A stretch of 64,000 nucleotides of DNA. It comes from Microbulbifer hydrolyticus (GTDB lineage: Bacteria; Pseudomonadota; Gammaproteobacteria; Pseudomonadales; Cellvibrionaceae). The notes under the pieces are model-generated. The model was not told the DNA's origin, ran no database searches, and worked only from the letters and a program-made list of their open reading frames with translations. Positions 1-64,000 of this stretch are shown here, piece by piece (the first letter of the stretch is position 1; each line of letters starts with the position of its first letter). Where the stretch lies: positions 2,679,501-2,743,500 of the forward strand of contig NZ_CP047491.1 in assembly GCF_009931115.1 (NCBI RefSeq), written 5' to 3'. Position numbers and translations under genes: made by a program.

Positions 1-234
1 GTTCACTTCTACCAGAACGCCGTAGCTGCCATCTTCGGCAACCTTGGCAGCAACAACGCCGTCTGCCGCGGTACGGCCGGCCTTTTTGGCCGCTTTCAGG
101 CCAGAGGCCTTGCGCAGATCTTCGATCGCTTTTTCGATATCGCCATCGGCCTCGGTCAGTGCTTTTTTGCACTCCATCATCGGCAGGCCGGTGCGCTCAC
201 GCAGTTCTTTTACCATTGACGCGGTAATCGCCAT
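1..234 (-). CDS. tsf: Elongation factor Ts (partial, N-terminal part)
   Basis: This is the nucleotide exchange factor that regenerates EF-Tu-GTP during translation. Only the first 78 residues lie in the window and the gene runs off the left edge. The N-terminal UBA-like region is clear, with the family motif [13 protein letters not shown] at residues 14-26. The ATG at 232-234 is preceded by GAGGAT, a reasonable ribosome binding site. It lies downstream of rpsB on the same strand, the usual rpsB-tsf order, with a terminator-like hairpin between the two. Confidence 0.95.
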
Positions 235-277
235 GATTCAATCCTCGGGTTCAGATTCAAATTCTTTGATGGATTTG

Positions 278-311
278 AAAAAAAGGGGCCGGATAAGTGG
301 CCCCTTTTCCC
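278..311 (-). terminator. Hairpin with U-tract between rpsB and tsf
   Basis: On the minus strand the sequence is a GGGGCC stem, a short loop and GGCCCC, followed by a run of T. It lies after the rpsB stop and before the tsf start. It probably acts as a partial terminator that lowers tsf expression relative to rpsB, since the two genes are normally co-transcribed. The partial role is an inference. Confidence 0.6.
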
Positions 312-367
312 TGCAGCGTAACCCAATAATGTTACACCGCCAGTAGCCTGCGGCTATGACTCAACAA

Positions 368-1117
368 TTAGGAGTCAGCAGCAGCCTGATCGTCGTTTGC
401 TTCTACGTATTCGCTCTGCGCAGCAGCACCGCCAGCTTCGGAGATACCGGCGACAACCGCGTCGGCCACCGCAGTGGTGTACAGCTTGATAGCGCGGATG
501 GCGTCATCGTTGCCAGGGATTACGTAGTCAACGCCTTCAGGGCTGCTGTTGGTATCAACAATGCCGATTACCGGGATACCCAGCTTGTTGGCTTCCTGAA
601 TAGCGATGCGCTCGTGCTCAACGTCAATCACGAACAGTGCGTCAGGCAGGCCGCCCATGTCTTTGATACCACCGATGGAGCGCTCAAGCTTCTCCATGGT
701 GCGGGTGCGCATCAGGGCTTCTTTCTTGGTCAGCTTCTCGAAAGTACCGTCCTGAGACTGAGCTTCGAGATCGCGGAAACGCTTGATGGAAGCGCGGATG
801 GTTTTGTAGTTGGTGAGCATACCACCCAGCCAGCGGTTGCTGACGTAGGGCTGACCTGAACGCTCGGCCTGTTCCTTGATGGACTTCTGCGCAGCGCGCT
901 TGGTACCAACAAACAGAATCTTCTTCTTCTGCGCTGCCATGCCTTTGATGACTTGCAGGGCTTCGTTGAAGGCCGGAACAGTGTGCTCCAGGTTGATAAT
1001 ATGGATCTTGTTACGGGCACCAAAGATGAATTCACCCATCTTAGGGTTCCAGTAGCGGGTCTGGTGGCCAAAGTGGACACCAGCCTGCAGCATATCGCGC
1101 ATGCTGACTTGCGGCAT
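368..1117 (-). CDS. rpsB: 30S ribosomal protein S2
   Basis: Ribosomal protein S2 is a component of the small subunit and is needed for S1 binding. The 249-residue length matches the family. The N-terminal signature [20 protein letters not shown] is intact at residues 6-25, and the central [13 protein letters not shown] motif and the [11 protein letters not shown] stretch follow. The C-terminus ends in an acidic, alanine-rich tail. It is the first gene of the rpsB-tsf operon, and map is divergent from it, as in many gammaproteobacteria. Confidence 0.98.
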
Positions 1118-1332
1118 AATAAACCTCAGTTATCACGTGGAAGCGGCGGACTTTTACGGCTGCCGATCGCTTCCCGGGTTACATCCTCCATACACCCCAT
1201 TCACCAATCCCCACCTTCAGAAACTGACTGTGAAGACACCCAGGAGAATGTGCCGGTATATGTGCGGCGTTTGTTCGGGGCAGAGAAAAACCCACCCCGT
1301 TTGGTTAGTTTCGCCTGGGCACCGCCCAAAGC
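1118..1332 (-). ncRNA. Putative rpsB 5' leader (S2 autoregulation region)
   Basis: About 215 nt of GC-rich, structure-prone sequence separates a likely promoter near 1340 from the rpsB start. In gammaproteobacteria the rpsB mRNA leader (the t44 region) lies in exactly this map-rpsB gap and mediates feedback by S2. The position and length fit that. I did not confirm the consensus fold by eye, so the call rests mainly on position. Confidence 0.4.
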
Positions 1333-1339
1333 GGCGCGC

Positions 1340-1345
1340 TTTATA
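1340..1345 (-). promoter_or_regulatory. Probable -10 element of the rpsB promoter
   Basis: On the minus strand the sequence reads TGTGGTATAAAG, which gives an extended -10 with TATAAA. It lies about 220 nt upstream of the rpsB start codon. No good -35 hexamer is visible. The divergent gene map starts at 1601, so the two promoters share this 483-nt gap. Confidence 0.35.
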
Positions 1346-1600
1346 CCACATTACGCGAAGAGCTGGAAGTATAGCGCCGCAAGGAATGCGCCTGAGGCCA
1401 CCCGAACCCGCGGCCGTCGGGGCGCCTAAGCCCAGCTCGCTCCGCCGGTACCCGCTTCCTACCATAAGGTGCGCGGGGCGAAAGGCCCGCTAATGCTGCA
1501 AAGCGGTAATTCCGCTACAATATCGCGCCGCATGCGCCGCACCTCGACAGAAGGCGGCCGCCAAAGCACCCAAAAATGTAGAGAATTTCCGGGAATATCC

Positions 1601-2371
1601 ATGACCAACGCCGTAAAGACCCCAGAACAGATCGCCAAAATGCGCACCGCTGGCCGACTGGCCGCCGAAGTGCTGGAAATGATTGGCGAGTATGTCGTTC
1701 CCGGTGTCACCACGGAAGAGCTGGATCGCCGCTGCCACGACCATATCGTCAATGTGCAGAAAGCGATCCCCGCCTGTCTCGGTTACCGCGGCTTTCCCAA
1801 GTCCATCTGCACCTCCGTGAACGAGGTAATCTGTCACGGCATCCCATCGGAGTCGAAGGTGCTGAAAAAAGGCGACATCATCAATATCGACGTCACCGTG
1901 ATCAAAGACGGTTGGTACGGCGACACCTCGAAGATGTACTTCGTCGGCAAACCCGTCCCCCATGCCGAGCGCCTGGTCAAAGTGACCCAGGAGTGCCTGT
2001 ACAAGGCCATCGAGATCGTGCGTCCCGGAACCACACTTGGCGACATCGGTCACGTTATTCAGCAGCATGCGGAAAAGAACTACTACTCCGTGGTCAAGGA
2101 CTTCTGTGGCCACGGTATCGGCGACGTATTCCACGAAGACCCGCAAGTACTGCACTACGGCAAACCCGGTACCGGACAGGCACTGGAAGAAGGCATGACG
2201 TTTACCATCGAGCCCATGATCAACGCCGGCAAGCCCGGCAGCCGGGTGCTGCGTGACGGCTGGACCGCTGTTACCGTGGACCGTCGCCTCTCCGCCCAGT
2301 GGGAGCACACCATGGCGGTAACCGCCGATGGCGTAGAGATCCTGACCGCGCGCAAGGAAGAATCGTTTTAA
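1601..2371 (+). CDS. map: Type I methionine aminopeptidase
   Basis: This enzyme removes the initiator methionine from nascent cytoplasmic proteins. The protein is 256 residues. All five metal ligands can be placed: the two Asp in IDVTVIKDGWYGDTSK, the His in CGHGIG, the Glu in FTIEPM and the Glu in QWEHTMAV. The ATG at 1601 gives the typical N-terminus (MTNAVKTPEQIAKMR). A longer frame reaches back to 1469, but that extension has no family similarity. It diverges from rpsB and is followed by glnD after 122 nt. Confidence 0.97.
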   Translation: MTNAVKTPEQIAKMRTAGRLAAEVLEMIGEYVVPGVTTEELDRRCHDHIVNVQKAIPACLGYRGFPKSICTSVNEVICHGIPSESKVLKKGDIINIDVTVIKDGWYGDTSKMYFVGKPVPHAERLVKVTQECLYKAIEIVRPGTTLGDIGHVIQQHAEKNYYSVVKDFCGHGIGDVFHEDPQVLHYGKPGTGQALEEGMTFTIEPMINAGKPGSRVLRDGWTAVTVDRRLSAQWEHTMAVTADGVEILTARKEESF

Positions 2372-2493
2372 GCCGGTAGTCACTCACCGCAAAGCTCGCG
2401 CGAACATGGCCTCCAGGGCCAGGGAAGGAACAACCGGCCCACCGTGACTCCGCATACATGCGTGGCCACGGCGCCGAACCGGAATCGACATAA

Positions 2494-5229
2494 ATGAGCT
2501 CCATCCAGCTGGCCCAGATCCCGCATTTCGAAAAACCCCTGTTCTTCTTTGACCAGTCCCGTTTCCGACGCGACCTCAAGGCCGGTGAGCGGCCCACACT
2601 GGAAATATTCAAAGACGCCGTGGGCGCGGCCGATACCCATATGGCACGTCGCTTTCGCGAGGGTGAGGATGTACGCACCCTGGTCTATGAACGCGCCCTG
2701 TTTGTGGACTGCCTGCTGCATTACGCCTGGCACCAGTTTCAATGGCAGGACGACATCAGCCTGCTGGCGGTCGGCGGCTATGGCCGGGGCGAACTGCACC
2801 CCAAGTCCGATATCGATCTGCTGATCCTCAGCCGGACCAGGCCCGATGGCGACACGGTGGACAATATTGAGCGCCTGGTCGCCTTCCTCTGGGACCTGAA
2901 GCTTGATATCGGCCACTCCGTAAGAACCGTGGATCACTGTATCGAGATGGCGGCAGAGGACATCACCGTCGCCACCAACCTGATGGAGTGCCGTACGGTT
3001 GTGGGCAATCCGGCGCTGCACCAAGCGCTGGCCGAGCGCATGACGCCCGAGAACATCTGGCCGGCGGACAAGTTTTTCAGCGCCAAGTACGCGGAACAGG
3101 AGTCTCGCCACAGCAGGCAGCAGGGTGCGGAGTACAATCTGGAACCCAATATCAAGAATGCTCCCGGCGGACTGCGGGACATTCAGACCATCAACTGGGT
3201 AGCCAAACGTTACTTCAAGGTGCGTACCCTCAAGCAGCTACAGGGCAAGGGGTTCTTCACCGAAGAGGAGTTCGCCATATTGCAGTCCGGCGAGGACTTC
3301 CTGTGGCGTGTGCGCTATGGCCTGCACCTGCTGGCCGGGCGTCCCGAAGAGCGCCTGTTGTTCGACTACCAGCGAGAGCTGGCACGGGAATTCGGCTATA
3401 AGGACAACGACACCCACCTGGCGGTTGAGCAGTTCATGCACACCTACTACCGCATCGTGATGGCGCTGCGGGAACTGAACGACGTGATGCTGCAGTTCCT
3501 CGACGAGGTGATTCTGCAGCGGGGTAAACACCTGCCAGTCACCCCCATCAATGAGCGGTTCCAGCTGCGCGGCAACACGATTGAGGCGACCGTCACCCGC
3601 ACCTTTATCGAGCACCCGCCGGCACTGCTGGAAATTTTTGTGCTGATGGCCAATAACCCGGAAATCCAGGGCGTACGGGCCTCCACCATCCGCCTGATCC
3701 GCGAACACCGACACCTGATTGACGACCAGTTTCGTGCGGATCCGACCAACACGCGCCTGTTCATGCAGCTGCTGCGCAGCCCCCGCGGGCTCTCCACCCA
3801 GCTCACCCGCATGACCCGCTATGGCATCCTTGGTCGCTACCTGCCGGAATTCGGCCGCGTCACCGGGCAGATGCAGCACGACCTTTTCCATATCTACACC
3901 GTGGACGCCCACACCCTGCAGGTAGTGCGCAATATGCGCAGCTTCCGTGGCGAGGATGCCTGGGAAAAATTCCCACTCGCTGCCGAAATCCTGTCGCGCA
4001 TGCGCAAGCCGGAACTGCTGTACATCGCCGGCCTGTACCACGACATTGCAAAAGGACGCGGTGGCGACCACTCCAAACTCGGCGTCGTGGATGCCGATGC
4101 GTTCGGTCGACGTCACGGGCTCTCCGCACGGGATCGCCGCCTGGTCTGCTGGCTGGTGGAAAAACACCTGCTGATGAGTGCCGTATCCCAGAAGCAGGAC
4201 ATTTCCGACCCCGAAGTGGTCCACGCGTTTGCCGCCGAAGTGGGCGACCGCGAGCACCTGGATTACCTGTTTGCGTTAACCGTCGCCGACATCAATGCCA
4301 CCAACCCGGACCTGTGGAACAGCTGGCGTGCCAGCCTGATGCGCCAGCTCTACCAGCATACCCAGCGCGCCCTTCGCCGGGGACTGGAAAACCCCATCGA
4401 TCGCGACGAGATCTACATCGAAACCCAGGCGCAGGCGCGCAACATGCTTCGCGCTATGGGCCTGCCCAGCAATGCCGTCGAAGATATCTGGTCAGAAATG
4501 GGGGAAGACTACTTCGTCCGCGAGAGCGCCGACAACATCACCTGGCACACCGCTGCCATTTACCAGCTGCAAAAGGACCCGGAGCGCGACGAAGACAGCG
4601 ATACCGTGGTGCTGACCCGCAACTCCGGCCCCGGTGAACACGACGGTGCCACGGAAGTGTTCGTATATACACCGGACCGGGCCAACGTATTTGCGGCGGT
4701 GGTCACCGGCCTCGACATGCTGAACCTGAACATTCACGATGCGCGGCTTTACAGCTCCGCCGGCGGTTATACCCTGGACACCTTCTACGTGCTGGATGAG
4801 TCGGGGCAGCCGCTGCTGGACGAACCGCAACGCCTGGAGCAGATCCGCAACACCCTGCAACAGGAACTGAAACTGGTGGAGGACTACTCCAAGGTCATCA
4901 AGCGCCGCACTCCGCGACGCCTGAAAATGTTCCACCTGCCCAGCCAGGCCCATATATCCACCGAGCCGGAAGATACGTACAGCACACTGGAGATCACCAG
5001 TGCCGACCGACCTGGCCTGCTCGCACGAATCGCGCGGATTTTTATCACCCACGATCTGCGCCTGCACAACGCCAAAATTTCCACCCTCGGTGAGCGTGTC
5101 GAGGATATTTTCCATATCACCGATGCGGACGATCAGCCGCTCACCGATAAAACACTGATCGAAACCCTGGAACAGGCCATCTGCCAGGAACTGGATGCAC
5201 ACCAGGCAACGTTGCCACCACAACCGTGA
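2494..5229 (+). CDS. glnD: Bifunctional PII uridylyltransferase/uridylyl-removing enzyme
   Basis: GlnD senses glutamine and adds or removes UMP on the PII protein, controlling nitrogen assimilation. The 911-residue length is normal. The nucleotidyltransferase domain carries GGYGRGELHPKSDIDLLIL near residues 92-110. A PII-UTase linker and an HD domain with YHDIAKGRGGDH follow, and two ACT domains lie in the last 200 residues (VFVYTPDRANVFAAV and LEITSADRPGLLARIA). The map-glnD-dapC order is conserved in gammaproteobacteria. Confidence 0.98.
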   Translation: MSSIQLAQIPHFEKPLFFFDQSRFRRDLKAGERPTLEIFKDAVGAADTHMARRFREGEDVRTLVYERALFVDCLLHYAWHQFQWQDDISLLAVGGYGRGELHPKSDIDLLILSRTRPDGDTVDNIERLVAFLWDLKLDIGHSVRTVDHCIEMAAEDITVATNLMECRTVVGNPALHQALAERMTPENIWPADKFFSAKYAEQESRHSRQQGAEYNLEPNIKNAPGGLRDIQTINWVAKRYFKVRTLKQLQGKGFFTEEEFAILQSGEDFLWRVRYGLHLLAGRPEERLLFDYQRELAREFGYKDNDTHLAVEQFMHTYYRIVMALRELNDVMLQFLDEVILQRGKHLPVTPINERFQLRGNTIEATVTRTFIEHPPALLEIFVLMANNPEIQGVRASTIRLIREHRHLIDDQFRADPTNTRLFMQLLRSPRGLSTQLTRMTRYGILGRYLPEFGRVTGQMQHDLFHIYTVDAHTLQVVRNMRSFRGEDAWEKFPLAAEILSRMRKPELLYIAGLYHDIAKGRGGDHSKLGVVDADAFGRRHGLSARDRRLVCWLVEKHLLMSAVSQKQDISDPEVVHAFAAEVGDREHLDYLFALTVADINATNPDLWNSWRASLMRQLYQHTQRALRRGLENPIDRDEIYIETQAQARNMLRAMGLPSNAVEDIWSEMGEDYFVRESADNITWHTAAIYQLQKDPERDEDSDTVVLTRNSGPGEHDGATEVFVYTPDRANVFAAVVTGLDMLNLNIHDARLYSSAGGYTLDTFYVLDESGQPLLDEPQRLEQIRNTLQQELKLVEDYSKVIKRRTPRRLKMFHLPSQAHISTEPEDTYSTLEITSADRPGLLARIARIFITHDLRLHNAKISTLGERVEDIFHITDADDQPLTDKTLIETLEQAICQELDAHQATLPPQP

Positions 5230-5301
5230 GTGGCAACGTGCGTTTAGAGATTGGCAATTAACATTGGCATCGCGAACAAATCGCCAGCAAACAGAAAAAT
5301 G

Positions 5302-6477
5302 ATGAACCCGAATTTGCAACAGCTGCAGCCCTACCCTTTCGCGAAACTGGCGAAACTAAAAGAGGGGCTGGAAACACCCGAGGGACTGGCCCATATCGCG
5401 CTGTCGATTGGCGAACCCAAACACACGCCTCCAGCCTTTGTGCGCGACGAGCTGATCGACAATCTCGACAAACTCGCTGCCTATCCACTGACCAAGGGGC
5501 TGGACCCGTTGCGGGAAACCATTGCCCACTGGCTTTGCGAACGGTTCAAGCTGGATGCGGTTAGCCCGGAAACTCAGGTGATTCCGGTCAACGGCACCCG
5601 CGAAGCACTGTTCGCCTTCGCCCAGGCCGTGGTTTCGCCGGGCGCTAAAGTGCTGATGCCCAATCCCTTCTACCAGATTTACGAAGGCGCGGCCTTTCTC
5701 GCCGGGGCCACCCCGCACTTTATTAACTGCGGGGCAGAGACCGAGTTCAAACCGGATTTTGACGCCGTGCCCGAAGCGGTCTGGCAGCAGTGTGAACTGC
5801 TTTACCTGTGCACCCCGGGCAACCCCACCGGCGCTCTGCTGGACATCGACGATCTCAAACGATTGATCGCGCTCTCGGATCGCTACGATTTCACCATCGC
5901 CTCTGACGAATGCTATTCGGAACTCTATTTCGACGAAGCAAGCCCTCCCCCCGGCCTGTTACAGGCCTGCGCAGAGCTCGACCGTCATGATTATCGCCGC
6001 TGTGTGGTATTCCACAGCCTGTCGAAACGCTCCAATCTGCCCGGCTTGCGTTCCGGCTTCGTCGCTGGCGATGCAGAAATCCTGGAAAATTTCCTGCTTT
6101 ACCGTACCTACCACGGCTGCGCGATGCCGGTGCCGACACAATACGCATCAATCGCCGCCTGGCAGGACGAACAGCACGTGCAGGAAAACCGCGCACTTTA
6201 TCGGCAGAAATTTGACGCCGTGCTGGAAATCCTCGATGGCTGCCTCGATGTGCAAAAACCACAGGCGAGTTTCTACCTGTGGCCCAAGGTAGGCGATGGC
6301 GAAGCATTTGCCCGCGAGCTGTTCCGCCAGCAGAACATCACTGTCCTCCCCGGTGCCTTCCTGGCCCGCGAGGCCAACGGCGTAAACCCGGGCGCAGAGT
6401 ATGTGCGCATGGCGCTGGTGGCGACGCTGGATGAATGCATCGAAGCGGCAAAACGTATCAAGCAGTTTTGCCAGTGA
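5302..6477 (+). CDS. dapC: Succinyldiaminopimelate transaminase
   Basis: This PLP-dependent class I/II aminotransferase converts N-succinyl-2-amino-6-ketopimelate to N-succinyl-LL-diaminopimelate in the lysine and peptidoglycan pathway. The protein is 391 residues. Visible motifs are TPGNPTGALL, a conserved SDECYSELYF and FHSLSKRSNLPGLRSG, which holds the PLP lysine. I chose the ATG at 5302 because MNPNLQQLQPYPFAKL is the family N-terminus. A TTG frame extends to 5251, and an adjacent ATG lies at 5299. dapD and dapE follow within 4 kb, which supports the assignment. Confidence 0.93.
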   Translation: MNPNLQQLQPYPFAKLAKLKEGLETPEGLAHIALSIGEPKHTPPAFVRDELIDNLDKLAAYPLTKGLDPLRETIAHWLCERFKLDAVSPETQVIPVNGTREALFAFAQAVVSPGAKVLMPNPFYQIYEGAAFLAGATPHFINCGAETEFKPDFDAVPEAVWQQCELLYLCTPGNPTGALLDIDDLKRLIALSDRYDFTIASDECYSELYFDEASPPPGLLQACAELDRHDYRRCVVFHSLSKRSNLPGLRSGFVAGDAEILENFLLYRTYHGCAMPVPTQYASIAAWQDEQHVQENRALYRQKFDAVLEILDGCLDVQKPQASFYLWPKVGDGEAFARELFRQQNITVLPGAFLAREANGVNPGAEYVRMALVATLDECIEAAKRIKQFCQ

Positions 6478-6496
6478 GCGCTCGGGCGAAGTAAAG

Positions 6497-7165
6497 ATGA
6501 CAGTAAAAAATCTTTTGAAAAATGAGCGTGTGGAGTTTGTGCTCAACCGGCTCGAAGAACTCTATCCGGAAACCCCGGTACCACTGGATCACTTCGATGC
6601 CTACTCACTGCTGGTGGCGGTACTGCTTTCGGCACAGTGTACCGATGAACGGGTAAACCAGGTCACCCCTGCCCTGTGGGAACTCGCAGACAACCCGTAC
6701 GACATGGCGAAAGTACCCGTGGAGGATATCCGCGCGGTAATCCGCCCCTGCGGGCTTTCACCGCAAAAGTCGAAGGCAATCCAGAAACTCTCCGAAATAC
6801 TGGTCAATGAGTACCACGGCCAAGTACCGGAAAACATGGCCGCGCTGGAAACCCTGCCGGGAGTCGGCCATAAAACCGCGAGCGTGGTGATGGCTCAGGC
6901 CTTTGGCCACCCCGCCTTCCCCGTGGATACCCATATCCACCGTCTGGCCCAGCGCTGGGGACTTACCTCCGGTAAAAATGTAGTACAGACAGAGAAAGAC
7001 CTGAAACGCCTGTTCCCCAAAGACAAATGGAACAAACTGCACCTTCAGATCATTTTCTACGGGCGCGAATACTGTAGCGCGCGCGGCTGCGACGGCACAG
7101 TGTGTGAAATCTGCACCACCTGTTATCCAGCGCGCAAGCATCCGAAAAAAATCAAGAAAGCCTGA
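6497..7165 (+). CDS. nth: Endonuclease III family DNA glycosylase/AP lyase
   Basis: This is a base excision repair enzyme of the HhH-GPD superfamily. It has 222 residues. The helix-hairpin-helix LPGVGHKTASVV carries the catalytic Lys, and VDTHIHRLAQRWGL carries the catalytic Asp. The C-terminus is cysteine-rich, but its spacing differs from the standard [4Fe-4S] loop: EYCSARGCDGTVCEICTTC gives C-x4-C-x4-C-x2-C-x2-C rather than C-x6-C-x2-C-x5-C. It starts 17 nt after the dapC stop and is probably in the same transcript. It may belong to an Nth-like subfamily rather than being the main Nth. Confidence 0.85.
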   Translation: MTVKNLLKNERVEFVLNRLEELYPETPVPLDHFDAYSLLVAVLLSAQCTDERVNQVTPALWELADNPYDMAKVPVEDIRAVIRPCGLSPQKSKAIQKLSEILVNEYHGQVPENMAALETLPGVGHKTASVVMAQAFGHPAFPVDTHIHRLAQRWGLTSGKNVVQTEKDLKRLFPKDKWNKLHLQIIFYGREYCSARGCDGTVCEICTTCYPARKHPKKIKKA

Positions 7166-7203
7166 GCAGTCTGCTCGCCAATGAAAAATCCACAGGAAAG
7201 ACC

Positions 7204-7548
7204 ATGATTACCGTTTACGGCATCAAGAATTGCGACACCGTAAAAAAAGCCCGCAAGTGGCTGGAGCAGAATAACGTGGAATATCGGTTCCACGACTTCC
7301 GCGAGGATGGTATGAACGCGGTACCACTGACTCAATGGATCGAAGAATTTGGATGGGAGCAGGTCCTGAACCGACGCTCCACCAGCTGGCGCGCGCTCAG
7401 CGATGCGCAAAAGACAGAAATGAGCAACGGCAGCGCTGCAGCCCTCGCCAGTGAAACCCCCACCCTAATAAAGCGTCCGGTAATGACCAAAGGCGATAGT
7501 ACACTGTTCGGCTTCAAGGCCGACAGCTATGCCAGTTTCGTCAAGTAG
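7204..7548 (+). CDS. ArsC/Spx-family protein (YffB-like reductase)
   Basis: This is a small thioredoxin-fold protein of 114 residues. The N-terminus VYGIKNCDTVKKARKWL holds the single ArsC-type active-site Cys near residue 10. The C-terminal LIKRPV segment with its cis-proline-like turn is typical of ArsC/Spx proteins. In E. coli the homologue yffB lies next to dapE, and here it lies between nth and dapD in the dap cluster. The substrate is unknown; family members have been proposed to act as glutathione-dependent thiol reductases. Confidence 0.85.
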   Translation: MITVYGIKNCDTVKKARKWLEQNNVEYRFHDFREDGMNAVPLTQWIEEFGWEQVLNRRSTSWRALSDAQKTEMSNGSAAALASETPTLIKRPVMTKGDSTLFGFKADSYASFVK

Positions 7549-7609
7549 CAGACAGCGCTTACGCGAAATACATTACTCAATAATTCAGACTCAGGAAAAG
7601 GAAACCATC

Positions 7610-8641
7610 ATGAGCAACGTCTACAGCATCGGCTTCGGCATCGGCACCTGCAACAGCAAGGGCGAATGGCTTGAAGTCTACTTCCCCCAGCCCTTGCTGA
7701 ACCCGGCCGATGAAATTGCCAGCGCGGTTAACGGCGCCCTCAACATCGAAGGTGGCAATGTAGCCGTAGCGCTGGAGGAAGCGCAGCTGCAACCACTCGC
7801 TGATCAGCTGGAAAGCGCCGGTGCCAGCGAGCAGGCCGCAATCCTGCGCCAGTTTGCCGGCAGCCAGCGCCCTCTGGTAGCCGTGGTTCTGCACAGCGAC
7901 GAGGCGCCGCAGTCCGTGCCCGAGTCCTACCTGAAACTGCACCTGCTGTCGCACCGCCTGGTAAAACCTCATGGCACCAAACTGGACGGCATTTTCGGCC
8001 AGCTGGCTAACGTGGCATGGACCAACCAGGGCGCGATCGACCTGGAAGAACTGCCCCAGCGCCAGCTGGAGGCGCGTCTCAAGGGAGAACTGCTTGAGGT
8101 CTCCTGCGTAGACAAGTTCCCGAAAATGACCAACTACGTAGTACCCAAAGGGGTCCGTATCGCACATACCGCACGTGTTCGCCTTGGCGCCTATCTGGGC
8201 GAAGGCACCACCATCATGCACGAGGGATTCGTAAACTTTAATGCGGGTACCGAAGGCCCGGGCATGATCGAAGGTCGTATTTCTGCTGGCGTATTTGTGG
8301 GCGCCGGTTCCGATCTGGGCGGCGGCAGCTCCACCATGGGCACCCTTTCCGGCGGCGGTAACATTGTGATTGCCCTGGGTGACGGCTGTCTGCTGGGCGC
8401 AAACTCCGGCACCGGTATCCCGCTGGGCGACCGCTGCACCGTCGAGTCCGGCCTCTACATTACCGCCGGTACCAAGGTTGCGGTACTAGATGACAAAGGT
8501 GAAGTCGCCGAGTCCGTCAAAGCCCGTGACCTGGCAGGCAAATCGGATCTGCTATTCCGTCGCAACTCTGCCACCGGTGCGGTTGAGTGTCTGACCAACA
8601 AAAGTGCCGTCGAGTTGAACGCTGAGCTGCACAGTAACTAA
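7610..8641 (+). CDS. dapD: 2,3,4,5-tetrahydropyridine-2,6-dicarboxylate N-succinyltransferase
   Basis: DapD succinylates tetrahydrodipicolinate, the step before DapC. The protein is 343 residues, matching the longer Pseudomonas-type DapD rather than the 274-residue E. coli form. The C-terminal half is a left-handed beta-helix with hexapeptide repeats (VRLGAYLGEGTTIMHEGFVN, GNIVIALGDGCLLGANSGTG). I chose the ATG at 7610 (MSNVYSIGFGIG), preceded by AGGAAAAGGAAA; an in-frame extension to 7529 is not conserved. Confidence 0.95.
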   Translation: MSNVYSIGFGIGTCNSKGEWLEVYFPQPLLNPADEIASAVNGALNIEGGNVAVALEEAQLQPLADQLESAGASEQAAILRQFAGSQRPLVAVVLHSDEAPQSVPESYLKLHLLSHRLVKPHGTKLDGIFGQLANVAWTNQGAIDLEELPQRQLEARLKGELLEVSCVDKFPKMTNYVVPKGVRIAHTARVRLGAYLGEGTTIMHEGFVNFNAGTEGPGMIEGRISAGVFVGAGSDLGGGSSTMGTLSGGGNIVIALGDGCLLGANSGTGIPLGDRCTVESGLYITAGTKVAVLDDKGEVAESVKARDLAGKSDLLFRRNSATGAVECLTNKSAVELNAELHSN

Positions 8642-8687
8642 TTTTTTTGCGTAGCTACCGGGCTCCCTTTTATCGGGCTCCGGTGGC

Positions 8688-8799
8688 GGCAAAGCACTGG
8701 GTGGAGCCTTTCGGACTCGCTGTGAATACATCCCTGTACGCTCCGGCGGTGCCATCCATGGCACCGACGGTTCCGAAAGGCCCCACCCAGCGCTCTGCC
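8688..8799 (-). repeat. Structured repeat, copy A (reverse orientation)
   Basis: A 28-bp outer stem pairs 8688-8715 with 8772-8799. Read on the minus strand it has no mismatches apart from three G-U wobbles, all of the polarity expected if the minus strand is the RNA strand. Inside is a perfect 8-bp hairpin (8747-8754 with 8759-8766). The remaining unpaired strand reads, on the minus strand, GAGCGTACAGGGATG then TATTCACAGCG. The flank carries GCCGCCACC. It is homologous in architecture and in this strand to copies B (8881) and C (60985). It lies between dapD and dapE and has no coding potential that I trust. Confidence 0.8.
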
Positions 8800-8880
8800 T
8801 TCAGCCAACATATTGCACTTCGAATTACAGCACCGGGTAACCCGCTGAACTAAATCAGCGCATCGACGCTCAACGCGCAG

Positions 8881-8990
8881 GCCCGGCTGGCGGGGACTCC
8901 TTGCGAGACCTTCCGCGAGAGGGACCTCGCGGAAGAGCCCCCATGGATGGGTTCACGGCGTGTCTCGCAAGGAGTCACCGCCAGCCGGGC
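8881..8990 (+). repeat. Structured repeat, copy B
   Basis: A 29-bp outer stem pairs 8881-8909 with 8962-8990 with a single mismatch. The inner hairpin has a perfect 10-bp stem (8910-8919 with 8926-8935) and an AGGGAC loop. The conserved unpaired strand at 8936-8961 contains GAGCCCCCATGGATGGG and TTCACGGCG. GCCGCCACC follows the outer stem. The element ends about 50 nt before the dapE start codon, so it would lie in the dapE leader if dapE is transcribed from upstream. Confidence 0.85.
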
Positions 8991-9040
8991 CGCCACCTAA
9001 CAGGAACAGTGCTCCCCAAAACCACGGAGCCCAAAACAAA

Positions 9041-10171
9041 ATGACACCAACAGTACAACTAACCTGCGACCTCATCAGCAAAAGATCCGTAACCCCAGAA
9101 GACGCCGGATGTATGCAATTGATGCTGGAACGCCTGGAGAAAATCGGCTTCAAAACCGAACACCTGCGCTTCGGTGATACCGACAATTTTTGGTCCGTAC
9201 GCGGCGAAGAAGGCCCATTGTTCGCCTTCGCCGGCCACACCGATGTGGTCCCAACCGGACCGGAAGAAAACTGGCAATACCCGCCCTTCGAGCCGCAAAT
9301 TGTCGATGGCATGCTGTATGGCCGCGGCGCCGCCGATATGAAAGGCTCGCTGGCCGCCATGGTCGTCGCCTGTGAGGAATTCGTTGCCGCATACCCGGAC
9401 CACAAAGGTCGCATCGCCTTCCTGATTACCAGTGACGAGGAAGGCCCGGCCAAACACGGCACCGTAAAAGTGGTCGAATGGCTGGAAGAACGCGGGGAGA
9501 AAATCGACTGGTGCCTGGTGGGCGAACCCTCCAGCACCACCCTCGCCGGCGACGTCATCAAAAACGGCCGCCGCGGTTCTCTGGGACTGGAGCTGACCGT
9601 ATTCGGCATTCAGGGCCATGTGGCGTATCCGCACCTGGCGGAAAATCCGGTGCACAAACTGGCACCGGCACTGGCCGAGCTCGCCGCCGAGGAATGGGAT
9701 AACGGCAACGACTTTTTCCCGGCTACCAGCTTCCAGGTATCCAATATCAATGGCGGCACCGGTGCGACCAATGTGATTCCGGGAGACGTAAAAGTCGTGT
9801 GCAACTGGCGCTTCTCCACGGAAACCACCGCGGAACAACTGGAAAACCGCGCCCGCACGATTTTTGACAAGCATGGACTCAACTATGAGGCCAACTTCAA
9901 CCTCTCCGGCCAACCCTTCCTCACTGCCGAGGGGCCGCTGGTTGAGTCCGCGCAGGCCGCGATCAGAAAAGTGACCGGCCGAGACACCGAACTCTCCACC
10001 GCCGGTGGCACTTCCGATGGCCGCTTTATCGCACCCACGGGCGCTCAGGTCGTAGAGCTGGGGCCAGTCAATGCCACCATTCACAAAGTAAATGAATGTG
10101 TAAAAGCGGATGACCTGGACATGGTCAAAGACATGTATCGAGAAATTTTGACCGGACTACTCGCGGAATAA
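9041..10171 (+). CDS. dapE: Succinyl-diaminopimelate desuccinylase
   Basis: This M20-family zinc hydrolase releases succinate from N-succinyl-LL-diaminopimelate. The protein is 376 residues. Metal-binding and catalytic motifs are all present: [37 protein letters not shown] with the catalytic Glu pair, and the C-terminal histidine in [11 protein letters not shown] chose the ATG at 9041 because [20 protein letters not shown] is the family N-terminus. Upstream in-frame sequence comes from repeat copy B. It closes the dapC-dapD-dapE set. Confidence 0.97.
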
Positions 10172-10190
10172 ACCCGCTCCGGGAACAAAC

Positions 10191-10222
10191 AAAAAACGCG
10201 GCTGTTAGCCGCGTTTTTTTTG
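10191..10222 (+). terminator. Rho-independent terminator after dapE
   Basis: An AACGCGGCT stem pairs with AGCCGCGTT and is followed by an eight-T run. The left flank carries A residues, so it can also stop transcription coming from the minus-strand gene pair at 10237-11173. Confidence 0.85.
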
Positions 10223-10236
10223 TACATCCGGACATC

Positions 10237-10614
10237 TTAATGCAAGCGGCCGTGCCGGACCGTAGTCACATCAGGCTCGCTTTCATCAAAGCCGTGCGCC
10301 ATCACAAAGTAATAAAGCACCTGCTCCTGGCCATCGGCTTCCGCCATCAGGTCAAAAATCACTTCATCTTTCTCACCCGGTGTCATGCGTACCGAGCTAA
10401 CCATCTCCGGTTCAACAAATACTTCACCAATCAGGCGTTTGCCACGTACCAGCTGTACGAGCAGTGTACGGGCATCCTCCTGGGTAAAGCGCCAGTGGAA
10501 ATCATCGTCATCGTACAGGATGGAATCCGGGGTGCCGGCGCGCAGAATACAATTGCAGTGATCAGCAAGCCAGGGCCAGAACTCCTGCAACGCGAGGGTG
10601 TCGGTGGTTGGCAT
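10237..10614 (-). CDS. Uncharacterised small protein downstream of flavodoxin
   Basis: I do not recognise this family with confidence. The 125-residue protein is acidic, has no signal peptide or membrane segment, and contains a run of four aspartates (ILYDDDDFHWRF) near residue 35. It starts 7 nt after the flavodoxin stop on the same strand, so the two are almost certainly co-transcribed. The ATG at 10614 is preferred over the in-frame extension to 10689, because the extension lies inside the flavodoxin gene. A role linked to flavodoxin or iron stress is only a guess from position. Confidence 0.7.
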   Translation of the reverse strand: MPTTDTLALQEFWPWLADHCNCILRAGTPDSILYDDDDFHWRFTQEDARTLLVQLVRGKRLIGEVFVEPEMVSSVRMTPGEKDEVIFDLMAEADGQEQVLYYFVMAHGFDESEPDVTTVRHGRLH

Positions 10615-10621
10615 GGCAGGG

Positions 10622-11173
10622 TCAGTCCTCCAGCCGCGCGACGCTTTCGGCCCCGCCTTCAAGTCCGAACTCCTCGGCAATTTGCTCACACCAGTCGTTC
10701 AGGCGGGCAGCGGTAAGCTCTTCCTGCTGGTCCTCATCAATGGCAAGGCCAACGAAAATATTCTGGCCCGGCACCTCTGCCTTGGAGGCTTCGTATTCAT
10801 AGCCAGCAGTGGGCCAGTGACCGACAATCGCGGCACCATTGGCCACAATCACGTCGTGCAGCATGCCCATCGCATCGAGGAAGTAATCGCCATAGCCGAA
10901 CTGGTCACCCAGGCCGAACAACGCCACGGTTTTGCCGGTGAAGTCGATCTCCCGCACATCGTCCCAGAAGTCTTCCCAGTCGGACTGGATCTGGCCGAAA
11001 TCCCAGGTGGGAATCCCGAGAATCAGTTGCTCGTAGTCACCGATTTCCAGCTGCGTCACATCGGCGATATCGTGGATATCCACTCGCTCCTCACCCAGCC
11101 GCGCCGCGATGCGCTGGGCAATGCCTTCGGTGTTGCCTTCGTCACTACCGTAAAACAGGCCGATCTTGCTCAC
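10622..11173 (-). CDS. fldB: Long-chain flavodoxin (FldB-type)
   Basis: This cytoplasmic FMN-binding electron carrier has 183 residues, the long-chain length. The phosphate-binding loop GSDEGNTEGIA is at residues 9-19. The first FMN isoalloxazine loop contains PTWDFGQIQSDW (Trp), and LGDQFGYGDYFLDAMG supplies the second, with its Tyr. The acidic surface is typical. It is the first gene of a two-gene unit with the 125-residue protein. The choice of FldB over FldA rests on the general sequence look and is less certain. Confidence 0.88.
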   Translation of the reverse strand: MSKIGLFYGSDEGNTEGIAQRIAARLGEERVDIHDIADVTQLEIGDYEQLILGIPTWDFGQIQSDWEDFWDDVREIDFTGKTVALFGLGDQFGYGDYFLDAMGMLHDVIVANGAAIVGHWPTAGYEYEASKAEVPGQNIFVGLAIDEDQQEELTAARLNDWCEQIAEEFGLEGGAESVARLED

Positions 11174-11327
11174 TGTATCTCCTCAACTGCCAGAAACTGC
11201 CCCGAAATGACTTCCAGCGAGACAGGTTGCCGGGACACATTACAGCCCGGTTGGGGCGGGCATTTTCCCAACATTAGGCAGGCACGGCAAGGCGCATGGT
11301 GCGGCGAGGGGAAATAGTCGCCGAAAT

Positions 11328-11358
11328 AAAAAAGCCCCTGTGTGAAACAGGGGCTTTT
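11328..11358 (-). terminator. Rho-independent terminator of the CpxP-like gene
   Basis: On the minus strand an AGCCCCTGTTT stem pairs with its partner and runs into TTTTTT. It lies about 100 nt after the CpxP-like stop codon and before the flavodoxin promoter region. Confidence 0.8.
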
Positions 11359-11456
11359 GCGGGGCTAACTGCCGCTGGGGCGGGTTTCAGCAGCCTGGCC
11401 AGGCTATTCAATACGCTTGAAAGTCGCCCATGCCTGATGGAACCCGCAGTCCGGAG

Positions 11457-11954
11457 TTAGCTTTCGTCTGTCTTCCAGCGCTTCTTGCGTTCCTCATAGC
11501 GTGCCTTGCGCTCTGCCTTCATTTCTTCCAGCTTGGCTTTCTGCTCATCGGTCAGAATAGCCTCAAACTGGGCGTGCATCTGCTGCCTGCGCTGCATTTT
11601 CTGCACTTCAAGCTGGCCCAGTTTGGCACCGAGAGCGTCCAGGGTAGCCTGGTCGGCGCCGGACTCGATCGCTTCACGCAGCTGCTTGTGCACCGCATGG
11701 GCTTCCTGCCGATGCGCCTTGCGGGCTGCCTTGCTGGCCTCGCGGTCAGCCTTCAATTGCGCTTTCTGCCCCTCGGTCAGCTCCAGCTTTTCGGCCATGC
11801 GCTCGTACATACGCTCCATGTGATGACCGCCGCCATGGTGGCCCTTGTGACCGTGGTGGCCACAGTCTTCATCCTGGAATGCCAGGACCATGCCCGAGGT
11901 GGTCAGCGCGCTGCCCAGTACCAGGCTACCTGCGAGTGCTTTCCATTTGTTCAT
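11457..11954 (-). CDS. Spy/CpxP family periplasmic stress protein, His-rich
   Basis: The 165-residue protein has a signal peptide (MNKWKALAGSLVLGSALTTS, cleaved near residue 25) and then a histidine cluster, CGHHGHKGHHGGGHH. An all-helical region follows with two LTxxQ-type motifs (LTEGQKAQLK and LTDEQKAKLEEM), the hallmark of Spy/CpxP. CpxP proteins bind unfolded proteins in the periplasm and inhibit CpxA. The gene is divergent from cpxR with two CpxR-like boxes between them, as in E. coli. The His-rich segment suggests metal binding, which is an inference. The C-terminus is very basic. Confidence 0.87.
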   Translation of the reverse strand: MNKWKALAGSLVLGSALTTSGMVLAFQDEDCGHHGHKGHHGGGHHMERMYERMAEKLELTEGQKAQLKADREASKAARKAHRQEAHAVHKQLREAIESGADQATLDALGAKLGQLEVQKMQRRQQMHAQFEAILTDEQKAKLEEMKAERKARYEERKKRWKTDES

Positions 11955-12066
11955 ACGTTCGTCCTCAAATAATGCCGACTGATGGTATCGGCTGTCGGTA
12001 TGCAGTATTCAGTGGGTCGAGTTTCGTGTTTTCCGAGTCGATAGGTGCATACTAGGCTCACGGACT

Positions 12067-12111
12067 GTAAACAGGGGATAACCGCAGTAAACATTTGTTA
12101 AGAACGGTAAA
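12067..12111. promoter_or_regulatory. Two tandem CpxR-like boxes, 20-bp phased
   Basis: GTAAA occurs at 12067, 12087 and 12107, exactly 20 bp apart. The first two are each followed, after 5 nt, by a near-copy (GATAA at 12077, GTTAA at 12097). This gives two GTAAA-N5-GWTAA units, a close match to the known CpxR consensus GTAAA-N5-GTAAA. The site lies between the divergent CpxP-like gene and cpxR and would serve autoregulation. Confidence 0.65.
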
Positions 12112-12211
12112 AGACATCATAGGTTCCCCCGGAAACGGTATCTCCTGCGCATATAATCCTCCCATAAAACGACAAATACCCCGAAACAGAAGCGATTTAA
12201 CCGGACACAGT

Positions 12212-12922
12212 ATGCCCATGAGCCATATCCTGCTGGTCGACGACGACACTGAACTGACAGAGCTGCTGCAAGAGTTTCTGGTGGGAGAGGGGTTTGAAGT
12301 GACCGTAGCCAACGACGGCGGGCGTGGGCTCGAGCTTGCCCGCAGCCAGCCGTTCGACGCACTGGTACTGGACGTGATGCTGCCGGTGCACAACGGATTT
12401 GACGTTCTGCGCAAACTCCGTGAAGACGCCGCCAACCCGGGGCACTCGCTGCCCGTGGTGATGCTCACGGCCAAGGGCGACACCGTGGACCGCATTGTAG
12501 GACTGGAGATGGGCGCAGACGACTATCTGCCCAAGCCCTGTAATCCACGGGAGTTGGCGGCACGCCTACGCGCCATCTTGCGGCGTGGGCGTACCGAGAT
12601 AGGCACGACCGACGACAACCTCACCAGTGGGCCCCTGCGCCTGTTGCCCCGTGAACACCAGTGCCTGTGGGCCGAACAGAGTGTCAGCCTCACCGGTGCC
12701 GAATTCTCCGTGCTCAAGGTGCTGGTGGAAAACGCCGGAGAAGTCGTCAGCAAAGAGGTTCTGACGGAGCAGGCACTCGGGCGCAAGCTGATGCCCTACG
12801 ACCGCTCCATCGATGTCCACGTGAGTAACATCCGCAAAAAGCTGGCTGAACAGGGTGCCAGCCGCGAACTGATCATCAACATCCGCGGTGCCGGATATAT
12901 GCTCACGCGAAGCCAGGGGTAA
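12212..12922 (+). CDS. cpxR: OmpR-family response regulator (CpxR-like)
   Basis: The protein is 236 residues with a receiver domain at about 5-120 and an OmpR-type winged helix at about 140-232. The acidic pocket VDDD, the phospho-acceptor Asp in DALVLDVMLPVHNG and the Lys in VMLTAKGD are intact. The DNA-binding domain ends in the typical YDRSIDVHVSNIRKKL...IRGAGYML. I chose the ATG at 12212; another ATG lies two codons later, and neither has a strong ribosome binding site. It is followed after 9 nt by the cpxA-like kinase. Confidence 0.92.
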   Translation: MPMSHILLVDDDTELTELLQEFLVGEGFEVTVANDGGRGLELARSQPFDALVLDVMLPVHNGFDVLRKLREDAANPGHSLPVVMLTAKGDTVDRIVGLEMGADDYLPKPCNPRELAARLRAILRRGRTEIGTTDDNLTSGPLRLLPREHQCLWAEQSVSLTGAEFSVLKVLVENAGEVVSKEVLTEQALGRKLMPYDRSIDVHVSNIRKKLAEQGASRELIINIRGAGYMLTRSQG

Positions 12923-12931
12923 GGGGACTCC

Positions 12932-14305
12932 ATGAGCAGTCTTTTCGGCCGAATGTTTTTCGGTGCCTGGCTCACAGCCGTGATCATGGTGCTCGCCGCG
13001 GTGTACATCACCCACATTCGCGAGTTTGGCGACCCGGGACAGAAAGATCGCTGGGAAGGTCCTGAGCTTTTCCGGGAAATCACCCACAACCTGCGCATGA
13101 CCCGCCGGCACGGTACCGAACATTTCCGCCACTGGCTGGAACGCCAGCCGAAAGATGTCAGGGACAGGGTCTTCGCGATCGACCGCAATGGCGCGGAAAT
13201 TTTGGCCCGCCCGATTCCCCGCTCCATGGCCCCCTTGTTCAGTGCCCTTAACTACCGCAATCGCGAGGCCCACGGCCTGGTGGAGAAAAAACCCAGTGTG
13301 GCTTTCTTCGTGCCCAGGCGCGGAGGCGACAACCTGCGCGTAGTGTTTATCGCCGGCAAAAGTAAAGGGGAGCTGTTGTTACGATTTGTGCTGCGCAGCT
13401 TCTGGCCCATTCTGGTACTGGCCACCCTCGCCTCCGGGCTTGCCTGCTACTGGCTGGCACGTTACCTGAGCAAACCTCTGGACAACTTGCGTACTGCCAC
13501 GCGCCGGGTAGCCGCCGGGGATCTGAGCTATCGGGTTACCCCAACCCTGCGCGGCCACAGCCGGGAGTTGGGTGAGCTGGCGGCGGATTTCGATTCCATG
13601 ACAGCGCAGGTACAGGAGTCCATGGCCGAGCAGAGGCGCCTGATCAAGGATGTCTCCCATGAACTGCGATCACCGCTGGCGCGCCTGCAGGTTGCACTGG
13701 GTATTGCCCGCCAGAAAAACGTGCAGGTGCTGGATCCAGAGCTCGACAAGATCGGCAAAGCCGCGGATTACCTGGAGGATATTATTGCCGACATCCTATC
13801 CCTGCCGGTGAGCGGCGCTGATGAACGCCCACTGGATGATGTGGTGGAGATCAACAGCCTGCTCGCGGCGCTGACCGATGAACTGAAAGATGAAGCCAGG
13901 GGCAAGGGGGTTCACTTCGATATCCTCAATGCCAACCTCGAGTTGCTGGTAGCCACCCGTGGTAGCTCGCTCACTGCGGCACTGGAGAACATCCTGCGCA
14001 ACGCCATCAAGTACAGCATTGACGGTGGCCAGGTGGCCGTGGCGATAGAACACGCTGGCAACCAGTGCACAATTCAGGTTACCGACTCTGGCAACGGCGT
14101 GCCTGAATCGGAGCTTCAGGCCATCTTCCGACCGTTTTACCGCACGGATGAGGCTCGCACTCGCGAGAGCGGTGGCTTTGGACTGGGGCTCGCGATCGCC
14201 CAGCGCACAGTTGCACAGCACAATGGCAGTATCGAGGCGTTCAATGCGCCCGGTGCAGGCCTGGCAATCCGGGTCACACTGCCGCTACTCGACAGCATAT
14301 TTTGA
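12932..14305 (+). CDS. cpxA: Envelope stress sensor histidine kinase (CpxA-like)
   Basis: This inner-membrane sensor kinase has 457 residues, matching E. coli CpxA. TM1 is at about 8-28, a periplasmic domain spans about 29-150, TM2 is at about 155-175, and HAMP follows. HisKA contains KDVSHELRSPLARLQ with the phospho-accepting His. The ATPase domain has the N-box LRNAIKYS, G1 DSGNGVPES, FRPFYRTDEART and GGFGLGLAI. The start at 12932 has a strong GGGGA site. It forms an operon with cpxR. Confidence 0.92.
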   Translation: MSSLFGRMFFGAWLTAVIMVLAAVYITHIREFGDPGQKDRWEGPELFREITHNLRMTRRHGTEHFRHWLERQPKDVRDRVFAIDRNGAEILARPIPRSMAPLFSALNYRNREAHGLVEKKPSVAFFVPRRGGDNLRVVFIAGKSKGELLLRFVLRSFWPILVLATLASGLACYWLARYLSKPLDNLRTATRRVAAGDLSYRVTPTLRGHSRELGELAADFDSMTAQVQESMAEQRRLIKDVSHELRSPLARLQVALGIARQKNVQVLDPELDKIGKAADYLEDIIADILSLPVSGADERPLDDVVEINSLLAALTDELKDEARGKGVHFDILNANLELLVATRGSSLTAALENILRNAIKYSIDGGQVAVAIEHAGNQCTIQVTDSGNGVPESELQAIFRPFYRTDEARTRESGGFGLGLAIAQRTVAQHNGSIEAFNAPGAGLAIRVTLPLLDSIF

Positions 14306-14478
14306 GACGCCGGTGCAATTTTGTTCCGCGACCGGGCCTCGCTGGCGAACAATGACACCAACCATTAAACTCCTAGAACATAGCTGTATGTGCGGCAGCC
14401 CCTTCTCACACCGGCTGCCACCACAAAAGCAGCCCGGCCTTAGGCCGGTTTAAGGAACCTGACTGGGGGAAGTCCATC

Positions 14479-15186
14479 GTGCGCTGGATACTGTACATTC
14501 TTGTTTTTCTTGCCCTGCTGGTGCTCGCCGGCTTTCTCTTTCCACGGGTAGCCACTACTGAGCGCAGTGTCTATATCGCTGAGCCTCCGGATGTGGTTTT
14601 TCCCTATGTAAACAATTTCCGCAACTTCAATAAGTGGTCGCCCTGGTACGAGATTGACCCGGACACGGAATACAGTTACGAGGGGTTCCCGGAAGGCAAC
14701 GGTGCGGTGATGAAGTGGAACAGCGACAATCCCAGCGTGGGCACCGGCTCGCAGACCATTACCGCCAGTGAACCCTATTCCCGGGTAGCCATGGTCCTGG
14801 ATTTCGGTGCCCAGGGTAAAGCCGACGCGGAGTTCACCCTGCAACCCCAGGGCAGCGGCACCAATATAACCTGGTCCTTTTCTTCAGAAATGGGCGGGGG
14901 GCCCATCGCCCGCTGGATGGGCCTGATGGTGTCCAGAATGGTGGGAAAATCCTACGAAGAGGGCCTGCAAAAATTGAAAACCGTGGTAGAGGCGGACGCC
15001 GCAGCTAGCGGGCGGGGCTCATCCGATACGGCCACACCTGCGCCTACGCCCACCGAACCCGGCACCCTAGAACCAGACAACGTCGACCCGGATATGGAAA
15101 ATCAGATTATAGAGGGGGACGACATAGAGGAACCGGATACCGACGGCGACGCGCTGGAGGAATTCGATCAGGAAGAGCAACCCTGA
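14479..15186 (+). CDS. Membrane-anchored SRPBCC (START-like) family protein
   Basis: The protein has 235 residues and starts at GTG, after GGGGGA. It opens with one hydrophobic anchor (ILYILVFLALLVLAGFLF, about residues 4-21). A polyketide-cyclase/START-like fold follows at about 25-170, recognisable from IAEPPDVVFPYVNNFRNFNK and WSPWYEIDPD. The last 60 residues are a Pro/Thr-rich then strongly acidic disordered tail. The ligand is unknown. It stands alone between cpxA and a terminator. Confidence 0.78.
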   Translation: MRWILYILVFLALLVLAGFLFPRVATTERSVYIAEPPDVVFPYVNNFRNFNKWSPWYEIDPDTEYSYEGFPEGNGAVMKWNSDNPSVGTGSQTITASEPYSRVAMVLDFGAQGKADAEFTLQPQGSGTNITWSFSSEMGGGPIARWMGLMVSRMVGKSYEEGLQKLKTVVEADAAASGRGSSDTATPAPTPTEPGTLEPDNVDPDMENQIIEGDDIEEPDTDGDALEEFDQEEQP

Positions 15187-15211
15187 CAGACGCAAACGTT
15201 ACATAACAAAT

Positions 15212-15240
15212 AAAAAAGGCAGCTTACGCTGCCTTTTTTA
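15212..15240. terminator. Bidirectional terminator between the SRPBCC gene and rluB
   Basis: An AAAAAAGGCAGC stem pairs with GCTGCCTTTTTT across a TTAC-type loop. A and T tracts on both sides let it serve both the plus-strand SRPBCC gene and the minus-strand rluB, which converge here. Confidence 0.85.
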
Positions 15241-15274
15241 TTTTTACAGGATGGGAGTCATCCATCCGGACTTA

Positions 15275-16435
15275 TCATCTGCGCCGGGATGGCTTGGCAC
15301 TGCCTTTTTTCGCAGCACCTGTTCCTCGGGAATCTTTCCCGAAGGCACCCTTTCCGCTCGGGCTCTTTCCACCCGGACCCTTTCCACCCGGGCTCTTTCC
15401 ACTCGGACCTTGGCCGTGAGTAGTCTTTCCATGAGCGCTCTTTCCATGCGTACTCTTCCCCCGATAGCCGCCCTTTTCCTGAGCACCCCGCTCATAAGAA
15501 GTCTGGCCATGCGCAGCTTTTCCAGCAGCGCCCTTCACCGGAGTTGCTCTACCCGCCGCCGGTTTATCAGGTGCACTCTTGACCGGTGTCCGCCCGCCGG
15601 ATGGGGCTGGAGATTTACGCAGTTTGCGACGCTGGCGTTGCAGTGTTTCTTTCTCCGCCTGGGTCAGTGGCCGCTGGCCCAGTTTCGGCAATCCTGCGGT
15701 GATGCAAAGGTCGTCGATTTCTTTCGGCTCCATCTCGACCCATTGGCCAACGCGCACATGTGAGGGGATAAACACGCTGCCGTAACGCACACGCTTGAGT
15801 CGGCTTACCCGCACGCCCTGGGATTCCCACAGGCGGCGCACTTCACGGTTGCGTCCTTCCATGACCACACAGTAGAACCAGCGATTGGTGCCTTCACCTC
15901 CGCTCTCGACGATATCGGTGAACCGCGCCTGCCCGTCATCCAGTAATACGCCCTTGGTCAGGCGTTTTTTCATTTCATCGTCCACCTGCCCCTGGATACG
16001 CACCAGGTACTCCCGGTCAATGACTGATGACGGGTGCATCAGCTTGTTCGCCAACTCACCACTATTGGTGAACAACAACAAGCCACTGGTATTGAAGTCC
16101 AGGCGGCCTACAGAAATCCAACGGCCACTTTTCAGGCGCGGCAGCCGGTCGTATACCGTAGGACGACCTTCCGGGTCATGGCGGGAACAGATCTCGCCGA
16201 TTGGCTTGTTGTACAGAATTACTCGCAGGCGATTTTCATCACCGCCGGGCAGGCGCTTGCCGTCAAATTCGACTTGATCGTCTTCGGTTACCCGTTCGCC
16301 GAGGCCAGCTACTTCACCATTAACGGTCACACGACCAGCTTCGATGGCACGTTCCATTTCCCGGCGTGAACCGAGGCCCGCGCGGGCCAGGACTTTTTGC
16401 AGTTTTTCGCCCGCTGGCGCTGCGTCATTACTCAT
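15275..16435 (-). CDS. rluB: 23S rRNA pseudouridine synthase RluB, with basic repeat tail
   Basis: RluB converts U2605 of 23S rRNA to pseudouridine. The protein is 386 residues. An S4 domain ([20 protein letters not shown]) is at about 8-65. The RsuA/RluB catalytic core has the Asp in [19 protein letters not shown], and [20 protein letters not shown] follows. From about residue 270 a roughly 110-residue low-complexity tail of Gly/Lys/His/Ser repeats (units like GKSAHGK, GKSPGGK) gives a strong positive charge. Its ATG overlaps the scpB stop by 4 nt, so it is translationally coupled. Confidence 0.92.
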
Positions 16436-17442
16436 GAATTGAGGTTTTCCGGGGATTTGTTTTCATCTTCACTGACGGCTTCCTGCTCGGGCAATTCCTG
16501 AGCCTCTGGCGCCTCATCAAGCTCATCAACACTGTCAGAGAGTGCCGCGTCGCCGGACTCCTCTGAAAGCGATGCATCTTGATCAGTCACATCGTGTTCA
16601 ATTGAAACCTGCGCAATAGGTTCCTGTTCCGCTGGCTCGGCTTGCGGGCTTTCCGCATCTTCAGCGTAGTCTTCCGCGGCCGCTTGCTGCGCGCTGTCTA
16701 CTTCGGTATCAGATTGCTCATCAGGGTCTGAGCCGTCCGCTTCAGCGACCGCTTCGCCCTCAGCCTCCGGCGCTTCGAAGTCATCCTTCTCTGCGGCATC
16801 AGGGTCCGCATTCTCGCCCTCAGCAGATTCACCGGCAGCCTGCTCCGGATCAGCGTCCGCGCCAGCCGGCGTGTTGCCCTCACCCAGATCGAGCGCTGCA
16901 TTCAGGCTTTCAATATCGCGAATTTCCGCCAGTGTCGGCAGTTCTTCGAGACTCTTGAGATTGAAGTAATCGAGAAATTCCCGGGTGGTCGCATAAAGTG
17001 ACGGTTTGCCGGGTACGTCGCGCTGTCCCACTACTTTGATCCAACCGCGTTCCGACAAACTCTTCACAATATGAGAGCTCACCGCGACGCCGCGAATCTC
17101 CTCGATATCGCCGCGCGTAATCGGCTGGCGATAAGCGATGATGGCAAGAGTTTCCAGTGTGGCGCGAGAGTATTTTTGCGGTTTTTCTTCCCACAGCTTG
17201 TTGACCCAGGGTGCCAGGTCTTCCGGCACCTGGAAGCGCCAACCACTGGCCACCTGTTTGAGCTCGAATCCGCGCTCTGCACAGTTTTCTGCGATCTGCT
17301 CCAGCGCTTCACGCAGAGCAGCTTTCTCGGGTCGCTCACCTTCCTCGATCAGGGCCAGGAGGCGGTCTTCCGACAGCGGCTGTGCCGCTGCCAGCAGTGC
17401 GCCTTCTACAATCCGGCGCAGTAATTCCGGGGCAATAGTCAT
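16432..17442 (-). CDS. scpB: SMC-associated kleisin-complex protein ScpB, with long acidic tail
   Basis: ScpB binds the ScpA kleisin in the SMC condensin used for chromosome compaction. Two winged helices make up about the first 185 residues ([20 protein letters not shown], then [20 protein letters not shown]). The remaining 150 residues are almost all Glu, Asp, Ala, Ser and Gln, with no hydrophobic core. Typical ScpB is around 180-220 residues, so the tail is an add-on. It is coupled downstream of scpA (17 nt gap) and overlaps rluB by 4 nt. Confidence 0.92.
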
Positions 17443-17459
17443 CTAATTGCGTTCACTTG

Positions 17460-18800
17460 CTAACGGCTGAACAGCGACGGGGCTGTTTCAGCTTCGGGTT
17501 CTTGTTCGCTATCCGACGCCTCCAGGGCGCCAGGCTCCTCACCAGACCGGTCGTCCGACTGTTCGCCAGAGCTCGACTCGCCTGCTTCAGGCATTCCATT
17601 CACTTCATTCGTTGCATCAGGCGCAACTTCGGATTCTGAATCAACCGTCGACACAGCCGTTTCCGGCTCGCCTTCATCGAACACGTCGATTTCGCCGGAT
17701 TCAGCGTCTTCCTGATTGTCTGCGAATGCCTCCGGCTGACCATCCGGCTCATCCGAAACCTGCTCAACCTCCCCTCGTGCGCGCACATGAATCGCGCCGA
17801 AGGCCTCATTCTGCACCAGTTCCACCAGGGACTCTTTTACCAGCTCCATCACCGCGAGGAAGGTGACCACCACGCCCAGACGCCCTTCTTCCGCCCGGAA
17901 CAGGCTGACGAAGGGCACAAACTGTCGGTGGCGGATCTTATCCAGCACCTGGGTCATCCGCTCCCGGGTGGAGAGTTTTTCTTTCTCTACCTGGTGACTC
18001 TCGAACATATCTGCGCGGCGCAATACATCCGCCAGCGCAACCAGCACTTCTTTCAGGTTCACTTCCGGCTCCGGCCGGGTGAGCTTGCGATCGGGGCCGG
18101 CGGCACTGGCCTGATGGATATCGCGGCCCATACGCGGCAGCTCGTCGACGTCCTCCGCCGCGGTCTTGAAACGCTCATACTCCTGCAGACGGCGGATCAG
18201 CGCGGCACGGGGGTCCTCGCCCTCCTCTTCTTCCGCTTCAGGCGGACGCGGCAGCAACATGCGCGATTTGATCTCCGCCAGCATCGCGGCCATCACCAGA
18301 TACTCCGCAGCAAGTTCAAAGCGGATGGCGGTCATCATGTCCACATAGGTCATGTACTGACGGGTGATATCGGCAACGTTGATCTCGAGAATGTCGAGGT
18401 TCTGGCGGCGAATCAGATACAGAAGCAGGTCAAGCGGGCCTTCGAAGGCTTCAAGAATCACTTCCAGCGCATCCGGCGGGATATACAGGTCGCTGGGCAG
18501 ATCGGTAAACGCCTTGCCCTCAACCATGGCAAACGGCATTTCCCCCTGGCGGGGACCGCCAGTGCGTGACTGGTCAGCCGGCTCTGCACTCTTGTCACTA
18601 CCGGCATCCGCCGAGACATCGCCAGCGCCACCGGCACTGGTATCTGCCGTCGCCTCTTCCACAGCGGCGGCCGCAGCCTCTACCGGGTCGGAATGTTTGT
18701 CACGCACGGCATCGTCGTCCCCTCCGGTTTCACCGGGGGCGACCGCGATCGCTTCTTCTAATTCTTCACTGGACACACTGCAGTCCTTGGGCAAAACCAA
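17460..18800 (-). CDS. scpA: Segregation and condensation protein A (kleisin), extended
   Basis: This is the kleisin subunit of the SMC-ScpAB condensin. The protein is 446 residues, against about 250-300 for most ScpA. The core starts at about residue 110 with VILEAFEGPLDLLLYLIRRQ and runs through MAAMLAEIKSRMLLPRP to the C-terminal winged helix (RHRQFVPFVSLFRAEEGRL...VVVTFLAVMELVKE). An acidic, Ala-rich N-terminal extension of about 90 residues and an acidic C-terminal tail of about 100 residues flank it. The start could be internal, since the N-terminal extension has no conserved motif. Confidence 0.92.
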   Translation of the reverse strand: MVLPKDCSVSSEELEEAIAVAPGETGGDDDAVRDKHSDPVEAAAAAVEEATADTSAGGAGDVSADAGSDKSAEPADQSRTGGPRQGEMPFAMVEGKAFTDLPSDLYIPPDALEVILEAFEGPLDLLLYLIRRQNLDILEINVADITRQYMTYVDMMTAIRFELAAEYLVMAAMLAEIKSRMLLPRPPEAEEEEGEDPRAALIRRLQEYERFKTAAEDVDELPRMGRDIHQASAAGPDRKLTRPEPEVNLKEVLVALADVLRRADMFESHQVEKEKLSTRERMTQVLDKIRHRQFVPFVSLFRAEEGRLGVVVTFLAVMELVKESLVELVQNEAFGAIHVRARGEVEQVSDEPDGQPEAFADNQEDAESGEIDVFDEGEPETAVSTVDSESEVAPDATNEVNGMPEAGESSSGEQSDDRSGEEPGALEASDSEQEPEAETAPSLFSR

Positions 18801-18821
18801 ACGCGCGATTATACATCAGTG

Positions 18822-19445
18822 TCAGCCGAGAATTTCATCAATCGCACCGCAACCCTGACGCACCAGTACTGCTTCATCGCCGGTCAGATCAACCACGGTA
18901 GTGGCTTCCAGCCCGCAGAAACCGCCGTCGATTACCAGTTCTACCTGGTGCTCGAGGGTCTCACGGATATCGTAGGGGTCGGTCAGAGGCTGTTCTTCCC
19001 CGGGCATAATCAGACTGCAGCTCATCAACGGCTCGCCCAGCACGGATATCAGCCCCTGCACAATGGGGTTGTCCGGCACGCGCAGGCCAATCGTCTTGCG
19101 CTTGGGATGCAGCAGCCGGCGCGGCACTTCGGAGGTGGCCGGCATAATAAAGGTGTATGGACCGGGGGTATGGTTCTTCAGGAGGCGGAACATCTGATTG
19201 TCCACCTTGGCATAACTGGCCAGTTCCGACAGATCCCGGCACATCAGGGTGAAATTGTGATTCTTATCCAGCTGCCGCAGGGCACGAATACGCTCCACCG
19301 CGAGCTTGTCCCCCACCCGACAGCCAATGGCATAGGCGGAATCGGTGGGAAATACGATCACCCCACCGGAGGACACGATATCTGCCGCCTGATCGATCAG
19401 ACGCGACTGTGGGTTTTCCGGGTGAATCTGGAAGAACTGCGCCAC
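18822..19445 (-). CDS. yciO: L-threonylcarbamoyladenylate synthase-like protein (YciO family)
   Basis: The 207-residue protein has a YrdC/Sua5 fold. The nucleotide and threonine pocket is seen in GGVIVFPTDSAYAIGCRVGD, KNHNFTLMCRDLSELASYAK and PGPYTFIMPATSEVPRR. YciO is a paralogue of TsaC with uncertain cellular role. The GTG at 19445 follows a strong AGGGGG and gives the usual N-terminus (AQFFQIHPENPQ); an open frame reaches 19643, but that stretch overlaps rnm and is not conserved. rnm lies directly upstream on the same strand, the gene order seen in many gammaproteobacteria. Confidence 0.9.
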   Translation of the reverse strand: MAQFFQIHPENPQSRLIDQAADIVSSGGVIVFPTDSAYAIGCRVGDKLAVERIRALRQLDKNHNFTLMCRDLSELASYAKVDNQMFRLLKNHTPGPYTFIMPATSEVPRRLLHPKRKTIGLRVPDNPIVQGLISVLGEPLMSCSLIMPGEEQPLTDPYDIRETLEHQVELVIDGGFCGLEATTVVDLTGDEAVLVRQGCGAIDEILG

Positions 19446-19482
19446 TACTTTACCCCCTGAAGACAAAATATGAGACCAATTG

Positions 19483-20418
19483 CTATTGAACCTGAATGGC
19501 GCCAGTTTGCCACAGATTCCACACTGGCTCGACGCCTGCAGGCAGCCGTACGCAACCCAATGCGCGCCATGGCTGATCCGGCTGGTGGAAATCGCTACCC
19601 AGCGACGCCAGTAACGGCGACCCCGGCCGCCCATCTTGCCCACTCAGTGCGGCAACCCGCTCAACCAGGCTGAGGATCTCGCGGGTTTGCACCGGGTTCT
19701 GCTGCCCACACACGACCTCGACGGCATCACCGCCGGCCCGCTGGAAGTCAACCAGAAGCGCCTGCAAGCGCGTGCGCGTGAGGCCATATTTCAGCGGGTG
19801 TGCCAGTACCGCCGCACCTCGGCTCGCGCGGATGCTGTCCACGGTATCGCCCACCTCCGGCCAGGGCACTGCGACATCCCCAATTTTGCCAGCGCCAAGA
19901 TAGCGCTTGAATGCCTTTGCCGTATCGGTCACATGCCCTTCTTCCACCATCCAGCGGGCAAAGTGCGGCCGACCAATCACACCAGGACCCGCCAGTGCCC
20001 GAGCACCCTCATACGCGCCGGCAAACCCGCGCTTTTCCAACCGTTCGGCAATTTGCAGAGCCCGTGTGTGGCGCAGCCCGTCGCGCTCCAAGATTGCCCG
20101 CTTGAGCGCAGTGGCTTCACAGTCAACGTTCAGCCCGACAACGTGCACCACCCGCCGCCCCCAGCGCGCGGTAAGTTCGATTCCCGGCAACAACGAGACC
20201 CCATGGCGGCAAGCTTCCTCACGCGCTTCAGCAACCCCCGCAACGGTATCGTGGTCGGTCAACGCCAATAATGTTACGCCAGCAGATTTCGCCCTCGACA
20301 CCAGCGCCGCAGGGCTTAAAATACCGTCAGATGCGGTGCTGTGGCAGTGCAGGTCTACCTGACCAGCCAGTGCTTGAGCAGTCAGCCCGGGACGAGCAAT
20401 AGGGATTTCAGAGGCCAT
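19483..20418 (-). CDS. rnm: PHP-domain 5'-3' exoribonuclease (Rnm/YciV, TrpH family)
   Basis: The protein is 311 residues. PHP metal motifs appear in order: VDLHCHSTASDG, LALTDHDTVAG, PGIELTA, HVVGLNVD, GVIGRPHFARWMV, AVLAHPLKYG and GSDFHQPDQPW. The E. coli homologue RnaseAM/YciV processes the 5' ends of 5S and 23S rRNA and removes short RNAs. I chose the ATG at 20418 (MASEIPIARPGLTAQ). The longer frame to 20673 has no family similarity. It is co-oriented with yciO, 37 nt upstream of it. Confidence 0.9.
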   Translation of the reverse strand: MASEIPIARPGLTAQALAGQVDLHCHSTASDGILSPAALVSRAKSAGVTLLALTDHDTVAGVAEAREEACRHGVSLLPGIELTARWGRRVVHVVGLNVDCEATALKRAILERDGLRHTRALQIAERLEKRGFAGAYEGARALAGPGVIGRPHFARWMVEEGHVTDTAKAFKRYLGAGKIGDVAVPWPEVGDTVDSIRASRGAAVLAHPLKYGLTRTRLQALLVDFQRAGGDAVEVVCGQQNPVQTREILSLVERVAALSGQDGRPGSPLLASLGSDFHQPDQPWRALGCVRLPAGVEPVWNLWQTGAIQVQ

Positions 20419-20798
20419 ACTCAAAATTCTTTGTTGGTTTCCCGCGGAAAGTGAAACCGTGTTCTGGATAGCGCGCAGTTTGCAGAACGGTTCTCCCGCC
20501 CGCCAGTTCGCGGTGTACGTGGACAGGAATAATGGGTTGAACTTTAACGCTGCTCTGCCGTCTAATGCCACTGCAGTACAAACTGCAGCAAGTAGACGGC
20601 CATGCCAAGTTAGGCAAGCTAGGACAAGTAGACACGACCTGTGGTCACCAAAGTGCCATGGCATCGTGAACACACCCGCAGCCTGTGGCGCGTCAGACCG
20701 GCTAACCGGTTTCAGGGATAAGGCCCCGCGAACGGGGATCCAATTTCGCCACTGACAGCTGTACCGTCAGCCAGCGGGCATTATCACCGGAACAGACC
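20419..20798. other. 380-nt intergenic region between rnm and the VC0807-like gene
   Basis: This gap separates divergent genes and must hold both promoters. I see short inverted repeats (for example CCCCG...CGGGG near 20725) but no convincing promoter hexamers, RNA gene, or coding sequence. The open frames crossing it show no natural protein pattern. Confidence 0.5.
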
Positions 20799-21572
20799 AT
20801 GACCGATAGCAACCAGAGTAATCCAGTCCAGCCGACCAGCGACACCGCCGGGCAATATGCAACGGGGGAACGGCCCAAGTCGGAGCAGGCGCCGCAGAAA
20901 GAGAGCCTGCTCGCAAACCTGGCCCTCAACATAGTTATCCCGACCCTGATCCTGACCAAGCTTTCGGGCGATGACTGGCTGGGCACCAAGTGGGCTATTG
21001 TAGTGGCACTGGCCTTTCCGCTGGCTTATGGCTTGCGGGACCTGCAGCGCTCCGGCAAGGTCAACTTTTTTTCCGCGCTCGGAATCATCAGTATCCTGCT
21101 TACCGGCGGCATGAGCCTGCTGGAGCTGGACGCTAAATATATTGCCATCAAGGAAGCCGCCATCCCCGGCCTGCTGGGTATCGCCACTATTGCCAGCCTG
21201 TACACACGCTGGCCGCTGGTGCGCACCCTGATCTATAACGACCGCATTCTCGACACCGGGAAAATCGCCCGCAGCCTGAATTCCAATGGCAATGAGACCG
21301 CGTTTGAGCGGACGCTGCAGCACGCTTCGTGGATGATCGCCGGCTCCTTCTTTCTGTCCTCGACACTGAATTACATTCTCGCCGAGGTACTGCTGAAGAG
21401 CCCGCCCGGCACCGCCGCATTCAATGAGGAGCTCGGCAAAATGACCGCGCTCAGTTTCCCGGTAATTGCCCTGCCCGCCACCATCATTTTGATGCTGGTG
21501 CTGGTGTTCCTGTTTCGCCGTATCGGCAAACTGACCGGTTTGAAACTGGAAGAAATACTGGTGCAGCAGTAA
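20799..21572 (+). CDS. Multi-pass inner-membrane protein, VC0807-like
   Basis: The 257-residue protein has about six hydrophobic segments after a polar 35-residue N-terminus (LLANLALNIVIPTLIL, WAIVVALAFPLAYGL, ALGIISILLTGGMSLLEL, AAIPGLLGIATIASL and others). It resembles the VC0807 family of unknown function. The gene sits between rnm and yciI, where other gammaproteobacteria often have the septation protein yciB, so it may fill that place. This positional argument is weak. Confidence 0.65.
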   Translation: MTDSNQSNPVQPTSDTAGQYATGERPKSEQAPQKESLLANLALNIVIPTLILTKLSGDDWLGTKWAIVVALAFPLAYGLRDLQRSGKVNFFSALGIISILLTGGMSLLELDAKYIAIKEAAIPGLLGIATIASLYTRWPLVRTLIYNDRILDTGKIARSLNSNGNETAFERTLQHASWMIAGSFFLSSTLNYILAEVLLKSPPGTAAFNEELGKMTALSFPVIALPATIILMLVLVFLFRRIGKLTGLKLEEILVQQ

Positions 21573-21638
21573 CAGGGGTTATTGCTGTCGTATTGCCGCG
21601 AATTAATAAAAACGGAACTCAGGAAACAGAAATTATTT

Positions 21639-21938
21639 ATGTGGTACGCCATTATCAGCCAGGATGTCGAAAACAGTCTGCCTCTGCGCAAATCCGCCCG
21701 CCCGCAGCACATTGCGCGCCTGAATGCGCTCAAGGACCAGGGGCGACTGCTGATCGCTGGCCCTCACCCCGCGATTGACAGCGAAGATCCGGGAGAAGCA
21801 GGTTTTTCCGGTAGCCTTGTGGTCGCTGAGTTTGCGTCACTGGAGGAAGCCAAGGCCTGGGCAGATGCCGATCCGTATATGGAAGCAGGTGTCTACTCCG
21901 ACGTCACCGTCAAACCCTATAAGCTGGTGCTGCCCTGA
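21639..21938 (+). CDS. yciI: YciI family protein
   Basis: The 99-residue protein has a ferredoxin-like YCII fold. It begins [14 protein letters not shown] and contains the conserved [22 protein letters not shown] with the His-Asp pair, and then [19 protein letters not shown] near the end. The biochemical function of YciI is unknown, although related proteins act as hydrolases or dehydrochlorinases. I chose the ATG at 21639, since an upstream extension to 21582 has no family similarity. Confidence 0.9.
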
Positions 21939-22012
21939 TCCACGGATCGGCGACCACCAGCCAGTATTAACGCACCATAAATACATATTCAGTACCCGAT
22001 TTACCCCAGACC

Positions 22013-22696
22013 ATGAAAAAACTATTCAACACTCTCGCCGCCTCCATGATCGCCCTAGCGGCCAGTCACAGCCAGGCGATCAGCTCCGAACGCTACATTA
22101 CCGACGAGCTCCATGTTCCCATGCGCTCAGGCCAGGGTAACGAGTTCCGTATTCTGCACCGCGGCCTGCCCAGCGGAACCAAACTCACACTACTGCAGGA
22201 CTCCCCGGACACGGGATGGGCCCAGGTGCGCACGCCAGGTGGTGAAGAAGGCTGGGTGCGTCGACAGTACCTGGAAGCCGAGCCCGTCGCCAAACTGAAA
22301 CTCGCTCAGGCGGAAGCGCGGCTCGAGCACATCGAAAGCCTGCAGGGCAACCTCGGTGGCGAAGTGCGTCGCCTGGAAGAAAGCAACAGTAAATTGACCA
22401 CCGCACTGAAAGCGGAACAGGAGCGGGCCAAAACACTGGCCAAAGAGCTGAAAGAACTGAAGTCTCTATCCTCCGATGCGGTAGCGCTCAACCAGCGCCA
22501 CCAGAAGCTGCTCAATCAACACGAGCTACTGAAGCAAAAACAGGCGATGAACCAGGCAGAGATCCAGCGCCTGTCCAGCAGTGAAACCCAGAAGTGGTAC
22601 ATGTACGGCGCCATCTCCGTTTTGATGGGTGCAATTCTGGCGATGATTGCCCCGCACTTCCGGCCCCGTAAACGTAACTCCGAATGGGCCAACTAG
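22013..22696 (+). CDS. SH3-domain membrane protein (YgiM/TIGR04211 type)
   Basis: The 227-residue protein has a signal peptide (MKKLFNTLAASMIALAASHS), then a bacterial SH3 domain at about 25-90 (YITDELHVPMRSGQGNEFRI...GEEGWVRRQYL). A long coiled coil runs over about 95-195, and a C-terminal membrane helix (MYGAISVLMGAILAMIAP) is followed by basic residues. The layout matches E. coli YgiM, an inner-membrane protein of uncertain role. It probably scaffolds periplasmic or cell-wall partners, which is an inference. Confidence 0.85.
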   Translation: MKKLFNTLAASMIALAASHSQAISSERYITDELHVPMRSGQGNEFRILHRGLPSGTKLTLLQDSPDTGWAQVRTPGGEEGWVRRQYLEAEPVAKLKLAQAEARLEHIESLQGNLGGEVRRLEESNSKLTTALKAEQERAKTLAKELKELKSLSSDAVALNQRHQKLLNQHELLKQKQAMNQAEIQRLSSSETQKWYMYGAISVLMGAILAMIAPHFRPRKRNSEWAN

Positions 22697-22804
22697 TTGG
22701 CTGCTGAAAAGTCGCCATGACTTCTCACCGCGGGCATCTCGACCCGAGGGAAACGGCTTTCCCACAACACTGAGCAGCGGTTAGAATTTCATAACCGGCT
22801 CACA

Positions 22805-22836
22805 AGGCCCGGTCAGAGACCGGGCCTTTTTGTTTT
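22805..22836 (+). terminator. Rho-independent terminator after the YgiM-like gene
   Basis: An AGGCCCGGTC stem pairs perfectly with GACCGGGCCT across a 3-nt loop and is followed by TTTTTGTTTTT. It separates the YgiM-like gene from the ppi-pdxJ operon. Confidence 0.9.
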
Positions 22837-22863
22837 TGAAGGAACATAACCAGAGACTACCGT

Positions 22864-23508
22864 ATGAAGCTTGCCACCAAGTTCAACACCCTGATCGCCA
22901 CCGTACTGCTGTGTTTTTCCAGCGTTTCCCTGGCTATCGCCAACAACCCGCGGGTGGAGCTGGAGACAGACCTGGGTACCATCGAGCTGGTACTTTATGC
23001 CGACAAGGCCCCGCAGACGGTGGAAAACTTTCTCGCATACGTCGATAGCGGGTTTTACGACGGCACCATTTTTCACCGGGTGATCCCGGGCTTTATGGCC
23101 CAGGGCGGCGGCTTCACCTTTGACTTCCAGGAAAAGCCCACCCGCGACCCGGTGCCCAATGAGTCCGACAACGGGCTCTCCAATGAGCGCGGCACCATCG
23201 CCATGGCGCGCACCAATGATCCCGACAGTGCAACCGCCCAATTCTTTATCAACCTGGTGGACAACAGCCGCCTCGACGGCAGCGCTAACAAGCCCGGCTA
23301 CACCGTGTTCGGAAAAGTGTTGCTGGGAATGAGTGTGGTCCAGCAGGTCGCAGCAGAGCCTCGCGGCCAGCACAAGGCGTTCCGTGACGCGCCCAACACC
23401 CCGGTGCGTATACTGAAAGCGAGGCGCAAAGATGGCGATACCAGCTCGGACATGAAAACTGACAGCAGCGCCCAGTCCAAGACCGAAACCGGAGGCACTA
23501 GCCAGTGA
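22864..23508 (+). CDS. ppiA: Periplasmic cyclophilin-type peptidyl-prolyl isomerase
   Basis: The 214-residue protein has a signal peptide of about 26 residues (cleaved after SLAIA), then a full cyclophilin domain. The motifs ETDLGTIELVLYADKAPQTV, FYDGTIFHRVIPGFMAQGG with the active-site Arg, and SATAQFFINLVDN are present. A polar tail of about 30 residues ends the protein. Its stop codon overlaps the GTG start of pdxJ by 4 nt. Confidence 0.92.
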   Translation: MKLATKFNTLIATVLLCFSSVSLAIANNPRVELETDLGTIELVLYADKAPQTVENFLAYVDSGFYDGTIFHRVIPGFMAQGGGFTFDFQEKPTRDPVPNESDNGLSNERGTIAMARTNDPDSATAQFFINLVDNSRLDGSANKPGYTVFGKVLLGMSVVQQVAAEPRGQHKAFRDAPNTPVRILKARRKDGDTSSDMKTDSSAQSKTETGGTSQ

Positions 23509-24260
23509 TTGCTCTCAGCGTCAATCTCAACAAGATCGCCCTGATCCGAAATTCTCGTGAAGGCAACTTCCCCGACGTCGTGGCTCACGCCCGCACCTGC
23601 CTGGACGCCGGCGCCGATGGCATTACTGTGCACCCCCGCCCCGATCAGCGGCATATCCGCCCGCACGATGTGCGCGACCTCTCCTCCCTGTGTGCTGCGC
23701 GTAACATCGAATTCAATGTGGAAGGCAACCCTTTCGCCGGCCCCGCCGGCAGTTACCCCGGCCTGCTGCCGCTGGTACTGGAAACCAAGCCACAACAGTG
23801 CACCCTGGTACCCGACAGCAACGACCAGCTGACGTCCGACCACGGGTTTGACCTGAAAAAAGATGGTGCCCGGCTGGAGCCCATCATCCAGCAGCTGCGC
23901 GATGCGGGCATCCGTGTCAGCCTGTTCATGGACCCTGACAAGACCCAGATCGGTCTCGCCAAAGAAGTAGGGGCCGATCGCATCGAACTCTACACAGGCC
24001 CCTATGCGGAAGCTGTTGCGCGCCAGAGCAAAGACCTCGACCCCATTTTCGCCGCCCACTGTGCGGCCGCAGAGCATGCGCTGCACCTGGGCCTCGGTAT
24101 CAACGCCGGGCACGATCTCAATCTGATCAACCTTCCCCGCTACCGCACCCTGCCCGGTTTGCAGGAAGTATCCATTGGCCACGCACTGACCGTTGATGCG
24201 ATCAACATGGGCCTGGCCAACGCGGTGGTGGCCTACGTCAATTGCCTGGCGGGGAAGTAA
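23505..24260 (+). CDS. pdxJ: Pyridoxine 5'-phosphate synthase
   Basis: PdxJ condenses 1-deoxyxylulose 5-phosphate with 3-amino-2-oxopropyl phosphate to give pyridoxine 5'-phosphate. The 251-residue protein carries LSVNLNKIALIRNSR, GADGITVHPRPDQRHIR, FNVEGNP and the C-terminal EVSIGHALTVDAI. The start is GTG inside the ppi stop, implying translational coupling. In E. coli pdxJ sits in a recO operon; here it is in a ppi-pdxJ-DUF2520-SpoU cluster. pdxH, the oxidase of the same pathway, is elsewhere in this window at 56.3 kb. Confidence 0.97.
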   Translation: MIALSVNLNKIALIRNSREGNFPDVVAHARTCLDAGADGITVHPRPDQRHIRPHDVRDLSSLCAARNIEFNVEGNPFAGPAGSYPGLLPLVLETKPQQCTLVPDSNDQLTSDHGFDLKKDGARLEPIIQQLRDAGIRVSLFMDPDKTQIGLAKEVGADRIELYTGPYAEAVARQSKDLDPIFAAHCAAAEHALHLGLGINAGHDLNLINLPRYRTLPGLQEVSIGHALTVDAINMGLANAVVAYVNCLAGK

Positions 24261-25178
24261 TTGCATACCCTGAATATCATCGGTGCGGGAAATCTTGGCC
24301 GCACGCTGGCGCGATTGTGGCGCGAGCGCCAGGTATTCCACATTGGGAGCATCTGCAATCGCAGCTTGGCCAGCGCCGGTGAAGCCGCGGAATTTGTTGG
24401 TGCAGGCACTGCCACTGCCGACATAGCGTCGATGGCACCCGCCGACTTCTGGCTGATCGCAGTCGCTGACGACAGCATCGAGCATGTCGCCGCCGAACTC
24501 GCCGCACATCTCCACAACGTGCCCGCGGAACAGGGCACAACCGATGCTCGTCCCGTGGTTTTTCACTGCAGTGGCGCCCTGTCCTCCAGCGCGCTCTCTG
24601 CCTGTAAACACGCCAGCCTCGCCAGTACTCACCCGGTACACAGCTTTGCCAGTCCACTGCGCTCGCTGGAAGACCTGCCCGGCTCTACTGTCGCACTTGA
24701 GGGGGATAGCGTCGCCAGGAAAGCACTTGGTGAAGCCTTCAGCCTGCTGGGCTGCAGCTGCATTACTCTCAGCCCCGAGCAGAAAGTGCTGTATCACACC
24801 GGCTCAGTGATGGCCTGCAATTATCTCACTGCCCTGATGGCGCTCAGCCTGCAGACATTTGCCGCCGCCGGTATCGACGCGGATACCGCGCGACAACTGC
24901 TGGCGCCGATCGTCATGCAGACCGCAAAAAACAACCTCGCACTGGGCCCGGAAAAAGCGCTCACCGGCCCTCTGGCCCGAGGAGATATTCGCACTGTGAC
25001 TCGCCAGCTCACGGCACTGTCAGAGCTCGCCAGGGCACAACCGGAAAGCGACACGCCGACCTTGGCGGAAGTGTATCGCCTCCTCGGACAGGCGGCGCTG
25101 CCGCTGGCCAAAAAAGCCGGCCTGGACGAATCCACCGCACAACAATTTCACACTCTTTTTAACGAACAGAAGCCGTGA
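24261..25178 (+). CDS. Rossmann-fold/DUF2520 oxidoreductase-like protein
   Basis: The 305-residue protein begins directly after the pdxJ stop at a TTG codon. The N-terminal dinucleotide-binding motif is IIGAGNLGRTLARLW (about 5-19). The C-terminal DUF2520 domain includes HTGSVMACNYLTALMALSL and the conserved GPLARGDIRTVTRQL. The fold resembles 6-phosphogluconate and ketopantoate reductases, but no substrate is established. It overlaps the downstream methyltransferase start by 4 nt. Confidence 0.87.
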   Translation: MHTLNIIGAGNLGRTLARLWRERQVFHIGSICNRSLASAGEAAEFVGAGTATADIASMAPADFWLIAVADDSIEHVAAELAAHLHNVPAEQGTTDARPVVFHCSGALSSSALSACKHASLASTHPVHSFASPLRSLEDLPGSTVALEGDSVARKALGEAFSLLGCSCITLSPEQKVLYHTGSVMACNYLTALMALSLQTFAAAGIDADTARQLLAPIVMQTAKNNLALGPEKALTGPLARGDIRTVTRQLTALSELARAQPESDTPTLAEVYRLLGQAALPLAKKAGLDESTAQQFHTLFNEQKP

Positions 25179-25945
25179 CCGACTCCCCTGAATACCTGAA
25201 GAAACGCGCCTTTTTCGACAGCCTGCTGACCATTTACGGGCGCAAGCCGGTACTGGAAGCACTGGAAGACCAGAGCCTCCCGGTGCACAAATTGCATCTG
25301 GCGGACAGTAATCGCAAAGACCAGCTGATCTCCCGCATCGAGCAACTGGCCGCAGAACGCAAGATTGACGTTGCGCACTGCGACCGAAAGGAGCTGTCTC
25401 GCATTTCCAAAAATGCACGGCAGGATCAAGGCGTAGCGCTGGATCTGGCATTGCCTCACTACGGAACCGCCGAAACGTTTCTGGAAGAAAATAGCGATAC
25501 GCATTTTGAGCTGCTGGCACTGGATGGCATCACCAACCCGCAGAACCTCGGCATGATCATCCGCTCAGCCTGTGCCGGCGGCATAGACGGCATTATTCTG
25601 CCCCGCAAGGGCTGCGCCCAGATAGATCCACTGGTCATCAAGGCCAGTGTGGGCACCCTGTTCAAGACCCGGATCCTGCGCTGTGACCAGCTGGCACCGG
25701 TGCTGGAACAGTTTGCCAAACGGGGAGCCAGAGTCTGCGCACTGTCTTCCCACGCACATGAAACGCTGCAAACCATCGACGACGAAAAACCCAACATTTT
25801 TGTACTCGGCAATGAGACCCACGGTGTCGGCCCCGCTGTCGATAAAGCCTGCACGCACCGGCTACGCATTCCCATGCAGAATGGCGTTGAAAGTCTCAAC
25901 GTTGCGATTACCGCGGCACTGATCAGCTTTCGCCACCAGAGCTGA
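25175..25945 (+). CDS. SpoU/TrmH family RNA 2'-O-methyltransferase
   Basis: The 256-residue protein has an N-terminal substrate-binding domain (YGRKPVLEALED, about 18-29) and a knotted SPOUT domain. The three SpoU motifs are visible: LDGITNPQNLGMIIRSACAG, FVLGNETHGVG and IPMQNGVESLNVAITAAL. It resembles RlmB/TrmH, but the exact rRNA or tRNA target cannot be read from sequence. The GTG start is coupled to the DUF2520 gene. Confidence 0.87.
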   Translation: MTDSPEYLKKRAFFDSLLTIYGRKPVLEALEDQSLPVHKLHLADSNRKDQLISRIEQLAAERKIDVAHCDRKELSRISKNARQDQGVALDLALPHYGTAETFLEENSDTHFELLALDGITNPQNLGMIIRSACAGGIDGIILPRKGCAQIDPLVIKASVGTLFKTRILRCDQLAPVLEQFAKRGARVCALSSHAHETLQTIDDEKPNIFVLGNETHGVGPAVDKACTHRLRIPMQNGVESLNVAITAALISFRHQS

Positions 25946-26203
25946 ATTTACCGCCGACCTCGCCGCCCGGAATTATCATTTTCGGGCGCATCCTCTTCCC
26001 CAAAAAAAAATCCCCGCCAATTTTTGCCGCTTCGCCTCCTGTATCACTGGCAAAGTCGCCAAGATCAACTAAAACGTAACGGGTATAAACCGGATTCCTT
26101 TTTCCGGTCATAAATTTGGCGCGGCTTTTACTGCCACACCCACGCCAACCAAATACGACTTCTGACTGAACCAATAATCAACACAACACCAAGGAAGCCA
26201 TTT

Positions 26204-27295
26204 ATGCCCTCAACACACGTGTCGATTAAAAGAATCGCGGGGATTGCGCTGGTTGCGGCATTAACCACCAGCACGCAGGTGATCGCCCAGGAGGAGCGGT
26301 ATATCGATATCATGCCGTTCCTCACCCGCGTCGATGAAGAGCGCAATACCGAGCGACAGGCCGCCGGCTTACGCACCGCCTTCGGCTGGCAGACGCAGGG
26401 CAACTGGTATACGGAAGTTCAGCTGTTTGGCACCAAGCTCGATGGAGATGACAATAATTTGATCGCCCCCCCGCCTCTGTTTTCCGGTGAGCTTTACCCC
26501 AGTGGTGACAATGAGGTCGCCGGGCTTGGCATGGATGCGGTGTACAGTTTCAACGGCCGCAACGGTTACTCACCATTCCTGTTGGGCGGCGTCGGTGTAG
26601 CCCACAACAATACGAAGTTCGATTACGGCTACGATGAAACCAACGCCTTTGTTAACCTTGGCTTCGGTATCACCAGTGGTGCCATCAGTAAAGATGGCCT
26701 GAAAATACGCGCGGAGGTGCGCTATGTCCGGGACTTCTTTGCCGGAGACATGAACGATTGGCAATTTGGTTTTGGCCTGAGTATTCCGCTCAGCTGCCCA
26801 CCGGTCGCCACGCCGGTTGCCGCACCGCCCCCCCCCGAACCCGAGCCTGAAATCATCAACGTCGATAGTGATGGCGATGGTGTTCTCGACCGCAATGATC
26901 GATGCCCGAATACGCTGGCCGGCGCCGAAGTAGACCAGTACGGCTGTGTGGTCGCCAACCAGACCATCACCCTGGAAAACATCCAGTTTGAATTTAATTC
27001 CGCCACACTGACCGCCAGAGCCGAAACTTCACTGGATAAAGTGGTCCAGTCACTGCGTGACCAGACCAACACCCAGGTGGAAGTTGCCGGACACACTGAC
27101 AGCCAGGGTAATGACAGCTACAACCTGCGCCTCTCCGGCCAGCGGGCCGAGTCCGTAAGACGTTATCTGGTGCAAAATGGCATCAGCGCCTCACGCATTA
27201 CCGCCAAGGGCTACGGGGAGACCCAGCCCGTCGCCACCAACGCAACAGAGGCCGGCCGGGCACAAAACCGCCGGGTGGAACTGACATTCCGTTGA
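26204..27295 (+). CDS. OmpA-family outer membrane protein
   Basis: The 363-residue protein has a signal peptide (about 1-29, ending VIAQ). An eight-strand OmpA-like barrel (about 30-200) ends in FGLSIPLSC. A Pro-rich linker and one thrombospondin type 3 calcium-binding repeat (DSDGDGVLDRNDRCPNT) follow. The C-terminal OmpA domain binds peptidoglycan and contains VEVAGHTDSQGNDSYNLRLS and ITAKGYGETQPVATN. The start is preceded by AAGGAAG. It is monocistronic and ends in a clear terminator. Confidence 0.93.
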   Translation: MPSTHVSIKRIAGIALVAALTTSTQVIAQEERYIDIMPFLTRVDEERNTERQAAGLRTAFGWQTQGNWYTEVQLFGTKLDGDDNNLIAPPPLFSGELYPSGDNEVAGLGMDAVYSFNGRNGYSPFLLGGVGVAHNNTKFDYGYDETNAFVNLGFGITSGAISKDGLKIRAEVRYVRDFFAGDMNDWQFGFGLSIPLSCPPVATPVAAPPPPEPEPEIINVDSDGDGVLDRNDRCPNTLAGAEVDQYGCVVANQTITLENIQFEFNSATLTARAETSLDKVVQSLRDQTNTQVEVAGHTDSQGNDSYNLRLSGQRAESVRRYLVQNGISASRITAKGYGETQPVATNATEAGRAQNRRVELTFR

Positions 27296-27384
27296 TCCGG
27301 TATGACAATCTGACATAGGGGTCAGCCCAGCTAAATAATGGGCTGACTTATCTCTCTGGGGATATCAGCACCCTGAGTAGCACA

Positions 27385-27410
27385 AAATCCGGCAATTGCC
27401 GGATTTTTTT
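27385..27410 (+). terminator. Rho-independent terminator after the ompA-like gene
   Basis: AATCCGGCAATTGCCGGATT is a perfect self-complementary stem-loop followed by seven T residues. Confidence 0.9.
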
Positions 27411-27947
27411 ATTCACAATCCACAGAAACTGTGGATATGTCTGTGAACAAGGGTCGGGAAAACGCCGCCAGCCCGCATTATTCCGTCATAACCACTCTGT
27501 GAAGAAAATTTGACCAAATGCTTTTGTCTTTTAAAATCAACAACTTACAAATAATTCCGAAACAGTATTGACAAATTACACGCGTAACTGATTTGCCCAA
27601 AGCGTTCATAGCACGCTGTGGAAAGCTTTTTCAGCTAGCCCAAAAGAGCTACAGAAAATCACGCCGGAATAACAAGTGATCACTGAAAAATCAGCACCGC
27701 CCGGTCAACAAGTGCAAAATAACCACAGATTTGGCTGCTGCACCACTTTGGTTCCCAGCGCACCAGGCTCGCGCTGGCAAACAGCGCACAGAATCAACAG
27801 CATGCTAATTGGACAGGCCCGGGAGAATCTGCGGCAGACCGGTTTTTTGGCAAGACGGGATAGCGGCCTCCACCGACAATGCGGAGGTGGCGAGCACGCG
27901 GGTGGAATAGGCAGTGGCGCAGGAATCAAGTCTCCCGCGCCAGCGAA
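27411..27947. other. 537-nt AT-rich intergenic region with dyads
   Basis: This gap lies between the ompA terminator and the end of fbpC. It holds a perfect inverted repeat with DnaA-box-like arms at 27418-27436 (ATCCACAG, AAA, CTGTGGAT), an AT-rich stretch to about 27700, and an NtrC-like dyad GCACCACTTTGGTTC at 27740-27754. The open frames here (for example 27676-28032) do not look like protein. I see no tRNA or riboswitch core. Confidence 0.5.
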
Positions 27948-28958
27948 TCAGGAGCGGGCAAAGGCCGCCAGAGGGTGGGTGGTGATTATGGCAAGCTGCA
28001 CGCGATCACCAGGCTCCGCATGCACTTCATGACTGGTACGCACGCGAACCTGCGACCCACTGGCGACAGTCACCGCGTAAAGCCGCGAGCATCCTTCGTA
28101 ACGGACCCAGTCGACCATGCCATTACCACTCACCGAGGGGACCAGGGACAGGTCATCCGGGCGCATCAGCAAATCCACTGCCCCACTGGCACCCTTGATC
28201 GGGATACCGGGGGCCATACCCAGCTCGGTTTCCACCTGTGCCTGTTGCAGGTGTCCGGGCAGGAAACTCGCCTCGCCGAGAAAGCGCGCCACAAACCGGC
28301 TGGCCGGCTCAGAAAAGCAGCGCTCGGGTGTATCCAGTTGCTCCAGTTCGCCGCCGTTCAGCACCCCTACCCGGTCACCAATGGAAAGCGCCTCTTCCTG
28401 GTCGTGGGTAACCCAGATCGCAGGCACGCCGGCCGCTTTCAGCGCCTCGCGGATTTCCCAGCGCAGGCTGTCTTTCAGTGCCGCATCCAGGTTGGACAGG
28501 GGCTCATCCAGCAGGATAAATGCCGGTTCATGCGCGAGGGTACGCGCCAGTGCGACCCGCTGCTTCTGCCCTCCGGAAAGACTCGCCGGCTTTACGTGAC
28601 GAAAATCCTCAAGCCCAAGTAATTTCAGCCAGTGATCCGCCAGCGCATTGTCTTTGAGGCGAAAGCAGACATTCTCCTGCACCGTCAGGTGCGGAAACAG
28701 CGCGAAATCCTGGAACACCATACCCACATTGCGCTTTTCTGGTGGTACCGACTTGCTCGGCGTAGAGCGCCAGGGGCCAAGCTGGATTTCCCCACCGGAA
28801 ATCGGGATCAGACCAGCCAGCGCCTGCAGAATGGTCGTTTTACCGCAGCCTGTGGGCCCCACCAGCATCAGAACTTCATCGTCCCCGAGTGCAAGGTCCA
28901 GGTTCTTTACCACCTGGGTAGAACCGTAATTAACAGAAAGATTACTTACTTTCAGCAT
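27948..28958 (-). CDS. fbpC: Ferric iron ABC transporter ATP-binding protein
   Basis: The 336-residue ATPase belongs to the FbpC/CysA-like group. Walker A is VGPTGCGKTT near residue 33, the signature is LSGGQKQRVALA, Walker B is FILLDEPLSNLD and the switch His is in IWVTHDQEEAL. A C-terminal TOBE-like domain (LLMRPDDLSLVP onward) follows. It is the last gene of an iron operon on the minus strand, 8 nt after fbpB. Confidence 0.92.
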   Translation of the reverse strand: MLKVSNLSVNYGSTQVVKNLDLALGDDEVLMLVGPTGCGKTTILQALAGLIPISGGEIQLGPWRSTPSKSVPPEKRNVGMVFQDFALFPHLTVQENVCFRLKDNALADHWLKLLGLEDFRHVKPASLSGGQKQRVALARTLAHEPAFILLDEPLSNLDAALKDSLRWEIREALKAAGVPAIWVTHDQEEALSIGDRVGVLNGGELEQLDTPERCFSEPASRFVARFLGEASFLPGHLQQAQVETELGMAPGIPIKGASGAVDLLMRPDDLSLVPSVSGNGMVDWVRYEGCSRLYAVTVASGSQVRVRTSHEVHAEPGDRVQLAIITTHPLAAFARS

Positions 28959-28966
28959 GGCTGCGC

Positions 28967-30490
28967 TTATTTCCCAGTAACATCAAATTCCGCCCGACGT
29001 TCGCCGGACAACATCAGCGCAAGTCCCAGCGCAGACATTAATACCAGCAACAGGCCGGGGATGGCCGCGCGGCCAAAATACCCTGCCTCATACACCCGCC
29101 ACAAGTAAGTCGCCAGGGTTTCGAAACCCGTCGGCCCGAGCATGAGGGTTGCAGGCAACTCCCGCATTGCCTCCAGAAACACCAGCGCCGCCCCGGCCAC
29201 CATGCCCCGCAGGGTCAGTGGCAGCGTAATTCGCTGAAAGGCTTCCCGCGGGCTGGCCCCAAGTAGTCGCGCGGCTTTTACCAGGCTGGGATCCAGGCCC
29301 TCGGCGGTAGAGCGCACGGAGCCAACCGCCAGCGGCAAGAACCGCAGCACATAGGCCAGCACCAGCAGAGCCAGGGTCTGGTAAAGAAGCGGCAACTGCA
29401 GCCCGACATATACCAACGCGGTACCCATGACGATGCCCGGTACCCCAAACCCAAAATAGGTCAGGCGTTCCATAAATCGCCCGGCGCGACCGGCGATCGC
29501 CGCATGCGCCACCGGAATCGCAAGTACCACGGCCACCAGCGCAGCAAGGAAAGAGGCGTGGGCAGAGTTCCAGGCGTAAGTGGCATCAAACCCACCTGTG
29601 CCTTCGCGCAACAGCCATGTGCCAAAGACCAAAAGAGGCAACACAATGGCGAGTAGCGTCACCGGCGCGATCGACAGCGCCATCATTAACTTGTGTCCGC
29701 GAGATGGCCAGAGCGTGAGGTGGCGGCCGGGTTTTTCCTTGCTACCGCGCACGCGGGATTCCAGAAACAGCACCAGCCCCACGATTACCAGCAGTTGCAG
29801 GGATAACATCGCCGCCTGGCTGAGACCAAACGCGTTGTACTCGACAAAAATCACGCGGGTGAAAGTGTCCAGGCGCATGATCGCCGGAGTCCCGAAATCC
29901 GACAGCGAATAGAGGGCAACCAGCAAGGCGCCAGCAGCAATCCCCGTCACCACCCGCGGCAACACCACTCGCCACAAACTGGCGCCAATTGTCATCCCCA
30001 GGGTACGCGCCGCGTTGACCAGACTGGCATCCAGACTCAACAGGGATGCGCGGGTCGTCAACATCACGAATGGGTAGGAGTAGAGCGTCATCACCAGTGT
30101 CGCGCCCGCGAGACCATTGACGGTGGGCATCGGCAAGCCCAGCCATTGCTGGATTTCGCCACCCCGCCCGAAAGCCGCATACAGGGTAAAGGCACCGATA
30201 TAACTGGGGATGGCCAGTGGCGCGGCGAGGAGAATCAACCAGAACTTGCGCCAGGGCAACTGAACGTAAGCAGTGATCAGCGCCAGCGGCACCCCGATCG
30301 CAACAGAGCCGAGTACCGTAAACAGCATCAGCAGGAGAGTATTGGTGAGGACCTTCAGGTTGTGCGCATCAAACAACTGCGCGCTGTCAGAAGCGAGCCC
30401 AACGAGCACGCCCACCGGCACAAATGCCAGCAATGCGATCACCAGTGCCAGCGGGTACGACGCGGGCCATCGTCCGGGCCGGAGGTTCAT
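28967..30490 (-). CDS. fbpB: Ferric iron ABC transporter permease (two-domain)
   Basis: The 507-residue membrane protein has about 12 hydrophobic helices in two homologous halves. Each half carries an EAA-like cytoplasmic loop (NAARTLGMTIGASLWRVVLP and KAARLLGASPREAFQRITLP) that contacts the ATPase. This is the FbpB/SfuB layout. Its ATG overlaps the fbpA stop by 4 nt. Confidence 0.92.
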   Translation of the reverse strand: MNLRPGRWPASYPLALVIALLAFVPVGVLVGLASDSAQLFDAHNLKVLTNTLLLMLFTVLGSVAIGVPLALITAYVQLPWRKFWLILLAAPLAIPSYIGAFTLYAAFGRGGEIQQWLGLPMPTVNGLAGATLVMTLYSYPFVMLTTRASLLSLDASLVNAARTLGMTIGASLWRVVLPRVVTGIAAGALLVALYSLSDFGTPAIMRLDTFTRVIFVEYNAFGLSQAAMLSLQLLVIVGLVLFLESRVRGSKEKPGRHLTLWPSRGHKLMMALSIAPVTLLAIVLPLLVFGTWLLREGTGGFDATYAWNSAHASFLAALVAVVLAIPVAHAAIAGRAGRFMERLTYFGFGVPGIVMGTALVYVGLQLPLLYQTLALLVLAYVLRFLPLAVGSVRSTAEGLDPSLVKAARLLGASPREAFQRITLPLTLRGMVAGAALVFLEAMRELPATLMLGPTGFETLATYLWRVYEAGYFGRAAIPGLLLVLMSALGLALMLSGERRAEFDVTGK

Positions 30491-31524
30491 AGAACCCCGA
30501 CACGGCGCATCAGGTTGAGCGTGGGTCGCAGGTCCGCCAGTTGCGTCAGGTCAACCTTGGGCGGAGAGATGGTGCTCAGAGGCGGCAGACCTTGTGGCGG
30601 TTTCACACCATTGACCAGGGGGATTTCGTAGGCTTCAGTCGCGAGATAAGACTGAACCTCTCTGGTCAGCAGGTAGCGGATAAAGTTTATCGGCAGATCA
30701 CCCTCGGAGAGCGCCAGAATACCGGAGGCATTCACCAGGCAGCCCGCATCATTGTTGGTAAACGCAAGATCCACTTTTGCATCCGGTTTACCATTTTTCA
30801 AACGCAGGGTGTAGTAATGGTTGGCGAATCCCAGGTCCACTTCCCCGCGCTCTACCGCCATCACAACACCCAGCTCACCGGCATAACTGGTCGCATTCCG
30901 GCTGACTCCGCGCAGCCATTCTTCCGTGGCCTTCTCACCCTGCAAAAGACGCATCGCGGTGACAAAAGACTGGAAAGAGGCGTAGGCCGGGGCCCAGCCG
31001 ATGGCAAATTCGCTGTCCGCCAGTGCCATCACACTGTCCGGGATCTGATCAGGTGTCAGGCGTTCAGTATTGTACGGCAGGGTACGAATGCGCCCGGAGA
31101 CCGGCGCCCACTGCGGGTACCGGAAACCGGGCTTGAGCTGGCCGGTCAGGTCTGCGGGAAGCGGTCGCGCAAGCCCGGCATCACTCACCAGGCCTACCGC
31201 ACCGGAGTCCACCGCCCAGAAAACGTCTGCCCGACGCACACCCGCTTTGGCCTCGGCAACGATACTATTCGCCAGAGCGGCGGTAGCGCCGCGGCGGATC
31301 TGCAGGTTCAAGTTGGGGTTGCGCTTGCGGATGGCCTCGAGGACATTCTCGTAAAGGCCGCCCTCACCTCTCCCGAGGTAAAGGGTGAGGTCTCCTTCCA
31401 GCTTCGGCAACTCATCGACCGAAACAGCCCCGGCTTCCGCCGCAAGGCTGCGCTGGATCGATATCGGCAAGCAGCTGATAGCACCAACCGCAGCCAGATT
31501 GTGTAAAAAAGCTCTGCGCTGCAC
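30487..31524 (-). CDS. fbpA: Periplasmic ferric iron-binding protein
   Basis: The 345-residue extracellular solute-binding protein has an N-terminal signal with an RRAFLHNLAAVGA core, which is Tat-like. The mature part has the FbpA fold: LTLYLGRGEGGLYENVLEAI at the N-lobe, ADVFWAVDSGAVG in the middle, and GFANHYYTLRL, where the adjacent tyrosines match the iron-binding pair of this family. It lies between the FTR1-like gene and fbpB in a Fur-box-preceded operon. Confidence 0.9.
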   Translation of the reverse strand: MQRRAFLHNLAAVGAISCLPISIQRSLAAEAGAVSVDELPKLEGDLTLYLGRGEGGLYENVLEAIRKRNPNLNLQIRRGATAALANSIVAEAKAGVRRADVFWAVDSGAVGLVSDAGLARPLPADLTGQLKPGFRYPQWAPVSGRIRTLPYNTERLTPDQIPDSVMALADSEFAIGWAPAYASFQSFVTAMRLLQGEKATEEWLRGVSRNATSYAGELGVVMAVERGEVDLGFANHYYTLRLKNGKPDAKVDLAFTNNDAGCLVNASGILALSEGDLPINFIRYLLTREVQSYLATEAYEIPLVNGVKPPQGLPPLSTISPPKVDLTQLADLRPTLNLMRRVGVL

Positions 31525-31557
31525 GTATTGTCCTTACTGTGACGTTTGCAACCGGAC

Positions 31558-32376
31558 TTAAAAAACGTCCTTGCGTTTTTTCTCCGCTTCCACGAGAAGC
31601 GACTTGGCTTTATCCAGTTTGACCTGCATGGATTCCACCACTTTGCGCACGTCATCAACGCTGGTTTTACCATCCAGCGCTTGCGGCAGGGTCACGTTGA
31701 AATCTTTTTCCAGATCTTCCACCAGTGCCGCATCCTGCTCAATCAGCGCCCCCTCTACCCCTTCGAAGCGGTGCAGGTAGGTGTCGTGAACGATGGAAGT
31801 GGCCGCCTCCGGCAGCTTCTCCGCGTATTTTGCCACAACCCGATCCAGGCGGTGTTTTATGTCATCCAGCGTTTCGGGCATGGTGGTAGGTTCAGCTTCG
31901 GTCGTCTGGACCTTCGCCAGAAGACCTTTCTCCTGATATTGGGAAGCGAGCTTCACCGCACCCAGCGCCTGCCAGAAGGCACTGTTCAGTTTGTCTTGCT
32001 CGGCACGCACTTCGGCAACGGGCTTACCGGCCTCAATCGCCTGCTTGATGCCGTAAATTCCCTGCCAGATGTTGGCGTAGACAGGAACATAGTTGGTTTC
32101 GATCGCGGAGTGAAAATCCACTTCTTCCCAGAACTCGACCAGCTGCTGGGTATCGGTGGCCTTCTTGCCTTTCGCTTCGTAGGTGTCCACAACACCGTCA
32201 TACTTGCCGATCAGCCAGTTCACTTCTTCGGAGTACTGCCCCAGGTGCCCTTTCAGGTCGTTGACATGGTCACCGATGGCACCGTTGGCAGATGCCTGAC
32301 CTGCGGCCAGCAGAGCGATCAGGCCAAATACCAGGCCCAGTCCGCGATTCTTCCGTAAACGTTCTAGAGATTGCAT
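31558..32376 (-). CDS. Periplasmic helical protein related to the FTR1 N-terminal domain
   Basis: The 272-residue protein has a signal peptide (MQSLERLRKNRGLGLVFGLI, cleaved near ASA) and an all-helical mature part. The stretch YLHRFEGVEGALIEQDAALVEDLE recalls the periplasmic extension found on some FTR1/EfeU iron permeases. No permease is fused here, so it would act as a free periplasmic partner. The ATG at 32376 follows AGGAG; the frame to 32427 runs through the Fur box and is not the start. It is the first gene of the fbpABC operon. A role in handling iron before FbpA is an inference. Confidence 0.72.
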   Translation of the reverse strand: MQSLERLRKNRGLGLVFGLIALLAAGQASANGAIGDHVNDLKGHLGQYSEEVNWLIGKYDGVVDTYEAKGKKATDTQQLVEFWEEVDFHSAIETNYVPVYANIWQGIYGIKQAIEAGKPVAEVRAEQDKLNSAFWQALGAVKLASQYQEKGLLAKVQTTEAEPTTMPETLDDIKHRLDRVVAKYAEKLPEAATSIVHDTYLHRFEGVEGALIEQDAALVEDLEKDFNVTLPQALDGKTSVDDVRKVVESMQVKLDKAKSLLVEAEKKRKDVF

Positions 32377-32400
32377 AGTCACTCCTGATTTTCGAACCCC

Positions 32401-32419
32401 GCAAATGATACTCATTATC
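32401..32419 (-). promoter_or_regulatory. Fur box upstream of the iron operon
   Basis: On the minus strand the 19-mer GATAATGAGTATCATTTGC matches the Fur consensus at 15 of 19 positions. It ends 25 nt before the first gene of the FTR1-like/fbpABC operon, so it overlaps the expected promoter. Iron-responsive repression of the whole operon follows from this. Confidence 0.8.
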
Positions 32420-32791
32420 AAAGGCAAGATAAAGCGCTGTTAAAGGCACCCGTGCATCTGTGATCGAACAGGTCCTGATCACTTCATTCGGAGGGTTTCG
32501 TTGCGACTGATGGTGGTATTGAGAATCTGTTCGCCGCTCCCCGTCGCGGCAGAATCCTACCAGCCCGGGGCAGGCATTTCACCCACTTAATCGGCGCGTA
32601 AGTGCTGAATACAGCCGAAGGGAGCACTGGTCATCTTGCGGATTTGCTCCGGCCTGCCGGCCGGAGCCCGACAACGCGAGATGACGATGATTAACAGACC
32701 GTAGATGGCTAGTCTTACCAGTGCCCAAGAGCTGGTATAGTGGCCCCCCTCACCCCAAATAGCGGTGCCCAACTGAAGGAGAACACCCCCG
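32420..32791. other. 372-nt intergenic region between iron operon and cyclase
   Basis: This divergent gap holds the iron operon promoter near its left end and the cyclase promoter near its right end. TGGTATAGT at about 32732 is a plausible extended -10 for the cyclase gene. The rest shows no RNA gene or protein-like frame. Confidence 0.4.
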
Positions 32792-34315
32792 TTGATCACT
32801 AAGGCCAAAGCTACCCTGCAGCACATTGCTAACGGTCTACAAGTGCGCCTTAACCGGTGTTTACCGCGCCGCGTCCCGATCGCGTTCAAACTGGCGCTGG
32901 TTATGACGCTCCTTCTGGTACTGGGGATGGCGAGCCTCGGTCTGTTTATCAGCGATAACCAGAACCGTTTGCTGCGCACACAATTGCATGATTTCGGCAA
33001 CACCATGGCATTACAGCTGGCGAAACTGGCCAGCGAACCCATTCTGTCAGAGAACAGCCTGAACCTGCGCATGCTGACCACCAACCTGGGGCAAGACGAA
33101 AAAGTCCTTGGCGCGGGCATCTACGCCCACGATGGCAGACTGCTGTCGGCAACGGGCATCCAGCCTGACCTGACTGCTGCCGCTTTTGAATCCGCGGAAA
33201 CGTTTGCTTACCCGTGGTTTCGACAAACCACCGATGGATCTCCGGAACGCCTGATCAGCTTTATAACACCCGCCACCTACCAGGGTGTCCGCGCCGGTTC
33301 GGTGATGGTAACCCTGTCAGCATCACAGATGGACCAGGCCACGGTCAGTGCACGTAATGCCATTGTCTACGCCACGCTCGCCATGACCCTTCTCGCGTCC
33401 TTGCTCGCCTACTGGCTGAGCCGACGCCTGTCACTGCCGATCCATCATTTGATGGAAGCAACCCGGGCCATAGGTCGCGGCGATCTGGCAATCCGCATCA
33501 ATCAGCAACGTAATGACGAGATCGGATATCTATTCGAAGGGTTCAACAACATGGCCGCCGGGCTATTAAAGAAGTCTCAGGTTGAGCAGGTCTTTTCCCG
33601 CTACGTGTCGAAAAATGTTGCCGACCGGGTACTCGCCAACCTGGACGAGGTCCGCCTGGTCGACCGACCGATCGAGGCAACAGTCCTGTTCGCGGATATC
33701 ACCGGTTTTACCGCGATGTCAGAAAAGCTGCAGCCAAGTCAGGTTTCCGAACTGCTAAATGAATATTTCTCTCACATCTCGCATGCCTGCTCATTGTACG
33801 GTGGCGTCGTCGACAAATTTATCGGCGACTGTGCGATGCTGGCATTCGGCGTGCTGGAAGATGATACCGACCACGCGTTCAACGCGGTCAGCTGCGCAGT
33901 ATTGATTCAACAGCTCGCGGCGCGGCTAAATGAACAGCGCCGGGCGGATGGCCGTCCCGAGGTGCATTTCCGCATCGGCATCAACTGCGGCGCAATGCTG
34001 GCTGGTAATCTAGGCTCCGACGAGCGGATGGAGTACACCGTGGTTGGCGATGCCGTCAACCTGGCATCCAGACTGTGCAGCGAGGCCCAGCCAGATCAAA
34101 TCATTGTACGGCAGCAGCTGTATACCATGCTGCAGCCACGCATCGTCGCAAAGGCCGAGCGGACCATCCCGATTCGCGGAAAATCGGCGCCGGTCGGGAT
34201 TTATTCAATCCAGAATATCCATCAAAAAGGCCAACAGGTTCTCGAGTCCAACCTGCAAAAATTACTGGATGCCCAACCCTCGCAAAAGAGCCGACGAGCG
34301 GTCGACCATGCATAA
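32792..34315 (+). CDS. Membrane-bound class III adenylate/guanylate cyclase with HAMP
   Basis: The 507-residue protein starts at TTG, ten nt after AAGGAG. TM1 is at about 31-52, an extracytoplasmic sensor spans about 53-188, TM2 is at 190-209, HAMP at 210-262, and a class III cyclase domain at 293-470. Metal-binding aspartates are in VLFADITGFT (D302) and KFIGDCAML (D346). Lys342 and Asp420 (YTVVGDAVNLASR) point to ATP rather than GTP. It overlaps the next gene by 8 nt. The signal sensed is unknown. Confidence 0.9.
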   Translation: MITKAKATLQHIANGLQVRLNRCLPRRVPIAFKLALVMTLLLVLGMASLGLFISDNQNRLLRTQLHDFGNTMALQLAKLASEPILSENSLNLRMLTTNLGQDEKVLGAGIYAHDGRLLSATGIQPDLTAAAFESAETFAYPWFRQTTDGSPERLISFITPATYQGVRAGSVMVTLSASQMDQATVSARNAIVYATLAMTLLASLLAYWLSRRLSLPIHHLMEATRAIGRGDLAIRINQQRNDEIGYLFEGFNNMAAGLLKKSQVEQVFSRYVSKNVADRVLANLDEVRLVDRPIEATVLFADITGFTAMSEKLQPSQVSELLNEYFSHISHACSLYGGVVDKFIGDCAMLAFGVLEDDTDHAFNAVSCAVLIQQLAARLNEQRRADGRPEVHFRIGINCGAMLAGNLGSDERMEYTVVGDAVNLASRLCSEAQPDQIIVRQQLYTMLQPRIVAKAERTIPIRGKSAPVGIYSIQNIHQKGQQVLESNLQKLLDAQPSQKSRRAVDHA

Positions 34316-35408
34316 TCGCCGGCTACCGTTTATAGGGTTTCTGCTGTTGCCCATATTCCAGATATTGCCTGGGTGTAGCCTGATTGCGACACCACAGAAA
34401 ATGCTGGAAGGGTTTCCACCAGACACGGTACAGCAGGTACGCCGACAGTCAGCCGAACTCGACCAACTACAAGACATGAGCACAGCGACACCCGCTCAGC
34501 AACAAGCAATCAAACAATTACACACCAGCCTGCGGCAATTCGAGAACGATGTAATCAGCACGGCAAGCCGCTTCGAAAAGCAGGGCGACTGGCACCGCGC
34601 GGAGCAGGTATTGGAGGGCGCCATACGCGCCCTGCCGGACAGCCAGGAACTGGCTTCCGCCCGGCAAGCGTTTTCAGAGCGACGTGACTTGCGCGAAGCA
34701 CGGCTGCGCATGGAACTGGCAATTCACGAAGGGGAGCAATTACTGAAAGACGTCGACGCCTACCACCGTCTGCAACAGCTTCAGGGCCCCGGCGTAATGA
34801 CCTGGCTGGAACAGAAAAACTTTCATCGAAAGCGTCGGGAATCAGCAGAAACGCTACACGAGTACTCGCAACTGGCCCTGCAGCGAAAGGACTACGTACA
34901 GGCACAGCGCGGCTTGAAGATCGCACAGCGCCTGTATGGCGACGACCTCGATCAAGACCAGAACCAGAGGCAACAGATAGAGCGGGAGCTGGCCCAGGTA
35001 AACCGCGAAATTCGCCAATCAAAACCGCAACCGGCTAAACCAGCCAAAGCCTCACGAAAAAACGCCAACGAGATACCGCTCAAGGAGCTGCAAGAGGCAC
35101 TAAGCGCCGGCGACCTGCTCGGCGCTCGAAAGCAACTGAATCGACTGCGGCAACAGTGGCCAGAACATCCGCAGCTATTGTTTCTGCAATCAGAGCTTCA
35201 GCGACAGGTGGATACCCAGGTCGAAATCGCAATCAAGCGCGGTAACTATTTATACAGCCAGGGCGAAATCGAGCGCGCCCTGGAAGCTTGGCGCGAAGCA
35301 AAAGCCCTGGCACCGGAGAATGTCGAATTGCAGGCGAACATCGTCCGGGCCGAAAAAGTACTGGAAAACCTGAAAGCACTGTCAGCCCCATTTGGCATCA
35401 AGCACTAA
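34308..35408 (+). CDS. TPR/coiled-coil lipoprotein
   Basis: The 366-residue protein has a lipobox ending LPGC, giving lipidation at Cys23. The mature part is all helical and rich in Gln, Glu and Arg. TPR-like units are visible (AEQVLEGAIRALPDSQELAS and GEIERALEAWREAKALAPEN). It overlaps the cyclase gene by 8 nt, so the two are translationally coupled and may work together. I do not recognise a named family. The gene ends shortly before the convergent exosortase gene. Confidence 0.8.
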   Translation: MHNRRLPFIGFLLLPIFQILPGCSLIATPQKMLEGFPPDTVQQVRRQSAELDQLQDMSTATPAQQQAIKQLHTSLRQFENDVISTASRFEKQGDWHRAEQVLEGAIRALPDSQELASARQAFSERRDLREARLRMELAIHEGEQLLKDVDAYHRLQQLQGPGVMTWLEQKNFHRKRRESAETLHEYSQLALQRKDYVQAQRGLKIAQRLYGDDLDQDQNQRQQIERELAQVNREIRQSKPQPAKPAKASRKNANEIPLKELQEALSAGDLLGARKQLNRLRQQWPEHPQLLFLQSELQRQVDTQVEIAIKRGNYLYSQGEIERALEAWREAKALAPENVELQANIVRAEKVLENLKALSAPFGIKH

Positions 35409-35467
35409 ATTTCACCCTAACCCCGCCCCACTTCTCGCTAGCCGGCCGCGGAAATAACTTTCAAATA

Positions 35468-37132
35468 CTAGATCATACTCCACTGACCGGTGTACGCCGC
35501 GAATATAAATACGAGTAAATTGGTAGTGGCATGTGCTGTTATGGCATCTCCGACGTGCCGTGAACGCAGGCGTACATAGGCATAGATAAGCCCTGCAATG
35601 GTGCCCGCCACCCAGGCACCGTGCAGAGCGCCAAAGGCCAAAGATGAAACCAATACTCCAGTAACCGACCAGGGAAGCGCGCCATGCGTATAGTTGGGTG
35701 AGCGGCTGAGCTTACACAATAAATAGCCTCGAAATGCCAACTCTTCTGCGATTGGGACCGTAATTGCCGCCCCCAAAAACCTCAACGCCAGCCATAAGCC
35801 CGACCAAAGTTCAGGCGTGCCCCGCAGCATTTGCGAAAATGCCTGATCGGCTTCCACCCCAGTGTTGAAAAGCAACACAACCCAAATCACGGCCGCCCCT
35901 ACTCCAGCGCCAAGTGCTTGAAAGCTAGGACGATATGGTATCAGGCGCAAGACAGGCCAAAACCAGGCTAGCGTAACCAGTACGGCAATAACACGCACCG
36001 GATATAACCAAATAAATTCGGACGAAAACGCCGACGTCAGCAAATCTGCAGCCAGTAACACGATCAAGGGCATAAGCGCGGCGGTGGCCCGCGCGCCATT
36101 GGTACGCTCAAGAGGCTCTGCGGCTTTGCGCGCCTGCGGCACTGTTCCTGTGTCAGCCCGCATTACAAAGCGCCAGTGGCTTGCAAACCAAAGGAGGCCA
36201 AACGAGGTAAGGATAAATAAAATCCATCCAGCCTGAGAATGAAAACCTCCTATAGCGACGTCCGCCGACCAGTAATAACCCAGCGCGACCAAGACTGCGA
36301 TACGCACCACATTGAGCAGCCAGATAACCACTACACCCAGAGGAAACAGGACAAAGGCTCGAGGGAAGCGAAATTCTTTGCGGTTGAGATACAGATACAA
36401 GGCCAGAAAAGCAGAAATTAATCCGACACCTTCATAACCGGAGCATGCCGGCGCCACACTGACAAGAAAGTCACCCATGCCGAGTACTTTCTGACTCGGC
36501 TCGACCACCACCAGCTGGGGATTAAGCTGCGCCAGTAGATTGGAAGAGAAAACAAACGTTAAAGTGCTGAGTGGCCCCCAAAGACTGCCCGCCATTACAG
36601 TGAAAAGCCAAATCGCTGCCGTGACCAGGGCAGCAACAACAATAGGCTTCCGATAACGTACTGTTGTCCGCAACCAGAATCGTATAGGTGCAATCATCAG
36701 TAGCCAGCACACCAAACTTGTAATCAGCGCACCAAACCAGAACAAGTATGGAAGTATGCCGAGTTGGCCAGCCTCACCAGCGAACTCAAAAATCAGGAGT
36801 GAACTCTGCAGGAGAACCCAATAACTTAACAGCTGTGGCAGCAAGTAGACGCCAACACGCCTGATATCCGCTTCAAGCCTTACACTGTGTAACACCGAGC
36901 GCAGTTCTCGCTTAAGCAGGAGACACAATAGCGCCACATACAAAACGGCGATTTTCGCCGCCTTCCCGAGGTACCCAAAAAGTACTCGCCACCCATCGGT
37001 GGCGCCCTCCATTACCAGGGTATAGGCATCGAAACGCTGACTGATATAAAGCAGCTGTAGTACCAGTAGAAACGCAACGCCCAGCGGAAAGATCGCCCTG
37101 AAATGCTTAAGCAAAAGGCATTCCCTACCCAA
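35468..37132 (-). CDS. xrtE: Exosortase E/CAAX-type protease fusion (VPEID-CTERM system)
   Basis: The 554-residue protein fuses two membrane enzymes. Residues about 1-320 are an exosortase with its catalytic triad: Cys230 in PACSGYEG, Arg277 in LNVVRI and His298 in GGFHSQAG. Residues about 345-554 are a CPBP (CAAX-type) intramembrane protease with EELAFRGY (E463, E464, R468), His504 in GALHGAWVAG, and His534/Asn538. This is the known exosortase E fusion type. Its only visible target is the adjacent VPEID-CTERM protein at 37215-37490. The gene starts at a TTG codon. It presumably cleaves or anchors the target at the inner membrane. Confidence 0.93.
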   Translation of the reverse strand: MGRECLLLKHFRAIFPLGVAFLLVLQLLYISQRFDAYTLVMEGATDGWRVLFGYLGKAAKIAVLYVALLCLLLKRELRSVLHSVRLEADIRRVGVYLLPQLLSYWVLLQSSLLIFEFAGEAGQLGILPYLFWFGALITSLVCWLLMIAPIRFWLRTTVRYRKPIVVAALVTAAIWLFTVMAGSLWGPLSTLTFVFSSNLLAQLNPQLVVVEPSQKVLGMGDFLVSVAPACSGYEGVGLISAFLALYLYLNRKEFRFPRAFVLFPLGVVVIWLLNVVRIAVLVALGYYWSADVAIGGFHSQAGWILFILTSFGLLWFASHWRFVMRADTGTVPQARKAAEPLERTNGARATAALMPLIVLLAADLLTSAFSSEFIWLYPVRVIAVLVTLAWFWPVLRLIPYRPSFQALGAGVGAAVIWVVLLFNTGVEADQAFSQMLRGTPELWSGLWLALRFLGAAITVPIAEELAFRGYLLCKLSRSPNYTHGALPWSVTGVLVSSLAFGALHGAWVAGTIAGLIYAYVRLRSRHVGDAITAHATTNLLVFIFAAYTGQWSMI

Positions 37133-37156
37133 GTGATATAAAGCTATATTTTCGTC

Positions 37157-37189
37157 AAAAAAAACCCCGGCCGTGAAAGCCGGGGTTTT
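37157..37189 (-). terminator. Terminator between the VPEID-CTERM gene and xrtE
   Basis: On the minus strand a perfect AACCCCGGC stem pairs with GCCGGGGTT and runs into eight T residues. It lies after the VPEID-CTERM stop and just before xrtE. It would let the substrate be made in excess over the sorting enzyme. Confidence 0.85.
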
Positions 37190-37214
37190 GACATTCCTCG
37201 ATTAAGCCTCCAGA

Positions 37215-37490
37215 TTATTTGGAGGAGCGTCTTTCACGACGAACAGCGACCAGTCCCGCCAGCAGGGCGAATGCGATGCCTGCACCCGCAGTGTCAATTT
37301 CAGGAACAGAGTGCGCTTCTTTAGCACCCCCATGCTTTACACTGCCTTTACGCTCATTACCGCCTTCACGCTTGTGATCAAGATGCTGTTTCTTATCACC
37401 ATCATCATGGGCACTGCGTTTGCCGTCAGCAAATGCCATAGGTGATGCAAGCAACAACAAGGCAAGACTGGCAAAAATATACTTTTTCAT
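37215..37490 (-). CDS. VPEID-CTERM sorting domain protein (exosortase E substrate)
   Basis: The 91-residue protein has a signal peptide (1-21, MKKYIFASLALLLLASPMAF then A). A 40-residue hydrophilic core rich in Lys, His, Asp and Gly follows, with no Cys and no predicted fold. The C-terminal signal has VPEID at 62-66, a hydrophobic helix at about 68-83 and a basic end (RRERRSSK). This tripartite signal defines the targets of exosortase E. The gene is immediately upstream of xrtE. The function of the mature 40-residue peptide is unknown. Confidence 0.92.
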   Translation of the reverse strand: MKKYIFASLALLLLASPMAFADGKRSAHDDGDKKQHLDHKREGGNERKGSVKHGGAKEAHSVPEIDTAGAGIAFALLAGLVAVRRERRSSK

Positions 37491-37565
37491 TAATTTTTCC
37501 CTTTAAATACTGCTGTTTTTCAGCGAGTACCCCTTTAAGTTCAGCTCCATGAACCGGATTATTGC

Positions 37566-37586
37566 CCACTTGGATAAACCAAGTGG
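37566..37586. promoter_or_regulatory. Perfect 8-bp dyad upstream of the VPEID-CTERM gene
   Basis: CCACTTGG, ATAAA, CCAAGTGG forms a perfect inverted repeat about 75 nt upstream of the VPEID-CTERM start. There is no T-run, so an operator is as likely as a terminator. No binding protein is known. Confidence 0.4.
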
Positions 37587-37904
37587 CATGCCACCACGAA
37601 ATAAGCTATTTAAACGATGACTTGGAGAACATCTCCCCATCAACAACAGTAACCAGCGACATACTGACAAGAAGTGGGGAAGCCAGAGGAAGGTTTACAG
37701 CCATTGCGTCCGGTTCGATTTTATCGCCACACACGGCCTGAACCGGATTGATAGCGTGACAGAGATCCAAACCCAAATGTGACGCAGGCCCACTTTTTTG
37801 GCGTTTAGCAAGAGTAAACGCCATTTCCACCCGGGTCTAGTAGCTATTCCCGCCAGATATCCAGCAATCAAACTTAATGACACCGAATTCAACGCGAGTT
37901 AATA

Positions 37905-38045
37905 AAATCTCGCCCGGGAACTTCCTGGATCCACTCAAATTTTCGCCATCGGCTTACTCGTTAACAGTGTTGCCGATGATTATGCGCTTGGCTTCCGGCT
38001 CGTCGACGTCGGTGAGACCCGAGAGGAACGGAGCCCGTAGCAGAA
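37905..38045 (-). pseudogene. Fossil fragment of guaA
   Basis: About 140 nt resembles guaA 40905-41045 in the same orientation, including GCGCTTGGCTTCCGG and GAGAGGAAC blocks. It corresponds to about residues 288-335 of GuaA. The flanks do not match and the frame is broken by substitutions, so this is a decayed partial copy. It lies about 2.9 kb from the intact gene, with the chitinase between them. The rest of the 37.5-38.45 kb region shows only short, non-protein-like frames. Confidence 0.75.
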
Positions 38046-38452
38046 CAAAAACCCACATAAAATAATAATGTCGCAAATATCAACCAAACTTACACATAAA
38101 AAAAGAACAAATACCTATCCGCCACTGGAATCAAATGACAATCGGGCGTATCTTCGACAACGTACAAATGACAACGCTATCATTTTCTGGTGACAGCGCT
38201 GTCCATTGCCGTCGGTGACTTGCGTGGCATCTGCCGCGACAGCACGGGGAGAGGTCGCCGCAGTTTCCTGCCGGCCACCGGCACAACAATTTGTACATTC
38301 ATGTGGACTATCTCGCTGTAGCAGTAATAGAGAAAGCAACAGTGAGGTCGCGGCGGGGGATTCGCGGGGTTTGCGCATTGATTCGCCGTTGACCTTTTCG
38401 GTTTCAAACCAAGATGTTTCAAACCAGAATCACGGTGAACAAGGTGAAAAAA

Positions 38453-40168
<1,716 letters not shown>

Positions 40169-40183
40169 TTTGAAATGAAGTAA

Positions 40184-40213
40184 TGCTCTGCGGGCCTTGT
40201 GGCCCGCAGAGCA
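40184..40213 (+). terminator. Strong hairpin after the chitinase gene
   Basis: A perfect 13-bp stem (TGCTCTGCGGGCC with GGCCCGCAGAGCA) surrounds a 4-nt loop, 16 nt after the stop codon. Only a weak T-tract follows. It may stabilise the 3' end or assist the stronger terminator at 40250. Confidence 0.6.
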
Positions 40214-40249
40214 GACTGTTTCAAGAGAAGCTGCAATAGCTTGAAAACA

Positions 40250-40276
40250 AAAACCCAGCGCAAGCGCTGGGTTTTT
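40250..40276. terminator. Bidirectional terminator between the chitinase gene and guaA
   Basis: AACCCAGCGCAAGCGCTGGGTT is self-complementary with T and A runs on both sides. It serves the convergent chitinase (plus) and guaA (minus) genes. Confidence 0.85.
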
Positions 40277-40331
40277 TGATTAGCGGATTTTGAATTCCAG
40301 GCGATCAATCGCGCCCGTAATTCTCACCCGG

Positions 40332-41909
40332 TCACTCCCACTCAATCGTCGCCGGCGGCTTGCTGGAAACGTCGTAGGCCACACGGGAGATATTCTCGAT
40401 CTCGTTGATGATGCGGTTGGATACCTTCTCGATCAGCTCGTAGGGCAGATGTGCCCAGCGCGCGGTCATAAAGTCCACAGTTTCTACCGCGCGCAGCGCC
40501 ACCACATATTCATAGCGGCGGCCATCACCCACTACCCCCACTGACTTGACCGGCAGGAACACCACAAACGCCTGGCTGGTCTTGTGGTACCAGTCTGCGT
40601 TGTGCAGCTCTTCGATAAAGATCGCGTCCGCTTCGCGCAGGATATCCGCATACTCTTTTTTCACTTCGCCGAGGATGCGCACACCCAGACCCGGACCCGG
40701 GAATGGATGGCGGTAGACCATGTCGTAGGGCAGGCCCAGCTCCAGGCCGATCTTACGCACCTCATCCTTGAACAGTTCGCGCAGTGGCTCAACCAGTTCC
40801 AGCGCCATGTCTTCCGGCAAGCCACCCACGTTGTGGTGGGACTTGATCACATGCGCCTTACCGGTTTTGGCGGCGGCAGATTCGATCACGTCCGGATAGA
40901 TGGTGCCCTGGGCCAGGAACTTCACACCTTTCAGCTTGGCTGCTTCCTCGTCGAAAATTTCGATGAAGGTGTTGCCGATAACCTTGCGCTTGGCTTCCGG
41001 TTCGTCGACACCGGCGAGACGGGAGAGGAACTGCTCTTCGGCATCAGCGCGAATAACCTTGACACCCATGTTGTCGGCGAACATCTTCATCACCTGATCG
41101 CCTTCGTTCTTGCGCAGCAGGCCGTTGTCTACGAACACACAGGTGAGCTGATCGCCGATGGCCTTATGCAACAATGCGGCCACCACGGAGCTGTCAACAC
41201 CGCCGGACAATCCCAGCAGCACCTTGGAATCCCCGACCTGTGCGCGCACTTTGGCGATGGAGTCCTCGATAATATTTTCCGGGGTCCACAGTTTTTCACA
41301 GCCACACAGCTGGATCACAAAGTGTTCGTAAATGCGGGTGCCCTGGAGGGTGTGGGTTACTTCCGGGTGGAACTGTACGCCGAAGAAATTTTTCTCGGCA
41401 TTGTACATACCCGCGATCGGGCAAGACGGGGTAGAAGCCATCAGCTCGAAGCCCTCTGGCATCTTCACCACTTTGTCGCCATGACTCATCCATACATCGA
41501 GCAGCGCACTGCCTGAGTCGTCCAGATGGTCCTTGATTTCGTGCAGCAGTGCGGACTGCCCCTCTACTTTCACCTGCGCGTAACCAAACTCGCGCACATT
41601 ACTGCCTTCTACCGCACCGCCCAACTGGTGTGCCATGGTCTGCATGCCGTAACAGATGCCGAGTACCGGCACACCCAGTTCGAACACCGCCTGCGGCGCG
41701 CGCGGAGAACCGGCCTCCGGTACAGACTCCGGGCCACCAGCGAGAATGATGCCCCTTGGGTTGTACTCGCGGATCTCCTCGTCGGTCATATCGAACGCGC
41801 GGATCTCGGAAAACACCCCCAGTTCACGCACTCGGCGGGCGATCAGCTGGGTGTACTGGGAACCGAAGTCGAGGATCAGGATTCGGCTGGAATGGATATC
41901 TTGGCTCAT
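40332..41909 (-). CDS. guaA: GMP synthase (glutamine-hydrolysing)
   Basis: GuaA converts XMP to GMP. The protein is 525 residues. The glutaminase domain has the catalytic Cys in [18 protein letters not shown] and [13 protein letters not shown]. The ATP pyrophosphatase P-loop is [16 protein letters not shown], and the C-terminal dimerisation domain follows. It is the second gene after guaB on the minus strand, with a strong hairpin between them. A partial decayed copy lies at 37.9-38.05 kb. Confidence 0.98.
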
Positions 41910-41936
41910 GGCTTTCTCGTAACGGTTTTATAAACG

Positions 41937-41964
41937 GCAAACGGACCCTGAGAGGTCCGTTTGC
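41937..41964 (-). terminator. Hairpin between guaB and guaA
   Basis: A perfect 11-bp stem (GCAAACGGACC with GGTCCGTTTGC) surrounds a 6-nt loop in the 123-nt guaB-guaA gap. There is no clear T-run on the minus strand. It may attenuate or protect the processed mRNA between the two genes. Confidence 0.45.
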
Positions 41965-42032
41965 GGTTCACTTGAAAGTGCACTTCTGTTTTTGTTTCCC
42001 CAATTTCTTGATCAGGGATGTTAACGGACCTG

Positions 42033-43517
42033 TTAGCGGCCGCCCACCGGATAGTTCGGTGCTTCCTTGGTGATCTGCACGTCGTGCACATGGGATTCAC
42101 CCATGCCCGCCGCAGTCACCCGCACAAATTGCGGTCGGGTGCGCATGGTTTCCATATCCACACTGCCGGTATACCCCATGGCGGAGCACAGACCACCCAT
42201 CATCTGGTGCACGATCGCAGAAATCGGGCCCTTGTAAGGTACGCGGCCTTCAATACCCTCCGGTACCAGTTTTTCGGCGCCCTTGCTGGCATCCTGGAAG
42301 TAGCGATCGGAGGAACCCTGGGTGCGGGACATGGCTCCAAGTGAGCCCATACCACGGTAGGATTTATAGGTTCGCCCCTGATACAGCTCCACTTCGCCCG
42401 GCGCCTCTTCGGTACCTGCCAGCATGGAGCCCATCATGACCGAGTAGGCTCCGGCCGCTATCGCCTTGGAGATATCGCCGGAGAAACGGATGCCACCGTC
42501 GGCAATCAGCGGGACGCCGGTACCTTCGAGCGCCTTTGCCACTTCCGCGATCGCGGTAATCTGGGGTACTCCAATACCGGTCACGATACGGGTAGTACAG
42601 ATAGAGCCGGGGCCAATGCCCACTTTTACCGCGTCAGCACCCGCTTCCATCAATGCGATTGCCGCTTCGCCGGTCGCAATATTGCCCCCGATGACGTCTA
42701 CCTGCGGGTGCATTTCCTTGATCCGGCGCACGCGGTCAATCACGTTCTTGCTGTGGCCGTGGGCGGTATCCACCACCAGCACGTCCGCGCCCGCCTCGAC
42801 CAGAGCCGCAACGCGGTCGTCGGTGTCCGGGCTGGTGCCCACAGAAGCGCCAACGCGCAAGCGTCCATCGCTGTCTTTGCAGGAGTTGGGGTACTGCTCC
42901 GCCTTGTTGTAATCCTTGACGGTGATCAGGCCGCGCAATTCAAACTTGTCATTGACCACCAGCACCTTTTCGATGCGGTGTTTATGCAGCAGCTCGCGTA
43001 CCAGTTCAGGGGAGGCACCCTCGTCGCAGGTTACCAGACGATCTTTCGGCGTCATGATTTTGGCGACGGGGATGTCCAGATTGGTCTGGAAACGCACGTC
43101 GCGACTGGTGACGATACCGACCAGGTCGCCCTTTTCCATCACCGGCACGCCGGAGATGTTGTGGTGGCTGGTCAGCGCGATCAGTTCGCGCACGCTGGCA
43201 TCAGATTCGATGGTGATCGGGTCTTTTACAACACCCGCTTCAAACTTCTTCACTGCACGCACCGCGAGCGCCTGCTCTTCGATGCTCATGCTTTTGTGAA
43301 TAATGCCGATACCGCCTTCCTGCGCCAGGGCAATGGCCAGACGCGACTCGGTCACGGTATCCATGGCAGCGGACACCAGCGGAATATTCAGGGTGATATT
43401 ACGAGACAGTTTTGTCTTCAGGGAAACGTCTTTGGCAGTGACCTCGGAATAACCGGGCACAAGTAGGACGTCGTCAAAAGTGAGGGCTTCGCGTGCGATA
43501 CGCAGAGATTCAGACAT
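42033..43517 (-). CDS. guaB: Inosine-5'-monophosphate dehydrogenase
   Basis: GuaB oxidises IMP to XMP using NAD. The protein is 494 residues. Two CBS domains are inserted at about 95-205. The catalytic loop is [17 protein letters not shown] with the active-site Cys, and the flap is [20 protein letters not shown]. The ATG at 43517 ([20 protein letters not shown]) is preferred to the GTG two codons upstream. It leads the guaB-guaA unit and is divergent from xseA. Confidence 0.98.
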
Positions 43518-43677
43518 GGACACTCAAACCTCTAGGGAGCGGGATTGGGTATCGGCGCGATTATAGCCGCAACAATCCCGGAAACAAAAGCCTATTTCGA
43601 CCGATTTGGCAAATCTCTTTACCTCGGCCGGCATCCTTGCAATATTTGCCGCCCAGATCCATTCGCAAGAGACCGAA

Positions 43678-45033
43678 ATGCCAAATACTCCCCCCGGCGT
43701 AGCCAATCCCCTGCCCACCGACGGCCGCCCCGTGATGTCTGTCAGCGAGCTCAACCGGGAGGTCAAGCACCTGTTAGAGGGTAGTGTGCCGCTGCTCTGG
43801 GTAGGTGGGGAGATCTCCAACTTCGCGGCGCCCAGTTCTGGGCACTGGTATTTCACCCTCAAGGATGCCCGCGCCCAGGTGCGCTGCGCCATGTTCCGCG
43901 GGCGCAACCGCAACGTGCGCTTCCCGCCGGCCAATGGACGGGAGGTTCTGGCACGGGCCAGGGTCAGCCTGTATGAAGGCCGCGGCGAATTCCAGCTGAT
44001 CATCGAGCACCTGGAAGAAGCCGGTTTCGGCGCCCTGATGCGCCAGTTGGAGCAGCTCAAGGCCAAACTGCAGGCCGAGGGCCTGTTCGACCTGGAACGG
44101 AAAAAGCCCCTGCCCTACCTCCCCGCCACCATCGGCATCATCACCTCCGCTACCGGCGCCGCCGTGCGGGATATGATTCAGGTGCTCGGACGCCGCTACC
44201 CCGCGGCCAGGATTGAACTGCTTCCGGTCGCGGTACAGGGCCAGGGCGCAGCCCAGCAAATTGCCAGCGCCATCTCGCTGGCAGGCAGACTGCAACGTCA
44301 CGATCTACTCATCGTCGGTCGCGGCGGCGGCTCTCTGGAGGACCTGTGGTCATTCAATGAAGAAGTGGTCGTGCGCGCACTGGCGGCCTGCCCTATCCCG
44401 ACCATCTCCGCCGTGGGCCATGAAACCGATACCACACTGGCCGACCTGGCAGCGGACGTTCGCGCACCCACGCCGTCGGCCGCAGCAGAAATCGCCAGTG
44501 CCAACGCCGCCGCCCTGCGCGACTCGATTGCAAACAGCGAGGCGCGCCTGCTGCGGGCGATGCAGTCCCGTTTGCGGCACCACCAACAGCAGGTACAGCT
44601 GACCAGCAACCGGATCCGCCACCCGCGCGAGCAGCTGCAGAATCACGCGCAGCGACTTGACCACCTCGAACTGCGATTGCGTCAGGCCATACGCCAGGAC
44701 ACCACAAACAGAGCTCAGCGACTCAGCGGCGCCCTGCGCGCGTTCAACCGAGTACACCCGGAGCAGCGCCTAAGCAGCGCGCGCGACGCGCTGGCCAAGC
44801 AAAGACTGCAGCTGCAACATGCGGCGGAGCGGCTGCTGGCGGGAAAGCGGGACAAACTCCTGCACTCCAGCCAGTTGCTGCACAGTGTCAGTCCGCTGGC
44901 GGTGCTGGACCGGGGTTATGCGATTGTCCGGGATGAACAAAAGCGTGTAGTACGAGATGCCGCGCAGATAAAACCCGGCCAGCGTATATTTGCGCGTCTC
45001 GCCAACGGAGAGATCTCGGCGGTAACCGACTAG
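43678..45033 (+). CDS. xseA: Exodeoxyribonuclease VII large subunit
   Basis: XseA is the catalytic subunit of ExoVII, which degrades single-stranded DNA. The protein is 451 residues. The N-terminal OB fold is clear (ISNFAAPSSGHWYFTLKDAR), and the nuclease core has TSATGAAVRDMIQVLGRRYP and IVGRGGGSLEDLWSFNEE. A long coiled coil and the C-terminal segment GYAIVRDEQKRVVRDAAQIK follow. I chose the ATG at 43678. Two stretches of this gene reappear in degraded form at the end of the first mltF gene. Confidence 0.96.
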   Translation: MPNTPPGVANPLPTDGRPVMSVSELNREVKHLLEGSVPLLWVGGEISNFAAPSSGHWYFTLKDARAQVRCAMFRGRNRNVRFPPANGREVLARARVSLYEGRGEFQLIIEHLEEAGFGALMRQLEQLKAKLQAEGLFDLERKKPLPYLPATIGIITSATGAAVRDMIQVLGRRYPAARIELLPVAVQGQGAAQQIASAISLAGRLQRHDLLIVGRGGGSLEDLWSFNEEVVVRALAACPIPTISAVGHETDTTLADLAADVRAPTPSAAAEIASANAAALRDSIANSEARLLRAMQSRLRHHQQQVQLTSNRIRHPREQLQNHAQRLDHLELRLRQAIRQDTTNRAQRLSGALRAFNRVHPEQRLSSARDALAKQRLQLQHAAERLLAGKRDKLLHSSQLLHSVSPLAVLDRGYAIVRDEQKRVVRDAAQIKPGQRIFARLANGEISAVTD

Positions 45034-45099
45034 CCACTTCCCCACGGGTAACGACCGGGTGGTGCTGTTTCACACTAGAATCCGGGCAATCTGCCAGCC

Positions 45100-47592
45100 A
45101 TGGAGATCCCCATGGGTACGCCAGCCCGGCCCGCTATAGATCGACGCGCCACTTCAGGCGCTTTGCGCAAGCCCCGCCGCTCGCCGCTCGCACTAGCCGC
45201 GTGCCTGTTTGTGGCGTTACTACTGCCTGGCTGCGACCGCCAGACCAATCGGGAAGAAACGCCACAAGCGCCGACCACACAGGGCCAACAACAAGAAAGA
45301 ACCACGCCCACACCGGAAAAAAATTCACCACCGCGCAGAACCAAGAGCCGCGATTACGATTTCCAGAACTACACCGAGACGGGCGACCTCAATGCGCTGA
45401 AAAAACGCGGCACCATTCGATTTATCGGCCTGGCTGCGGATGAAGACGACATGTTGCCCAGATCGGCGGTCATTACCCAACGCCACTTCGACCTGGCAAT
45501 GAAGCTCGCAGATCAGCTCGGCCTGGAGCCGCGCTGGATACAGGTCGACACCCCTGAACACGCATTAACAATGCTGAAGGAAGGTAAAGCGGACATTCTG
45601 GCGGGCAACCTCACCCGTACGGAAGAGCGAGAAAAGAATTTCAACCTGTCGCAAACCATGATCACCGCCCATCAGGTACTTGTCACCGGTGCCGACAGCC
45701 CCAGCATCGACAAGATCAGTGAGCTGGAAGGTCGAACACTGTCAACGCTGGAAGGGAGCACCTATGCAAAATCCGCCAAAGCGCTGCAGGAAAAAATTCC
45801 CAACCTGACACTAAAATTTTTCGCCATCAAAAAGTCGGACAATCCCGACACCCTGCTGGACTGGCTCAACCAGCGTAAAGGCGTCGTCACGATTCTAGAT
45901 AGCAATATTGTCGATAATGCGCTGAAGTACAGGCAGGACTTCCACAAAGGCGCAGCGATTGGGGACAAGGAAGAAATCGTCTGGGCGGTGCGCAAAAACG
46001 CACCTGAACTCAAGCGGAAACTGAATAATTTCTTCACCCGAACATTGGTCACCGCGCCGGACAGAACCCGCTCCGACTGGAAGAGCATCAAGAAGTCCCG
46101 GGTGCTGCGACTGCTCACCTATAATGGTCCAACCAGCTATTTTATCTGGCAAGGCGCCCTTATGGGCTTTGACCACGACCTCGTACTGAAGTTTGCCAAA
46201 GCGCACGATCTGGAACTGCAACTCATCGTTGTGCCCCATGATGAAAACCTGATCGACTGGCTCAAGGATGGCAAGGGCGATATCGCCGGCGCCTCATCCA
46301 CCATCACCGATGAACGAAAAAGTCAGGGAATTGAATTCACCACACCTTATCTGGAAATGCCGGAACAGGTACTGAGCAACAGTAAAAAACCCAAAGTAGA
46401 AAGCCTTCAGGACCTCAATGGGCGCACGCTCACATTGCGAGCCTATTCTTCGTTTATCGAGACAGCGAAGTCGCTCAAGAAAAGCGGTATTGATGTAAAG
46501 ATCGAAATTGCAGCCCCCGACATCAGCTACGAGCACCTGATCAATATGGTCGCGGACGGCGAACTGGAGGCAACCATTGTCGATGCCGGCGCAGCCAGGA
46601 TCCAGGCATCCCTGCGCGATTCCCTGGTTCCCGGGATAGAAGTTTCTGATCCACGCCCTCAGGGCTGGATGGTCAATACCGGCAATGAAAAACTGCTGGA
46701 AAAACTCAATGAATTCATACAGAACTATCGCAAGACCGATGACTACGCGACGAAGGTCCGTATGTATTTTACACCGGACAAACGCTTCAGTAAAAAAGTT
46801 GCCGCTGAAATCCAGCCCGGAAAGGACATATCCCCCTACGACGATTTAGTGAAAGCCGCTGCAGAAAAATACGAGATCGACTGGCTGTTTGTCGTCGCAC
46901 AAATGTGGCAGGAAAGCAGCTTCAATCCGAAGGCTGAATCGCCAGTTGGCGCCCAGGGCCTGCTACAGGTTATGCCCAGAACGGCAGAAGAGATGGGCTA
47001 TCCGCCACCACTGTTCGACCCCAGGCGCGGCCTCGAAGCGGGCATTAAATACATGCACTGGCTGCAGGACCGCTTCGATGCGGAGGTCGACTTGGAAAAC
47101 AAACTCTGGTTTTCTCTAGCGGCCTACAACGCGGGTATCGGGCACGTCTACGACGCACAACGTCTGGCGGACAAGCTGGGTCTGGACCGCAATGTGTGGT
47201 TCGACAATGTCGAAAAAGCCATGCTCAAGCTTTCGGAACCCCGTTATTTCAACAAGGCACGCTACGGCTATGCCCGTGGCGCAGAACCGGTGGAATATGT
47301 GCGCAATATCAGCCAGCTCTACCGGACTTACAGCGATATCAATTCAGAGAGTGTCCGCACAAGGCTTCCTCAGCTTCCACCCCCTGCGATGATTGCTCTT
47401 GTCGCACATAAGCCCAGGCTACAGGCCGAGGGGCTGTTCGAGTTGACGCGTAAAAAGCCGCTGCCCTATTGCAGATACGGAATCCTCCAGAACGAACAGA
47501 AGAAGGTACTGCGACGAGCGCAGGACGTGGTTTCCGGACAAAAAATCCACGCTCGTCTTGCAGAGGGGGAAATTACTGCGTCCGTCGAGTAG
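45100..47592 (+). CDS. mltF: MltF-like membrane-bound lytic transglycosylase (copy 1), XseA-derived tail
   Basis: The 830-residue lipoprotein has a lipobox LLPGC with Cys45. Two tandem solute-binding (SBP_bac_3-like) domains lie at about 95-325 and 335-560, so it is longer than E. coli MltF (518 residues, one such domain). The C-terminal SLT domain has the catalytic Glu605 in QMWQESSFNPKAESPVGAQG and the AAYNAGIGHV motif. The last 60 residues are not MltF: they are two pieces of XseA in frame, ending at the XseA stop. The gene follows xseA by 66 nt. Confidence 0.9.
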   Translation: MEIPMGTPARPAIDRRATSGALRKPRRSPLALAACLFVALLLPGCDRQTNREETPQAPTTQGQQQERTTPTPEKNSPPRRTKSRDYDFQNYTETGDLNALKKRGTIRFIGLAADEDDMLPRSAVITQRHFDLAMKLADQLGLEPRWIQVDTPEHALTMLKEGKADILAGNLTRTEEREKNFNLSQTMITAHQVLVTGADSPSIDKISELEGRTLSTLEGSTYAKSAKALQEKIPNLTLKFFAIKKSDNPDTLLDWLNQRKGVVTILDSNIVDNALKYRQDFHKGAAIGDKEEIVWAVRKNAPELKRKLNNFFTRTLVTAPDRTRSDWKSIKKSRVLRLLTYNGPTSYFIWQGALMGFDHDLVLKFAKAHDLELQLIVVPHDENLIDWLKDGKGDIAGASSTITDERKSQGIEFTTPYLEMPEQVLSNSKKPKVESLQDLNGRTLTLRAYSSFIETAKSLKKSGIDVKIEIAAPDISYEHLINMVADGELEATIVDAGAARIQASLRDSLVPGIEVSDPRPQGWMVNTGNEKLLEKLNEFIQNYRKTDDYATKVRMYFTPDKRFSKKVAAEIQPGKDISPYDDLVKAAAEKYEIDWLFVVAQMWQESSFNPKAESPVGAQGLLQVMPRTAEEMGYPPPLFDPRRGLEAGIKYMHWLQDRFDAEVDLENKLWFSLAAYNAGIGHVYDAQRLADKLGLDRNVWFDNVEKAMLKLSEPRYFNKARYGYARGAEPVEYVRNISQLYRTYSDINSESVRTRLPQLPPPAMIALVAHKPRLQAEGLFELTRKKPLPYCRYGILQNEQKKVLRRAQDVVSGQKIHARLAEGEITASVE
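47412..47592 (+). pseudogene. Degenerate xseA remnant fused to the end of mltF copy 1
   Basis: 47412-47470 (RLQAEGLFELTRKKPLPY) matches xseA at about 44064-44118 (KLQAEGLFDLERKKPLPY). 47479-47592 (NEQKKVLRRAQDVVSGQKIH onward) matches the last 38 codons of xseA (DEQKRVVRDAAQIKPGQRIF). Both pieces are in the xseA frame and the TAG stops coincide. About 800 nt of xseA between them are missing. This remnant lies between the two mltF copies, where a second xseA would stand after a tandem duplication. Confidence 0.85.
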
Positions 47593-47640
47593 CAGGCAGA
47601 TAAATTGCCAGATGCAACCAATCTCTCTAAGGAGACCTTA

Positions 47641-47678
47641 GGATTACTCCATCGCTTATTTGCGAAGCGGAGTAATCC
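47641..47678 (+). promoter_or_regulatory. Hairpin that buries the mltF copy 2 ribosome binding site
   Basis: GGATTACTCC at 47641-47650 pairs perfectly with GGAGTAATCC at 47669-47678, which ends at the base before the ATG. The Shine-Dalgarno GGAG lies in the 3' arm. A short GCTT/AAGC helix extends it inside. A second small palindrome, CTAAGGAGACCTTAG at 47627-47641, lies just upstream. Translation of mltF2 would require melting or a helper. Confidence 0.6.
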
Positions 47679-50093
47679 ATGGTCGCGATTTTTTTCAAAC
47701 AGTTTCTGTTGCCCATCGCCCTGCTTGCTTCCTGCGTTCTTTACAGTGGATGCGACAATACCAGTGCCCCCGACAAAACGAAAACAAACTCAGATAATGA
47801 AGCAGCCAGGGAATTCAAACGAGAGCAGGACACAGGGTTTGAAAATTACACCGAGTCCGGTGATCTCGGTGCGCTCAAAAAACGCGGCGTAATCCGTTTT
47901 GTCAGCATGACGGGTGACAACCAGCCCATTCTACCGCGTGAAGCCATTGTCAATCAGACACACCGGCAAATGGCCGAAGACTTCGCCACCAAAATCGGAC
48001 TGAGCACACGCTGGTTTGTCGCCCAGACACCGGAACAGGCCCTGAGGATGGTAATAAATGGCGAAGTGGATGTGGTCGCAGAAAACATCAGTATTACACC
48101 ACAGCGCCAGGAGATCGTCGAGTTCACCATACCCGTGTTGCAAACTTCCGATGTGCTGGTGTCCGGAAAAAATGGCCCAGACATCAGCAGTGTTGAAAAT
48201 CTGGCCGGCACGGAATTGATAGTTTTGGCAGGCAGCACTTACGCTGAAAAAGCCCATGAGATCGTTGCCCAGTATCCTGAGGCCAACCTGTCGGTTCGCG
48301 AAGTATATCTGACCGATGAACGGGACACGCTGTTTGACATGGTCGCTAACGGCAACAACGCGGTCACCATCCTGCACAAAAATCTCGCCGAGGAGACGCT
48401 CAAGTACCGCGACGATTTAAAAATTGGTGTCACCGTGAGTCCTCCGGAAAACATCGCCTGGGCAATACGCAAGGACTCTGTCCGGTTAAAGAATCGCATC
48501 GACAACTTCCTGACCCGGACTCTTATCACTGCAGTACCTGAACGTACATCCCACTGGTATGCCATCAAGAAGTCGGGCGTTCTGCGCTTCGCAACCTACA
48601 ACGGCCCTACCAGCTATTACCTGTGGAAAGGCGTTCTGCGTGGCTTTGACTACGATATGGCGAAAGCCTTTGCAGACAAGCATAAACTGCAATTGCAAGT
48701 CGTGGTGGTTCCCAATGAAGAGGACCTTGTGGACTGGGTCGCTGACGGTCGCGCCGATATTGCCGGGGCGTCGACGACGATTACTCAGGAACGCATTGAC
48801 CGCGGCGTAATGTTCAGTATCCCGTTTATAGAGACCACCGAGAAGATCATCAGCAACCGCCAGCTGCCCCAGATTGAAACTCTCGCCGATCTGGAGGGGC
48901 GAACCATCACGCTACGCGCCTATTCCTCTTTCATTGAAACCGCTCGTACATTGCGCGAGCACGGTATCGATATAAACATTCAGATAGCACCTGCTGACAT
49001 GTCATTTGAGCAGGTTTTAAACAAGGTCGCCAAGGGCGAGTTCGAGGCGACCATCGAAGATGGCTATATCGCGGATATTCAGGCGGCTCTGCGCCCTGAA
49101 CTGGTCATCGGCCTGCAAGTCAGCGAAGGACGATCACAGGGCTGGATGATCAAACGGGGGAATAAAGACCTCTTACGCGAGGTGGACCGATTCCTCAAGC
49201 GATTCAGTAAAAGTGAAGAATTCGACAAACTACTGGCAGCCTACTTCGAGCCCGATAAGCATCTGGTGCAAAAAATTTCTGCACGAGTCATTCCCGGCGA
49301 GGCGCTTTCCCCTTACGATCACCTTGTCCAGGTGTATGCGCTGGAGCACAACTTTGACTGGCGCTTGATTGTCGCTCAGATGTGGCAGGAAAGTAACTTC
49401 AACCCCAGGGCGGTATCTCCGGTTGGCGCCCAGGGGCTCTTGCAGGTAATGCCGCGCACGGGTGAGGATATGGGCTACCCGCCTCCCCTGTTTGACCCGG
49501 AAAAAAACGTCAAAGCGGGTATCAAATATTTGGAATGGGTTCGAAATCGATTTAAAGCACCCCTGCCCGCTAGTGAACAGCTGTGGTTCACACTTGCGTC
49601 CTACAATGCCGGTATCGGTCACCTGTTCGATGCGCAACGCCTTGCAGAAAAGCTCGGGCTCGACCCAGGAAAATGGTTCGGTAATGTGGAGGTGGCGATG
49701 CTCAAGCTTTCCGAGCCACGTTACTTTCAAAAAGCGCGCTACGGCTATGTCCGCGGCTCAGAGCCCGTCGCATATGTGCGCAAGATCAGCAACCTCTATA
49801 AGGCGTACACCAACGTGGCCACCGGTGATATTGCCAAGGGCGCCGCAGCTGAGCATGGAAATCTGCAGGTATCTGTTAAGTCGTTAAAACGATCTTGCCA
49901 ATATGATTACTCGACTCCATCAGCCGATGTGCATCCGCCACGTCTTCCAGCGCATAAGTGGCCGCTATTAATGGACGGATCTTGCCCTCGGCCAGCAAGG
50001 GCCAAACCCTCTTTTCCAGGTCACTGGCTATGGCCGCCTTCACCTCCGCTGGTTCCGGCCGCAGGGTGGAACCTGTCAGAATCAGCCGCTTGA
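47679..50093 (+). CDS. mltF: MltF-like membrane-bound lytic transglycosylase (copy 2), overrun C-terminus
   Basis: The 804-residue lipoprotein is a paralogue of copy 1 along its length, with two SBP-like domains and an SLT domain (QMWQESNFNPRAVSPVGAQG, with the catalytic Glu). Lipobox candidates are LASC (Cys19) and YSGC (Cys25). After the last MltF-like residues (LYKAYTNVATGD, about 49830) the frame runs on for another 80 codons antisense to the quinone oxidoreductase gene, with no protein-like pattern. The original stop has probably been lost. Confidence 0.88.
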   Translation: MVAIFFKQFLLPIALLASCVLYSGCDNTSAPDKTKTNSDNEAAREFKREQDTGFENYTESGDLGALKKRGVIRFVSMTGDNQPILPREAIVNQTHRQMAEDFATKIGLSTRWFVAQTPEQALRMVINGEVDVVAENISITPQRQEIVEFTIPVLQTSDVLVSGKNGPDISSVENLAGTELIVLAGSTYAEKAHEIVAQYPEANLSVREVYLTDERDTLFDMVANGNNAVTILHKNLAEETLKYRDDLKIGVTVSPPENIAWAIRKDSVRLKNRIDNFLTRTLITAVPERTSHWYAIKKSGVLRFATYNGPTSYYLWKGVLRGFDYDMAKAFADKHKLQLQVVVVPNEEDLVDWVADGRADIAGASTTITQERIDRGVMFSIPFIETTEKIISNRQLPQIETLADLEGRTITLRAYSSFIETARTLREHGIDINIQIAPADMSFEQVLNKVAKGEFEATIEDGYIADIQAALRPELVIGLQVSEGRSQGWMIKRGNKDLLREVDRFLKRFSKSEEFDKLLAAYFEPDKHLVQKISARVIPGEALSPYDHLVQVYALEHNFDWRLIVAQMWQESNFNPRAVSPVGAQGLLQVMPRTGEDMGYPPPLFDPEKNVKAGIKYLEWVRNRFKAPLPASEQLWFTLASYNAGIGHLFDAQRLAEKLGLDPGKWFGNVEVAMLKLSEPRYFQKARYGYVRGSEPVAYVRKISNLYKAYTNVATGDIAKGAAAEHGNLQVSVKSLKRSCQYDYSTPSADVHPPRLPAHKWPLLMDGSCPRPARAKPSFPGHWLWPPSPPLVPAAGWNLSESAA

Positions 50094-50853
50094 GCATCAC
50101 CGGCAGCATGTTGACTTGCACCTTGGCGCCGGCGAGAAACGCGATATTGACGATACGGCCGTCTTTTGCCGCTGCGCGGATATTCCTGTCGACATAGTCG
50201 CCACCGACCATATCCAGAATCACATCGACGCCCTCCCCGTCAGTCGCCTGCAGTACCGCATCGACAAAATCCGACTGCCGGTAATTAATCGCCAGTGCTG
50301 CGCCCAGTTGTTCACAGGCGCGGCATTTTTCATCACTGCCTGCGGTGGTGAACACTTTCACCCCCATGGCATTGGCTATCTGGATCGCCGCGGTACCGAT
50401 CCCGGATGAGCCACCATGAACCAGCAGGGTCTCGCCAGCGGTCAGGTTTGCACGGCGTATCAGGTTGCTCCAGACGGTAAAAAACGTTTCCGGTAATGCG
50501 GCCGCCTCAACTAAAGACAAGCCGTCGGGAACCGGCAGACACTGTCCCTCCGGCGCCACGGCATACTCAGCGTAGCCGCCGCCATTTGTCAGAGCACACA
50601 CCATGTCGCCCACACTGAAATTCGCGACGCCGGGCCCTACCGCCATCACTTCGCCCGCGACCTCCAGCCCCAGTATCGGGGAGGCTCCGGGCGGCGGCGG
50701 ATAGAAGCCGGCACGCTGCACGATATCCGGGCGGTTGACCCCGGCAGCTGCCACCCGGATCAACACCTCCCCGTCGCCCGCCTGAGGACGCGCGCCCTCT
50801 TTCAACTGCATCTTTTCTGGTCCGCCGTGTTCCGGCAAGTCGATATAGCGCAT
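49876..50853 (-). CDS. NAD(P)H:quinone oxidoreductase, zeta-crystallin-like MDR
   Basis: The 325-residue protein belongs to the medium-chain dehydrogenase family and lacks the zinc ligands. The N-terminal half has GEVLIRVAAAGVNRPDIVQR and GLEVAGEVMAVGPGV. The Rossmann motif is LLVHGGSSGIGTAAIQIANA. The ATG at 50853 follows GGAG; an extension to 50955 is not conserved. Its 3' end lies under the overrun of mltF2, so the two convergent genes overlap by 218 nt. Confidence 0.88.
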   Translation of the reverse strand: MRYIDLPEHGGPEKMQLKEGARPQAGDGEVLIRVAAAGVNRPDIVQRAGFYPPPPGASPILGLEVAGEVMAVGPGVANFSVGDMVCALTNGGGYAEYAVAPEGQCLPVPDGLSLVEAAALPETFFTVWSNLIRRANLTAGETLLVHGGSSGIGTAAIQIANAMGVKVFTTAGSDEKCRACEQLGAALAINYRQSDFVDAVLQATDGEGVDVILDMVGGDYVDRNIRAAAKDGRIVNIAFLAGAKVQVNMLPVMLKRLILTGSTLRPEPAEVKAAIASDLEKRVWPLLAEGKIRPLIAATYALEDVADAHRLMESSNHIGKIVLTT

Positions 50854-50937
50854 TACTCGTCTCCATTCCTGCGAAGGCTCTTGGGCCGGGCGCCCGAAAA
50901 CACACAGGATAATACCCCTGCGACAAAATTGCTGACG

Positions 50938-50966
50938 AAAAAAAGCCCGGCTCAAGGCCGGGCAAA
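50938..50966 (-). terminator. Terminator after the TonB-dependent receptor gene
   Basis: On the minus strand GCCCGGCCTTGAGCCGGGC is followed by seven T residues. It lies 25 nt after the receptor stop codon and upstream of the quinone oxidoreductase gene. Confidence 0.85.
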
Positions 50967-50991
50967 TGATAAGACTGGAGGAGGATGAAAA

Positions 50992-53274
50992 TCAGATTTC
51001 GTAGTTTAGCTCGATACCTACAATACGGCCGCGGTTGATCGGCGTGAACGTGGAGTTTGGCCCCAGGGTAACCGGGCCGAGCATGCCAGGCAGCTGAGTA
51101 TCGTTACCCTCGCTCACCTCGTCCAGCATGTTCTTGCCGAACAGGGCCAGGCGGTAATTACCCGAATCCGGAGTAAAGCCAATGCTGAAATCCACCATTT
51201 CCACTTCGCTCAACATACCGGCATTGTTGTCGGTGTAGGCCGATGCGTCGCGGTGGTTATAGTTGATGCGGGACGTCAGTGCTCCCCAGCTTCCCAGCTG
51301 AAGGTCGTGCACCATACCCACGCCGTAAGTCCAAGGGGCGAGACGCGGGATATCGAGCGCGTAATCTGCGCCATCCACCACACCATCACCGGTGAGATCC
51401 AGCCAGATATCGTCGTACTCACCATCTACATAACCAAGGTTCATAGTCATCAGCAGTGAATCGGACAAACCGGCCATCATCTCGAATTCGGCACCGCGAA
51501 TGGTGGCGTTGGCGGTGTTGCGAATCAGCTGTGCCACCCCGGCGGTCGCACTCGGCAGATTCACCTCCCGCTGCATGTCGTCGATGGTATTGTGGAACAC
51601 GGCCATATTCGTTTTCACACGCCCATCCAGCCACTGGGACTTGGCGCCAATCTCGAAGCTGTTCTGCTCTTCCTGGTCGGTTGGTCCCGGCGATTCACCA
51701 AAGGCGGTATTTCGCATATTGTAGCCACCGCTGCGGAAACCCTTGGTCCACACAGCGTAGGCCTGTGCTGTATCGCTCAGCAGCCACTGCATACCCACTT
51801 TCGGAGTAAAGGCGCTCCACTCCTCGGTATCAGAGAAGTCATAAACCGCACAACCCTCTCGATCACAACCATTGCCAGGGATAATCGAGGCGATATCCGC
51901 AGTTTTTTCCTCACTGGAGTAACGTCCACCCAGGGTCAGCACCCAGGATTCATTCAGGTCGATGTCCGCCTGGGTGAATACTCCCTTGGCGGTGTGATCC
52001 TGAACACCACCACCGGCCATAACCAGTGCGCCACCCAGCAGGTTGCGTTCCTCAATATATTTCAGATCCTGGGAAAACCAGTAAACACCACTGGTAATAG
52101 AAGTGGCTCCGAAGCGGCCAGAGTAGCGCAGTTCGTTACTCAGCTGCTCCTGATCAATCAGGCTGTAGGAATGGAACAGGTGTACCGGCAAGGAATCGAT
52201 ATCGCCCTCACCCAGAGTATCGTAATCACGCCAGGCGAGAATATTGGTGATGGTACCGTTACCGAAAGCGACGTCCTGGTTATACTCGGCGATAGCCTGG
52301 TTCCAGTCGGTCTCTGCCCAACCTTCGTTATCAATCGCTACTTCAAAGGAGTCGTCGCTGTTATCCCAGTTGGTCACGCCTACCGAGGCAGCAATTGCCG
52401 GTGAGAAATCCCCGCGGTTCTGCCCAACGGGTCCATCCGCGTCCACATGACCGGACTCCAGGCGCACGATCAGATCTGCGGACTCACCCATCTCAACGGT
52501 AAAACTCGGGCGTACAAACCAGGTGGTAGAGGCGCCGAGGTTATCGTTGCCGTTTGCCTTGTTTTCAAACCAGCCCTTGTCGTCGCTGTAGTAGGCGGTG
52601 AGACGACCGTTCACCGACTCGCTGATCTGGCCGGAAACGGTAGCCGCCAGGTTGGTTTCCTCTTGTGCGGTGGTTGAAAACCGCACTTTACTCATGAATT
52701 CTTCCGTGGGCTTCGCGGTTTTCACCACCACCGCACCACCGGTCACGTTGCGACCGAACAGCAGTCCCTGGGGACCGCGCAGTACCTCGATACCCTCCAG
52801 GTCAAACAGGTCCAGGATCACACCGGCGTTGATGCCCATGTACATACCATCGACGAAGACACCGACGGTGGGATCAATGGAGGGAATGGAACTGTTTACA
52901 CCAAGGCCGCGCACGGTGAAGTTAGCGGTACTCTTGATGGTTCCCGCATCGTCCATCTGTACGTTGGGCATCTTGAATGCGAGGCTTTCCAGATCGCGGG
53001 TCTGCAGCGCTTCCAGCTGATCGCCAGAATAGGCGGTGGCCGCAACCGGCACGTCCTGCAGGCGTTCGGCATCGCCGCGTTTCCGCGCAACAACCTCAAC
53101 TTCTTCCAGCAGGGTATTGATTGAATTCTCTGCCGCGTGGGCGCTGCCCACACCGCAGGCCAACGACATGGCCGCGAAAGAGCAGGCCGAGGCCAGGATC
53201 AGGCTCCTGCCCTTGCCATTGACTGTCTTTGTTGTGAGTAATTGTGAATTGAAAGCGTCAGATTGGCTTCCCAT
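50992..53274 (-). CDS. TonB-dependent outer membrane receptor
   Basis: The 760-residue protein has a signal region over about residues 1-44 (ending AHA), a TonB-box-like stretch EEVEVVARKRG, and a plug domain (PNVQMDDAGTIKSTANFTVR, VFVDGMYMGINAG, IEVLRGPQGLLFGRNVTGGA). A 22-strand-type barrel follows and ends in GRIVGIELNYEI, which has the terminal aromatic-X pattern. The ATG at 53274 follows GGAGAG; the ORF start 18 nt upstream is not needed. The ligand is unknown. It diverges from the acyl-CoA dehydrogenase pair. Confidence 0.93.
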   Translation of the reverse strand: MGSQSDAFNSQLLTTKTVNGKGRSLILASACSFAAMSLACGVGSAHAAENSINTLLEEVEVVARKRGDAERLQDVPVAATAYSGDQLEALQTRDLESLAFKMPNVQMDDAGTIKSTANFTVRGLGVNSSIPSIDPTVGVFVDGMYMGINAGVILDLFDLEGIEVLRGPQGLLFGRNVTGGAVVVKTAKPTEEFMSKVRFSTTAQEETNLAATVSGQISESVNGRLTAYYSDDKGWFENKANGNDNLGASTTWFVRPSFTVEMGESADLIVRLESGHVDADGPVGQNRGDFSPAIAASVGVTNWDNSDDSFEVAIDNEGWAETDWNQAIAEYNQDVAFGNGTITNILAWRDYDTLGEGDIDSLPVHLFHSYSLIDQEQLSNELRYSGRFGATSITSGVYWFSQDLKYIEERNLLGGALVMAGGGVQDHTAKGVFTQADIDLNESWVLTLGGRYSSEEKTADIASIIPGNGCDREGCAVYDFSDTEEWSAFTPKVGMQWLLSDTAQAYAVWTKGFRSGGYNMRNTAFGESPGPTDQEEQNSFEIGAKSQWLDGRVKTNMAVFHNTIDDMQREVNLPSATAGVAQLIRNTANATIRGAEFEMMAGLSDSLLMTMNLGYVDGEYDDIWLDLTGDGVVDGADYALDIPRLAPWTYGVGMVHDLQLGSWGALTSRINYNHRDASAYTDNNAGMLSEVEMVDFSIGFTPDSGNYRLALFGKNMLDEVSEGNDTQLPGMLGPVTLGPNSTFTPINRGRIVGIELNYEI

Positions 53275-53914
53275 GTTTTCTCTCCATTGCACCGAGTTAT
53301 TTTTATGTAATTTCCAGCAACAGAACCACCGCGACCGGTACCGCTTATCGCCGCTACACCTGGCGACCCGATCAGCAACCGCGCTGTCTTCTGCCGAACC
53401 GTATACCGGTTCCGGCAGTGGAAAGACTACAAGAGGTTTTTCCGTTACAAAAGCTTATTTTTATGAGTAATTCATCCTACTTATTCCCGCACCCCTAAAA
53501 CGCAGGTCGCGGGAACCACTCATAAAAAAATGACTCTACCGTCACACCTCTAATCTGTTGGATTTTGTTCCCAAACCACCGCCGAAGTAGCAGGCGCCCG
53601 TGAAATTGATTCCAACGGTAACAGTTCTCAAGCCGTACCAAATCAGGTGGACAAATAACAGATATCTATCTCACCAATAGCCGACTGACAGTACCAAGTG
53701 TGTGCCGGGATAAACCAGCACGCCATAACCTCTCCGGTAATACATCCCGGGAACGTCCCTGTATTGGCCGACAGGCCTTCAGCCTCACTGCTGGAACAGA
53801 ATATTCCCCAGCTCAGCCCTATCCTGCCATTACCCCTGCGGTAGTGGCGCCGCCCCAGCACCGGGTTCACCCTGTAATTCAGTCAAAGTGAATGATTACA
53901 GGGGTAGACTGAAC
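53275..53914. other. 640-nt intergenic region between receptor and dehydrogenases
   Basis: This divergent gap holds a strong palindrome at 53391-53418 and a weaker one (AATACA ... TGTATT) near 53739-53765. The rest has no protein-like frame and no RNA gene that I can recognise. The size is large for two promoters and the middle is uninformative. Confidence 0.5.
53391..53418. promoter_or_regulatory. Palindromic operator-like site
   Basis: GAACCG, TATAC, CGGTTC is a perfect inverted repeat, and CTGCC ... GGCAG extends it outward with one unpaired base. It lies 117 nt upstream of the receptor gene. A dimeric regulator (TetR/GntR type) is plausible. No regulator gene lies nearby. Confidence 0.5.
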
Positions 53915-55114
53915 GTGAATAACGAGTACACACCGGAAGAACAAGAATTTCGAAATCAGGTTCGGCAGTTCCTGAAAGAAAAACTGCCGGAGGATATCCG
54001 CCGAAAGTGCCTTATAGGCATGCACCTCGATAAAGAAGACTGTGAGCGCTGGCAAAAAATTCTGTACCAGCAGGGGTGGGCCGCGGTGAACTGGCCGAAG
54101 GAGTACGGTGGTACCGGTTGGACCGCCACCCAGAAAAACATTTTCGAAACCGAATGCGCCCTGGCTGGCGCTCCGGAGGTTACCCCGTTCGGTATGAAAA
54201 TGGTGGCCCCGGTCATTTTCACCTTTGGTAACGAGGAGCAAAAGCAGCGCTTTCTACCGGATATTCTGGCCAGCAATGTATGGTGGTGCCAGGGCTACTC
54301 AGAACCCAATGCCGGCTCCGACCTTGCCTCCCTGAAAACGACCGCTCAACGCGACGGCGATCACTACATAGTCAACGGGACCAAAACCTGGACCACACTG
54401 GCCCAATATGCCGACTGGATTTTTTGCCTGGTGCGTACCGGTGGCCCACAGGAAAAAAATCAGACCGCAATCAGTTTTCTACTGATTGATATGCGTACCC
54501 CGGGTATCAGCCTGTCGCCCATCCTCACCCTGGACGGCTACCGGGAGGTGAACGAGGTGCACTTCGACAACGTGCGTGTACCGGTGGAAAACCGGATTGG
54601 CGAGGAAGGCAAAGGCTGGACCTACGCCAAGGTTCTTCTCACGCACGAGCGTACCAATATCGCCCGCGTTGCCCATTCCCGCTGCCAGTTGCAGCGCGCA
54701 CGCGAGCTGGCCAATGCCACGCCGGATGGCGACAGCACTCTGATGGAAACACCGTCCTTCGCACAGAAATTTGCCGAGATCGAAATCGAACTGCTCGCTC
54801 TTGAGTACACCGAGCTGCGCACCCTGGACGCAATCCGCACCGGACAGGCGCCGGGGCCCGAATCTTCGATCCTGAAGATCAAAGGCACCGAACTGGCACA
54901 GAGCATCGACGAGCTGCATGCAGAAATCGCGGCAACCGGGGGCCTTCCCTATGTGCCGTGGCAGCTGGACGAAGACTTTGAAGGGGCAAAAGTTGGCAGC
55001 GATAGCGCGATTAACAGCTGGCTGCGCTACTTCAACAACCGCAAGTCATCCATCTATGGCGGCAGTAACGAAATCCAGAAAAACATTATCTGCAAGGCCG
55101 TACTGGGCCTGTAA
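53915..55114 (+). CDS. Acyl-CoA dehydrogenase, subunit with the likely catalytic base
   Basis: This 399-residue flavoprotein of the acyl-CoA dehydrogenase family has motifs WWCQGYSEPNAGSDLASLKT and the C-terminal helical bundle. The usual catalytic Glu of the YEGT loop is replaced by Gly (IYGGSNEIQ). Instead, Glu245 in LLTHERTNIAR lines up with the Glu used by long-chain acyl-CoA dehydrogenase (PQERLLIA). I chose the GTG at 53915, after AGGGG; the frame starts at another GTG, 53888. It is followed 15 nt later by a second dehydrogenase. Confidence 0.88.
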   Translation: MNNEYTPEEQEFRNQVRQFLKEKLPEDIRRKCLIGMHLDKEDCERWQKILYQQGWAAVNWPKEYGGTGWTATQKNIFETECALAGAPEVTPFGMKMVAPVIFTFGNEEQKQRFLPDILASNVWWCQGYSEPNAGSDLASLKTTAQRDGDHYIVNGTKTWTTLAQYADWIFCLVRTGGPQEKNQTAISFLLIDMRTPGISLSPILTLDGYREVNEVHFDNVRVPVENRIGEEGKGWTYAKVLLTHERTNIARVAHSRCQLQRARELANATPDGDSTLMETPSFAQKFAEIEIELLALEYTELRTLDAIRTGQAPGPESSILKIKGTELAQSIDELHAEIAATGGLPYVPWQLDEDFEGAKVGSDSAINSWLRYFNNRKSSIYGGSNEIQKNIICKAVLGL

Positions 55115-55129
55115 CCGGAGGAAGCGTAT

Positions 55130-56251
55130 ATGGACTTTTCATTCAGTGAAGAACAGCAATTACTGCGCGACAGTGTCACCCGGTTTATCAGGCAGGATTA
55201 CGCCTTTGAGACCCGCCAGAAAACCGTCACCAGCAGCGCGCCCTTCAACCGGGAATACTGGCAGACCTTTGCCGAACTGGGCTGGCTACTGGTGCCGTTT
55301 ACCGAAGAGGATGGCGGTCTCGGTGGATCGGCCGTTGACCTGATGGTGGTGATGGAGGAGTTTGGCAAAGGCATGGTGGTTGAGCCCCTGCTTGCCAGCG
55401 CAATCCTCGCCGGCGGACTGATTGCAGAAACCGGCAGCGAGGCCCAGAAAAACGACTGGCTGCTTCCGCTGATGGAAGGGAACCTGCAGCTCGCATTCGC
55501 CTTTGCCGAGCCCCAGAGCCGCTTTGACCTTGGTAATGTAGCGACCACCGCGGAGCCGGACGGCGACAGTTTCCTCCTGCGCGGCCACAAAACCGTGGTA
55601 CTGAACGGCGGCGCCGCGGATACCCTCGTGGTTTCCGTGTGTACCGATAGCCAAAGCGCCGACGGCATCAGCCTGGTTCTGGTGGATGCCAACGCCCCGG
55701 GCGTAACGCGCAACAGCTACAAAACCGTGGATGGCCACAACGCCGCCGAAGTCTATTTCGACAACGTCCGCGTACCCCGCGCAAACCTGCTCGGGGCCGA
55801 AGGGGAGGCCCTGCCGGCTGTCGAGAAAGTCATTGACCGCGCTACCGTTGCGATCTGTGCCGAGGCAGTGGGTGCGATGGAAAGCGCCCTTGAGAAAACC
55901 CTGGAGTACACCAAGACGCGCAAGCAGTTCGGTGTGTCTATTTCCACCTTTCAGGCCCTGCAACACCGTATGGCGGACATGTTCATCGAGTGCCAGCAGG
56001 CGCGCTCCATCCTGATGATGGCGGCCATGCAACTTGATGCGAGTAACGGCGTGGCACCCAAGGCGGTTTCTGCAGCCAAAAGCCGTATCGGCAAAGCCGC
56101 GCGCAAGGTAGGACAGGAAGCTGTACAGATTCACGGCGGCATTGGCGTCACCGATGAACTGGACGTTGCGCACCTGTTCAAGCGTCTGACCAGTATTCAG
56201 TACCTGTTCGGCAGTACTGACTACCACACCCAACGATTTATCAGTGCCTGA
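55130..56251 (+). CDS. Acyl-CoA dehydrogenase, subunit lacking the catalytic base
   Basis: The 373-residue protein is a second acyl-CoA dehydrogenase paralogue. The YEGT-loop Glu is Gly (YLFGSTDYH) and the alternative Glu position is Asp236 (VIDRATVAIC). The FAD and dimer motifs (KQFGVSISTFQALQHRMADM, AVQIHGGIGVTDELDVAHLF) are kept. Such paired subunits form alpha2beta2 enzymes for bulky acyl-CoAs (steroid side chains, pimeloyl-CoA). Its close coupling to the upstream gene supports a heteromer. Confidence 0.88.
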   Translation: MDFSFSEEQQLLRDSVTRFIRQDYAFETRQKTVTSSAPFNREYWQTFAELGWLLVPFTEEDGGLGGSAVDLMVVMEEFGKGMVVEPLLASAILAGGLIAETGSEAQKNDWLLPLMEGNLQLAFAFAEPQSRFDLGNVATTAEPDGDSFLLRGHKTVVLNGGAADTLVVSVCTDSQSADGISLVLVDANAPGVTRNSYKTVDGHNAAEVYFDNVRVPRANLLGAEGEALPAVEKVIDRATVAICAEAVGAMESALEKTLEYTKTRKQFGVSISTFQALQHRMADMFIECQQARSILMMAAMQLDASNGVAPKAVSAAKSRIGKAARKVGQEAVQIHGGIGVTDELDVAHLFKRLTSIQYLFGSTDYHTQRFISA

Positions 56252-56280
56252 ATCCACGCGGGTTGGCATACAGCGGAAAT

Positions 56281-56310
56281 AAAAAAGCGGCCCCGTGGGG
56301 CCGCTTTTTT
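56281..56310. terminator. Bidirectional terminator between acyl-CoA dehydrogenase and pdxH
   Basis: AAAAAAGCGGCCCC, GT, GGGGCCGCTTTTTT is a perfect inverted repeat with A and T runs, placed between convergent genes. Confidence 0.92.
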
Positions 56311-56328
56311 GAATGGCGGGAGGAGCCG

Positions 56329-56976
56329 CTATGGACTGAGGCGTTCCAGCTGCCACTCTCCACCTTCCAGAGCCCGGTATATAAAGCGGTCGTGTAACCG
56401 GGAAGCACGCCCCTGCCAGAATTCCACCGCGTGCGGCTCTACCCGGTACCCTCCCCAGAACTCCGGCCGCGGCACATCCTGGCCATCAAATTTCGCACGG
56501 AAGGATTCGAAATTGTCCTCGAGCACTTTCCGGGAAACGATCGCATCGCTCTGGTGGGATGCCCAGGCGGCAATCTGGCTGTCCCTCGGACGGATGCTGA
56601 AATACTCGTCTGCTTCCGCGTCGCTCACCTGCTCAACAGATCCGCGCACGATCACCTGGCGCTCGAGAAAATGCCATGGGAACAGCAGTGACACTTTGGG
56701 GTTGGCGGTGATGTCCCACGCCTTCTGGCTTTTCAGGTTGGTGTAAAAAACAAACCCGCGAGCATCAAAACCCTTGAGCAGCACGATGCGCTGTGAAGGC
56801 TGGCCCGACGCGTCCGCGGTGCTCAGGCACATCGCACTGGGGTCGGAAATTTCCGCCTTTACCACCTCCTCCAGCCAGGCGCCAAATTGCCCGATCGGAT
56901 CGTCCGCCAGCTCGCTTCGCTGCAGGCCACCCTGCAGGTATTCCCGCCGCCACTTACCAATTTCCATCGCTGTCAT
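56329..56976 (-). CDS. pdxH: Pyridoxamine 5'-phosphate oxidase
   Basis: PdxH uses FMN to oxidise pyridoxine or pyridoxamine phosphate to pyridoxal phosphate. The 215-residue protein has RIVLLKGFDARGFVFYTNL, the FMN site, and FWGGYRVEPHAVEFWQGRAS with RLHDRF near the C-terminus. The start may be 56976 or the ATG three codons in. It completes the PLP pathway begun by PdxJ at 23.5 kb. Confidence 0.97.
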   Translation of the reverse strand: MTAMEIGKWRREYLQGGLQRSELADDPIGQFGAWLEEVVKAEISDPSAMCLSTADASGQPSQRIVLLKGFDARGFVFYTNLKSQKAWDITANPKVSLLFPWHFLERQVIVRGSVEQVSDAEADEYFSIRPRDSQIAAWASHQSDAIVSRKVLEDNFESFRAKFDGQDVPRPEFWGGYRVEPHAVEFWQGRASRLHDRFIYRALEGGEWQLERLSP

Positions 56977-57216
56977 ATCCTTACCACTGTTTCAACAATT
57001 AAACCCTGGAACATCTGACCGCAAGTTTACGCAGTTGCGTGCCAATTCCCAATTTGCGCAATTTTCCCCGTCACAGGCTGTGACTACACTCAATTATCCA
57101 GCGTATTTCCCACCGGAAACGCAGACTCTGCGGACGCTTGCAGGGCAGTTTCGCGCCCGCTACGCTCCGTCGCAAATCTGATAACAACCCACAGCGAGTG
57201 AGTCGGGGTATCGCCC

Positions 57217-58842
57217 ATGCAAACGGCAGAAAATCAAAATCCAAAGAACCCGTCCTGCGCCAGGGTGCTGATGCACCTGTTGCGCCAGTATGACGTCGAC
57301 ACTGTATTCGGTATCCCCGGTGTCCACACCATCGAACTGTACCGGGGCCTGCCAGGCAGTGGCTTGACCCATATCACGCCGCGCCACGAACAGGGCGCCG
57401 CGTTTATGGCCGACGGTTACGCACGCGCCAGTGGCAAACCCGGTGTGTGTTTTCTGATAACCGGCCCCGGGGTGACCAATGCCGCCACCGCCATGGCGCA
57501 GGCCTACTCCGACTCCATACCCATGCTGGTGATCAGCGCGGTAAACCGTCGCGAGGACCAGGGCATGGGGCGTGGCCACCTGCACGAGCTGCCCCGCCAG
57601 CAAGATGTGAGCCGCGCATTCTGTATCTGGCAACATGCGCTGACCAGCGCCGAGCAGCTGCCAGACGCCCTTGCCCGCGCATTTCAGGTAATGCGTGCAG
57701 GCCGGCCCGGGCCGGTGCATATCGAAATCCCCATCGACCTGTTCCCCGCGCCCATGCCCGGACAACTGGAAGATTACCGCGCCACACCGACCCCGAGCCT
57801 GCCGGCCCCCGGGGGTGACGCCATCAGCACCGCCAGCAAGTGGCTGGCCGCGGCCAAAAGCCCCGTCATCCTCTTGGGTGGCGGCGCCCAGCACTGCGGC
57901 GAGGCGGCCACCGCGCTCGCGGACAGACTCGCGGCACCGGTATTCGAGTCCCTCGCCGCAAAAGGTATCGTAGATGAACGCCATCCCCTTTGCGGTGGTG
58001 CCAACCTGAGCTTTGCGTGTGTCCGCGACCGGGTGGAATCCGCCGATGTGGTGATTGCCGTCGCCACCGAACTTGCGGAAACCGACCGCAACCTGGTCCG
58101 TGAAAATTACCACTTCAGTGGCAAGTTGATCCGCGTGGATATCGACCCGGCCCAGCTGGTGTGCAATGCCCGCCCGGATCTCGCCATCTGTGCCGATGCG
58201 GAGGCAACATTGACCGCGCTTTCGGCGGCCGTACCGGACGCCGGCGAGCCCCGTCGCCAGTCCAGCGCGGAGGAGGTGGAATCACTGCTGCGCGCCTGTC
58301 GCAGCGAGTGGTGGCCCGGTTCCGAGGGGCGCTTCCCCTGGGTGCAGGCACTGCGCGATGCGCTGCCCACCGATGGCGTACTGGTTACCGACTCCACCCA
58401 GCTGGCCTACAACACAAACCACGCATTGCCCCTGTACCAGCCCCGCAGCCACCTCACCTGCACCACCGGCTACGGCACTCTGGGTTTCGCCCTGCCCGCA
58501 GCCATCGGTGCTGCCCTCGCCAGCCCGCGCCCGGTGGTCGGGTTGATTGGCGACGGCGGTATCATGTTTACACTGGGCGAATTGGCCGCGGCGGTGGAAC
58601 AGAAACTGTCACTGCCGATACTGGTCTGGAACAACAGCGGTTACGGCGAAATTCGCGATTTTATGGACGAGGCCGCGGTGGAGCAGGAGGGTGTAAACCT
58701 GCAGGCACCGGACTTTGTCGCCCTCGCCCGCGCCTTTGGCGCCGAGGGCTGCCGTATCACCCAGCCGGAGCAGCTGGGCAAAGCGATTGCCGATGCCTTT
58801 ACCCGCAAGGGGCCGACACTGATCGAAATTACGGCTCCCTGA
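57217..58842 (+). CDS. aruI: ThDP-dependent decarboxylase, 5-guanidino-2-oxopentanoate type
   Basis: The 541-residue protein is of the acetolactate-synthase fold. It has the catalytic Glu in RHEQGAAFMADGYAR, the central nucleotide-like domain, and the ThDP motif GDGGIMFTLGELAAAVE with LVWNNSGYGEI. The close pairing with an aldehyde dehydrogenase (58943) and the overall sequence fit the arginine transaminase pathway enzyme AruI. It decarboxylates 5-guanidino-2-oxopentanoate to 4-guanidinobutanal. Other 2-oxoacid substrates remain possible. Confidence 0.8.
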   Translation: MQTAENQNPKNPSCARVLMHLLRQYDVDTVFGIPGVHTIELYRGLPGSGLTHITPRHEQGAAFMADGYARASGKPGVCFLITGPGVTNAATAMAQAYSDSIPMLVISAVNRREDQGMGRGHLHELPRQQDVSRAFCIWQHALTSAEQLPDALARAFQVMRAGRPGPVHIEIPIDLFPAPMPGQLEDYRATPTPSLPAPGGDAISTASKWLAAAKSPVILLGGGAQHCGEAATALADRLAAPVFESLAAKGIVDERHPLCGGANLSFACVRDRVESADVVIAVATELAETDRNLVRENYHFSGKLIRVDIDPAQLVCNARPDLAICADAEATLTALSAAVPDAGEPRRQSSAEEVESLLRACRSEWWPGSEGRFPWVQALRDALPTDGVLVTDSTQLAYNTNHALPLYQPRSHLTCTTGYGTLGFALPAAIGAALASPRPVVGLIGDGGIMFTLGELAAAVEQKLSLPILVWNNSGYGEIRDFMDEAAVEQEGVNLQAPDFVALARAFGAEGCRITQPEQLGKAIADAFTRKGPTLIEITAP

Positions 58843-58942
58843 CGGTCAACAGTACACAACAGAAATAGAACCTATTTTGCCGGCCGATACCGCTTTGCCG
58901 CATCATCGGCCCAGCCACAAATCACCATCGGAAATTAACGCA

Positions 58943-60373
58943 ATGGATTTAACGCAACTCAAGACAAAGCAGCTGTACATCAATGGCGAATGGCGCGACT
59001 CCAAGGGTGGCAGCCTGCACCCGGTGATCAACCCCGCCACCGAGGAGCCCTTGTGCGACGTCATTCAGGGCACACTCGATGACGTGGACGACGCGGTGGC
59101 CGCCGCAAAAGCCGCATTCAAACAGTGGCGCCACAGCCGCGCCGCCAAGCGTCAGGCACTGATGCATGCCATTGCCGACGGCATGGAAGCGCGCAAGCAG
59201 GATCTGATCGACGCGGTATCCGCAGCCCTGGGTTGCCCGCCGCACATCACCGAGTGGTTACATGTCGACGGTCCCATCTACGCCATGCGCTACTACGCCG
59301 ATCGCGCCGCCGTCATGGAACAAACCGAGCAGGCTGGCCACTCTGTAGTGCTGAAAGAGCCCGTGGGTGTGTGCGGTTTTATCACCCCGTGGAACTATCC
59401 CCTGCACCAGTTCGTCGGCAAGGTAGCGCCGGCACTGGCCGCCGGTTGCACCATGATCCAGAAACCCTCGGAGATCACACCGCTGCAGGATTACGTCATG
59501 GCGGAAATCATCGACGCCGCCGGCCTGCCCGCCGGCGTCTTCAACCTGGTGCCCGGCGCTGGCCCGATTGTGGGTGCCGCGCTTTCCAGCCACGTGGATA
59601 TCGACATGGTGTCGTTTACCGGCTCCACCCGCGCGGGTATCGAAGTCGCCAAATGCGCAGCGCCCACGGTCAAGCGTGTGACCCAGGAACTGGGTGGCAA
59701 GTCGCCCCTGATCATCACTCCCGACGCCGATCTCGAAACCGCCGTGCGCTGGGGCTGTGAAGATGTATTCATCAACAGCGGGCAAACCTGCACCGCGCTC
59801 ACCCGTATGCTGGTGCCCGCAGAGCGCTACGAGGAAGCGGTCGAAATTGCCAGGAAAGTGGCTGAAGAAGTTGCCATCGGCACCGGCGCAGACGACTTTA
59901 TGGGCCCCCTCTCCTCCGCCCGCCAGCGCGATATCGTGCGCGGCTGCATCGACAAGGGCATTGCCGAAGGCGCGCGCCTGGTCACCGGCGGCAGCGACAC
60001 TCCCGAAGGCTTCGCCCAGGGCTTCTACGTAAAACCCACCGTCTTCGCCGACGTCACCAACGACATGGCCATCGCCCGCGAAGAAATCTTCGGCCCGGTC
60101 ACCTGCATGATCCCCTACAAGGACATGGACGAAGCCATCGCCATCGCCAACGACACAGAATACGGCCTCTCCAGCGGCGTGTGGGCGAAGGATGCCGAGG
60201 CCGCGATGCCCGTCGTGCGCCGCATCGAAGCCGGTCTTTGCTTCGTCAACGGCGGGGAATTCAATTACGACGCCCCGTTTGGCGGCATGAAGCGTTCCGG
60301 CAATGGACGCGAATTTGGTGCGGCCGGCCTGGACGAGTTTATTGAACTGAAATCCGTGCAACTGCCCGCATAA
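58943..60373 (+). CDS. Aldehyde dehydrogenase (probable 4-guanidinobutyraldehyde)
   Basis: The 476-residue NAD(P)-dependent dehydrogenase has the catalytic Glu in VTQELGGKSPLI and the catalytic Cys in INSGQTCTALTRM, plus PWNYPLHQFVGKVAPALAAG. I chose the ATG at 58943 (MDLTQLKTKQLYINGEW). It starts 100 nt after the decarboxylase and would oxidise its product. The specific substrate is inferred from that pairing. Confidence 0.85.
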   Translation: MDLTQLKTKQLYINGEWRDSKGGSLHPVINPATEEPLCDVIQGTLDDVDDAVAAAKAAFKQWRHSRAAKRQALMHAIADGMEARKQDLIDAVSAALGCPPHITEWLHVDGPIYAMRYYADRAAVMEQTEQAGHSVVLKEPVGVCGFITPWNYPLHQFVGKVAPALAAGCTMIQKPSEITPLQDYVMAEIIDAAGLPAGVFNLVPGAGPIVGAALSSHVDIDMVSFTGSTRAGIEVAKCAAPTVKRVTQELGGKSPLIITPDADLETAVRWGCEDVFINSGQTCTALTRMLVPAERYEEAVEIARKVAEEVAIGTGADDFMGPLSSARQRDIVRGCIDKGIAEGARLVTGGSDTPEGFAQGFYVKPTVFADVTNDMAIAREEIFGPVTCMIPYKDMDEAIAIANDTEYGLSSGVWAKDAEAAMPVVRRIEAGLCFVNGGEFNYDAPFGGMKRSGNGREFGAAGLDEFIELKSVQLPA

Positions 60374-60628
60374 AATCCTGACGCGCCGCTGACATCGGCG
60401 GCGCTGTTGACTGCCCGTTCCGCCATCGCTATCTTTGCTCCCGACATCAAGAGAGTGGCTGACGCCAACGCCAACCTGCCTAACCGGGGCAAGGTGGTTT
60501 CTCTTCACGGAACGTACAATGTGCGGCCTGTGTAGAGGATGGGGCTCTCGCTGAACCGACTCGGTTCCAGCGTTGCAATCCTACCGGGATGCGATTTTTT
60601 ACTGACGAATCGCCTCTTCCGCCGTCAG

Positions 60629-60649
60629 CCCTCCATAATTTTTGGAGGG
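60629..60649 (+). promoter_or_regulatory. Hairpin that buries the RBS of the 71-residue ORF
   Basis: CCCTCCA at 60629-60635 pairs perfectly with TGGAGGG at 60643-60649 across a TAATTTT loop. GGAGG is the Shine-Dalgarno of the ATG at 60653, so the left arm is a built-in anti-Shine-Dalgarno. The absence of a T-tract after it argues against a terminator. Confidence 0.6.
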
Positions 60650-60652
60650 AAC

Positions 60653-60868
60653 ATGTCCGAATTACAGCTATCCAGCACCGACGTTATCGAAATCCAGATT
60701 GCCCCACAGCGCAGCCGAACGGCCGTCCGGGCAGTCAAACGCAGTGATCGAGAACTGCTGTGGCAACTACTGTTCGACACAACGGAAGACGCGCTGGCCT
60801 TCGCTACCCACTGCCGCGCCAGCGACGCACCGGTCACTGCCCACAAGGCTTGTGAATTGGTGGGATAA
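60653..60868 (+). CDS. Small uncharacterised protein (71 residues)
   Basis: I do not recognise this protein. It is soluble-looking, with no membrane segment, and reads like a compact alpha/beta domain: a beta-like start (VIEIQIAPQRSRTAVRAVKR), then LLWQLLFDTTEDALAFATHC. It has a very good ribosome binding site, GGAGGG, 3 nt from ATG, buried in a hairpin. It is flanked by the aldehyde dehydrogenase and repeat copy C. Confidence 0.65.
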   Translation: MSELQLSSTDVIEIQIAPQRSRTAVRAVKRSDRELLWQLLFDTTEDALAFATHCRASDAPVTAHKACELVG

Positions 60869-60984
60869 CCCAAATAGATGGGCCGAATGGGTAATCTCGT
60901 TATAAGAGAGAGCCCAACCTACACTTACGGCTGAATTTTCAACGTTGGTGAGTCAACGTTTTGAGCTTTACGCGAAGGTGTCGA

Positions 60985-61083
60985 TACCGGGTGTTTCCTT
61001 GTGAGACCGTCTGCGGCCAGGACGGCCGCAGCCGAGCCCCCATGGATGGGTTTACGGCGTGTCTCACAAGGAAGCACCCGGTA
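60985..61083 (+). repeat. Structured repeat, copy C
   Basis: A 23-bp outer stem pairs 60985-61007 with 61061-61083 with one U-G wobble. The inner hairpin has a perfect 8-bp stem (61011-61018 with 61024-61031) and an AGGAC loop. The conserved strand GAGCCCCCATGGATGGG / TTTACGGCGT matches copy B almost exactly. Stem bases differ from copy B but stay paired. ACCGCCACC follows the stem. The element ends 79 nt before the kbl start. Confidence 0.85.
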
Positions 61084-61162
61084 GCGGCACCGCCACCAAA
61101 GCTGTTCATGCCTGCTTTAGTTTCCGATTGCCAAAAGCACTACAGGAGCCAATAACAACGCC

Positions 61163-62362
61163 ATGTCCAAGCCCGAGCAATTTTTCCAGCACCTGCGTGA
61201 TGAACTGAAACAGATTGAGGCCGACGGTCTCTACAAGCGCGAGCGCATCATCACCTCACAGCAGGCCGCCGAGATCCAGGTCAACAACGAAGACCAGGTC
61301 CTCAACTTCTGCGCCAACAACTACCTTGGGCTGGCCAACCACCCCGACCTGATCGAAGCCGCCAAAGAAGGCCTCGACCAGTACGGCTTTGGCATGGCTT
61401 CCGTACGCTTTATCTGCGGCACCCAGGATATTCACAAGGCACTGGAGTCCCGCCTCTCGGAATTCCTGCAGACCGAAGACACCATCCTTTACACCTCCTG
61501 TTTCGACGCCAACGGCGGCCTGTTCGAAACCCTGCTCGGGCCGGATGATGCGATCATCTCCGATGCCCTCAACCACGCCTCCATCATCGATGGCGTGCGC
61601 CTGTGTAAAGCCAAGCGCTTCCGCTATGCCAACAATGACCTGGCCGACCTTGAAGAGCAGCTGAAAGCGGCCGACGCCGCCGGAGCAAAAACCAAACTGA
61701 TCGCCACCGACGGCGTTTTCTCCATGGACGGCGTCATCGCCGACCTCAAAGGCATCTGCGACCTGGCTGACAAGTACAATGCACTGGTCATGGTGGACGA
61801 CTCCCACGCCGTTGGTTTCCTCGGCCAGCACGGCCGTGGCACCCACGAATACTGCGACGTGATCGAACGCGTCGATATCATCACCGGCACCCTCGGCAAG
61901 GCTCTCGGTGGCGCCTCCGGTGGTTTCACCTCCGGTCGTAAGGAAATCATCGACCTGCTGCGCCAGCGCTCGCGCCCCTACCTGTTTTCCAACTCCGTGG
62001 CCCCGGCCATCGTCACTGCCTCTCTGAAAGTGCTCGACATGCTGGTAGAGGGCGGCGAGCTGCGCGAGCAGCTGCAGGAGAATTCCGAGTATTTCCGCAA
62101 GCGCATGACCGAAGCGGGCTTCACCCTCGCCGGTGCCGACCACGCCATCATTCCGGTGATGATTGGCGACGCCGCACTGGCCCAGAAAATGGCCGACAAG
62201 ATGCTGGAAAAAGGCATCTACGTGGTCGGCTTCTTCTATCCCGTCGTGCCCAAGGGGCAGGCCCGCATCCGCACACAGATGTCCGCCGCGCACACCCGTG
62301 AGCAGCTTGACCGCTGCATCGATGCGTTTATTGAAGTCGGTAAAGAACTCGAGATTATCTGA
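61163..62362 (+). CDS. kbl: Glycine C-acetyltransferase
   Basis: This PLP enzyme cleaves 2-amino-3-ketobutyrate with CoA to glycine and acetyl-CoA. The 399-residue protein has the PLP motif [15 protein letters not shown] and the PLP lysine in [15 protein letters not shown]. It is the first gene of the kbl-tdh threonine operon, 6 nt from tdh. Confidence 0.97.
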
Positions 62363-62368
62363 GCAGTT

Positions 62369-63394
62369 ATGAAAGCATTATCCAAACTCAAGTCCGAGCC
62401 CGGCATCTGGATGACCGATGTCGAGGTTCCGGAGCCCGGCCACAACGACCTGCTGATCAAGATTCGCAAAACCGCGATCTGCGGCACCGACATGCACATA
62501 TACAACTGGGACGAGTGGTCGCAAAAGACCATCCCGGTGCCCATGGTTGTGGGCCACGAATACGTGGGTGAAGTCGTCGGCATGGGCCAGGAAGTGGCCG
62601 GATTCAAAGTGGGCGATCGAGTGAGTGGTGAAGGCCATATCACCTGCGGCCACTGTCGCAACTGCCGCGCGGGCCGGCGCCACCTGTGCCGCAACACCTA
62701 CGGTGTGGGCGTCGATCGCCAGGGCGCATTTGCCGAGTACCTGGTTATTCCAGCACTGAACGCGTTCAAGATTCCGGACAATATTTCCGATGAACTGGCC
62801 TCCATTTTCGACCCCTTCGGCAACGCAGTGCACACCGCGCTTTCGTTTGACCTGGTTGGCGAAGATGTACTGATCACCGGAGCCGGCCCCATCGGCATCA
62901 TGGCCGCGGCAGTGGCCCGCCACGTCGGTGCGCGCCATGTGGTGATTACGGATATCAACGATTACCGACTGGAGCTGGCTAAGAAAATGGGCGCGACGCG
63001 CACCGTGAATGTCAGCAAGGAAAAGCTACCCGATGTTATGAAAGATATCGGTATGACCGAGGGCTTTGATGTGGGCCTGGAGATGTCCGGTGTCGCCGTG
63101 GCTTTCCGGGACATGCTCTCTGCAATGAACCACGGTGGCAAGATCGCCATGCTCGGCATTCCACCGGGCGAGATGGCCATCGACTGGAGCCAGGTCATTT
63201 TCAAAGGCCTGATCCTGAAGGGCATTTACGGGCGGGAGATGTTCGAGACCTGGTACAAAATGGCCAGCCTGATTCAGTCCGGTCTGGACCTGTCCCCGAT
63301 TATTACCCATCAGTTCTCTGTGGACGAGTTCCAGGCAGGCTTCGATACCATGGGGTCTGGAGAATCGGGCAAGGTTATTCTTAACTGGCAGTAA
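62369..63394 (+). CDS. tdh: L-threonine 3-dehydrogenase
   Basis: This zinc medium-chain dehydrogenase oxidises threonine to 2-amino-3-ketobutyrate. The 341-residue protein has the catalytic zinc ligands in [12 protein letters not shown] and [10 protein letters not shown], the structural zinc Cys set in [15 protein letters not shown], and the NAD motif [19 protein letters not shown]. It is coupled to kbl. Confidence 0.97.
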
Positions 63395-63401
63395 CCCCTT
63401 C

Positions 63402-63433
63402 AAGCCGGGCGGTGGTATACCCCCGGCTTTTAT
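63402..63433 (+). terminator. Rho-independent terminator after tdh
   Basis: AAGCCGGG pairs with CCCGGCTT and is followed by a short T-rich tail (TTATTTC). It ends the kbl-tdh operon. Confidence 0.7.
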
Positions 63434-63500
63434 TTCTCCCCCCCGGTTTGAGCCTGTATGCACAAGTCGCATGCCGCCACAAAAGAGCTGAATCGGGCCA

Positions 63501-64000
63501 CTAAAAAAATCCCGGTGCCAATTCAAACCCGACTCCCAGGGTTCGCACACGCACCGAATAGTCGATAAGGCTTTCACCATAGCCATCAAAGTATTTTACG
63601 AACCCGCGTACCCGATTGGAGATAGGGAACTTCCAGCGCAACTCTACCGCACCATAGTTCTCTGAACTCAGGTTATTACGCAATTTAATTGATGAGCTGT
63701 ACCCTCCTGAGCGATACCCCCCGGAGAGTTCAAAGTTTCCAAAGTGCGCATCTAAATCCGGCCCCCTGCCCGCATTGGAGTCTGCCGATAGACGGTACCA
63801 AGGCTTGAGACCGACAAAATAGCCGCCCTTTTCAAACGTGACATCCACGAATATACGATTCCAGCCTCTCGAGTAGGCTCCGCTGCGGCCATTCGACTGG
63901 TGGCTGATGCCAGCTTGTGAAACAACGCTTTGAAAACCGAATACTTGCCAGTCACTGGCCCGGGTCGCCAAAAGTTCCACTTCGTGGTTGGTTTCCCTGA
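63501..64000 (-). CDS. pldA: Outer-membrane phospholipase A (partial, C-terminal part)
   Basis: The frame stays open to the right edge, so the gene continues beyond the window and the start is not visible. About 165 residues are present. RETNHEVELL lies near the edge, and GISHQSNGRSGAYSRGWNRI carries the His-x-Ser pair and downstream Asn used by OMPLA for catalysis. Beta-barrel strands follow, ending in LGVGFELAPGFF with a terminal Phe. OMPLA hydrolyses phospholipids that have moved to the outer leaflet. Confidence 0.85.
   Translation of the reverse strand, partial: RETNHEVELLATRASDWQVFGFQSVVSQAGISHQSNGRSGAYSRGWNRIFVDVTFEKGGYFVGLKPWYRLSADSNAGRGPDLDAHFGNFELSGGYRSGGYSSSIKLRNNLSSENYGAVELRWKFPISNRVRGFVKYFDGYGESLIDYSVRVRTLGVGFELAPGFF

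Follow-up and report, generated by a model that had tools for sequence, protein, structure and literature searches.

EpsH-like proteins fused to CAAX-protease-like domains were recorded in four cases by Haft et al. in 2006, who proposed a sortase-like cleavage at the periplasmic face; in its available portion, that paper does not describe a dedicated small target for these fusions (PMC1569441). The exosortase E/VPEID-CTERM system, defined by the models TIGR04162 and TIGR04161, is like the locus reported here in the order of the fusion, its length, its catalytic residues and the presence of an adjacent tailed protein, but the target of our locus falls below the TIGR04161 cut-off. No text on VPEID-CTERM or exosortase E was found in the open literature that we searched, whose coverage did not extend to Haft 2012. 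By analogy, the nearest functional parallel is the MrtJ/JDVT-CTERM unit together with MrtX. According to the accessible text on these enzymes, MrtX is a stand-alone CPBP protease and a tested C-terminal sorting enzyme that cleaves a C-terminal tail, and MrtJ/JDVT-CTERM is likewise a two-gene unit, of a sorting enzyme and a single target, that occurs sporadically in beta- and gammaproteobacteria (PMC11980579). Unlike XrtE, the enzyme described below, both lack an exosortase half, and the MYXO-CTERM tail of MrtX carries an invariant, presumably lipidated Cys, whereas the tail studied here has no Cys (same text, PMC11980579). Archaeosortase A/PGF-CTERM is described there as a Cys-active membrane enzyme with a tripartite tail, in which C-terminal processing is followed by lipid attachment (PMC11980579). 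That system is archaeal, unlike our pair. To our knowledge, archaeosortase A has no CPBP half.

A fused exosortase E beside a small tailed protein

The window, that is, the whole stretch of 64,000 nucleotides analysed from Microbulbifer hydrolyticus (contig NZ_CP047491.1), encodes the following enzyme:

35468..37132, reverse strand: xrtE, exosortase E/CPBP protease fusion, 554 aa from the upstream TTG (open reading frame with Pfam/NCBIfam matches)
36179..36943, reverse strand: exosortase domain, residues 64-318, with Cys230, Arg277 and His298 (PF09721)
35513..35794, reverse strand: CPBP/Rce1-like glutamic intramembrane protease domain, residues 447-540 (PF02517)
within 35513..35794, reverse strand: CPBP domain residues Glu463, Glu464, Arg468, His504, His534 and Asn538 (conservation)

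A first-pass annotation of this DNA had proposed a 554-residue exosortase/CPBP fusion, and the domain models agree: PF09721 and PF02517 were both above their Pfam cut-offs, and XrtE scored 255.1 bits against TIGR04162 (exo_VPEID; curated cut-off 150), 105 bits against TIGR03008 (cut-off 81.05) and 66.3 bits against TIGR04178 (cut-off 23). Scores were far lower with the XrtA model TIGR03109 (32 bits, cut-off 208) and the MrtJ model NF033192 (32.7 bits, cut-off 75), and the CPBP domain of XrtE is fused to an exosortase. The residues singled out by the annotation, Cys230, Arg277, His298 and Glu463, were correctly placed and are invariant among 70 aligned fusion proteins, the window's included, as are Glu464, Arg468, His504 and Asn538; His534 is nearly so. 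The C-terminal domain thus carries both EExxxR and HxxxN. By model score and residues, XrtE is a member of exosortase E. In the PDB, a structure search with the whole XrtE model gave no match at E <= 0.001 and a sequence search no match at E <= 1. Translation probably starts at the TTG of codon 7 (37114, 548 aa), and the first six codons are doubtful, because an in-frame TGA lies just upstream of the start of the M. aggregans orthologue.

The neighbouring gene encodes the presumed target:

37215..37490, reverse strand: target, 91-aa precursor (open reading frame; context and tail profile A3)
37428-37490, reverse strand: predicted signal peptide (simple rule)
37308-37427, reverse strand: body, between the predicted signal peptide and the tail
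37218-37307, reverse strand: VPEID tail (tail profile A3)

This reading frame corresponds to the 91-residue protein that had been expected from the sequence, with a predicted N-terminal signal peptide (called, as for all targets here, by a simple purpose-made rule and not by SignalP) and a tripartite C-terminus of VPEID, a helix and RRERRSSK. Its body comprises 40 residues without Cys and, with the V of VPEID counted, is 37% K+H+R and 20% D+E, matching the charged, Cys-free segment of about 40 residues in the earlier description. Against TIGR04161 the target scored 11.6 bits, or 13.7 bits in the whole-genome search, with a curated cut-off of 33, and it was not among the 28 of 36 targets scanned that this model matched at E <= 0.1. 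The target is identified by its context and a purpose-built tail profile, not by TIGR04161. This profile derives from alignment A3 of 30 tails in which the focal tail is one of the rows, so the E-values of the focal tail and of most tails of neighbouring targets arise by construction; the tail of the Microbulbifer genome G1104 and the extra places in genomes G320, G234, G173 and G098 are independent of A3. The invariance of PE in the aligned tails is a selection artefact, since tails were chosen by PE.

The pair is self-contained and co-occurs in the genus

The host genome is a single contig of 4.21 Mb. Profile A3 gave E 2.2e-14 at the focal place (a row of the profile) and only 0.89 at the next match, and the TIGR04178 search found a single exosortase above cut-off. 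A DNA pattern coding for VPEID occurred at three places, and its reversed control at one; two of the three were rejected as targets, as only the focal place sits at a C-terminus. With TIGR04161, the genome gave three weak matches, of which the focal one ranked third; the two outscoring it were also set aside, being no C-terminal tails of small exported proteins and being missed by A3. The first-pass annotation had called the pair self-contained, with one target, and had asked for a genome-wide search for other VPEID-CTERM proteins; that search detected no further target, and one exosortase and one target are what is detectable in the whole genome. The claim of a single target is right for this genome and fails for the family, as the six tailed places of one Ketobacter genome show (see below).

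XrtE was found in three of 48 Microbulbifer genomes, and the target in the same three, one copy each, with none in the other 45. Two of the three tails are in A3, and the third (G1104) is absent from it. If the two genes were unrelated, the coincidence would have a chance of 1 in 17,296, an arithmetic figure that ignores kinship among genomes; the co-occurrence of enzyme and target in the genus is not chance. In wider genome samples XrtE is sporadic, passing the cut-off in 6/390 genomes of the order sample, 1/369 of the class sample and 4/398 of the phylum sample, the own genome counted each time.

Among the three Microbulbifer targets, 14-17 of 21 signal-peptide positions and 26-27 of 30 tail positions are identical, but only 14/40, 17/40 and 16/42 in gapped alignments of the bodies. 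The bodies retain their character (Gly, His, Lys, Arg and Asp, no Cys) and not their sequence. Such conservation would suit a disordered segment, rich in His, that is kept at the cell surface and may bind metal or matrix. As far as the available text goes, ZepA, a zinc-binding PEP-CTERM exoprotein, is a distant precedent (PMC10957091).

The tail is carried by larger proteins in relatives

Further matches to A3 turned up in other carriers: G234, a Ketobacter genome, has six, and G173, G098 and G320 have additional ones. Ten such extra loci, counted from the first start codon, encode six proteins of 213-285 aa and four of 89-137 aa. The presence of the same tail on the larger proteins argues that it is a portable, transferable signal and that XrtE can serve several substrates, and it looks like sorting or anchoring. 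In G320 no target was seen beside xrtE, and two targets lie elsewhere, far from it, which makes the link between enzyme and target functional and not only positional.

These observations bear on the proposal, made with the first description of the pair, that two proteolytic activities for one small substrate point to release of a peptide. As argued there, the step does not hold: the fusion is a family trait, the number of detectable targets that goes with it ranges from none through one to several, and the tail is not confined to small proteins.

Small targets accompany the fusion in several phyla

To survey the family, contigs were scanned with alignment A1, which gave 335 stretches, of which 234 were relatives and 80 loci (L055-L134) were kept; these were selected by A1 and not each by TIGR04162, and the 65 with complete reading frames of fitting length were included in the alignment that shows both catalytic sets to be invariant. 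For the tail HMM, 74 tails from 57 loci served as seeds; they came from reading frames of <=170 aa near xrtE and on its strand, in which PE[ILVMF] is followed by a hydrophobic stretch and a basic end. The HMM was run on all six-frame reading frames of every locus, and matches were counted at E <= 0.05; seeds match by construction.

A tailed protein was found in 59 of the 80 loci, across several phyla, and it was small in all but one locus. The match lay upstream on the same strand and within 2 kb in 55 of the 59, and 73 of 81 target reading frames, most of them HMM seeds, were so placed (<=2 kb from xrtE). Rhodobacteraceae-type loci (L052 and L053, enzymes of 590-747 bits) differ in that the target is convergent, tail-to-tail with xrtE, whereas the focal target is upstream on the same strand. 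The HMM found no target in 21 of the 80 loci, of which L059, L087, L092 and L133 have fewer than 700 bases upstream; a weak tail match in L122, at E 0.29, was not counted. In the control set, none of 32 loci lacking both the fusion and the window's target gave a tail match at E <= 1.

Body length was predicted for 82 parsed targets, namely the window's, those of L052 (missed by the HMM and added by motif) and L053, and 79 from the 80 loci. From the end of the signal peptide to PE, the median was 11 residues, with 13/82 bodies of <=5, 38/82 of <=10 and 50/82 of <=15 residues. Half of the precursors (41/82) had <=60 residues, and the family includes substrates of 50-55 residues. A bound that is independent of the guessed start or signal peptide, the distance from the preceding in-frame stop to PE, was <=30 codons in 10 of 84 reading frames and <=40 in 22. 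Only the two targets of L084 (233 and 236 aa) exceed 113 residues among those parsed. L084, a fusion locus from a planctomycete, encodes them near xrtE at 1519-2286 and 4473-5183, with PEI tails and in place of a tiny target. Two targets of about 42 residues (L085:56-196 and L091:5300-5440) have no clear signal peptide and consist of fourteen residues followed by the sorting tail; they were left out of the body lengths because their signal peptide could not be parsed. Two or more targets occur in 14 of 60 loci, and in many of these, judged by eye, the tails are alike and the bodies vary.

In a quick tree of XrtE with one support value and some long branches, short bodies fall in Acidobacteriota, Planctomycetota, Alphaproteobacteria and an assemblage that includes Methylococcaceae. 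The window's XrtE groups mainly with gammaproteobacterial sequences whose targets have bodies of 36-66 residues, and stands next to L061 (5-11). We did not meet in print a family-wide pairing of the enzyme with an adjacent, nearly empty substrate; this is no claim that the pattern is unpublished.

The short bodies reopen peptide release on other grounds. Signal peptidase and XrtE might together free a short extracellular peptide acting as a signal, in the matrix or in metal binding, and the family-wide median of 11, the multi-target loci with varying bodies and the charged, His-rich focal body all speak for this, as does the processing of peptide pheromones by CPBP enzymes elsewhere. We nevertheless consider it unlikely: other carriers bear the same tail on proteins of 213-285 aa, bodies of 3-6 residues would hardly suit peptides with a specific message, and the three Microbulbifer bodies are poorly alignable, unlike a signal read by a receptor. 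The usual position of the target just upstream of xrtE, and the fact that the shortest targets amount to roughly two hydrophobic segments and a tail (<=30 residues from stop to PE in 10/84 frames), would also be compatible with a small membrane subunit or regulator of XrtE, whose helix works uncut and which is not cargo. This is quite improbable in our judgement, as tandem paralogues and the same tail on larger proteins better fit a recognition signal, and the terminator described below suggests unequal amounts of the two proteins.

Glycan genes do not recur beside the fusion

Two genes on each side of the fusion were compared through 107 of 150 listed proteins from 40 of the 80 loci, proteins above about 800 aa and many short or overlapping reading frames being left out. 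Among the families listed (25 of 131), none accounted for more than 4 of the 107 neighbours. Glycosyltransferases were 4/107, and a recurrent glycan-gene context was absent; a conserved neighbour that could represent an acceptor pathway was looked for among these genes and not seen. Classical exopolysaccharide-linked sorting of the PEP-CTERM/XrtA type, with a degenerate tail, would share the superfamily model (TIGR04178), and a second-copy locus (L048) has glycosyltransferase-like neighbours by eye. The absence of recurrent glycan genes, the 32 bits against the XrtA cut-off of 208 and a focal tail that reads VPEID and not PEP already disfavour this explanation, which is highly improbable.

Terminator, leader and genomic slot

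Two further elements accompany the target gene:

37157..37189, reverse strand: intrinsic terminator between target and xrtE (folding; recurs in other loci)
37491..37550, reverse strand: 5' leader with predicted hairpin (conserved in three Microbulbifer carriers)

A terminator between the genes had been noted from the sequence, and folding and comparison uphold it. The hairpin folds at -23.1 kcal/mol, compared with a shuffle mean of -12.8 (z -3.6), and inspection by eye shows one in this position in each of the three Microbulbifer carriers. Of 52 target-xrtE gaps, 21 contain a terminator-like hairpin, where mononucleotide shuffles would give 4.8. It was not listed by a simple consensus terminator scan, supposedly because A-T pairs use up the T run, and Rfam gave four weak matches over the region, all below the gathering score. 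The leader extends for about 55 bases up to the ATG of the target gene and shows conservation across the three species. Its predicted fold is a hairpin of 11 pairs, in which the changes are one-sided only and one pair is broken in one species; 37491-37550 had no Rfam family at the gathering score. RpoN-type -24/-12 sites precede 14 of 82 targets against 0.6 expected from mononucleotide shuffles, and none was found at the focal target. An upstream DNA motif has been reported for proteobacterial PEP-CTERM genes, in the portion available of Haft 2006 (PMC1569441).

The pair is flanked by a TPR gene and guaA in each of the three Microbulbifer carriers. Comparison of 12 stretches showed that this interval (35409-40331 in the window) is a variable slot in the genus, with gene content differing among species, and guaA is a known island site. 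In the window, a GH18 chitinase with CBM5/12 and poly-serine linkers adjoins the pair (38414-40168, forward strand). A 93% identical chitinase occupies the same slot in L208, where xrtE is absent. Short copies resembling the 3' end of guaA occur in L198, L203 and L208, and an integrase-like gene was seen by eye in the interval of L197. The window's XrtE is 63-65% identical to the two other Microbulbifer copies, and the neighbouring TPR gene 58-60%; because these values are alike, descent in place with many losses is equally likely as a mobile-island origin, and we do not claim a recent transfer of this xrtE copy.

Predicted topology and a proposed processing module

The AlphaFold model of XrtE has a mean pLDDT of 91.9 and a pTM of 0.86. 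Mean K+R over the 70 sequences alternates between 2.1-3.5 in putative inner loops and 0.1-1.0 in outer ones, and the 28-residue outer segment holding Cys230 averages 1.7 K+R and 3.5 acidic residues. On the assumption that helix 185-203 does not cross the membrane, the model and the loop charges would place Cys230, Arg277 and His298 near the outer face, and Glu463/Glu464 with His534/Asn538 in the inner half of their helices. MrtX-type proteins of four Myxococcota genomes appear, by loop charges judged by eye, to have the same CPBP orientation. A strict opposite-side model, in which the CPBP half acts on the cytoplasmic stub alone, was toned down, since MrtX, with an apparently like orientation, cleaves a tail; the CPBP half of XrtE could thus cleave the tail directly as well as the stub.

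Our preferred reading, to which we give a probability of roughly two in three, is that the pair is a dedicated two-gene C-terminal processing module of the known fused-exosortase family. The target would be exported by Sec and lose its signal peptide, and the tail helix would hold it in the inner membrane, VPEID lying on the outer and RRERR on the inner side. The exosortase half, its Cys-Arg-His site predicted to face out, may then cut at or near VPEID and transfer the body, 40 residues that are rich in His, Lys and Asp and presumably disordered, to a lipid or glycan acceptor so that it is displayed at the surface. The CPBP half, with its Glu/His site predicted in the inner membrane half, may remove the leftover helix, or cut first, like the myxosortase MrtX. 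The terminator behind the target would provide many substrates per enzyme. In favour of the processing module are the TIGR04162 score, the invariant catalytic residues, the co-occurrence in the genus, the many tailed loci, the control loci free of tail matches, the distant targets of G320, the portable tail, a consistent topology and the precedent of MrtX as a tested sorting protease. It is weakened by the 21/80 loci without a target, by the lack of glycan-gene context and by the target's score below the TIGR04161 cut-off, and bodies of <=11 residues in at least half of the parsed targets are odd for display proteins.

A wider and doubtful idea follows the short bodies further. In several phyla, fused exosortase E might mainly make minimal peptides and attach or free them, the signal peptide leading nearly straight into the sorting tail. 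The mature product would then often have 3-15 residues, function might reside in the added moiety and not in the peptide, and the polyampholyte of 40 residues in the focal target would be an enlarged, His-rich form of such a tag. The short bodies elsewhere in the family also make peptide release more worth testing than the first-pass annotation could know.

We therefore regard the locus as a known kind of system in compact form, with minimal cargo as a notable trait of the family. With one enzyme and one 91-residue substrate, and no other exosortase or tailed protein detected by the profiles, every product would be traceable by mass spectrometry and every defect assignable to one substrate, so that this two-gene unit of a marine bacterium may offer an unusually small system for learning what exosortases do.
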